Virus record (IMG/VR): IMGVR_UViG_3300035034_001440 | Location: 1-35,415 of that record | DNA: 35,415 nt | Direction: 5' to 3' (one strand) | Source: a virus | Part shown: positions 1 to 35,415 of the stretch, in pieces | How positions within the stretch are numbered: position 1 is the stretch's first letter | How the letters are laid out: each line of letters starts with the position of its first letter | Translations under genes and position numbers: made by a program | The notes under the pieces: generated by a model | What the model was told of the DNA's origin: nothing | Seen by the model: only the letters and a program-made list of their open reading frames with translations | Databases searched by the model: none

Positions 1-33
1 ATAATGGTGATTATGCGACATGGCACGGACTAG

Positions 34-75
34 GTGGTCAGTAGTCGATTAAATGGCTTAGGTAGGCCCTGCAAG
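34..75 (+). repeat. Imperfect direct repeat, copy 1
   Basis: This copy starts GTGGTCAGTAGT, contains CGATTAAATGG (46-56) and GGCTTAGGTAGG (55-66), and ends in CCCTGCAAG. It aligns with 291-340 over its whole length if about 8 bases are inserted there. The inner block GGCYTAGGTARG is itself nearly palindromic when followed by CC. Confidence 0.65.
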
Positions 76-150
76 TACATTCTATATAGTGTAGGTATAA
101 TATAATAATACACAACAGGAACCGCATAAAATTGTGATATAAATAGTAAG

Positions 151-168
151 AAACGGCCTAGGTAAGCC
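151..168 (+). repeat. Imperfect direct repeat, partial copy 2
   Basis: AAACGGCCTAGGTAAGCC matches the core of the repeats at 34-75 and 291-340. The outer GTGGTCA part is missing, but ATAGTAAG just upstream resembles the linker of the third copy. The core reads as a near-palindrome of the form GGCYTA-GG-TARGCC. Confidence 0.55.
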
Positions 169-290
169 ATAAAAACGCTTATAAAGATGATGAAATTTGG
201 CCCTAAAATCAATGAAAATACGCTTATATTGAGCATTGACCACCACAAAATGACCCTTGTTACTACCTTATTTATAAACTGACCGATTAA

Positions 291-340
291 GTGGTCAATA
301 GTAGTAAATAGTTGGAAACGGCTTAGGTAGGGGCTGGAAG
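291..340 (+). repeat. Imperfect direct repeat, copy 3
   Basis: This copy starts GTGGTCAATAGT, contains ACGGCTTAGGTAGG (318-331) and ends GGGCTGGAAG. The element CGATTAAGTGG lies just before it (284-294), matching CGATTAAATGG at 46-56. Unequal spacing suggests an old duplication or spaced protein-binding sites. Confidence 0.65.
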
Positions 341-594
341 GGGGCTATGCTAGTAGTGGGGGGATTGACTTTTCCTTTGTGGTCAACAATTTTTATAATT
401 AACACACAGCACCCTTAGCCATATGTGCGTTAATAGACAGGGGGGTATGTGTCATTACCCTTTCAGTTTATATATAGACCCCGTATCTATGCAGTATAAT
501 AGTATAATAGTCCCCACGTATCACTCAATATATAGTTAGCACAGTATCAGTATTTGCACATATTCCCGTAGTTTAGCCGTATTATACACACTAA

Positions 595-660
595 ATGTAA
601 CGCAAATGTGTTACATCCCTATATCATACCATATTAATCAGTTCTGTAACCTATGTTACA
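595..660. repeat. Two successive TGTAAC/GTTACA inverted repeats
   Basis: ATGTAAC (595-601) pairs with GTTACAT (610-616) across 8 bases, and TGTAAC (645-650) pairs with GTTACA (655-660) across 4 bases. The same half-site used twice within 66 bases looks like paired binding sites for a dimeric protein. Between ori-like elements on the right and repeats on the left, a role in initiation or repression is possible but not shown. Confidence 0.5.
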
Positions 661-740
661 ATAATTCTCATTTGCATATACAAATATAGTATAATCCACT
701 ATGTACGGTCACTTACCCCATTCTTAAACTCAGCATAGTC

Positions 741-764
741 ACAATTCATAACATTCTGAATTGT
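741..764. repeat. Inverted repeat with 8-bp centre
   Basis: ACAATTCA (741-748) and TGAATTGT (757-764) are perfect inverted arms around an 8-base centre, with weaker matching outward. It resembles both an operator and the core of a tyrosine-recombinase site in arm and spacer size. Nothing in the sequence decides between these. Confidence 0.45.
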
Positions 765-840
765 CATATATCAGTTATATATATTGACAGTAATCTCATA
801 CCATACTAAATTCCCTTACTATAGCCATAATCAATATCTA

Positions 841-984
841 TATTACCACACGGTAATATATAGTTTTCCACATTATATATACAACTAATAATAGTTATCC
901 ACATAGTTATCCACATTACTATACATAATTACTATATAACCACACTATCACCTATATAATCAATACATATTACTACACAGTAAT
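841..984. other. Candidate replication origin: DnaA boxes between hairpins
   Basis: Two perfect DnaA boxes TTATCCACA lie at 895-903 and 907-915, in phase 12 bases apart, with the close variant TTTTCCACA at 864-872 in the same orientation. A further match, TTATACACA, is at 582-590. The cluster is flanked by two similar hairpins with the same ACAC loop: TATTACC/GGTAATA (841-858) and ATTACT/AGTAAT (969-984). The surroundings are very AT-rich. DnaA-box clusters with AT-rich DNA mark chromosomal, plasmid and some phage origins. No initiator gene is in the window, so origin function is inferred. Confidence 0.5.
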
Positions 985-1166
985 ATAGGTAGTCAAAATG
1001 TACGGTTATCATTAATCTCGTACACTATATATTATAATTATCTCATCAATATCAATTATATGGACGCTCAGGTATGATTAGAACGATTTTTATCCATCTT
1101 AGTTCAAATTGTACCTGTAATATTAAAAGTCTCTGTAATCGTACATAAACGCCTTTTAAATTAGTG

Positions 1167-1210
1167 TAAATAAAAAACGTACTACAATTTAATGTAATAC
1201 GTTTATTTTA
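1167..1210 (-). terminator. Terminator of the leftward operon
   Basis: Read leftward, the stem AAACGTATTACA / TGTAGTACGTTT has a 6-base loop and one mismatched step, and is followed by a T-rich run. It sits just downstream of the last small leftward ORF, so it fits an intrinsic terminator. The low GC of the stem makes it moderate rather than strong. Confidence 0.65.
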
Positions 1211-1225
1211 TAGTAAATTAAACCA

Positions 1226-1312
1226 TTAATACCCCATATCGGATAGAGTCACAATCATAATAAATATCATACTTACAATGATAAGTATTCCTGTACACTT
1301 TTCGATACTCAT
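1226..1312 (-). CDS. Possible 28-aa single-pass membrane peptide
   Basis: A 28-codon ORF begins MSIEKCTGIL and ends LSDMGY, with a hydrophobic core (residues 8-23) long enough to span a membrane. It follows the 55-aa membrane protein gene by 25 bases in the same direction and ends just before the terminator at 1167-1210. The weak point is initiation: AAAGGA lies about 17 bases upstream of this ATG and would better serve a nearby ATG that meets a stop after three codons. It may be translated by coupling, or not at all. Confidence 0.35.
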   Translation of the reverse strand: MSIEKCTGILIIVSMIFIMIVTLSDMGY

Positions 1313-1337
1313 ATATCCATTTAGTTCAATCCTTTTT

Positions 1338-1505
1338 TTAATCTTGTTTTTTATATACGTCATCTTCTTCAGACCTACCTACAAATTTATTTCTGTCAAT
1401 AATTTCGTTCTCATCACCATTATCGTTTATATATATTATTAAACATACTATTAATATTATAACAATGAATAAAATGATTGGAACTACTAATTGTGTTAAA
1501 ATCAT
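1338..1505 (-). CDS. 55-aa single-pass membrane protein
   Basis: This short gene has a textbook ribosome binding site, GGAGGTCAAC directly before the ATG. The protein has a strongly hydrophobic segment at residues 2-26, followed by a charged tail rich in Asp, Glu, Arg and Lys that includes the stretch GRSEEDD. That layout suggests a membrane anchor with a short cytoplasmic tail. It lies in the leftward operon downstream of the 140-aa gene. I do not recognise a family. Small membrane proteins of this kind in phage non-structural regions include exclusion and holin-like proteins, but nothing here selects a function. Confidence 0.75.
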   Translation of the reverse strand: MILTQLVVPIILFIVIILIVCLIIYINDNGDENEIIDRNKFVGRSEEDDVYKKQD

Positions 1506-1564
1506 GTTGACCTCCATTTTGTTTAATGGAAGTTAAAGCGGGAACTACATGCAACTTTTGCGTA

Positions 1565-1987
1565 TTATTTTTTAACCTCTACGCAATACATAATCTTTAA
1601 TTCAATACTACTCCAATCAATTACGGTGTCTGCTCTATATTCTTTTTTATTATACTCGACAATACCATCAACAACAATTTGTTCTGATGAATTACCCATA
1701 TCAATTAACAGTGCTTTATCAACATGTCTACCTTTACTTAAGAATAATTTACTAACATCGCTTGGTTTATAGAATAGTTCACCATTTGCATCAGATAATA
1801 AATCATTACTATCTTTTAAATCGTTTATAACACCACTAGCAATTTTTAAGTATGCTTTCGTAATAGCCTCTGTTAATTTGTGCTCTCTTGGTAATGGTCT
1901 ATAAGTTTTATATACAAACTCGCCACCATCAATAAACTTACCTAAAACATCCCTTTCTTCAACTTCATAAATATCATATTTTTCCAT
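1565..1987 (-). CDS. Hypothetical protein, 140 aa
   Basis: An intact ORF preceded by AAGGAG about 9 bases before the ATG. The product is soluble, mixed alpha and beta by appearance, with no signal peptide or membrane segment. It begins MEKYDIYEVEERDVLGKF and ends in a lysine pair. I see no catalytic motif and do not recognise a family. It lies in the leftward operon immediately downstream of the two tRNA genes and upstream of the small membrane protein gene, so it probably belongs to an accessory module rather than the virion. Confidence 0.8.
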   Translation of the reverse strand: MEKYDIYEVEERDVLGKFIDGGEFVYKTYRPLPREHKLTEAITKAYLKIASGVINDLKDSNDLLSDANGELFYKPSDVSKLFLSKGRHVDKALLIDMGNSSEQIVVDGIVEYNKKEYRADTVIDWSSIELKIMYCVEVKK

Positions 1988-2060
1988 TTTCCACTATCTC
2001 CTTTTTTTTATTAGTCTTCAACAACATGTCCAATACAGACAATTGTAAATTAATTTATTG

Positions 2061-2134
2061 TGTTCTGAGAAGGACTCGAACCTCCAACGCCTGTTCTTTG
2101 AACCGACTCTTTACCATTTAAGTTATATCAGAAC
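2061..2134 (-). tRNA. tRNA with irregular anticodon arm, isotype unclear
   Basis: The acceptor stem is a perfect 7 pairs (GTTCTGA with TCAGAAC), and the T arm is canonical (GGAGG, loop TTCGAGT, CCTTC). The D region keeps the GG of the loop but pairs only CTT with AAG. The anticodon arm is abnormal: the best stem, TCGGT/ACAGG, has one mismatch and gives a loop TCAAAGA without the invariant U33, and an alternative GTTC-AAA-GAAC hairpin competes. No 3' CCA is encoded. It may be a degenerate tRNA or a tRNA-like RNA. It lies 4 bases downstream of the tRNA-Thr. Confidence 0.5.
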
Positions 2135-2138
2135 GTTT

Positions 2139-2215
2139 TGGTGCCACCCCTAGGATTCGAACCCAGAACCTATCATTTACAAGACGATTGCTCTGCCCAT
2201 TTGAGCTAGAGTGGC
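2139..2215 (-). tRNA. tRNA-Thr (anticodon TGT)
   Basis: A full cloverleaf folds: acceptor GCCACTC/GGGTGGC with one G-T pair, D stem GCTC/GAGC, anticodon stem ATCGT/ATGAT with loop CTTGTAA, T stem CTGGG/CCTAG with loop TTCGAAT, discriminator A and an encoded CCA end. Anticodon TGT reads ACA codons, which are frequent in the AT-rich structural genes. It is transcribed with the leftward genes, just downstream of a hairpin at 2221-2242. Confidence 0.93.
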
Positions 2216-2220
2216 ATTTA

Positions 2221-2242
2221 ATCTGCTACGTTAATAGCAGAT
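2221..2242. other. Hairpin between protein gene and tRNA genes
   Basis: ATCTGCTA and TAGCAGAT form a perfect 8-bp stem with a 6-base loop. A T-rich stretch follows only on the plus strand, so for leftward transcription it is more likely an RNA processing or stabilising hairpin between the mRNA part and the tRNAs. It could also stop rightward transcripts. Confidence 0.5.
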
Positions 2243-2258
2243 ATATTTTTATAACTTA

Positions 2259-2762
2259 TTAATCACACCATGCATCAAATTTCGCTCTACGCACGGGATT
2301 TTTAATTGTATCAATCTCAGCACAAATACTAGTACTAAATTCATTAGCATCTTCGTTGGCTGAAGTTAATTGCCCAAATAGCCAATCTCTTTCAGTTGAC
2401 ATATCAGCAAGTTGTTGAGTTAAATCAACAATCGTTAAATCTCTTTCATCAATTGTTTCGTTTAATGCAATAATCTCAGCATTAAGAGTTGCTATTAGTA
2501 ATTCATTTCCGCCAACCTCTAATAGTAAGTTGTCGCGTTCAACAATTAAATTATCTCTCTCAATAACTAATAGGTCAATTTCGTCCTCCATGATATTAAT
2601 CTCTGCCACTAACACCTCAGTTGTTGCTAATGCGTTGTCAAGATTATCACCACCAATCCAATCTAAGAATCCATTTGCTGAACTACCTGCTACACCAAAC
2701 GCAAATGTACATGATAATACAAATGCTATTAAACCAATACTCATTTTATTCCTTTTTCTCAT
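2259..2762 (-). CDS. Exported or membrane-anchored coiled-coil protein
   Basis: I place the start at the ATG that gives MRKRNKMSIG (167 aa), because AGGAGG lies 10 bases upstream; the TTG three codons earlier almost touches the binding site. The N-terminus has a basic stretch and a hydrophobic segment ending near FAFGVAGSSA, a signal peptide or membrane anchor. Residues about 45-135 form a long heptad-rich coiled coil with a near-repeat of the ERDNL type, and the C-terminus carries two cysteines. The layout resembles inner-membrane spanin-like or surface proteins, but there is no lysis gene beside it. It follows the zinc-ribbon gene by 28 bases in the leftward operon. A role at the host cell surface is inferred. 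Confidence 0.8.
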   Translation of the reverse strand: MRKRNKMSIGLIAFVLSCTFAFGVAGSSANGFLDWIGGDNLDNALATTEVLVAEINIMEDEIDLLVIERDNLIVERDNLLLEVGGNELLIATLNAEIIALNETIDERDLTIVDLTQQLADMSTERDWLFGQLTSANEDANEFSTSICAEIDTIKNPVRRAKFDAWCD

Positions 2763-2790
2763 ATTTATCAATCCTCCTATTTTTTATTTA

Positions 2791-3075
2791 TTACAATCCA
2801 CATTTTAATTGAGCACCACATTTGTTACACGTGAAACATCCGCCTTGATTTTGTAGTGTTCCAATATGGCATAAACTACAAACATCACCTTCGCTAGTCC
2901 CAACTACCTTATCACTCTTCTCAATTGTGTACACATCATCGTCATATGTTAATTCTCTATCACTACCACCAATCATACTAATATTAATGGGTGCACCTTC
3001 AGGTAAGAAATTTTTAACATCCTTTGATTTTTCAGCGAACCCTACTACCTTACCATTTAAACTAATTTGCTCCAT
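2791..3075 (-). CDS. Zinc-ribbon protein, 94 aa
   Basis: The C-terminal third carries six cysteines: C66 and C69, then C80, C83 and C86, and C92. This CxxC ... CxxCxxC pattern with GGCFTCNKCG resembles the C-terminal zinc ribbon of class II ribonucleotide reductases and related short zinc fingers. The N-terminal two thirds is acidic and has no recognisable domain, so the protein is not a reductase itself. GAGAGG lies about 11 bases before the ATG. It heads the main group of leftward genes. Metal binding is well supported; a role as transcription factor or redox partner is open. Confidence 0.8.
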   Translation of the reverse strand: MEQISLNGKVVGFAEKSKDVKNFLPEGAPINISMIGGSDRELTYDDDVYTIEKSDKVVGTSEGDVCSLCHIGTLQNQGGCFTCNKCGAQLKCGL

Positions 3076-3252
3076 TTATACTTTACCTCTCTCATATTTT
3101 TAATTTTAACGTCTCAAACTATAACCAAACGTTATCACCAAGTTGTTGGTGGGTTTTACTCTTAACGAGTTAGATGTTTGAATTCTAACATTCATTTTTA
3201 GTATTATGCTTACATGGATAATACAGTCTCACAAAGATGATACCTTTTAGAT

Positions 3253-3342
3253 TTAGTGTCTGTTAAATAAGATTAGTTGTCTTAATACGAACATTAAATC
3301 TTCGTGTTGTTCTTTACGAACTTTACCATTTGATTTTCTCAT
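3253..3342 (-). CDS. Small basic protein, 29 aa
   Basis: The ORF has GAGAGG 5 bases before its ATG, and a good promoter lies just upstream (3369-3397), leaving a leader of about 20 bases. The product starts MRKSNGKVRKEQHEDLMFVL and ends in NRH, with a basic first third and an amphipathic second half. It would be the first gene of the leftward operon. No family recognised. It could be a leader peptide or a small DNA- or RNA-binding protein. Confidence 0.5.
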   Translation of the reverse strand: MRKSNGKVRKEQHEDLMFVLRQLILFNRH

Positions 3343-3368
3343 AATACCTCTCAAATTAAATTTAACTA

Positions 3369-3397
3369 ATAATACCAAATTGTTTTCCTAGGAACAA
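3369..3397 (-). promoter_or_regulatory. Leftward promoter
   Basis: Read leftward: TTGTTC (-35, 3392-3397), a 17-base spacer, and TATTAT (-10, 3369-3374). The -10 is preceded by TG at the right place, making it an extended -10. It would start transcripts near 3362, just ahead of the 29-aa ORF, and drive the leftward operon. Confidence 0.6.
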
Positions 3398-3489
3398 AAA
3401 ATGACTGTTTGCATCTGTGTTATGAACATTGATGTACATATCATTTAGTATTATTTCGTTATTAATTACTGTTGAATAACAATAGTTTT

Positions 3490-3532
3490 GTCAAATTAAT
3501 CGCATTGTCTACGCCAACGCAATTAATTTGAC
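3490..3532. promoter_or_regulatory. Large dyad between divergent operons
   Basis: GTCAAATTAAT (3490-3500) and ATTAATTTGAC (3522-3532) are perfect 11-bp inverted arms. Inside them CGCATTG and CAACGCA continue the stem with two mismatches around the 7-base centre TCTACGC. The outer ends form TTGACA leftward and TTGACC rightward, so each arm could serve as a -35 element; the possible -10 partners (AGTAAT leftward at 3465-3470, CATTAT rightward at 3551-3556) are weak. No T-run follows on either strand, so it is not a terminator. Operator or recombination-site roles are inferred. Confidence 0.55.
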
Positions 3533-3727
3533 CGGTGTAAAGTTACCCTACATTATAATTATACATCTCAAACAGAAAAAGTATTGATTATTTTTAAAAA
3601 TGTTAAAAAAATTACCTATATAAATGTGGTATACTTACACTTTACGGGTGTGTCACTTTCCTCATGTGTGTGTGTACGATAAATATAAGTATAGGAATAT
3701 AGTTTTAAAGCTTATTTATTTAGAAGA

Positions 3728-3777
3728 CCCAAGATATTATAAATATCTTGGGGATGAATAAATAAATTTATTCATCC
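3728..3777. repeat. Twin perfect hairpins
   Basis: CCCAAGATATT (3728-3738) pairs perfectly with AATATCTTGGG (3742-3752) across a 3-base loop. GGATGAATAAA (3752-3762) pairs perfectly with TTTATTCATCC (3767-3777) across 4 bases. The two stems share one base and would stack end to end. They lie about 240 bases upstream of the first rightward gene and upstream of its best promoter. Confidence 0.6.
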
Positions 3778-3944
3778 TATTATTATCTTTTAATATATCT
3801 TTTCTTGTTTTAAAAACGCGGGCGCGACAGGCGTGTCTCTATATAATTAACATGCTGTTATTGTAATATTTTTATGAAAACTGGCTGTAAATGTACGTTT
3901 TATGCAAAAATAGTACGTTTTTTTAACAAATTTCTAAAAAGGTG

Positions 3945-3972
3945 TTGATTTTTAGTTGACCAGTTGTATAAT
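3945..3972 (+). promoter_or_regulatory. Promoter of the rightward morphogenesis operon
   Basis: TTGATT (3945-3950), a 16-base spacer and a perfect TATAAT (3967-3972) form a good sigma70-type promoter. Transcription would begin near 3979. TTGACCA (3956-3962) sits inside the spacer. AAGGAG then precedes a two-codon ORF, ATG GTT TAG (4000-4008), just ahead of the AGGAGG of the first gene. Confidence 0.7.
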
Positions 3973-4018
3973 TATAGTGTAGGGCAAGAAAAGGAGTTTA
4001 TGGTTTAGGAGGAGTTTT

Positions 4019-4294
4019 ATGGAAGAAAATAATTTAAATAAAAGAGTCGCAATGGTTTCAGAATTTTTAGATATATTTAAAGATGGCGTTATTTCAAGAA
4101 TAATAGATAACAAAAGTAAACAATTAAATTATAGTGTTAATATGCTAATGGCATTTTTTAGAGATAATGGTTTTAAAGATATAGATACTAAAATGTTTAT
4201 CGATACTTGTAACAAAGTAATTAGTTCAGATAGAAATTACCTGACAGTTGGAAAATTGGAAATAAGAAATAATTTTATAATAAATTTATCTTAG
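4019..4294 (+). CDS. Hypothetical protein, 91 aa, first gene of late operon
   Basis: AGGAGG (4008-4013) lies 5 bases before the ATG, about 40 bases after the predicted transcription start. The product is a small, charged, mostly helical protein, starting MEENNLNKRVAMVSEFLDIF, with no membrane segment or known motif. It ends 12 bases before the next gene. The position at the head of the packaging module is where small DNA-binding or terminase-associated proteins occur, but the sequence gives no support for a specific role. Confidence 0.8.
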   Translation: MEENNLNKRVAMVSEFLDIFKDGVISRIIDNKSKQLNYSVNMLMAFFRDNGFKDIDTKMFIDTCNKVISSDRNYLTVGKLEIRNNFIINLS

Positions 4295-4306
4295 GTGGTG
4301 CAGTGC

Positions 4307-4675
4307 ATGGAACAACTGGATATTAATTTAGAGGATTTGGTATTATCAATTGTCTTAGTATATGTTTTAGACAGAAAAGGTAAAAATCCAATATTTTTAA
4401 AAGGTAAAAATGAAAGGGAACTTGATTTTAGGGAATTTTCTTATCAGTTTTTATCTAAGAAAGGTATTAATACCCCAATTAAAGATGGGTTTGAATTTGA
4501 TTTAGTTGTTGAATTCTTTGGGAAGATGTGCGAAAGTTATATTGTAAAATTTAAACACATGGATGATGTTAATACAATTATGTATTTAGTAAAAAATATT
4601 AAAGATGATTTTAAGTTTTTTATGTCAAAAAAAGATAATAAAGATTTGTTTGATATAAAAATAACATTTGGTTAA
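4307..4675 (+). CDS. Hypothetical protein, 122 aa
   Basis: I place the start at ATG 4307 (MEQLDINLED), because AGGTGG lies 8 bases upstream; an in-frame GTG directly after the previous stop would overlap that site. The product is a small mixed alpha-beta protein without membrane segments or recognised motifs. It lies between the 91-aa gene and the phosphoesterase gene on the same transcript. Function unknown. Confidence 0.78.
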   Translation: MEQLDINLEDLVLSIVLVYVLDRKGKNPIFLKGKNERELDFREFSYQFLSKKGINTPIKDGFEFDLVVEFFGKMCESYIVKFKHMDDVNTIMYLVKNIKDDFKFFMSKKDNKDLFDIKITFG

Positions 4676-4709
4676 ATAGAATTTAAAAAGGGGTGTAAAG
4701 GAGATTATT

Positions 4710-6032
4710 ATGAGAAAAATTATAAAACAAGAGTGGTTACAAGATATTGTAGAGGTTTATAGCGAGAGAATGTTAAATCCAACTATAATAAGGCAAGAAT
4801 GTGCGGATAAATTAAATGAAAAATTTAATTGTAATTTTTCGGAAAGTGCTTGGAGAAAAAGTTATCAAAGTTATAACATGGCAGTTGCATCGTACACAGA
4901 AAAACTTGGAATGGAAAAGGTTTTAACAGAAGAAGAATATGATAAGAAAATTAAGCATATAGCAAAAGCAAGAGCACGTTTAATGTTTGAAAGTAAAGTT
5001 AATCAAGAAACAAGTAAAGTAATTCACAGGGATTTAAGAAAGGCTGCTAGGTTCTCTATTATTGATGATATGTTTATTGAACTGTCAGAATATGAATACC
5101 AAGTAATCAAAAGAAGTTCTGTTGAAATTATTGATAAAGAGGATACAAAACAAATGCCTGTTTATTGTATGAGTGACCTACACTATGGGTGGGAATCAAA
5201 TAAAGTATCACATAATATTTATAATCCAGAAGTATCAAAACAAAGAGTATTTGATTTTGCCGACTATATCATATCTGATGTTAAGAAAAATAAGTACAAA
5301 CAATTTATAATTCTTGATGGTGGAGATATTATTGAGGGTGCTGGTAATCTTAGGGTATCTCAGTTATTAGAAACAAAAATGACTTTAACAGAACAAACTA
5401 TTGGTGCAATTGATTTATTAACAAATTTTTATACATATATAAATAATTCGTTAATTAATCAAACGTTTAATCCAAAAGCAACTGTATATATGTTATCTGC
5501 TGGTAATCACAGTGAGGTAAGAGTTGCAGGAACAAAGAGAAATGAAGTTAAAAATGATAACATGGCAATTTTAATTTGTGATTCTATTGCTAAATCGTTA
5601 AAGGCTATGGGTGAAACAATATATACAACAAGAATTAATAGTGCAATTGATAAATATGATGATGAAATAGTACAAGAGGATTTAATACAAAATTACATTT
5701 ATGCAGACGAGCATATTTTTAATATATTAGGAAATATTTCATATCTTGCACATGGAGACCAGTATAAATTCGGTACAGACATCCATGATAGACTAGCAAA
5801 AAAAGAGAATGTCCTTATTGACTATGCAATAGTTGGTCATTGGCATTCTTACACAGAAAATACTGTTGGAAGTAGAGATAAAAAATCAAAAAGAAAAATT
5901 ACACTACCAAGTTTTTGTGGTGATACACCTTATGGACTCGATTTAGGTCTAAGCTCTGTTCCGGGTGGGTTAAAAATTATATTTGACAGTGTGTACGGTG
6001 CTGTAAGTACAACTTTTATCCCTATAACGTAG
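4710..6032 (+). CDS. Calcineurin-like phosphoesterase with N-terminal helical domain
   Basis: The full set of metallophosphoesterase motifs is present: D156-L-H158, GGD206, GNH267-S-E269, HGD around 348-350 and GHWH 376-379. These residues bind two metal ions in enzymes that cleave phosphate esters, including nucleases of the SbcD and Mre11 type. Residues 1-60 look like a helix-turn-helix-like N-terminal domain, and 80-120 is basic, so DNA is a plausible target. At 440 aa it is longer than a minimal phosphoesterase. AAGGAG precedes the ATG. Its place directly before the terminase genes suggests a role in DNA packaging or end processing; that is inferred. Confidence 0.87.
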   Translation: MRKIIKQEWLQDIVEVYSERMLNPTIIRQECADKLNEKFNCNFSESAWRKSYQSYNMAVASYTEKLGMEKVLTEEEYDKKIKHIAKARARLMFESKVNQETSKVIHRDLRKAARFSIIDDMFIELSEYEYQVIKRSSVEIIDKEDTKQMPVYCMSDLHYGWESNKVSHNIYNPEVSKQRVFDFADYIISDVKKNKYKQFIILDGGDIIEGAGNLRVSQLLETKMTLTEQTIGAIDLLTNFYTYINNSLINQTFNPKATVYMLSAGNHSEVRVAGTKRNEVKNDNMAILICDSIAKSLKAMGETIYTTRINSAIDKYDDEIVQEDLIQNYIYADEHIFNILGNISYLAHGDQYKFGTDIHDRLAKKENVLIDYAIVGHWHSYTENTVGSRDKKSKRKITLPSFCGDTPYGLDLGLSSVPGGLKIIFDSVYGAVSTTFIPIT

Positions 6033-6035
6033 ATA

Positions 6036-6920
6036 ATGCCAGTTGGTGGCAGAAAGTCCAGTAAAACCGTTGAGAGTATTACTTGTGCCCAATGCGAAAT
6101 ATCAAAGGGGTTAAGTAATTATTATACTTATGGTGGGGATTTAAAGGATATAACAAAGTATAGAAAATTTCCAATATGTAAAAAATGTATATTAGATGGT
6201 TTTGATAAAATATATGATAGTAAGTTAAAGAAAAAATATATCTATGATTACTGTGTTGCAATGAATAAACCATTCATTAGTAGTATGTATGATAGAGCAA
6301 TTAATGAGTCTATTGACAAAGATAATTCTAACGCCATAAAAGAATACTTTAGACTTGTTGGTGGTGCTAGTTATAACAAAAAAACATTTATTGATGGTGA
6401 CTTATCATTAACGAGTGGCGGATTCGTAGGAGATGTTAACAGAGATGTAACTGAGGAAGAGTCTGTTAGATGGGATGAATATGAATTTGAAAGTAATGGA
6501 GTATTATTTAGGCATGAAGACATGTTTCAAAATATTAAGAAACATTATGGTATTCAAAATACAATAGAGAATGACGACAATTTAATTGCCTTGGTTGTAT
6601 TAAAAAATAGGCGTTCCGGTCTTGTTCAAAATGGTGATGTAAAGGAAATGAAACCTATACAAGATACTATTAAACAGTTAGAGGCTACACTTGGTATTAC
6701 AAAAATGAAAGACCAAGTTGCTGGTGGAACAAGAACTTATGGTGAATTTATAAAATATCTTGAAGAAAATGACCCTTATATGGAAAAACCATCTGAGTTT
6801 GAGGATATAGATGGGTTTATTACTTCGTCAGAAATAATATTAGCAAGCACAGATGTTGCTTTTGGGAAAAGAGATAAAGAAGAACTAAGAAAAACATTAC
6901 TCGCTAAATACGAGGTTTAA
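6036..6920 (+). CDS. Probable small terminase-like protein with zinc ribbon
   Basis: The 294-aa product starts three bases after the phosphoesterase stop and ends two bases before the large terminase, so translation is probably coupled; no clear ribosome binding site precedes the ATG. The N-terminus has C17-x2-C20 and C48-x2-C51, a zinc ribbon. The middle and C-terminal parts are charged and mainly helical. The small terminase recognises the packaging site and hands DNA to the large subunit; the position fits that role, and zinc-ribbon N-termini occur in proteins at this position in Gram-positive phages. There is no clear sequence signature, so the call rests mostly on context. Confidence 0.6.
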   Translation: MPVGGRKSSKTVESITCAQCEISKGLSNYYTYGGDLKDITKYRKFPICKKCILDGFDKIYDSKLKKKYIYDYCVAMNKPFISSMYDRAINESIDKDNSNAIKEYFRLVGGASYNKKTFIDGDLSLTSGGFVGDVNRDVTEEESVRWDEYEFESNGVLFRHEDMFQNIKKHYGIQNTIENDDNLIALVVLKNRRSGLVQNGDVKEMKPIQDTIKQLEATLGITKMKDQVAGGTRTYGEFIKYLEENDPYMEKPSEFEDIDGFITSSEIILASTDVAFGKRDKEELRKTLLAKYEV

Positions 6921-6922
6921 AA

Positions 6923-8668
6923 ATGATTAAAAACGAGAAAAGAATGAGACAGTGGGTTCATTTTTATCGTAAAAACCCACATAGGTTTGTCAAAGATTAT
7001 TTTGGTGTTAAACTTAAATTCTTTCAAAAAATAATTTTTGTATTAATGCATAAATATCCAAACTTTGCGTTTCTAGCGTGTCGTGGTATATCTAAAACAT
7101 TTACGGTTGGTTTATATGCTATTACAATAGCAACACTATATCCCGGTAGTAAAATAGTTATGACAAGTGGTACAAAGGGACAGGCAAAGAAAATAATAAC
7201 AGAAAAAATTAGAGATGAGTTTAGCAATAACTTTCCAAATATCGCTAATGAAATAAAGCAGATTAAAGAGGGTGACGAACCAAGGGTTATGTTTCATAAT
7301 GGCTCGTCAATTATAGCAATAGCCCCAAATGAGAATGCAAGAAGTTTAAGAGCAACAATGCTTATATATGATGAATCAGTAATGATAAAAAAAGAAGTAA
7401 TAGACAAGGTTTTTGAACCAATGAAAGTTTCTGCTTCAAGAATGGTTGATATGCAGAGTAAAGCGTTAAATGGTGATTATGTTGAAGACTTACCATTAAA
7501 AACTATATATATGACTTCTGGAAAATTAAAGTCAAACTGGAATTGGGCAAGATTTTTAAAAATGTATAAAGAAATGATTAATGGTTTTAAAAACAACGAG
7601 GTTACAACCTCCGCAGTTATGTCATTACCATATCATATAGCATTAATGTACAGATTAACTACCTTTGACCAAATAAAAAAAGCGAAAAGAGATAGTGACC
7701 CCGTTGATTTCTTAATGGAATATGAGGGTGAATTTTTTGGTGAAAGTGGTGATGCATTTTTCAAAATGGCTATGTTTGAAAAGAATAGACTTAACATGAA
7801 ACCATATCAATTAAAATATGAACTTGAAGATAATGTTCATGGTGAAGATGCTTATAAGAAATATTTATTTAACGAAGAAAAGAAAATGCCACTTGTAAAT
7901 GGAGAGGTTAGGTTAATGTCTGTTGATACAGCACCATCTTTAGGTGATGGCTCAGATAATAATATTATAACATTGGCCAGATTAATTCCGAAAGTTGGGT
8001 TTTATGAAAAAAGAATTGTTAATATAAAAAAAATGAATAATGACGTAAGTTCTAATTTAGCACTATATATTAAAAGGTGGTTTTATGGGTTTCAAACAAC
8101 ACAATGTGCATTAGATGTTCAAGGGACATCAATGGCCGTGTTCGAAGAACTCGTTAAGCCAATATATGATGCAGAGTTAAATTTTGAGTATCCAGCATGG
8201 AGAGTAATAGAAGGAAATGCTACTGAAAGTAAACTAATGGAACATGCATCAAGAACTAGGGATTTAAACCCCGATGATGTATTATATGCGGTTAATGCCG
8301 ATGCTCCATTTAATCATATGATTGCAACACAATTTCGTTCTGCATTAAAAGAGGGAGATAGAGTAAGATTCTTATTAGATAGAGAAAACGGTAGGGATGC
8401 ACTTGTCGATATGTATAAAACACTAGACCCAATGCAAGAGGCTGAGTTATTAGAGCCTTATATTGGTACAGATGCAACAATAACAGAGGCCGTATTACTT
8501 GAGGGTGAAAGAACAGAAAGAGGGCTTATTAAATTAAAAACATCAAGTGCATCTTCTAAAAAAGATAGATACGTTGCACTAGCATATTTACATCATTTGG
8601 CAACACTTTATGATAAAGATATGGAAAATATAGATTATGATGCGGAGTTTTTTTCTAAATGTAATTAA
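6923..8668 (+). CDS. terL: Terminase large subunit
   Basis: This is the packaging motor. The ATPase domain shows a Walker A-like CRGISKT (residues 53-59), a Walker B MLIYDE ending in D150 and E151, and a coupling motif near TSG 198-200. The C-terminal nuclease domain of RNase H fold shows SVDTA with D335 and ALDVQ with D398, with a likely third acidic site near the C-terminus (KDRYVALAY). At 581 aa it has the usual length. It works with the portal to drive DNA into the procapsid and cut concatemers. The start follows the preceding gene by 2 bases, so coupling is likely. Confidence 0.95.
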   Translation: MIKNEKRMRQWVHFYRKNPHRFVKDYFGVKLKFFQKIIFVLMHKYPNFAFLACRGISKTFTVGLYAITIATLYPGSKIVMTSGTKGQAKKIITEKIRDEFSNNFPNIANEIKQIKEGDEPRVMFHNGSSIIAIAPNENARSLRATMLIYDESVMIKKEVIDKVFEPMKVSASRMVDMQSKALNGDYVEDLPLKTIYMTSGKLKSNWNWARFLKMYKEMINGFKNNEVTTSAVMSLPYHIALMYRLTTFDQIKKAKRDSDPVDFLMEYEGEFFGESGDAFFKMAMFEKNRLNMKPYQLKYELEDNVHGEDAYKKYLFNEEKKMPLVNGEVRLMSVDTAPSLGDGSDNNIITLARLIPKVGFYEKRIVNIKKMNNDVSSNLALYIKRWFYGFQTTQCALDVQGTSMAVFEELVKPIYDAELNFEYPAWRVIEGNATESKLMEHASRTRDLNPDDVLYAVNADAPFNHMIATQFRSALKEGDRVRFLLDRENGRDALVDMYKTLDPMQEAELLEPYIGTDATITEAVLLEGERTERGLIKLKTSSASSKKDRYVALAYLHHLATLYDKDMENIDYDAEFFSKCN

Positions 8669-8670
8669 AA

Positions 8671-10275
8671 ATGGAGGTGATTAAGATAGACGATAATAAA
8701 ATTTCTTTTTTTCAAAGAATAAATCCATTTTATGGTAATAATGATAAAAGTAAAATATTAAATAAATCACCTGTAGAAATAAATAAATTTGTACCAGATG
8801 ATAATGTATTAACAAATGGTTTTGGGTATTTGAATACTGCTCCAATTGTTTACAATTATAATGGAGAAGACTACTTCAATTATACTTCTTTAGTAGGTTA
8901 TTTAAATAATCCGGGTTCAAATAGTTATGGTGTCTGTGTACTTGCAGAAAAGGTGTTTAATATAATGGGATTTTATTCAGGGGAAATAAATAGAATGGCC
9001 TCTGGGATTGGCAAGGTTCCAATTATTAACATAACAGATAAAAATAAAATGATAGATGGAATTAAATTAAAAGATGATTTTTATAAATTTAATGAAGATG
9101 TTGTTTTAAGTTCTGTTGAATATGATATGTTAGTTTTATCACAAAAATTTGGTGTATATTTCGGATATCTTGACTATAAAACAAGGGGTTCAAATAAAAA
9201 GAGGATTTTTAATCTTCCTGCTAAGTATATGAAGATAATTGGTACAGATGGTAAAACACCACTTGTTGCTATTAATTTATATAACGTTGTCACAAAGGAA
9301 AAGATTAATTTATTTCCACCAACAATTAGAAGTCAAATAAATAAAAAAATTAAGGGTTTAAAACCAAAAAGCACTGACTATATAGATGGTGATGAATCTG
9401 CTAGCAGTGAAGAATATTTTTATCTTAAGGATAGGTACTTAAGAATTGATAAAAGTAGGACTATTACAGTTATTAATGGTGATGCTAAATCGTCTTCTTG
9501 GGGTCAAATACAATTAATAAAAGCAATAAAACAAATATATACGGATATGAATATTCAAAATAAAATTAAAGATTCTATTTCTGCTGGTGATAAAAATATA
9601 CTTGTTAATATTTTGCCGGGTAATAACCAGCAATCACCTACATCAAGAACAAAAACAAACTCTCTTGGTAGTAAAGGTGCCGATGCACAACATGAGAATG
9701 TTAAAAGTGCAGCAACAACAACAATAAGAGTTGCGTCTCTAACCGTTGCCCCGGGTAGTAAAGTTGAATTAATAAATATAAAAGATATGTTTGCCAATTA
9801 TGATAGTGCAGATGCGTTTTATAGAATAGCGTTTAATGCCGGGATACCAATAACAATGTTAAATGGTAAAGCAGAGGGTATGGCTATTGCTAATTACAGT
9901 AAAAATGCGTTTAGTGTTATCCATGAGAATTTAGTTAAATTTGGTAATGAAATAACAAAAGTATTTACAAGTTATTCAAATGAAGAAGAAAGACTTGTCA
10001 AATTATCATACGTAAAGACAAATGATTATATAGTTAAGGATAATGCATCAATTGCATCTAAGTTATTTATTGAGGCTGGTGGTAGTTATTCAAGATATAT
10101 AGCATCTACTGGTCAGAATCCTTATGATTATATTATGACAATGGATGAGGAAAGAGAACTTGGTTTTGATGATAAATATTTCCCTCATTTAACAGCAAAT
10201 AACATATCAAAAGATGACAATGTCTCTGGGAGAACTGGTGAGTCAGAAAAGAATGTTGGTGATGAAGATGTATAA
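8671..10275 (+). CDS. Portal protein
   Basis: A 534-aa protein directly after the large terminase and before the protease-scaffold gene, the standard place and size for the dodecameric ring through which DNA enters the head. The segment around NAGIPITMLNGKAEG (about residue 390) resembles the conserved portal stretch before the channel helix. The start is unusual: GGAGGTGATT, a near-perfect ribosome binding site, overlaps the ATG at 8671, so that ATG has no site of its own. Either it is used by coupling to terL, or initiation occurs at ATT 8680 or ATA 8686. The N-terminus is otherwise unaffected. Confidence 0.85.
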   Translation: MEVIKIDDNKISFFQRINPFYGNNDKSKILNKSPVEINKFVPDDNVLTNGFGYLNTAPIVYNYNGEDYFNYTSLVGYLNNPGSNSYGVCVLAEKVFNIMGFYSGEINRMASGIGKVPIINITDKNKMIDGIKLKDDFYKFNEDVVLSSVEYDMLVLSQKFGVYFGYLDYKTRGSNKKRIFNLPAKYMKIIGTDGKTPLVAINLYNVVTKEKINLFPPTIRSQINKKIKGLKPKSTDYIDGDESASSEEYFYLKDRYLRIDKSRTITVINGDAKSSSWGQIQLIKAIKQIYTDMNIQNKIKDSISAGDKNILVNILPGNNQQSPTSRTKTNSLGSKGADAQHENVKSAATTTIRVASLTVAPGSKVELINIKDMFANYDSADAFYRIAFNAGIPITMLNGKAEGMAIANYSKNAFSVIHENLVKFGNEITKVFTSYSNEEERLVKLSYVKTNDYIVKDNASIASKLFIEAGGSYSRYIASTGQNPYDYIMTMDEERELGFDDKYFPHLTANNISKDDNVSGRTGESEKNVGDEDV

Positions 10276-10304
10276 TCAACATTATCAAAGGGATGGTGAT
10301 TTAA

Positions 10305-11837
10305 TTGTTTAAAGGAGTATCTAAAACAAACAGTGGTGAACTCCTCATTATTAATAGTAATTTATGGGATTTGCAAAACGAAATTAACTCTGTTAAAGAC
10401 AAAGCACAACTGCTTGATATGTCTTTGATTTATAATTATAAGGTCAGCAAGGATGATATAGCAAATAACGATGTGATGTTTGTCCATCATTTTGCAGACA
10501 GTGGTCATGTTAGTAAAAGTGCAATTATTCAAGTAAAGGAAAAAATAGAAAAAATACTTGGTAATGAAAAAACTGATTTTGACACATTTGATAATCAAAG
10601 TAAGGCTGGATTTATTAAACAGTTGGTACAGAGTTTGCCTCACATTAATAGACACCTAAAGGATATTGGTCTTAATGAAATAGAATTGAGCAAAGAAATG
10701 TTTTCTAAAACTAATGCTGAAAATGTTTTAGTCAATAGAAATATGAATGGGTTAATTCTTAACGTTAATGAAAAAATAGCGAATCGCATGTCATTTGAGT
10801 ATGTGGCTCATGTAATACATGAGGATAAAATGGACAGCAATAAGAATGGTGTTAATTGGCAAGAAGAATATGTCTTAAAGAATATTGATAGTGCAGTAAA
10901 TATGCCTATCAAGTATGAACCTGATTACGATGGTGTACCAATTGGTCACGGATATTTTACCGAAGATATTGATGGTAATCTTGTTTCTTATTGGTCTGAG
11001 ATTGCTGGTATGGTAACAGCAGTTAGAATTGACTACATACCAGATACTGGAAAGAGAGGGCTGATTTGCAGTGCATATATTGACACTATTATGCATTCTG
11101 ATTTAGCAAAATGGATTAAAGGAAGATTTTTGGATGGTAAACCTATAGATACTAGTGTCGAAATATGTGGTAAAAAAGATAGTGACAATAATCAACTACC
11201 AATAGTTTATGAAGGTGTTAATAAAACACCAAAGGTTCCTGTTGATTTTGATTATATAGGTAGTTCTATATTAGGTGTTGAACCTGCTGATGATTATGCA
11301 AGATTTATAGATATAAACAGTAAGGGTGAACTAGTCACTATTAATAAAAAAGAGGAGGAAAAGAGATTGAAATTAGAAGAACAAGTTGAAAAATTAACTG
11401 AAGATTTAAGATTACAGTCAATAGAATTAGATGAAAGTAAAAATGCAAATTCTTTACTTAATGCTAATATCGAAGAACTTAATGTTAATATCACAGAACT
11501 TAATTCTAGTGCTACAAAAAGCGCTGAAGAGTTAGAAACTTTAAGAACTTTTAAAGAAGAAAAAGAAAAAGAAATTATAGTAAATACATTTAAAAATAGT
11601 CTTAACGATTATGATAAGAGTGTTGTAGAGGTATTTAAAGCAGAGATTGAGGCTTTTGAAGCAGACCCTTTAAATTATGATTTAAGTTCTTTAAAAATGT
11701 CTATTCTTGAAAAGGAATTAGTATTTACAAAAGAAGAAAAAGAAAAAATTATAAAAAATAGTAAAGAAAAAGAAGATGAGTTTACTTTTGTTGATGAAAA
11801 CAACGAAGATGAAAAGACTTATAACTTCGAAGAATAA
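10305..11837 (+). CDS. Prohead protease-scaffold fusion
   Basis: The start is a TTG with GGATGGTGAT just upstream. The 510-aa product has an unassigned N-terminus (1-140), a middle region (about 150-335) with features of phage capsid maturation proteases such as DYDGVPIGHG (208-215) and SSILGVEPADD (320-330), and a C-terminal coiled coil (about 345-415) followed by a very acidic, lysine-rich tail to residue 510. Fusion of protease and scaffold is known in several phages. The catalytic residues cannot be fixed by eye. AGAGGAGG at 11351-11358 and an in-frame TTG at 11367 could start a separate 156-aa scaffold. The gene precedes decoration and major capsid genes, as expected. Confidence 0.75.
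   Translation: MFKGVSKTNSGELLIINSNLWDLQNEINSVKDKAQLLDMSLIYNYKVSKDDIANNDVMFVHHFADSGHVSKSAIIQVKEKIEKILGNEKTDFDTFDNQSKAGFIKQLVQSLPHINRHLKDIGLNEIELSKEMFSKTNAENVLVNRNMNGLILNVNEKIANRMSFEYVAHVIHEDKMDSNKNGVNWQEEYVLKNIDSAVNMPIKYEPDYDGVPIGHGYFTEDIDGNLVSYWSEIAGMVTAVRIDYIPDTGKRGLICSAYIDTIMHSDLAKWIKGRFLDGKPIDTSVEICGKKDSDNNQLPIVYEGVNKTPKVPVDFDYIGSSILGVEPADDYARFIDINSKGELVTINKKEEEKRLKLEEQVEKLTEDLRLQSIELDESKNANSLLNANIEELNVNITELNSSATKSAEELETLRTFKEEKEKEIIVNTFKNSLNDYDKSVVEVFKAEIEAFEADPLNYDLSSLKMSILEKELVFTKEEKEKIIKNSKEKEDEFTFVDENNEDEKTYNFEE
11367..11837 (+). CDS. Possible nested scaffold protein from internal start
   Basis: Within the protease-scaffold gene, AGAGGAGG (11351-11358) lies 8 bases before an in-frame TTG (codon 355), exactly where the protease-like part ends and the coiled coil begins. 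Initiation here would make a 156-aa acidic coiled-coil protein identical to the C-terminus of the full product, like the lambda C/Nu3 arrangement. The purine-rich stretch also encodes Lys-Glu residues, so the apparent binding site could be a by-product of codon content. Confidence 0.45.
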   Translation: MKLEEQVEKLTEDLRLQSIELDESKNANSLLNANIEELNVNITELNSSATKSAEELETLRTFKEEKEKEIIVNTFKNSLNDYDKSVVEVFKAEIEAFEADPLNYDLSSLKMSILEKELVFTKEEKEKIIKNSKEKEDEFTFVDENNEDEKTYNFEE

Positions 11838-11852
11838 TAGGAGGAATAATAT

Positions 11853-12362
11853 ATGTTTGAAAGATTTTATGTAAACGGAAGTGTTAATAAAAATTCTCTA
11901 CCATTAACTGGTATTGTTGCAACAGGCGAAGAATTACATCAAGGTGATGTTGTAGATTTTGACCCAGTTACACTTGAAATTGAGTATGGTGCTGATATTG
12001 ATGCAGTTAAAGTAGCAAGATATGTAATTAGTGAAGCAGATGATGGTAAATATCAAGACGATTCATATGTCGAAGCATTATATACGTTCACAGCGGGAAA
12101 ACATGTCAGAATTTTTGATATGAAATCATTAGAAGGTCATGATGCCATTACAATTTCTAGTGATGCAGTAACAGGAACAATCGTTGCTGGTAGCGTTTTA
12201 GTTCCAGTATTTGATGGTGGATGGGCTTTGGAAACAGTTGTCACAGGATATGCATTTTATTTAAAAGTAAACAAAGTTGTAGAGTATGAAAGAGGTAATT
12301 CATACATTTGCGAACTTGTAGCAGCGTACATTTGCGAACCTGTAGTAGAAGAGGGGGTATAA
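11853..12362 (+). CDS. Probable capsid decoration protein
   Basis: A 169-aa beta-rich protein with AGGAGG 8 bases before its ATG, placed between the protease-scaffold and major capsid genes, where head-stabilising proteins are usually found. Segments such as LHQGDVVDFDP and AGSVLVPVFDGG fit the beta-tulip style of such proteins. The last 30 codons contain a 24-base tandem duplication, giving YICELVAA and YICEPVVE. Decoration proteins cover the outside of expanded capsids. Sequence similarity is not clear enough to name a family. Confidence 0.65.
   Translation: MFERFYVNGSVNKNSLPLTGIVATGEELHQGDVVDFDPVTLEIEYGADIDAVKVARYVISEADDGKYQDDSYVEALYTFTAGKHVRIFDMKSLEGHDAITISSDAVTGTIVAGSVLVPVFDGGWALETVVTGYAFYLKVNKVVEYERGNSYICELVAAYICEPVVEEGV
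12302..12349 (+). repeat. 24-bp tandem duplication in decoration gene
   Basis: TACATTTGCGAACYTGTAGYAG occurs twice with a period of 24 bases (12302-12325 and 12326-12349), differing at a few positions. It duplicates eight residues in frame near the protein's C-terminus. Confidence 0.8.
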
Positions 12363-12366
12363 TTAT

Positions 12367-13467
12367 ATGGCTAATAAAATGGAATTAAATAACTTTAGAC
12401 AAACAAGAATAAATACTAGTAAACCAATTGGGACAAAAACTTTAGAATCTGTTAAGTATTTCTTAAATGGTAGAACTGGTGAAATTGCACAAAAAGGTGA
12501 AGAAAATATTAAACATGCGGCTGAACTTTTAGTTAACAATGCTAAAGGAACTCCTGAGCATACAAAAGGGTTAATGCTTGTTAATGAAGCATTTGAAGTT
12601 ACAATCCCTTCAAAAGTTACAAAAGATTTAACTAGTGTATTAAGCGTTTTTGCAGAAGTTCATAACTTAAAACTTAATGACTCAGCAAAAGTTTCTATGT
12701 GGGAAAGTGAACGTCAAGGCGGAATTACTAAAGTTGCAAAAGGTACTCCTGCACCTAAACGTAAAAAAACAAAACGTAGTGTTCCTGTAGCAAAAGAAAG
12801 TTATACAGGTATGGGTTCAATGGATTATAGAGATTTACTTGATGACCCATCTGGTGAATATGGAAGTTTAATCGGTGAAGTTACTATTGATGTAAGAAAC
12901 TCATTAGTTCAAATGGCCGAAGAATCTTTATATACTGGATTAGAAACAGCGGCATCAAACGCCAAAATTGGTGCTTTATATTATGAAGCAGCAGGAATCT
13001 TACAAACATCTATTGATACTTGTATTGGTGAAGTTCGTACTGGCGGTAGAAGTGTTTCAATGTTTGGTGATTATAGAGTAGTTTCTCAAATTACACCATG
13101 GGTTGGTAACGGTGTAAGTGCAGCAGATGAAGTATTGAAACAAATTGATGATTTAGGTTATGTTACAAATTATAACGGTGCAAAAGTTATGGCTGTTGAT
13201 AATTTCTATGATTATAGTAAATCAGAAGCGATTGGTGCAATGAAAGTTTGGGCTAAACAATTGTCTAAAGCAAATGTTTATGTTAAAGGTAGTGGAGAAA
13301 TGGTAGACCCTAACCACGTATTCTTATATGGTGGAGTTACTACTATGACTGGTGAAGATGTAGAGTCTGGTGAGTATGCATTCCGTGTTGACCAAATGGC
13401 CGCTTCATACTTTGTACCTGAAAGAGCAAGTCATGTTGCAATTGTAAGCGATACTGATTTCCAATAA
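12367..13467 (+). CDS. Major capsid protein
   Basis: A 366-aa protein in the canonical place after the scaffold and decoration genes, with a strong GGGGG-type site 7-8 bases before the ATG. It has a charged N-terminal region, a basic segment (about 125-141), and a C-terminal half with the alternating helices and strands expected of HK97-fold capsids. The gene is followed by a strong hairpin (13479-13514), as is the major tail gene, in line with high expression. I assign the family by position, length and composition rather than by a diagnostic motif. Confidence 0.85.
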   Translation: MANKMELNNFRQTRINTSKPIGTKTLESVKYFLNGRTGEIAQKGEENIKHAAELLVNNAKGTPEHTKGLMLVNEAFEVTIPSKVTKDLTSVLSVFAEVHNLKLNDSAKVSMWESERQGGITKVAKGTPAPKRKKTKRSVPVAKESYTGMGSMDYRDLLDDPSGEYGSLIGEVTIDVRNSLVQMAEESLYTGLETAASNAKIGALYYEAAGILQTSIDTCIGEVRTGGRSVSMFGDYRVVSQITPWVGNGVSAADEVLKQIDDLGYVTNYNGAKVMAVDNFYDYSKSEAIGAMKVWAKQLSKANVYVKGSGEMVDPNHVFLYGGVTTMTGEDVESGEYAFRVDQMAASYFVPERASHVAIVSDTDFQ

Positions 13468-13478
13468 GATATAAAAAA

Positions 13479-13514
13479 TTTTGGTGCTAACATTTAATTG
13501 TGTTGGCACCAAAA
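13479..13514. terminator. Hairpin after the major capsid gene
   Basis: TTTTGGTGCTAACA (13479-13492) pairs with TGTTGGCACCAAAA (13501-13514), 14 steps with one T-G pair and an 8-base loop. No T-run follows on the plus strand, so it is probably a partial terminator or an mRNA-stabilising end, separating abundant capsid mRNA from the connector genes. Confidence 0.55.
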
Positions 13515-13561
13515 AATATATTAACAAATAAAAGGAGTAAGGAAAATTGGAGGTAACAAAA

Positions 13562-14065
13562 ATGAGAACATTAAACGAAAGATATAATGATATAGTGGTT
13601 ATTAAGAATGTAAGTGAAGTTCAACAAGTTATAGCGACGAAGGATGCACCAAGGGGTCTTATAATTCAGGCTGGTCAAACAGCAAGGGTTTCTGTTATCG
13701 ATTTTAGAACTAGTTTAAATAATAATAAGTTTATATACGGTGTTGACAGTATTGGTACGTTTGCAGTGTTGGAAATATTAGATGATGAGTTAAAATATTT
13801 ATTAGGTTTTGAAAATTATGATTTGAAGGAAGATGGTAGCCTTGGTAAGTGTAAAAACAAACAAATTTTACTATCTAAAGACATATTTGTAAAGATGGCT
13901 AGTTCTTCTAGTAAAGATTTTAAAGACATGTTGTCTAACTTGGGCGGACTAACAAATGGTTCTAAGATGATGATTGCTAAAATTTTGAAAGATGAAGTTG
14001 ATAAATCACTAAGTAGTCTTTCCGTTTCAAAATTAGAAAAAATTAATAAGGCTTTATCTGAGTAA
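13562..14065 (+). CDS. Hypothetical head-region protein, 167 aa
   Basis: I place the start at ATG 13562 (MRTLNERYND): GGAGG lies 8 bases upstream, while an in-frame TTG at 13547 overlaps that site. The N-terminal half is beta-rich (VIIKNVSEVQQV-like strands, then GLIIQAGQTARVSV); the C-terminal half is helical with many Lys and Ser. The position between the major capsid gene and the first connector is often held by small capsid-associated or adaptor proteins. No family recognised. Confidence 0.7.
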   Translation: MRTLNERYNDIVVIKNVSEVQQVIATKDAPRGLIIQAGQTARVSVIDFRTSLNNNKFIYGVDSIGTFAVLEILDDELKYLLGFENYDLKEDGSLGKCKNKQILLSKDIFVKMASSSSKDFKDMLSNLGGLTNGSKMMIAKILKDEVDKSLSSLSVSKLEKINKALSE

Positions 14066-14096
14066 GGAAAACAAAAAATAATGGTGGTGTTTATTA

Positions 14097-14540
14097 GTGA
14101 CTGATAGAGAGAAAGTTATAGAATCATTTGAGTCATCAATAGAGAGTTCATCTATTTTATCAGAAAGTTTGATTGAACAGTACATATTTAACGCCACCAT
14201 TGATTTTGCATACGAGGTTGAGGGTGCTGGTGGTAAAGACCTACTTGAGTATACAAAAGGAACATTTACTACAGAAGGTACTTTGGATGTTAGCACTGGG
14301 GTATTTAGTAGGGGTATGTCAAACTTAGAGATAAGGATTATAGGTTTGTTCTCTAAAAAAACATATCTTCAACAAAAAATTAATGGTATGGCTAAACAAA
14401 TTGGATATGCATCTAAAAACCTTACAACAAAAGATTTAAAATCTGCAAAAGATGCCATGAGACAAGAAATGGTTGACTGTTATTTAGATATTGATAGATT
14501 AATGTCATTTATTATAAATGGAGTGGAGTATAGTGTCTAA
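14097..14540 (+). CDS. Probable head-tail connector (adaptor)
   Basis: The start is GTG with GGTGGTG just upstream. The 147-aa protein is mainly helical, with strong acidic and basic stretches, and its size and place after the capsid genes fit the adaptor ring that docks on the portal. It overlaps the next gene by 8 bases if that gene starts at its GTG. No diagnostic motif is visible; the call is by position. Confidence 0.55.
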   Translation: MTDREKVIESFESSIESSSILSESLIEQYIFNATIDFAYEVEGAGGKDLLEYTKGTFTTEGTLDVSTGVFSRGMSNLEIRIIGLFSKKTYLQQKINGMAKQIGYASKNLTTKDLKSAKDAMRQEMVDCYLDIDRLMSFIINGVEYSV

Positions 14541-15237
14541 ATCTTGGTATCAGGTAGATAAGGGAAATCAGTTGTTTAGTGGTTTAGAAAGTAGTCAAAA
14601 TTCAGAATTAGAAACTATTTTTAGACAGATGGTTATATCTGCTGACAATGGTTATTCTATTACAATTAATAGATATAACGATTTACCTCACTACAACGTT
14701 ATAAATCAAGATGGGTACGGTGTAATAGTTCAATCAAGTGTTACTTCAAAATATGGCGAAAAATTGATACTGTTTGCTAAAGGCGAATTGGTAATTGGTG
14801 ATATAGTTAATTATAAAGGAGAAAAATACTTAATATCTAATTTTGTTAATGAAGATATTAGTATGAATGACAGTGCTCCAATGCATTTATGTAATGCGAC
14901 TGCTTCATACCATATAGAAGAAAAAACAGAGTTAGAAGAAAGGGATTCATTTGGTAGAATACAGTATGATATTCAAAGGGTAGATAGAACTATATATATG
15001 GTATTTGACACATTGAAATATACATCTGATAGTGATTATGTCATTAATTCAGAGAGAGATATAGTAGAGTGTTGGATACAGTATAATAATGATATTATGA
15101 ACTCTATAAATAAAGAAATAAATATATACAAAAAAACATATACAATTGAGGGTATTTCAAGAGACCTTCTTAAGTATAACCTTGATTATGATGAGTATTT
15201 TGGAGTACTTAGATTGAGATTAAAGGTTAAGGAGTGA
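14533..15237 (+). CDS. Probable head-closure (stopper) protein
   Basis: I choose GTG 14533 (MSKSWYQVDK, 234 aa) because GGAGTGGAG lies just upstream; an in-frame ATG at 14518 would overlap that site. The protein has a beta-rich middle with GELVIGDIVNYKGEKYLISN (about 90-110), typical of the small beta-barrel of head-closure proteins, although the whole is longer than most. It stops with TGA, the only TGA stop among the large genes here. Its position between the adaptor and probable tail terminator fits. Confidence 0.5.
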   Translation: MSKSWYQVDKGNQLFSGLESSQNSELETIFRQMVISADNGYSITINRYNDLPHYNVINQDGYGVIVQSSVTSKYGEKLILFAKGELVIGDIVNYKGEKYLISNFVNEDISMNDSAPMHLCNATASYHIEEKTELEERDSFGRIQYDIQRVDRTIYMVFDTLKYTSDSDYVINSERDIVECWIQYNNDIMNSINKEINIYKKTYTIEGISRDLLKYNLDYDEYFGVLRLRLKVKE

Positions 15238-15242
15238 TGATT

Positions 15243-15539
15243 ATGGACATTAGTAAACTAATTTCAAAGATATTTGCTTTGTTGCCAATGTATGAAGAAA
15301 GAAAACAGAATGGTGACTCTATATCTTATAAAATTATGGAGATTGTTGGTGAGATAGATTCCTTATCTTATTATTATGGTCAAGATGAAAAAAGAAAAAG
15401 AAAAATAGATAGTTGTTCGCAAACAATGATTGCACTATGCTCTACTGATTTTTACGATTTATCACACAAGATACTAAGAAAATCTATACTTGATGTTACT
15501 GGTGATTTAAATAGGGTAAAAGAAGAAGTGGAGTTGTAA
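15243..15539 (+). CDS. Hypothetical protein, 98 aa
   Basis: AAGGAG lies 8 bases before ATG 15243 (MDISKLISKI); the earlier ATG at 15237 is too close to the site. The product is helical and basic in the middle (KRKRKID), with no membrane segment. It lies between the probable head-closure and tail-terminator genes and ends 3 bases before the latter. Function unknown. Confidence 0.72.
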   Translation: MDISKLISKIFALLPMYEERKQNGDSISYKIMEIVGEIDSLSYYYGQDEKRKRKIDSCSQTMIALCSTDFYDLSHKILRKSILDVTGDLNRVKEEVEL

Positions 15540-15542
15540 TCT

Positions 15543-16064
15543 ATGGAAAAAAATTTAGAGAATACAATGGTAACGGCATATGGTATGATTTATCATAATA
15601 TTGTTATAAGGAAGTCACTATATAATGAATCCACATCTGGTGAAGACGACCCCGAAAATGGTGATAATCCGACAGATTCTAATATACAAAAATATATTAA
15701 AAAGGTTTCTGGTGATTATGTTATAGATGAAATATTAAATGATGGTAATGATGATAACAAAGACTCTATCAAGAGAGGCTATATAACTATTTTCGCAGAA
15801 AATTATGAACAAATGGATAATCCATTTGCAAGATTAGAAGCGTTTAGAGTTGAAATATACATGCCAGTAAGGGGGTTTGAAGAATATCAATATAGATTGT
15901 CAAGAATAACAAACCAGTTATTTAAAATGTTCCAACAAAAAGAAATTGATGGTTCATTTGGTAGATTATTAATTGAAAGAAGTTTTCAAATAAATCCTCC
16001 GATGCGTGGGTATGTTGGTATGGCAGTAATATTTAGTTCTGGTGGGTTATTAAGTGGATGTTAA
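15543..16064 (+). CDS. Probable tail terminator protein
   Basis: A 173-aa protein with an acidic, low-complexity insertion (about 29-48, rich in Asp, Asn and Gly) and a C-terminal alpha-beta part including FRVEIYMPV and YRLSRITNQLFKMF, ending in a strand-rich tail. Tail terminators cap the tail tube and lie at this point in the gene order. GTGGAG precedes the ATG, and the end overlaps the next gene by 11 bases. The assignment is by context and general look. Confidence 0.45.
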   Translation: MEKNLENTMVTAYGMIYHNIVIRKSLYNESTSGEDDPENGDNPTDSNIQKYIKKVSGDYVIDEILNDGNDDNKDSIKRGYITIFAENYEQMDNPFARLEAFRVEIYMPVRGFEEYQYRLSRITNQLFKMFQQKEIDGSFGRLLIERSFQINPPMRGYVGMAVIFSSGGLLSGC

Positions 16065-16755
16065 TAAATTAAAATTATTAATGAGAGAAGATTTGCCAAT
16101 TGGTGAACTTACATTTATACAACCTACAATAAGAGATATTATAGCAAAAACATATGAAGAACACATAAAAGATATTTATTATTTTTATAATATAAAAGAT
16201 ATATTTATAGAATCTGTTGCTGTAAGTAATTTTTTTGAAGACAACGATATGGACAATTTTAAGGCGCTGTCGTATTTATTAGATACTGCTAAAAATGATA
16301 TTGCTCCAAGTGTAATTAAATTCCTTGAGTCCCATTTTAAAGAAAAGTTTAGTATTGAAGATGGTAAAATTATATCTGAAAATGGTGTATTAATAACCAG
16401 TACCTTATATAATGATATATGTGATGTTTTATTTATCTGCTATTCACTACCAGAAAGATTAGATAATATGGGGTTTGAAAAAAATGGTAAGAAGATGAAA
16501 ATTGGATTAATACGTACACAAAGAGCAAGAGAAAGAAAAAGAAAAAAAAGAAATGTAGATAATACTTTTTTTAATATGATATCTGTTTTAAAAACTAAGA
16601 CAGGTGTAGATGATATATTAAAAATGTCAATGTTAGAAGCGATAGATTACTATAAAAGAATTCATAATGAAAAAAATTATGAGGCTTTGTTAAATGGTAT
16701 TTATAATGGAAATATTGACCAAAAAAATCATAAAGACATATGGTCTAGTGATTAA
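16054..16755 (+). CDS. Hypothetical tail-region protein, 233 aa
   Basis: Starts at a GTG inside the end of the previous gene, with GGTGGG 7 bases upstream. It is mostly helical, with a strongly basic block RTQRARERKRKKR (about 149-161) followed by a C-terminal part MLEAIDYYKRIHNEKNYEAL resembling the end of some tail assembly chaperones. The basic block could bind nucleic acid. It is placed just before the major tail gene rather than after it, so a chaperone role is uncertain. Confidence 0.65.
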   Translation: MDVNKLKLLMREDLPIGELTFIQPTIRDIIAKTYEEHIKDIYYFYNIKDIFIESVAVSNFFEDNDMDNFKALSYLLDTAKNDIAPSVIKFLESHFKEKFSIEDGKIISENGVLITSTLYNDICDVLFICYSLPERLDNMGFEKNGKKMKIGLIRTQRARERKRKKRNVDNTFFNMISVLKTKTGVDDILKMSMLEAIDYYKRIHNEKNYEALLNGIYNGNIDQKNHKDIWSSD

Positions 16756-16778
16756 ATAAAATAAATGGAGGTACACAA

Positions 16779-17591
16779 ATGGGAAGACCAAAAAATGGAT
16801 TTAGTGGTAGATTTGCTATTCGTAATGTTGAAAATGTTAAGTTATTGGATACAGTTAGTTTAGAATTATTTGCCGAATCTGTAAATCCTAAAACAGCCCC
16901 AATTACACAGACAGTAGATATGAATTATGCTACTGGTGGTTCTGGTAATTCAAGAGGTGCTGTATTTAAATCAAATAAAAATCTTGAGGTTACATTACAA
17001 GATGCTTATTTCGATATTGCTTTAACTGGTGAACAAATGGGTGAACATGACCTTATTGTTTCTAATGTTACATATGATAAAGTGTATACAACAACTGTTG
17101 CAGATTCATTAGAACTAGATAAAGCACTTGCTACTAATGGAGCAATTACTGTTATGGAAGTTCTTACAGAAGCATGCAAAACAGAATCAAGACGATTCAC
17201 AAAGGTTACGGAGACACCTGATGCAGATGAATACTCTATTACTGGTGATAATATTACATTCAGTACATCTGATGTTGCAGTAGGCTCTATTATTAGAGTA
17301 ATTCAAGATATTACAACTACAAATGCAGTAGACAAATTTACTTCTAATGCAGATGATTTTGCTGGAACTTATACTGCAAAAATTCTTGCAGTAGTTGAAG
17401 ATGTAATAAACAGTAAATCATATTTTGCAGAAATCACTATTCCTAGAGCAAATTTAAGCGATGCTTTGTCACTTAGTTTACAAAATGATGGCGAAGTTGC
17501 TGTTCATGATGCTACGTTAAGCGCATTAGTTAATACTTGTACAAAAGAATTGTGGAGCATGGTTATATATAACGATTCAGATTTACAATAA
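16779..17591 (+). CDS. Major tail (tube) protein
   Basis: A 270-aa beta-rich protein with GGAGG 7 bases before its ATG, followed directly by a terminator, which fits a highly expressed structural gene. Stretches of alternating hydrophobic and small residues such as SRGAVFKSNKNLEVTLQDAY suit the tube fold. Hexamers of this protein stack to form the tail tube between terminator and baseplate. The position between connectors and chaperone-like and tape measure genes supports the call. Confidence 0.75.
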   Translation: MGRPKNGFSGRFAIRNVENVKLLDTVSLELFAESVNPKTAPITQTVDMNYATGGSGNSRGAVFKSNKNLEVTLQDAYFDIALTGEQMGEHDLIVSNVTYDKVYTTTVADSLELDKALATNGAITVMEVLTEACKTESRRFTKVTETPDADEYSITGDNITFSTSDVAVGSIIRVIQDITTTNAVDKFTSNADDFAGTYTAKILAVVEDVINSKSYFAEITIPRANLSDALSLSLQNDGEVAVHDATLSALVNTCTKELWSMVIYNDSDLQ

Positions 17592-17599
17592 AAAAGATT

Positions 17600-17633
17600 G
17601 CCTCAATAAAACTATTATTGGGGCTTAATTTTT
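17600..17633 (+). terminator. Terminator after the major tail gene
   Basis: GCCTCAATAA (17600-17609) pairs with TTATTGGGGC (17615-17624), with one T-G pair and a 5-base loop, followed by TTAATTTTT. This is a regular intrinsic terminator. Some readthrough must occur, or another promoter must exist, for the downstream tail genes. Confidence 0.78.
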
Positions 17634-17651
17634 AAAAAGAGGGGTGTTGAT

Positions 17652-18176
17652 ATGAAATTATTTAAAAAAAGTTCCAAACTTAATATGGCTACAATTAGTA
17701 ACGAGGTCGATAAATATTCAGAGTGGAAACCAATCACAATATTGTTTTCAGACGGATATAAAATTTTTAATATCCAGCCATATATAGGTTCATATCAAAT
17801 TGATACAATTATAGAAGAATATGGTAAGTTTTTAGAAAAATATGCTAAACAAATATCTGATGTTGCTGAAGGTAATAAAACATTAGAACTTAAAAACATT
17901 ATGGGATTCTTGTGTTGTTTTTTAATTAGATATAAAACAGATATATTATCAAGTAATAATCGTGAAATAATTAAAGATATGTCTGACGAGTCAATGATGA
18001 CTGCATCTATAAATATTATAAAATTAAATCAATTTGATAAAATAGTAGGTTCATTCGACAAACAATCTATGAAGGTATTATTCGAAAAGTTTAACGAAAT
18101 ATTGGCAATTGCACCTGACTTTGCAAAAACATTAAACGTTGTTAAAAATATTGATAAAAGTAAAGCGGTATCATAA
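17652..18176 (+). CDS. Probable tail assembly chaperone
   Basis: A 174-aa mainly helical protein between the major tail and tape measure genes, the usual site of the chaperone that coats the tape measure. A GAGGGGTGTTGAT site precedes the ATG. The next ORF lies in the same frame directly after the TAA stop, so stop readthrough would give a 324-aa extended form. The familiar chaperone arrangement uses a -1 frameshift instead, and I see no clear slippery heptamer near the end. Function by position. Confidence 0.5.
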   Translation: MKLFKKSSKLNMATISNEVDKYSEWKPITILFSDGYKIFNIQPYIGSYQIDTIIEEYGKFLEKYAKQISDVAEGNKTLELKNIMGFLCCFLIRYKTDILSSNNREIIKDMSDESMMTASINIIKLNQFDKIVGSFDKQSMKVLFEKFNEILAIAPDFAKTLNVVKNIDKSKAVS

Positions 18177-18626
18177 TTGAATGAAGTATCAGTTGCTTCT
18201 CAATTAAAAAAAGAATTAGAATTATATATAATCGGAGCAATGTCAGATGTTGGTGAAGCAGTTAAAGATGAACACCAAGATGCCATAGAGAGAGTTGTTT
18301 ATAACAAATATGCACCAAGGTATTACAAACGTAGAATGGAACTTAGTGGTTTAAAGGATAGGGGTAATATGCCAATAACTAGATATGGTAAACTTGGTAT
18401 ACAGATGAGAAATATAACAAGAGCAAATCCAAGGTACGGTGGCGACGGTAGATTTATGATTGCGGATAGTATAGAATATGGTACTGGCGTTATGGCTCAG
18501 ATTGGTTCAAGACCATTTTTTGCAGAGACAATTAGGTCTTTAAAGAAAAATGGGACTCATTTATATGCTTTAAAAAAAGGATTAGAAAAGCAGGGAGTAA
18601 AGGTTCTAAGTATAAGAAAAAGATAG
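18177..18626 (+). CDS. HK97 gp10-like tail completion protein
   Basis: The 149-aa product has the features of this family: a helical start, then NKYAPRYYKRRMELSGLKDR (about 43-62), and near the end IEYGTGVMAQIGSRPFFAET (about 101-120) with the E-x-GT and RPF signatures, and a basic C-terminus. Such proteins act at the head-tail junction or complete tails. It starts with TTG directly after the previous stop and has no ribosome binding site of its own, so it needs coupled translation or stop readthrough. Unusually, it lies after the probable chaperone rather than with the connectors. Confidence 0.68.
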   Translation: MNEVSVASQLKKELELYIIGAMSDVGEAVKDEHQDAIERVVYNKYAPRYYKRRMELSGLKDRGNMPITRYGKLGIQMRNITRANPRYGGDGRFMIADSIEYGTGVMAQIGSRPFFAETIRSLKKNGTHLYALKKGLEKQGVKVLSIRKR

Positions 18627-18657
18627 TTAAATGAAAGTTTTAAAGGGAGTTGATTTT

Positions 18658-19635
18658 ATGTATAAAAAAAGAGCGACAAAGAGTATTCCTATAACAGATG
18701 AAATGTGGTCAAGTATAAATAAAGAGTACAGATGTTTAGTTGACGAGTTCTTAAGAGAACATAGAAATAAACAGACTGCCAAACAATATACGTCTGCGTT
18801 AAAGCAGTTTGGTTGGTATATTCATTCAGAATTAGATAGTAAACCATATTATAAAATTACCAAAAGAGATGCTAATAATTATATAAATTATTTATTAGAT
18901 AATGGTATGAGTTCTTCTGGAATTGGATTAAAAAAATCTGCTATATCATCATTAAATAGATATATAGAATTATACATAATTGATGAAGATGAGAATTATT
19001 TAAGTTTTAGAAATTTTATGACTGGGCTAAAACCAGTTGACAAAACAATCTCATATGACAGGTCAAACTTCGTTACCATGGAAGAATACGAATCTCTCAT
19101 TAATAAACTTGAGATTAACAATAGATTGTTGGAGGCTTCATGGTTATCACTTGCCTTTTATACGGCATGTAGAAGAAGTGAACTTAAACAATTTAAAACA
19201 GAAATACTTGACTATGAAATTAAAGATGGTAACTTTATTGTAAGTCACGATATAAGAGGTAAGGGTAGAGGTGAAACTGGTAAAATATTTAAGGTATATA
19301 TACCAATAAGTGCCCTTAAACACGCGAGAGAGTATGTTAGAACTCGCGGATTTGATAATGAATATATTTTATCCTATGAAAATAAAAATGGTTTCACGGG
19401 TGCTGTATATGATAGTTGGGCTAATGAATTTTGTGAGAGTTTTGTTAGTAAAGAACTAGGTAGAAAGATTACACCACATATGTTTAGACATGGGTATATA
19501 ACTCATCTTAAGCAAAATGGTGTAGATATTAATTTAATATCAAAATACATAGCACACCATGAAAGTGTTGATACAACTCAACTTTATATTCATGAGGATA
19601 ATTCAGATAAAATAAAGGAAATATTTAAGTTATAA
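18658..19635 (+). CDS. Tyrosine recombinase
   Basis: I place the start at ATG 18658 (MYKKRATKSI, 325 aa) because GGGAG lies about 10 bases upstream; an ATG at 18631 precedes that site. Residues 25-110 form a SAM-like N-terminal DNA-binding domain. The catalytic domain has every key residue: R172 in ACRRSEL, K202 in RGKGRG, H274 and R277 in HMFRHGY, H300 in IAHH and nucleophile Y310 in TTQLYIH. It is therefore probably active in site-specific strand exchange. It lies on the same strand and transcript as the tail genes, between the gp10-like gene and the tape measure, far from any lysogeny gene in view. Its job could be integration, dimer resolution or DNA inversion; the sequence does not say which. 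Confidence 0.93.
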   Translation: MYKKRATKSIPITDEMWSSINKEYRCLVDEFLREHRNKQTAKQYTSALKQFGWYIHSELDSKPYYKITKRDANNYINYLLDNGMSSSGIGLKKSAISSLNRYIELYIIDEDENYLSFRNFMTGLKPVDKTISYDRSNFVTMEEYESLINKLEINNRLLEASWLSLAFYTACRRSELKQFKTEILDYEIKDGNFIVSHDIRGKGRGETGKIFKVYIPISALKHAREYVRTRGFDNEYILSYENKNGFTGAVYDSWANEFCESFVSKELGRKITPHMFRHGYITHLKQNGVDINLISKYIAHHESVDTTQLYIHEDNSDKIKEIFKL

Positions 19636-19651
19636 ACAGGGATGTGATTAG

Positions 19652-22600
19652 ATGGCATCAGGATTAAGAGTACAGATAACGCCAGTCATATCGACTGCCG
19701 CTATAACTGCTGAACTTAAAAAAATTAACACACAGTTTAATGCGAATAAAATAAATATTCCATTATCTCCAATAAACAAAAAGGTAACAAAGTCAATAAC
19801 AGATACTAAGAGTGCATTTGGTGGTCTGGTAAGTGCTATCGGAAAAGTTGCCATATGGACAGTAGCAACAAGTGCAGTGTTTGGTACGATTAGAGCACTT
19901 AAAAATCTTGTTGGTGAATTTATAAATTTAGAAGACCAGTTAATTGCGATTGAAAGGGTAACAAGTGGACTGAGTATGGAAAAGATTTTTGAGAATTCTC
20001 TTGAATCATCTATTACGCTAGCGGTTGGATTAAAAGAGGTTCTTTCTGTTACGGAAGAACTTGGTAGAACATATGCTGATTTAGATGAAAATCAATTACA
20101 GTTGGCTGCTAGTAATGCAATTCTATTAGCAAGTGTAACAGACCTTACATCAGACTCTGCGGTATCTGGTTTAATAGCAATTACACAAGCGTATAATATA
20201 GCGATTGAAGATAGTATATCTGTCGTAGATGCATTAAACGTTGTTAATAATAATTATGCAATTGGTGCAGCAGATTTATCTAAATCATTAGAAAGGTCAG
20301 CAGCAGCAGCATCAGAAGTTGGAATATCGTTTTCAAATTTAATAGGTTACACAACAGCAATTAAAACATCAACCAGAGAGTCTGGTAGTGTTATAGGAAA
20401 CTCATTAAAAACAATTATGATTAGATTACAATCTAACTCTGACGCGCTTAGAGAAGTACAGCAAGCGGGTGTAGATGTTTACGGTGAAAATGGTCAACTT
20501 AGAGATGCAGAAAAAATTATAAGTGAACTTGCTGGTAAATGGGATGGACTATCTAAAAACCAGAAAGTTAATATAGGGGTTGCAGCAGCAGGTAAGAGAC
20601 AATATACAAGATTTGCAGCATTAATGCAAAACTTTGATATAGCAACGGAATCTGCAAGTGCAGCATTAAGCAACCAAGGTAACGCAATGACAGAGAATGA
20701 AAAAAGGTTAGCAACAATTTCTGCTCAAACTCAAATACTTAAAAATAAAACGTTAGACTTAGCACAAAGTTTTGGTGGACAATTAAAACCAGCGATAGTA
20801 GCGATGACAAACTTATTTACAACATTGGTAGGTGGTTTGAAATTTATGATAGATACATTTGGGCTAGGAACTATTGCAGCATTAGGATTTATACTTATAT
20901 TACCAAAACTGATATTATTTGTTAATGGTCTTACACTTAGTTTGGCGGCACTAAAAGCGGTTAAAACAGCAATGGATGCACTGCCATATATGGCAATAAC
21001 GTTAGCGATTGGGTTTGTTGTAACTCAAATTATAAAACTTAATAAAGAAAATAAAGAAAATATTGAAATTCAAAATAAATCAATAGATTCAATAAATAGA
21101 CATAGCGATGCTATTGGAATACTTGTTGATAGATATGAAGAATTATCTAATGCAAATAATCTTACAGTGGATGAAGGAAGTGAATTAGTTGATGTTCAAA
21201 ATGAACTGACTTCGTTAATGCCATCTTTGGTAAGTTCACAGGATGAATTTGGGAATACGCTACTTGTTTCTGTTAATCTGCTAAAAGAAGAACTTGGAAT
21301 ATTAAAGTTAATAGCATCAGAAAAAGCCGCAGAAGACTTGAAAAAATTAGAAAAACAAATTGGTAAAACAACTAATAGCATAGAAGTAATGACAACATGG
21401 GAAGCAGAATATGCACGCGAGAAATATCGACAATCTAAAAAAACAATTTCATCTCTTAAAGAATTAAGAGAATTGCTAGGTAATTCGTTTTATGATGTTT
21501 CTTCGTCTGATGCAACAAAAGCAATGGTTGAATATAATAAGGTATTAAATGAAAATAAGGATATATATGGTGAATACAAAAACGCTTTATTAATAACAAC
21601 ATTTGGAACAAATAAATTAAATGATACAAATAAAACAGCAATAGATACTTTTGATAATTTAATAAACTCAGAAGGTTTATTATTTTCTAATACAGAAGAT
21701 GTTGGCGATGCACTGAAACATCTTGTGGAAAATATTGCTAGTGGTGTACGTCCAGCATACGCCTTAGAGGGTGCACTACTTTCATTAGGAATAACATATA
21801 AGGGATTTGCGGATAGTGCTTCAGAAGTTGGGGTTATAGACTATTTTACAGATGATGAACTTAATAGTATTAAATTGTTTGATACCGTTATGAGGGATAC
21901 ATTCGGTACAACAGAAATAGGGATTAAGGCAATGAGTAAAGCAATAAACATTGTTAAATTATATGGTGATAAAGTAGCGCTTACGGCTGTACAACAAGGC
22001 GAATTAAATAATGCAATAAGTGCCATCGAGGGTTCAGGTTTATTTGATAAATATAACGGTAATATTCTTGAAAATATTAGTCTTGTTGAAAGGGATTCCA
22101 ACGCCATGATGTTGCTTGTTAAAAATCAAGATGAATTTATAGATGCTGTAGTTAATGGTAGTTTAGAGTTATCTGACAATGCTGACAATATGGCTCATTT
22201 ATTAAGCGTGTATATGTCAGCAGAAGATATATTTAAAACGTTAATAGATATACAAGATGAGTATTCAGACAGTGCTGTTGCTAATTTAGGAAAACAGTCA
22301 GAAGAGTTTTCTTCTATGATAGACAATCAAATAGACGAACTTGATAGATTAAGAAACACTATAGAATTTGATGAGACTATTGGTGGTCTAAATAGCGACA
22401 GAATAGAGATAGAAAAAGAGTTATCAAGATTACAAAATGATAATTCAATTGAGGGTATTACAAAGAGGAACGCTCTTGAAGAAAAACTTGCTGAAAATAA
22501 AGAAGACATGGCCTCCGAATTAAGAGATAGAGATTTTGACATTCAAAAGTCAAACCTTGAGGCGTTACAAGAATTAACTGAAAATAACTATGAAACAAAA

Positions 22601-22969
22601 ATAGCAAAAGAAATAATGTTAAATGAAATAATAAAAGAGAGAATAACAGCACAATCTGAGGCATTATCAAATGATGTTACATCTTTAGAGAAATTGGAAA
22701 CAATAATAACAAATATTGGCAATATCGGTTCTATGGGTATAATCCAAGACCTTATTGATTCTGGTGTATTTGATTTAGACGAGTATAAATCTGAAGATAT
22801 TGATAAAATAACTTCACCATTTGTTCCCGCTGGTGACGATGGAAAAATATATATAGATAAAATAATTCTTGAGGGAAAAGCAACAGAAGAGGATGGAAAA
22901 AACATTTTAGAAGGGATAATGAATTATGCATATGGTAAAAATCTTGTTACAATAGTTAAAAATAGATAA
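19652..22969 (+). CDS. Tail tape measure protein
   Basis: At 1105 aa this long protein lies before the distal tail gene and sets tail length; by the usual rule of about 1.5 angstrom per residue it predicts a tail of roughly 165 nm. The N-terminal part resembles the TP901 tape measure core (KAFGGLVSAIGK-like start, then EDQLIAIERVTSG and TRESGSVIGNSLKTIMIRLQ, about 230-260). Hydrophobic segments lie at about 405-435 and 445-465, as expected for a protein that interacts with the host membrane. The C-terminal third (about 880-1020) is predicted coiled coil. GGGATGTGATTAG precedes the ATG. Confidence 0.93.
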   Translation: MASGLRVQITPVISTAAITAELKKINTQFNANKINIPLSPINKKVTKSITDTKSAFGGLVSAIGKVAIWTVATSAVFGTIRALKNLVGEFINLEDQLIAIERVTSGLSMEKIFENSLESSITLAVGLKEVLSVTEELGRTYADLDENQLQLAASNAILLASVTDLTSDSAVSGLIAITQAYNIAIEDSISVVDALNVVNNNYAIGAADLSKSLERSAAAASEVGISFSNLIGYTTAIKTSTRESGSVIGNSLKTIMIRLQSNSDALREVQQAGVDVYGENGQLRDAEKIISELAGKWDGLSKNQKVNIGVAAAGKRQYTRFAALMQNFDIATESASAALSNQGNAMTENEKRLATISAQTQILKNKTLDLAQSFGGQLKPAIVAMTNLFTTLVGGLKFMIDTFGLGTIAALGFILILPKLILFVNGLTLSLAALKAVKTAMDALPYMAITLAIGFVVTQIIKLNKENKENIEIQNKSIDSINRHSDAIGILVDRYEELSNANNLTVDEGSELVDVQNELTSLMPSLVSSQDEFGNTLLVSVNLLKEELGILKLIASEKAAEDLKKLEKQIGKTTNSIEVMTTWEAEYAREKYRQSKKTISSLKELRELLGNSFYDVSSSDATKAMVEYNKVLNENKDIYGEYKNALLITTFGTNKLNDTNKTAIDTFDNLINSEGLLFSNTEDVGDALKHLVENIASGVRPAYALEGALLSLGITYKGFADSASEVGVIDYFTDDELNSIKLFDTVMRDTFGTTEIGIKAMSKAINIVKLYGDKVALTAVQQGELNNAISAIEGSGLFDKYNGNILENISLVERDSNAMMLLVKNQDEFIDAVVNGSLELSDNADNMAHLLSVYMSAEDIFKTLIDIQDEYSDSAVANLGKQSEEFSSMIDNQIDELDRLRNTIEFDETIGGLNSDRIEIEKELSRLQNDNSIEGITKRNALEEKLAENKEDMASELRDRDFDIQKSNLEALQELTENNYETKIAKEIMLNEIIKERITAQSEALSNDVTSLEKLETIITNIGNIGSMGIIQDLIDSGVFDLDEYKSEDIDKITSPFVPAGDDGKIYIDKIILEGKATEEDGKNILEGIMNYAYGKNLVTIVKNR

Positions 22970-22982
22970 AGGAGGAAGTTAG

Positions 22983-23747
22983 ATGAGAAGTGGTGGAATA
23001 AAATTCACTTTTGATGGTATCAGTAGTGATGAATATGGATTATTAAACTTATCGGCATCCTCTGGTGGTCTAAGTACAGATTCTTTTTCTGGGGATTTGT
23101 CTATTAAAGAGGATTCTATAGAAGGCAGGGACGCACCATATTTTTATGGTGTTAAAAGAAGCCCCATGAGTTTTGCAGTTAGGTTTGCATTTTCTGGGGG
23201 TGTCAGTATAACAGAACAAAAATTAGACGAGGTAACAAGTTGGTTGATACAAGATAGTTACAAGCCACTTATTTTTTCTGATAATCCAGATAAGATATAT
23301 TATGTAATATTTAGTGGAACACCATCATTTGTTCATAATGGTGCAAAAAGCGGATACTTTACTTTAAATGCTAGGAATATGTATCCGTATCCAGTAATAA
23401 ACGATTTACTAACAGGTGATTATACGATATCTGCTTCAGAAATGATAGTTGTTGTTAATCCCGGAAGTTTTTCAGTTATACCAAATATAAATTTAATTGT
23501 GTCATCATCTGGTGATAATACAATATATTTTAAAAATTTAAGTAATGGTAGTGAGTTACAGTTTACTGTTAATTATAATGATGAAATTGAGATTGATGGT
23601 TTTAATAAAATTGCCACAAATTTAACAACTGGTTTTCAATTCAGATTAGATAAAAGATGGATGTTTTTAAATGGTGGTAATAATAGTTTATATATAACGG
23701 GTGATTTCGTATTCAATATGAATTTTAAAAGCGGAATACATTCATAG
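22983..23747 (+). CDS. Distal tail protein (Dit)
   Basis: A 254-aa protein with AAAGGAGG before its ATG, placed between tape measure and tail hub. It begins GGIKFTFDGISSDEYGLLN, typical of the Dit N-terminal half that forms the hexameric ring at the tail tip; the KRSPMSFAVRFAF stretch (about 59-71) and the beta-rich C-terminal half fit the family. It joins the tube to the baseplate hub. Confidence 0.85.
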   Translation: MRSGGIKFTFDGISSDEYGLLNLSASSGGLSTDSFSGDLSIKEDSIEGRDAPYFYGVKRSPMSFAVRFAFSGGVSITEQKLDEVTSWLIQDSYKPLIFSDNPDKIYYVIFSGTPSFVHNGAKSGYFTLNARNMYPYPVINDLLTGDYTISASEMIVVVNPGSFSVIPNINLIVSSSGDNTIYFKNLSNGSELQFTVNYNDEIEIDGFNKIATNLTTGFQFRLDKRWMFLNGGNNSLYITGDFVFNMNFKSGIHS

Positions 23748-23762
23748 AGGGGTGGTGGTTTT

Positions 23763-26700
23763 ATGTTTAGTCCTACTAACAAATTTTCTTTGTATTTAAT
23801 TAAACCAGATGGGACAGAATATGGAGAACTAAACTGTCATAGTTTAGAAATATACTTATCTGGTGTTAATGAGATAGGTTATATAAGTTTTAAAATACCA
23901 GAGAAGATTAATAATAATAGCGGTTTGGTAAAGGTAAACCCATATTATACAGCAATAAAACCGTCATTTAGAGTTAGATTAGAAATAGATAACGGAGAAA
24001 AGGGTACATATATACGAGAGTTTAAAATATCAAGACCCGTTGAAAAAACAGACGGTGAAAAAACTGATATTATGTATTATGCACAAAGTAGAGAAGTAGA
24101 ATTGAGTCAAAAGTCTATTATTAGTTTTTCTGGGGTTCCAGTTGATATTAATGACAGTACGGGTATTACAATTGAACCTAGCGGTGCTATTACTCATAAT
24201 GAACTAGCAGCATCTGAAATTATTGACTACAGATTAGAAGGATTGACAATTGCTGATGTAGCGATATCTATATTATCACAAACGGATTCATCATGGGAAT
24301 TAAATTATGTTGACCCAGACTTAAGGGATGTTTACCGTTCTGATTTTGATATTCAGGGTACAGATAATTTAAATGCACTGAGAGATTTACAATATATTTA
24401 TGATTGTATTATTATTTTTGATACAGTTAATAAAAAAATGGGTTATTATAAATTAGATAATATTGGTAATGATTTGGGTTGGACTATTGAATATGGTAAA
24501 TATTTAAAGGAATTATCTAAAGAAGAAAAGGTTCAAGATGTTGTGACAAGAATGAGAGCAGTAGGTTCTGATGGCATTGGTATCCAAGGTAAAACATATA
24601 CTGGTAAAAACTATATTGAGAATTATGATTATTTCTTAGGTAGTTTTTCGAGAGATAGTAGTGGTAATGTACTTTCTCATAGTGAATGGATGTCAGATGA
24701 TTTGGCTAATGCAATATTAGATTATCAAGAATTAGTTGATGCAAATAAAACGGCACTTGATAGTAATTTTGTAATAAGGGATTCTCTTATTGAAGAAAAG
24801 ATAAACAAAGAACAAGATATAGCATATCTTAATAATAGCCAATCTGTAATTGAAGAAAAGTTATCAGTTGGTCATTCGTTAACTGTTGGTAAAATAATTA
24901 TGAGCAAAGACTCAAGAATCATTAGCAGTGTGGCTGGTATAGGTACCGTTGAGGCGTTTATTGGTGGTGAGTGGTCAATATTATCATATCAAAAAACACC
25001 AAACGGAGAGACTGTTGGTGACGTTACAGGCAGTAGTTATAGGTACCCTGTAAATGTTATCTCTGGTGATAATTATCCAGATTTCGGTTCAAGTGTTATA
25101 TATGTGTCTAAAAGTGAATATCCAGATGGTACAAACTTTAGATTAACATATGACACATTTGGATTAACATTGATATATCAAACAAAAAATATTTATGAAA
25201 CAAGGTTGTCAGACCCAACTGTTTTAGAAGATGAAAAGATTGTTTTAAATGGTATTATAGATTCTCTAGTACTTGATGAAACAGATAGAAAATTAGAAAT
25301 ATCAACTGCAACAGCAGAATTATTAGCAATACAATCGGACTTAGATATATCTAACAATGATATACAGTTGATATGGGACTTATTGGATATTAATACAAAC
25401 TTCACGGCAACAGAGCGCGAGGAATGGTCAAATTTTATTGTTGAAGGTATATATCAAAATACAGAAATAAGCGATGAAGATTTACTATTGAGTGCGACAC
25501 AAGATGCTCTGGATGACGCTAAGATGCCAGAATTAAATATTGATATTAGTATGATTAGCATTCTTCAAACAGAAGATTCCAAGGTAGATTGGGACAAGGT
25601 AAACTTATATGATTTTGTTAACATTAGATTCGAAAGACTTGATATTGATGTACAAGCGAGAATAATGGAAATAAGATATAACCCAGAAACATATGGAATG
25701 AATCTATTAATTTCAACAACAACAAATTATATAAGAAATGATAACCATTTTATGGAAAGATTTGTTGACAAGGTATCAAAATCAACCAATATGGTAGACT
25801 TTAGTAATAATGATTGGAATGGTGCAAAAACTAATACTACTATTTTGAGTGAACTTTCAAACAATGGTATTGATACAAAAAAATATAATATTGGCTCTGC
25901 AAATGATGAGAGCGTAAAAATAGATAATAATGGTATAACAATCGAAGAAAAGTTTACTGTTGATAGTGATTATAATCCTGTTAAAAATACACCATCATCA
26001 ACAAACGACCAGAGATACAGTGATAGAATAATTAGATTTGGTAATGGTGGTATTTTCCTAAGTAAAGATGGTGGGCAAACATTTTCAGTAGCAATAACAC
26101 CAGAACAGATATTCGCAGACGTTATAAAAGGAACACTGCTTGTCGGTGATGAGTTACGAATACTTGGTAATGATGGAATCGGTGATATAGTCACAGTTGG
26201 TGAAATATTAACAGATGATTTTGGTATTAAAGTAAGTGGTACAATAACTGGCGACACAAGTGCTAAGGTTGTAGATGTTCTTATCACTAGAGATAAGGGA
26301 TTTAAAATAATATATGATGGTATTGATAAATTTTTTGTTGGTACCGATGGCGTAATAAATGCAAAAGGGTTAAAAATACTTGATGATAGTAATGCTACAA
26401 TGCTTGAAAACGGAAAAATATTCGCTAATTATATTGAGGGGTCTCTAACAATAGGAACGAATTTAACTGTCGAGGGTGAATTAATAGTTGGTTCAGATTT
26501 AACTATAACTGGTAGTGATGGTACAAATGATATAATCAGTATTGGTGAAGTATTAACAGATGATTTTGGTATTATAATAAATGGTATTATTAATGAAAAA
26601 CCTATTATAACATCTATGACAAGAGATAAGGGATTTAATATCAATTATGATGGAGACGACAAATTTTTTGTTGGTTTAGATGGTATATTAAATGCTAAGG

Positions 26701-28148
26701 GATTAAATATATTAAATAGTTCTGATGAAACCATGGTAGAAGATGGTAAAATATTTGCAAACTTTATAGAGGGTTCTTTAACAGTTGGTGCTAATTTAAC
26801 CGTTGAAGGAGAATTAATAGTTGGTGCTGATTTAAGTATAATCGGTAACGACGGAACAAACGATGTAATAAAAATTGGTGAAGTACTAACAGATAATTTT
26901 GGTATTATTATAAATGGTATAATAAATGATGGTACCAATGATAAAACTATTACTGTATCAATGACAAGGGATGATGGATTTAAAATTACGTATGATAGTA
27001 TAGATAAGTTTTTTGTTGATATAGATGGTGTAATAAACGCTAGGGGACTTAAAATATTAAATAGCAGTGATGATGGTATTATGCTAGAAGATGGAAAAAT
27101 AACTGCTAGTTACATAGAGGGTTCGTTGACAATTGGTAGTAATTTATCAGTTGAGGGTTCCTTAACAGTTGGGGATTTGCTGAGTATAGTCGGAAACGAT
27201 GGTACTAGCGATGTTATGAATATTGGTAATGTATTAACAAGTGATTTTGGTATTATTGTAAGTGGCATTATTGATACAAAAAATGTATTAATTTCAATGA
27301 CAAGGGATACTGGGTTTAATATAGAGTATGATGGTAAAGATGTATTCGGAATAAACGCTACTGGAATTCTTCAAGCAAAAGGAATAGAACTTTATACAGA
27401 TGATACTATTCCAGTTTTAATGGCTGATGGAACAAAACTTGTTGCGGATTATGTACAAGGTAATTTGTTAGTTGGTAGTGAATTATTAATACTTGGTAAT
27501 GACGGAACAGATGATATAATAAATATTGGTGAAGTACTGACAGATGATTTTGGGTTGGTAATCAATGGAGAGGTCGACTCAAAACCAGTTATTGTATCAA
27601 TGACTAGAGATGATGGATTTAATATTTCAATTGATTCTGAAAATGTTTTCTCTGCTGGTGTTGATGGTAAGTTGGTGGCAAGGGACTTTGAGATACAGGA
27701 TGGTCGTGGGAAAGTTATAATGTCTAATAATAAGATGCTGCAAAATATAACGTTTCAAATAAATAGAGAAGAGTTATTATTGCCGGGAGATACTTATAAT
27801 ACGGGGTATATGTTAACGTCTGCTAATTTTGATGAATACGTTAGTTTATTTTTAATGCTTTCGTTTATTGTTGAGTCTCCGACCACTCCGTCTACTGCGG
27901 ATGTGACGTTCAATTTTGAAGTAGAGGCTTTAAATATGTTTGGCTCTGTAATATGGAGTACGTCAACATCGCTCGACGTAATAAATATAGCAACCAATAT
28001 TAACAGGGCGTTTGTTGTACCAACATTCCCTAATTCTTCGGATTCTACCCCACTTATAAGATTTAAAATTACAAGCGATGCTATAAATACTAATAATGTT
28101 ACTATGCTTAGTGCTGGTATAAATTCGAGAATATATGTTAGTTTGTAA
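23763..28148 (+). CDS. Tail hub protein (Tal-like) with C-terminal repeats
   Basis: A 1461-aa protein right after Dit. Residues 1-380 resemble the phage tail hub or prophage endopeptidase-tail family (gp27-like fold) that closes the tail tip. A helical segment follows (about 320-370, and 480-540). Residues about 787-1320 contain five imperfect copies of a 100-116-residue unit with the pattern GNDGTNDIINIGEVLTDDFG, then TRDxGFxIxYDG, FFVGxDGxxNAKGL and GKIFANYIEGSL. The last 120 residues form a separate beta-rich domain. I see no clear peptidoglycan hydrolase motif, so enzymatic activity is not supported. The repeats probably extend a fibre-like trimer. Confidence 0.82.
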   Translation: MFSPTNKFSLYLIKPDGTEYGELNCHSLEIYLSGVNEIGYISFKIPEKINNNSGLVKVNPYYTAIKPSFRVRLEIDNGEKGTYIREFKISRPVEKTDGEKTDIMYYAQSREVELSQKSIISFSGVPVDINDSTGITIEPSGAITHNELAASEIIDYRLEGLTIADVAISILSQTDSSWELNYVDPDLRDVYRSDFDIQGTDNLNALRDLQYIYDCIIIFDTVNKKMGYYKLDNIGNDLGWTIEYGKYLKELSKEEKVQDVVTRMRAVGSDGIGIQGKTYTGKNYIENYDYFLGSFSRDSSGNVLSHSEWMSDDLANAILDYQELVDANKTALDSNFVIRDSLIEEKINKEQDIAYLNNSQSVIEEKLSVGHSLTVGKIIMSKDSRIISSVAGIGTVEAFIGGEWSILSYQKTPNGETVGDVTGSSYRYPVNVISGDNYPDFGSSVIYVSKSEYPDGTNFRLTYDTFGLTLIYQTKNIYETRLSDPTVLEDEKIVLNGIIDSLVLDETDRKLEISTATAELLAIQSDLDISNNDIQLIWDLLDINTNFTATEREEWSNFIVEGIYQNTEISDEDLLLSATQDALDDAKMPELNIDISMISILQTEDSKVDWDKVNLYDFVNIRFERLDIDVQARIMEIRYNPETYGMNLLISTTTNYIRNDNHFMERFVDKVSKSTNMVDFSNNDWNGAKTNTTILSELSNNGIDTKKYNIGSANDESVKIDNNGITIEEKFTVDSDYNPVKNTPSSTNDQRYSDRIIRFGNGGIFLSKDGGQTFSVAITPEQIFADVIKGTLLVGDELRILGNDGIGDIVTVGEILTDDFGIKVSGTITGDTSAKVVDVLITRDKGFKIIYDGIDKFFVGTDGVINAKGLKILDDSNATMLENGKIFANYIEGSLTIGTNLTVEGELIVGSDLTITGSDGTNDIISIGEVLTDDFGIIINGIINEKPIITSMTRDKGFNINYDGDDKFFVGLDGILNAKGLNILNSSDETMVEDGKIFANFIEGSLTVGANLTVEGELIVGADLSIIGNDGTNDVIKIGEVLTDNFGIIINGIINDGTNDKTITVSMTRDDGFKITYDSIDKFFVDIDGVINARGLKILNSSDDGIMLEDGKITASYIEGSLTIGSNLSVEGSLTVGDLLSIVGNDGTSDVMNIGNVLTSDFGIIVSGIIDTKNVLISMTRDTGFNIEYDGKDVFGINATGILQAKGIELYTDDTIPVLMADGTKLVADYVQGNLLVGSELLILGNDGTDDIINIGEVLTDDFGLVINGEVDSKPVIVSMTRDDGFNISIDSENVFSAGVDGKLVARDFEIQDGRGKVIMSNNKMLQNITFQINREELLLPGDTYNTGYMLTSANFDEYVSLFLMLSFIVESPTTPSTADVTFNFEVEALNMFGSVIWSTSTSLDVINIATNINRAFVVPTFPNSSDSTPLIRFKITSDAINTNNVTMLSAGINSRIYVSL
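26122..27720 (+). repeat. Five tandem ~345-bp coding repeats in tail hub gene
   Basis: The anchor encoding GEVLTDDFG occurs at about 26201, 26546, 26879, 27227 and 27530, giving periods of 345, 333, 348 and 303 bases. Copies differ throughout at the DNA level, so the array is old and diverged rather than recent. Confidence 0.85.
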
Positions 28149-28204
28149 ATAATAAAAAATAATTAAAATAATTCTAATCTATTGTATCATTGTGGTCAAT
28201 CATG

Positions 28205-28213
28205 TGATATAAT
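28205..28213 (+). promoter_or_regulatory. Extended -10 promoter for small membrane gene
   Basis: TG-A-TATAAT is a full extended -10 (TATAAT at 28208-28213); the -35 region has only a poor match. Transcription would start near 28220, about 30 bases before the next small gene. TGGTCAA lies at 28193-28199, just upstream of the -10. Confidence 0.55.
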
Positions 28214-28249
28214 AGATTTGGAGTTATAATTAGAAAGGAGAAGTATGAT

Positions 28250-28414
28250 ATGAATATATGGATTTTACTAGGAATAAATGTTTGTTTATGGTTAATAATC
28301 ATAAGTAATGCAAACGTTAAGTTAGATACTGAGAAGTCTAATAAGCCATTATATAAATCTTTATTTATTTTGGCAATTGTATTAGGAACATTATTGATTC
28401 AGTGTTTAATTTAA
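28250..28414 (+). CDS. 54-aa protein with two membrane segments
   Basis: AAAGGAG lies 9 bases before ATG 28250. The product has hydrophobic segments at residues 3-18 and about 37-54, joined by a charged loop with NVKLDTEKSNK, which would give a hairpin in the membrane. The size and layout resemble small holins, but also many other phage membrane peptides. With its own promoter and a following perfect hairpin, it forms a compact unit inside the late region, as expected for a moron gene. Confidence 0.7.
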   Translation: MNIWILLGINVCLWLIIISNANVKLDTEKSNKPLYKSLFILAIVLGTLLIQCLI

Positions 28415-28418
28415 TGAC

Positions 28419-28442
28419 CCGATAAAATAAGTATTTTATCGG
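28419..28442. other. Perfect hairpin after small membrane gene
   Basis: CCGATAAAATA (28419-28429) and TATTTTATCGG (28432-28442) are perfect 11-base complements. The stem closes just 4 bases after the preceding stop codon. No T-run follows, so it may stabilise or process the mRNA, or be a weak terminator. Confidence 0.55.
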
Positions 28443-28475
28443 AAAGGTATAAACTAAATTTAAAGGAGTATTGGA

Positions 28476-29039
28476 ATGGCTAAAGAAAAGTGGATAGATG
28501 TAATCAAATTTGAAGGAATTTACCAAATAAGTAGTTTTGGTAGAGTTAGGAGTTTACCCAGAATCACCGCTCATAGTAGAAAAATATCTGGCAGAATATT
28601 AAAGCCAAGACCAACAAAAACTGGTTATTTAAGAGTCCAACTACATGACAATGGTATAGCAAAAGATTTTTATATACATAGACTAGTTGCAATATACTTT
28701 GTTGATAACACAAACAATTATAACGAAGTAAACCATATCGATGGTATTAAATCAAATAATTTTGATTTAAATTTGGAGTGGTGTGATAGGAGTATGAATA
28801 TGGTTCATTCTTATAACAAATTAAATAATAAAAAAGGGTGTTTCCCAATAAAAAGTGTTTTGGGTATAAACCTAGAAAGTGGTAAAAAATTATATTTTAT
28901 TTCAATATCAAACGCTGAAAAATGGTTAAGAAATAATGGGTATCCAAAAGCACTTCACGGTAACATATGTTCTGTGTGTAATAGTAAATGTAAATATGCT
29001 TATGGACATACATGGGAGTACACGGAGGTAATAAAATAA
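28476..29039 (+). CDS. HNH homing-type endonuclease
   Basis: The 187-aa protein has the full layout of phage HNH homing enzymes: a NUMOD4 motif at residues 6-26 (WIDVIKFEGIYQISSFGRVRS, partly), the HNH core from H68 in HRLVAIYF through VNHIDGIKSNN (85-95) to NLEWC (99-103), and a NUMOD1-like C-terminal DNA-binding segment (about 124-150). It nicks or cuts DNA at specific sites and helps its own gene spread. It has AAAGGAG before the ATG. It lies between tail genes without any visible intron, as a free-standing insertion. Its end overlaps the next gene by one base. Confidence 0.92.
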   Translation: MAKEKWIDVIKFEGIYQISSFGRVRSLPRITAHSRKISGRILKPRPTKTGYLRVQLHDNGIAKDFYIHRLVAIYFVDNTNNYNEVNHIDGIKSNNFDLNLEWCDRSMNMVHSYNKLNNKKGCFPIKSVLGINLESGKKLYFISISNAEKWLRNNGYPKALHGNICSVCNSKCKYAYGHTWEYTEVIK

Positions 29040-29686
29040 TGGCTAAGAAAAAGAAAGTTAAGAAAAGATTAATTAAGGATTTAAGAAACAAAGATTATAT
29101 AATTTCAATCGACCTTGCATTGGCAAAATCTGGTTGGTCAGTATATGATTTAAAAACAAAGAAGATTATAGACTATGGTATATTCGTAACCAAGCCTAAT
29201 AAATTGATGGGGGAAAGACTTCGTACAATACATGGTGAGATTAGAAAGATACAGAAAATGTATCCTAATTATCACATAATAAAAGAGACTATGCCTTTAC
29301 AAAATGCTTTTACGACAATTAAGACGCTTCAAGGATTGGCAATGAGTCACGCGATTGCTCTGCTACTTTCACCGTTGGCTGACGATGTACACCCCTTAAG
29401 CATAAAAAGTGTTGTGAGGAAGTATATGGGTGCTGACAGCAAAACTAAGACATCTAAAGACGAAGTGAGATATGCTATGAATGAAATTTATGGACTTGAT
29501 ATTAAAGATAATGATATATCAGATTCTATTGGTGTGTTATATACTTTTAAAATTAAGTTTGATAAAGAGATTGATGAAGATATTAAACAAATAAGAAAAA
29601 AAATCAAGACGCTATCTACACAGACTGCTATTGATAAAAATATAAAATTAATTAAAGATTTAGAAAATAGAAAAATAAATATTTAG
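29039..29686 (+). CDS. RuvC-like Holliday junction resolvase
   Basis: I start at ATG 29039 (MAKKKKVKKR, 215 aa), which has GGAGG about 12 bases upstream, within the end of the HNH gene. The RNase H-fold motifs of RuvC are visible: D25 in ISIDLALAKSGW, E83 in IIKETMP, and NDISDSIGV with D159 and D162. The basic N-terminus and helical C-terminal extension are additions. Such resolvases clear branched DNA before packaging. Phage versions usually lie with replication or packaging genes, so a place between hub and fibres is unusual and may reflect arrival with the HNH gene. Confidence 0.85.
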   Translation: MAKKKKVKKRLIKDLRNKDYIISIDLALAKSGWSVYDLKTKKIIDYGIFVTKPNKLMGERLRTIHGEIRKIQKMYPNYHIIKETMPLQNAFTTIKTLQGLAMSHAIALLLSPLADDVHPLSIKSVVRKYMGADSKTKTSKDEVRYAMNEIYGLDIKDNDISDSIGVLYTFKIKFDKEIDEDIKQIRKKIKTLSTQTAIDKNIKLIKDLENRKINI

Positions 29687-29697
29687 AGGTGATTTAA

Positions 29698-32600
29698 ATG
29701 GCAGTAATTGATAACTCGGTTTTTGATAATCCGTTATTTATACAAATAAGGGATACTGATGTTGCATTAACGGAAACTAATTTAGTTGTTGTTAACGGTA
29801 GAACTGTGACGAATGAAATACCCAGAAGAACTGATGGCGTAATCATCACAGATGGTGGCGTGCAGTTAACAGAAATCAGAGACGCTAGCCATGTATTAGG
29901 AAACCTAGAGTTTAGAGTTGACTATAAGATTGGTTGGATTTATTTCAATAATACATACTACCCAGACGGGACTGCACTTGATGGTATATCTTACAGAGGT
30001 CGTGGAGTTATTTTATATCCGATAGAACGTTTGACGACTGCATCAGGTGGTACGATTGGTGAGGGTATTGTTAAAGTTTATGATAACGATTTACTAATCA
30101 ATAGTCAAGTTGGTAAAATTAATTTTGGTGCGAACGTAAATGTAGCAAACGACCCAACAGATATAAATAAGATTATAGTAACAATCGACAGAGGGTTGGA
30201 GACATTAGTCGCAATGGATTTATCTAACGATATTGTTTATATTCCGCTACTTGCAGATGACGCTGATGGTTCAGAAGTTGGTTATATTTATGATATAGCA
30301 AATGAAACAACTCATAAAATGACACTTGATGAAATTAAGTTATATAGTGTTAAAGATGTTGTTGCAAATATTACGGAAATTAACGATGTGACTATACCAG
30401 AAGTAAACAATAAGATTGGTGCTAATGAAAGTGATATCGATGATTTAGAAACTGAGCAGTCATTACAGGCAGATAGAATCACAGTAAACGAAGCGGATAT
30501 AGTAACTATCGAAAGCGATATAGCAACTATTGAAACCAAAAATTCAGCACAAGATGTTAAAATAACCGATAACCAATTAGAGATTAAATCTATAACTGAA
30601 TCGTTATCTAAAATATCAAATGATGATATAGTCGAAGAAGTGAACGGTGAAGAAATAATTGATTTACCAACAAACACAGCAAGTGGAAGTCCATTACGAT
30701 TTAGATTAGATGGATTAACAGAAGGTATCAATAAAGTTGCTTATGTAAATAAAACGATTGATGAGATAGTTTATGAAACTTTGACATATAGAGATATATA
30801 CGAAGGATTGGACTATCCAACAGAACAACCTATTTCATCATTATTTAGCACTCAACCAACTCAACAAAATTTAGATGATTGGTTTGTTATATTTACAGCA
30901 AGAGAAGGTATCACTAAAAAAGTATTAACTTATAAAGATGTGTTTGAAACGAATAATTTAATTACTAATCCATATTTTGATGTAGATGGTTCTTGGGCAG
31001 TAACAGGTCAAACTTCATATAATGTATTAAAGGGATATATGGAAATTGTAAATGCTGATACTATTATGAGTAGAATATATCAAACAGGTTTTGAAGATAT
31101 ACAAGGTCAAGATACATATGTATCTGCCGATTTAAAAACAAATTCTGAAACAGGGTTATTTGGTTTAACATATACAGACCCCGAACAAATGCCATCAGAA
31201 ATTACTTCAAGTTCGTGGAAACAATATTCGGATATACTAGTTGGTAGCAATCCAAGCAATGTAATACAAATTAGAATGACAGGTGCAGTAATTGGAAGTA
31301 TGTTTAGTATAGATAATGTATTTTTACTTAACTTAAATATATTCGATGAAGATATAGACAAAGCAACACTTGACGCACTCCTAGTATATTACAAAAAGTA
31401 TCGCGCATGGTTACTCGATGGAGTTAAGTTTAATAAGAGATTGAAAAGTGTTGGACAAAATCAAATAGATATTTCAAAATATAATCGTGATTTAACTGGT
31501 CTTGCTTCAACAGGTATTTGTCAACCTATGGGAGAAAAACTTAAAATAGGTAGAATAAGACACAATGGATTTATTAGTGGACTTGAAATGTTCTTGCAAC
31601 CAAATACTGAATATAGGTTTACATTCTCTGTTGAAGGATATAGTGCTGAAGGTGGAGGAAGTATGTATATATACAAAGATGCGTTCTATGGAAATAGTCT
31701 GGCTACTAATTCTATTGGTGGTAACGGAAACTTTCAAACGGTATTTACAACAGACGATACAGGTAAAGCATTGTTTGGATTTTACTTTGGTGGTGAATCA
31801 GATAGTGGAGATGAATATACAGTATATAATATGATGCTAACAGCAGGTAACACTTATCCATCATATATCCCTTACACAGAAACATTTAAATATATACTTG
31901 CTAACAAAGAAGGAAGCAAATTGCCAAATGGTGTTAAAGATACAATAGAATATCGTGATGGTAAGTATTATCATATTCAAAGAGTTGGCGAACATATATT
32001 AGTAGATGCAGATGTAAACAATTATTATACAGCCCCAGCAATAACAACCTATATATTTATAACAAAACCTTTAGATTATGTTGACGCAACATATAATGGT
32101 TGGTCTAGTGAAGAAAATATTATATTAGAAACTTATAATATTCATACTACTGGTGCAAGTGATATAATTGAAAATACTGGAAGTGTTCACGCAAGTCAAA
32201 TAGTGAACTTTATATTGATAGTTAAAAAAGAAAAATATGCGAGTTTAGTAGCGGCACGAGCAGATTTAGTAGGTATAAAATTATTCTATGAACTTGCACA
32301 ACCAATAGAAACAGAAATTCAAGTATTTGGTAATATATTAGGTCATTCAAACGGTACAGTTTACGTTGAAAGTGTTATGCAAGATGTAGCATTATACAAT
32401 AGTAAATTAGATGTACCAAACGTAGATTATCCAATTGAAAGTTTAGAAACAATAGAAGTTGTTGGAGCAGATGGGTTTATCACAAAACTAGATGTTTCAG
32501 ATGCAGTAGTAGCAAGTGATGGATTAAGTTTCACGCATCCGAGTTTAGCAGTTAATGACATGGTATACTTTACTTATTATTACAGTGACTCTAATCCGTT

Positions 32601-32742
32601 TGGAAATACAATCATTACTTATATGAATAGCAAATATGTGTTACCGAATCAAGATAGTAGTAGATTTTATAAAAAAGTAGAAACAGTAGATGATAGTAGT
32701 GGAACACCTGAACCTGTTTATACATATGTAGAGGTGATATAG
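29698..32742 (+). CDS. Tail fibre or baseplate protein 1
   Basis: A 1014-aa protein with GAGGTGAT before its ATG. The N-terminal ~165 residues are beta-rich and probably attach to the baseplate; residues about 235-300 form a coiled coil; the rest is beta-rich with lectin-like jelly-roll traits, such as LITNPYFDVDGSWAVTG (about 421-437) and FRFTFSVEGYSAEGGGSMYI-like segments. The C-terminal ~350 residues are related to those of the next gene, so both were probably made by duplication. It would mediate host binding through carbohydrate recognition; that role is inferred. Confidence 0.8.
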   Translation: MAVIDNSVFDNPLFIQIRDTDVALTETNLVVVNGRTVTNEIPRRTDGVIITDGGVQLTEIRDASHVLGNLEFRVDYKIGWIYFNNTYYPDGTALDGISYRGRGVILYPIERLTTASGGTIGEGIVKVYDNDLLINSQVGKINFGANVNVANDPTDINKIIVTIDRGLETLVAMDLSNDIVYIPLLADDADGSEVGYIYDIANETTHKMTLDEIKLYSVKDVVANITEINDVTIPEVNNKIGANESDIDDLETEQSLQADRITVNEADIVTIESDIATIETKNSAQDVKITDNQLEIKSITESLSKISNDDIVEEVNGEEIIDLPTNTASGSPLRFRLDGLTEGINKVAYVNKTIDEIVYETLTYRDIYEGLDYPTEQPISSLFSTQPTQQNLDDWFVIFTAREGITKKVLTYKDVFETNNLITNPYFDVDGSWAVTGQTSYNVLKGYMEIVNADTIMSRIYQTGFEDIQGQDTYVSADLKTNSETGLFGLTYTDPEQMPSEITSSSWKQYSDILVGSNPSNVIQIRMTGAVIGSMFSIDNVFLLNLNIFDEDIDKATLDALLVYYKKYRAWLLDGVKFNKRLKSVGQNQIDISKYNRDLTGLASTGICQPMGEKLKIGRIRHNGFISGLEMFLQPNTEYRFTFSVEGYSAEGGGSMYIYKDAFYGNSLATNSIGGNGNFQTVFTTDDTGKALFGFYFGGESDSGDEYTVYNMMLTAGNTYPSYIPYTETFKYILANKEGSKLPNGVKDTIEYRDGKYYHIQRVGEHILVDADVNNYYTAPAITTYIFITKPLDYVDATYNGWSSEENIILETYNIHTTGASDIIENTGSVHASQIVNFILIVKKEKYASLVAARADLVGIKLFYELAQPIETEIQVFGNILGHSNGTVYVESVMQDVALYNSKLDVPNVDYPIESLETIEVVGADGFITKLDVSDAVVASDGLSFTHPSLAVNDMVYFTYYYSDSNPFGNTIITYMNSKYVLPNQDSSRFYKKVETVDDSSGTPEPVYTYVEVI

Positions 32743-32743
32743 G

Positions 32744-34870
32744 ATGAGCACAGAATTTAGACCAGCAGATAAAACAGTAGTAGATGACAATAAATCAAGA
32801 CTAGACAACCTAAGTGGTGTAGGCGTATCAAATGCGTCTACAGACCCACTGGTCATCGCTAGAGGGGTTAATCAGAATTTAGTGAACGAGAACCTAAGTG
32901 ATAATATAATCGGCTTAGAGAGTGAACAAGCGTTGCAAAGTAATGAGATTGATAGTAATAAACTAAAGGTTGTAGAACAAGATGCTGAAATTACATCACT
33001 TAAAGCACAACTAAGCAAAGTAAATGTCAATCAAAGTGAATCAACTACACAAAATATAATCGCTAAAATTGACAGCCTACCAGTCAACGCAGCAAACGCA
33101 CCAGCACAAATTGAAGGTTACGGATTAAGTTTGAGACAAGTAGTAGTAAATGGAAATTTTGCAATAAATAATTTAACGAATTGGAGTATATTAGGAGCAA
33201 CAATAGTAAGTGAGGCAGTAAATATAGTTAGTGAAATAGGTGGAAACTCTTATATTACAAGAGGTGATTTACATACAGTAGGAATTAAATATGCAGTAAT
33301 ATTTGATTTAATTTTAACAAGTGGAATATTAAGACTTACAAACGGTGGGGTTGCATCAACATATTCTACAAGTGGAAGATATGTAAATATAGCAACAGCC
33401 ACAACAACACAGTTCGCATTTGGTAGAAATAATAGTTCAGTAGAAAATGAATTTACAATAGATAATATTATGGTAATACCTATCACAAACACACCACTTG
33501 CATCATACACAGCACCACAAATCACAGCATTAAACTTACCATATTGGGAAGGTAACTTAGACGTTGTTAATCCTAGTGTGAGAACAGTAGGCGTAAATTT
33601 GTTTGATGTTAATCAAGATATATATTCAATATCATCAAATACGAAAATTGAAATATTAGGAACAGGTATAGAAGTATCAAACTCGGTTGCGGGTTCATAT
33701 TTAGGTGTAACTTATCAACTTGAAAACATTATTAAAAATGAAGATTACACATTAAGTTTTGATAAAAATGTTATCAGTGGTGCATTTCAAATTAGAATTG
33801 ATGGTAACAATAGTGGTTTAATAGTTGAGACTACAACATTAGATAATATAACTTTTAATACGACAAATAATGATAGTTTAAATATCAAGTTTTATTCAAC
33901 AAGTGCATCAAGTACACTAGGAAAAGTTGAATATACTAATTTAATACTTAATCAAGGAACAACCGCACTGCCACATAAACCATACGACTCACAATTAATC
34001 ACATACTTAGAAACATTCCGTAGTGTAGGTGAAAGCATACGAGATAAATGGAAACAAGTAAATGGTATATGGCTGAAAGAGGAAAATGTAGTAGATGATG
34101 AGACGGTAGTTAAAAATTCAACAGGGTGGACAGTTGGTGCTGCATCACTTGTAAATACTCATTACGCAAATATCAATTTACAAAGTGTGTTAGATTATAA
34201 ACAACCTATAAATTCATCAATAAAAGCAAATGCTAAATTAATAATAAACAATATTGAATATGTATTATATGATGCAGTATTATTGGCAACAATAGACATT
34301 GAAAATGCTTTTGCGATTAGCGGTACATCTGGAGATATTATTGCGAGAGTAAATAAAACCACATATCCCGACACTGCAGGTTTAGAAGCATATTTGCAAG
34401 CAAACGACGTTACATTCACATACGAAACAGCCGACCCACAAGACATAGAAATAGACGTAGTTGGAGATATTCCTTATTCATCATCAAACGCAACTATATC
34501 ACAAGTTGACACATTAGAAGATGCAGGTGTATATGATGGTGGAATTACAATTCAGCAAACTAACTCACCGATTTCAGCGTTAACTAAGATAGGACTAATA
34601 GACTTTAATAGTGGTGTAGAAACTGTAATAGATATAGCAGACGCAACCGTAGCAGTAGATGGATTATCATTCACACATACGGGATTAGCAAGTGGAGATA
34701 TTGTATTCTTTACATATACAGTCTTAGGCGGTAAATTAACAGCATCATTAGATTATACGTACTTAGATAGTAGATACGTACTTGTTGATACTGTAACTGG
34801 TACAGTGTATAAAAAAGTAGAAGTTGTTACGAATGGTATACTCGTATCATCATTAGAGGTGGTGGCATAA
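32744..34870 (+). CDS. Tail fibre or baseplate protein 2
   Basis: A 708-aa protein starting one base after the previous gene, with GAGGTGAT upstream. Residues about 45-95 form a coiled coil; a carbohydrate-binding-like part includes VVNGNFAINNLTNWSILGAT (about 134-153). The end, with DATVAVDGLSFTH and a DSRYVL motif before YKKVE, matches the end of the preceding protein (DAVVASDGLSFTH ... YKKVE). It lacks the long N-terminal baseplate domain of its neighbour. It probably forms a second fibre or pairs with the first. Confidence 0.78.
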   Translation: MSTEFRPADKTVVDDNKSRLDNLSGVGVSNASTDPLVIARGVNQNLVNENLSDNIIGLESEQALQSNEIDSNKLKVVEQDAEITSLKAQLSKVNVNQSESTTQNIIAKIDSLPVNAANAPAQIEGYGLSLRQVVVNGNFAINNLTNWSILGATIVSEAVNIVSEIGGNSYITRGDLHTVGIKYAVIFDLILTSGILRLTNGGVASTYSTSGRYVNIATATTTQFAFGRNNSSVENEFTIDNIMVIPITNTPLASYTAPQITALNLPYWEGNLDVVNPSVRTVGVNLFDVNQDIYSISSNTKIEILGTGIEVSNSVAGSYLGVTYQLENIIKNEDYTLSFDKNVISGAFQIRIDGNNSGLIVETTTLDNITFNTTNNDSLNIKFYSTSASSTLGKVEYTNLILNQGTTALPHKPYDSQLITYLETFRSVGESIRDKWKQVNGIWLKEENVVDDETVVKNSTGWTVGAASLVNTHYANINLQSVLDYKQPINSSIKANAKLIINNIEYVLYDAVLLATIDIENAFAISGTSGDIIARVNKTTYPDTAGLEAYLQANDVTFTYETADPQDIEIDVVGDIPYSSSNATISQVDTLEDAGVYDGGITIQQTNSPISALTKIGLIDFNSGVETVIDIADATVAVDGLSFTHTGLASGDIVFFTYTVLGGKLTASLDYTYLDSRYVLVDTVTGTVYKKVEVVTNGILVSSLEVVA

Positions 34871-34983
34871 TGAAAAATATAGTTCAACTGTTAGCATTAA
34901 GAATTAAAAAAGGTGAAATGACTTTGGAACAAGTTCCAGAGATATATAGAATTGAAGTAGAGGAAGTAATTAATAAAGGATAG
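34870..34983 (+). CDS. CD1375-like small phage protein
   Basis: A 37-aa protein whose start overlaps the preceding stop by one base (TAATG), with GAGGTGGTGG upstream. The pattern, a short hydrophobic start (VQLLALRI), KKGEMTLEQVPE and a charged helical end, matches the tiny XkdX/CD1375-like proteins that follow tail fibre genes in many Gram-positive phages. Its function in those phages is unknown. Confidence 0.75.
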   Translation: MKNIVQLLALRIKKGEMTLEQVPEIYRIEVEEVINKG

Positions 34984-35013
34984 TATATAATGAGCAACCA
35001 TTGATAATAATCA

Positions 35014-35063
35014 CTACAATACACGCCACAGCGTTTTTTACAACATTGTGGTATAAGTTGTAG
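35014..35063 (+). promoter_or_regulatory. Possible attenuator with alternative hairpins
   Basis: A short GC-rich hairpin ACGC-CACA-GCGT (35023-35034) is followed by TTTTTT and could act as a weak terminator. The loop and flanks also fit a larger structure: CTACAA (35014-35019) with TTGTAG (35058-35063) and CCACA (35026-35030) with TGTGG (35047-35051), separated by equal 6-base internal loops. The two folds exclude each other. An attenuator or terminator-antiterminator role is inferred. Confidence 0.4.
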
Positions 35064-35151
35064 CGGTATAAGTATTAAAACGCTCTAGGGTATACTCATC
35101 GGTTTTATACACAATATTATCACTAGTAAAACAATTATGTAGGCTTACTTA

Positions 35152-35180
35152 TTGTAGGTCTACATATTAATCAATATAAG
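35152..35180 (+). promoter_or_regulatory. Possible promoter for the last gene
   Basis: TTGTAG (35152-35157), a 17-base spacer and TATAAG (35175-35180) make a fair promoter about 45 bases ahead of the last start codon. An inverted repeat TATGTAG/CTACATA (35136-35142 and 35160-35166) overlaps it and could be an operator. Confidence 0.4.
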
Positions 35181-35224
35181 AAAAGGAGATTCGGAGTTTA
35201 AACAAAACCTAGGAGGAAATATTA

Positions 35225-35415
35225 TTGTTTAGAAAAAAAATTAAATGTTTACCAAAAGATGATGTTCAGGTTCAAAATTATTACAGAATTAACGAGTTGA
35301 ATGCTAATGATTGGACATCTACAAAAAACTCTGATATCTTAATTAAGTCTTTAGTCCAAATGTTTCAAGGTAAAGAACAATTAAGTTTTAGTGCTTTCCA
35401 AAGAATATTGACTGA
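35225..35415 (+). CDS. Partial gene, cut by window end
   Basis: TTG at 35225 has AGGAGG (35211-35216) 8 bases upstream and opens a reading frame that runs past the window, 63 codons so far. The visible part begins LFRKKIKCLPKDD and includes NDWTSTKNSDILIKSL. Too little is visible for a family. Since no lysis gene has appeared yet, this may begin the next late module, but that is a guess. Confidence 0.7.
   Translation, partial: MFRKKIKCLPKDDVQVQNYYRINELNANDWTSTKNSDILIKSLVQMFQGKEQLSFSAFQRILT

What the first reader, a model, noticed from the sequence alone, without database searches (positions are those of the whole stretch)
18658..19635. Active-looking tyrosine recombinase inside the tail operon
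A tyrosine recombinase with all catalytic residues sits on the same strand between the gp10-like gene and the tape measure gene. Phage integrases normally lie with attP and lysogeny genes. No terminator or own promoter separates it from the tail genes, so it would be made late. It could resolve genome multimers before packaging, invert host-range DNA, or integrate. It may also be a recent insertion.
Basis: partly seen in the sequence, partly recalled or inferred. Interest (0 to 1): 0.65.

Follow-up and report, generated by a model that had tools for sequence, protein, structure and literature searches.

The report
Late-operon YomM-type phage recombinase
This phage carries an intact DNA recombinase wedged among its tail genes, and the same gene sits at the same spot in a wide family of large phages of Gram-positive bacteria, including strictly killing ones, so it most likely processes the phage's own DNA late in infection instead of inserting it into the host chromosome.

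Summary
Window 18658-19635 (+) encodes a complete tyrosine recombinase between a gp10-like gene and the tape measure gene. It is not a recent insertion. It belongs to the YomM lineage of Bacillus phage SPbeta (42-47% identity). That lineage occupies the same slot in SPbeta-like phages, in the lytic Lactococcus 949 group, in large Bacillus siphophages and in many metagenomic contigs. In a tree, late-operon recombinases (tape-measure slot plus an after-endolysin slot) separate from host XerC/XerD, YopP-type recombinases and the phage integrases sampled (97/97). SPbeta integrates with the serine recombinase SprA, and SPbeta late genes form one late operon, so integration is not the likely job. 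The fold is Xer/Cre-like with no arm-binding domain. New functional lead: 18 of 123 distinct relatives carry a RusA- or RuvC-type Holliday junction resolvase on the same strand, 10 of them immediately upstream; the two unrelated folds swap at least three times in one subclade. The window phage has its own RuvC-like gene in the same operon. I infer a late, non-integrative recombinase that resolves multimers or junctions during genome maturation. The DNA target site and activity are not shown. Ordinary in identity; interesting as an unexplained, conserved late module.

The parts
18658..19635 (+). YomM-type tyrosine recombinase CDS (alternative upstream ATG 18631)
   Evidence: PF00589 62.7 bits, phrog_1 1.9e-37; 42-47% to SPbeta YomM and Staphylococcus SPbeta-like homologues
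19171..19182 (+). Catalytic Arg I (R181/R182) and E184
   Evidence: invariant or nearly so in 75 distinct relatives
19261..19284 (+). beta2-beta3 hairpin with catalytic Lys (K211 or K218)
   Evidence: K218 in 74/75, K211 in 70/75
19477..19488 (+). His-x-x-Arg box, H283..R286 (Arg II)
   Evidence: H 74/74; R in 23, K in 51 relatives; R in the window
19555..19587 (+). H309/H310 and nucleophile Y319
   Evidence: H310 73/73 and Y319 73/73 where aligned
18177..18626 (+). gp10-like / head-tail-joining-type gene directly upstream, homologue of SPBc2p037 and its Staphylococcus counterpart
   Evidence: BLASTP 5e-06 and 3e-11 to the genes at the same position
17652..18176 (+). small gene in tail-assembly-chaperone position
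   Evidence: phrog_7383 5e-07; weak similarity to YomO
16779..17591 (+). tail tube-type virion protein
   Evidence: phrog_2729 3.9e-23; 9e-10 to the Staphylococcus SPbeta-like counterpart
19652..22969 (+). tape measure protein directly downstream (16-bp gap)
   Evidence: phrog_4211 1.6e-116; 6e-22 to Staphylococcus SPbeta-like TMP
29012..29686 (+). RuvC-like Holliday junction resolvase in the same late operon (possible partner activity)
   Evidence: phrog_159 1.8e-14; below Pfam threshold
6923..8668 (+). large terminase, closest to SPbeta YonF, anchoring the phage near SPbeta-like phages
   Evidence: 34.5% over 93%
17600..17624 (+). terminator-like hairpin between tail tube gene and the chaperone-position gene
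   Evidence: 10 pairs, loop 5, T-rich tail

Best explanation
The gene is an intact member of the YomM lineage of phage tyrosine recombinases, a long-standing resident of the slot between the gp10-like gene and the tape measure gene in large Firmicutes siphophages. Shown by sequence: identity, completeness, catalytic residues, conserved position, and separation from the sampled integrases in the tree. Inferred: it is transcribed late with the tail genes, binds a simple short site like Xer or Cre (two domains, no arm-binding domain), and acts on the phage's own replicated DNA. Most likely step: resolving multimers or recombination junctions made by recombination-dependent replication so that packageable DNA is obtained, next to a Holliday junction resolvase. 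It is most likely not the integrase of this phage.
For: Same slot in SPbeta, Staphylococcus, Mammaliicoccus, Lactococcus 949, FADO and BcoS-136 and in most of 123 distinct relatives: tape measure found downstream in 80 of 112 testable, a lower bound. Tree: tape-measure-slot clade 100/99 and all late-operon recombinases 97/97, apart from host XerC/D, YopP-like and sampled integrases. SPbeta integrates with SprA and transcribes late genes as one operon (PMC8270828; PMC5467207). SEP9, Ldl1 and VPE25 have only the late recombinase; 6ec, which carries the SEP9-type gene, is described as virulent although an integrase gene was noted (PMC4125762). Fold: XerA, XerH, Cre and Tn1549 Int best matches; no arm-binding domain in Pfam. 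Purifying selection dN/dS 0.02-0.06. RusA- or RuvC-like gene beside the recombinase in 18 of 123 distinct loci, 10 within 250 bp, 17 of the 18 within about 1.6 kb upstream; all 12 members of one subclade have one, with at least 3 swaps between the two folds. PMBT24 has a RuvC-like gene in the slot and no recombinase there.
Against: No target site identified in the window or in relatives. Headful or cos packaging uses concatemers, so a monomerising enzyme before packaging is not obviously needed. Some relatives lack the gene at this slot (TR-TP2, AR1086-1, PMBT24, H1, Slash), so it is dispensable for this virion design. Resolvase linkage is limited to part of the lineage, and the window's RuvC-like gene is 9.4 kb away. 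In SPbeta-like relatives Arg II is Lys, which could lower catalysis. SA2, with a homologous late recombinase, was reported able to lysogenise (PMC6787349).
Confidence: 0.45

Rival explanations
1. It is the integrase (or a second integrase) of a temperate phage, merely located in the tail operon; it integrates and excises the genome at an unseen attP.
For: Tsamsa authors proposed that its three tyrosine recombinases widen integration choice (PMC3903500). SA2 was reported to lysogenise with only this type of gene annotated (PMC6787349). The window is a fragment, so a lysogeny module could lie outside it.
Against: SPbeta uses SprA. Late operon position is conserved in phages described as virulent. 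The tree places it outside the sampled integrases. No arm-binding domain. No recognisable lysogeny gene next to it.
Confidence: 0.17
2. It drives exchange of cargo genes at a site beside its own gene during lytic growth, an integron-like or cassette-like role. In Bacillus SPbeta-like phages a single-copy ~63-bp element after yomM would be its core site.
For: Inserts of 0, about 272, 398 and 714 bp lie between the yomM stop and the element. Close relatives change sequence at the element's left or right edge. One copy in each of 59 contigs. Arms conserved, 4-6 nt centre hypervariable, as expected of a core site. Cargo lies between recombinase and tape measure in many relatives.
Against: The 3' half forms a hairpin with compensating changes and could be a plain transcription terminator. 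A short conserved island between variable cargo gives the same breakpoints by homologous recombination. The window has only 16 bp between recombinase and tape measure and no such element.
Confidence: 0.14
3. It is a DNA-binding regulator with a recombinase fold, like the SPbeta repressor MrpR.
For: MrpR is a precedent for a tyrosine-recombinase fold used as a repressor (PMC10516654). Arg II is Lys in most SPbeta-type relatives.
Against: MrpR has lost most catalytic residues, whereas here Tyr, His, Glu, Arg I and Lys are conserved in nearly all relatives and Arg II is present in the window. Late operon position is odd for a repressor.
Confidence: 0.08
4. It inverts or deletes a phage segment to switch tail fibre or receptor genes.
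For: Some tyrosine-type recombinases are invertases (weak NCBIfam match to NF007370). The gene is near tail genes.
Against: No invertible segment or paired sites were seen around the gene; the nearest neighbours are chaperone-position, gp10-like and tape measure genes, not receptor genes. This was not searched exhaustively.
Confidence: 0.04
5. A recently inserted selfish or moron gene with no role in the phage cycle.
For: Natural absence at the slot in TR-TP2 and others.
Against: Deep conservation of position, strong purifying selection, and distance correlation with gp10-like and chaperone-position neighbours (Mantel r 0.34 and 0.30, 1 of 2000 permutations each). Base composition 29% G+C fits the neighbours.
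Confidence: 0.05

Closest known systems
YomM of Bacillus phage SPbeta (NC_001884, SPBc2p036)
   Same: About 43% identity over 92%, same strand and same upstream neighbours, tape measure downstream
   Different: YomM has Lys for Arg II and has yomL-yomK-yomJ cargo between it and the tape measure; the window has Arg and a 16-bp gap
ORF131 of lytic Lactococcus phage 949 and the AM/WRP3 group
   Same: 33% identity, directly between a structural gene and the tape measure gene
   Different: Belongs to the other half of the clade; 949 also has a second, YopP-like recombinase
After-endolysin recombinases of SEP9/6ec, Ldl1, VPE25, GR1 and plasmid pBS32
   Same: Late-operon position, sister group in the tree (100/97), 23-27% identity
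   Different: Last gene of the lysis cassette instead of the tape measure slot
XerA / XerC / XerD / XerH and Cre
   Same: Two-domain architecture, same catalytic set, best sequence and fold matches
   Different: Far below NCBIfam equivalog cut-offs (66 v 335 bits for XerC, 86 v 220 for XerA); separate clade from host XerC/D; no dif or lox site known
MrpR of SPbeta
   Same: Tyrosine recombinase fold in an SPbeta-like phage
   Different: MrpR lacks catalytic residues and is a repressor

Membership tests
Tyrosine recombinase superfamily | R-(E/D)-K-H-R-(H/W)-Y catalytic set in a PF00589 domain | tested here: met
   model pLDDT 88.9 with XerA, XerH and Cre among the top fold matches
Tyrosine recombinase superfamily | DNA strand cleavage and exchange | not testable with these tools
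   needs biochemistry
YomM lineage (tape-measure-slot recombinases) | Sequence clade with SPbeta YomM | tested here: met
   99/100 with SPbeta-type and 100/99 with the whole tape-measure-slot clade
YomM lineage (tape-measure-slot recombinases) | Slot between gp10-like gene and tape measure, same strand | tested here: met
Phage integrase of a temperate phage | Adjacent attP and lysogeny genes | tested here: inconclusive
   none recognised next to the gene, but the record is a 35-kb fragment
Phage integrase of a temperate phage | N-terminal arm-binding domain (lambda/Tn916 type) | tested here: not met
   only PF00589 and a sub-threshold Phage_int_SAM_4 match; residues 1-14 low confidence, then the core-binding helices
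Host-type XerC/XerD | Equivalog score or clade membership with XerC/XerD | tested here: not met
   66 v 335 and 49 v 330 bits; separate clade
Xer/Cre-like resolvase (works like) | Single dif/lox-like site in the phage genome | tested here: inconclusive
   conserved-noncoding and inverted-repeat scans gave no shared site
Integron integrase / cassette system | TIGR02249 membership and attC sites with cassettes | tested here: not met
   36 v 265 bits; no such element beside the window gene
MrpR-type regulator | Loss of catalytic residues | tested here: not met
   all catalytic residues present

The most novel reading that the evidence does not exclude
Late-operon tyrosine recombinases are a dedicated phage genome-maturation module, distinct from integrases, working at their own site together with an interchangeable Holliday junction resolvase (RusA or RuvC). 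In SPbeta-like relatives the site would be the single-copy element beside yomM, where cargo genes are also swapped during lytic growth.
Probability: 0.25. Interest if true: 0.72.

Novelty: new variant of a known kind. Interest (0 to 1): 0.47.

Why it matters
'Integrase' genes in lytic phages are often read as signs of a temperate lifestyle, which bears on choosing phages for therapy and on lifestyle prediction. A well-supported late-operon lineage with its own genomic slots gives a way to tell such genes from real integrases, and the linked Holliday junction resolvases point to a testable, unexplained step in the maturation of large phage genomes.

Tried and rejected
Conserved 28-mers across noncoding DNA of SPbeta, E3, two staphylococcal-type phages and G003 gave only A+T-rich and SPBRE-like noise. 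Inverted repeats with 5-9 bp spacers gave no shared arm motif across 8 genomes and the window; the window repeat at 1175-1204 (AAACGTACTACA-ATTTAA-TGTAATACGTTT) is about what chance gives by my own estimate. Single-sequence searches for close relatives of the recombinase, terminase and tape measure in IMG/VR found none. A first tree containing junk peptides from wrongly oriented loci was discarded and rebuilt. No paper in the library mentions yomM in the phage sense. Megablast of the first 25 kb against phages: no match.

Full report
Observation. The ORF at 18658-19635 (+) is real and complete. It scores 62.7 bits against PF00589 (cut-off 27.1) and 1.9e-37 against phrog_1. The start at 18658 has a good Shine-Dalgarno-like sequence; the in-frame ATG at 18631 does not. 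Residue numbers below count from 18631. The genes around it read, in order, terminase (34.5% to SPbeta YonF), several unassigned head-region genes, tail tube-type protein, chaperone-position gene, gp10-like gene, recombinase, tape measure, Dit, tail protein, HNH, RuvC-like gene, all on the + strand. G+C of the gene (0.290) fits its neighbours.

Relatives. tblastn against phages finds 160 records. The best are Staphylococcus, Geobacillus and Bacillus SPbeta-like phages (43-47%), then the Lactococcus 949 group and large Bacillus siphophages FADO, PJN02 and BcoS-136 (31-34%), then a 24-29% group. Annotated maps show that the first two sets hold the gene in the same slot, 5' of the tape measure gene. 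The last set has it, in the five maps examined, right after the endolysin or lysis genes at the end of the late operon. Profile scans added 80, 7 and 78 loci. Among 123 distinct recombinases a tape measure gene was found downstream on the same strand in 80 of 112 testable loci and a gp10-like or chaperone-position gene upstream in 72 of 120; both are lower bounds from simple searches on truncated loci.

Tree. With host XerC/XerD, YopP-like recombinases of the same phages and several phage integrases included, the tape-measure-slot recombinases form one side of a branch (22 rows, 100/99), the after-endolysin group joins them (27 rows, 100/97), and the Sundance/LC76P1 slot recombinases join next (29 rows, 97/97). 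The window lies in the SPbeta-type half (99/100) on a long branch. Rooting and sampling limits apply: only a few integrases were included.

Catalysis. In 75 distinct relatives Arg I, Glu, Lys, His and Tyr are conserved almost without exception. Arg II is Arg in 23, including the window, and Lys in 51, the SPbeta-type ones. The Lys-bearing genes are under strong purifying selection (dN/dS 0.02-0.06), so they are functional, whether or not they are efficient recombinases. The predicted fold (mean pLDDT 88.9) matches XerA, XerH, Cre and Tn1549 Int, and no arm-binding domain was found.

Not a recent insertion. Position is conserved across the lineage, and recombinase distances correlate with those of the gp10-like (Mantel r 0.34) and chaperone-position (0.30) neighbours, each reached by 1 of 2000 permutations; the tape measure gives 0.20 (34 of 2000). 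The gene is still absent from the slot in some relatives: TR-TP2 has gp10-like and tape measure genes 25 bp apart, and AR1086-1, PMBT24, H1 and Slash also lack it.

Late, and not the integrase. SPbeta late genes are one operon transcribed by the phage polymerase YonO (PMC5467207; PMC8270828), and SPbeta integrates with the serine recombinase SprA. SEP9, Ldl1 and VPE25 carry only the late recombinase among PF00589 proteins, and 6ec, which has the SEP9-type gene, is described as virulent (PMC4125762). A counter-example is SA2, reported to lysogenise (PMC6787349). That the 949 group is lytic is from my own knowledge.

Junction-processing link. In one branch of the lineage the gene just upstream of the recombinase is a Holliday junction resolvase: RuvC-like (phrog_159; L084, L087) or RusA-like (phrog_1682; L080, L086, L090). 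Of 123 distinct loci 18 have one on the same strand, 10 within 250 bp (some overlapping the recombinase start) and 17 of 18 within about 1.6 kb upstream. Inside a subclade of 12 all have one, with at least three changes between the two unrelated folds. Enterocloster phage PMBT24 has a RuvC-like gene in the same slot and no recombinase there. The window has its RuvC-like gene further down the operon, at 29012-29686. Loci are related by descent, so these counts are not independent; the fold swaps are the stronger point.

Possible site in relatives. In Bacillus SPbeta-like phages a ~63-bp element follows yomM: AAAATCCCTCTTTTATKCARAATCAARATYC, then a hairpin with a hypervariable 4-6 nt centre, then GATTTTGCTTATG. 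It is present once in each of 59 contigs. Unrelated inserts of about 272, 398 and 714 bp lie between the yomM stop and the element, and close relatives change sequence at its left edge (SPbeta v L067, L039) or right edge (SPbeta v L060; L039 v L040). It may be a recombination core site or a terminator; nothing here separates the two. The window lacks it.

Mechanism. Shown: identity, completeness, conserved slot, clade, selection in relatives. Inferred: late expression in this phage, a simple Xer/Cre-like site, and action on replicated phage DNA. My preferred reading is resolution of multimers or junctions during genome maturation (0.45). The weak points are the missing target site and the fact that concatemers are normal packaging substrates. 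The identity claim (YomM-lineage, catalytically complete, non-recent) I hold at about 0.95.

Noticed in passing
L080:5301-5768, L084:5516-5971, L086:5539-5982, L087:5366-5827, L090:5544-6011 and 13 more loci: RusA-like or RuvC-like Holliday junction resolvase genes directly or closely upstream of the recombinase, with the two folds swapping within one subclade
   Followed up: yes
L002:10378-10440 and 58 other contigs: Single-copy ~63-bp element with conserved arms and a hypervariable 4-6 nt centre after yomM, bounding cargo inserts; recombination site or terminator
   Followed up: partly
L004:8000-8060, L012:8003-8060, L015:7009-7062: Another ~52-bp structured inverted-repeat element after the recombinase in staphylococcal-type relatives, with paired changes between phages
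   Followed up: no
window 2139-2215 (-): tRNA-Thr (TGT) gene near the left end
   Followed up: no
window 28476-29039: NUMOD4/HNH homing-type endonuclease gene overlapping the start of the RuvC-like gene
   Followed up: no
window 13479-13514: Strong 14-bp hairpin (TTTTGGTGCTAACA..TGTTGGCACCAAAA) just after the ORF at 12367-13467, terminator-like
   Followed up: no
window 1175-1204: 12-6-12 inverted repeat with core-site geometry in noncoding DNA, flanked by A and T runs; not beyond chance
   Followed up: partly
L163:19853-20789: Clostridioides phage AR1086-1 has a 937-bp unannotated gap at the recombinase slot with no readable recombinase
   Followed up: partly
HM029250.1 (949) 538-1014: Phage 949 carries a second, YopP-like tyrosine recombinase
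   Followed up: no
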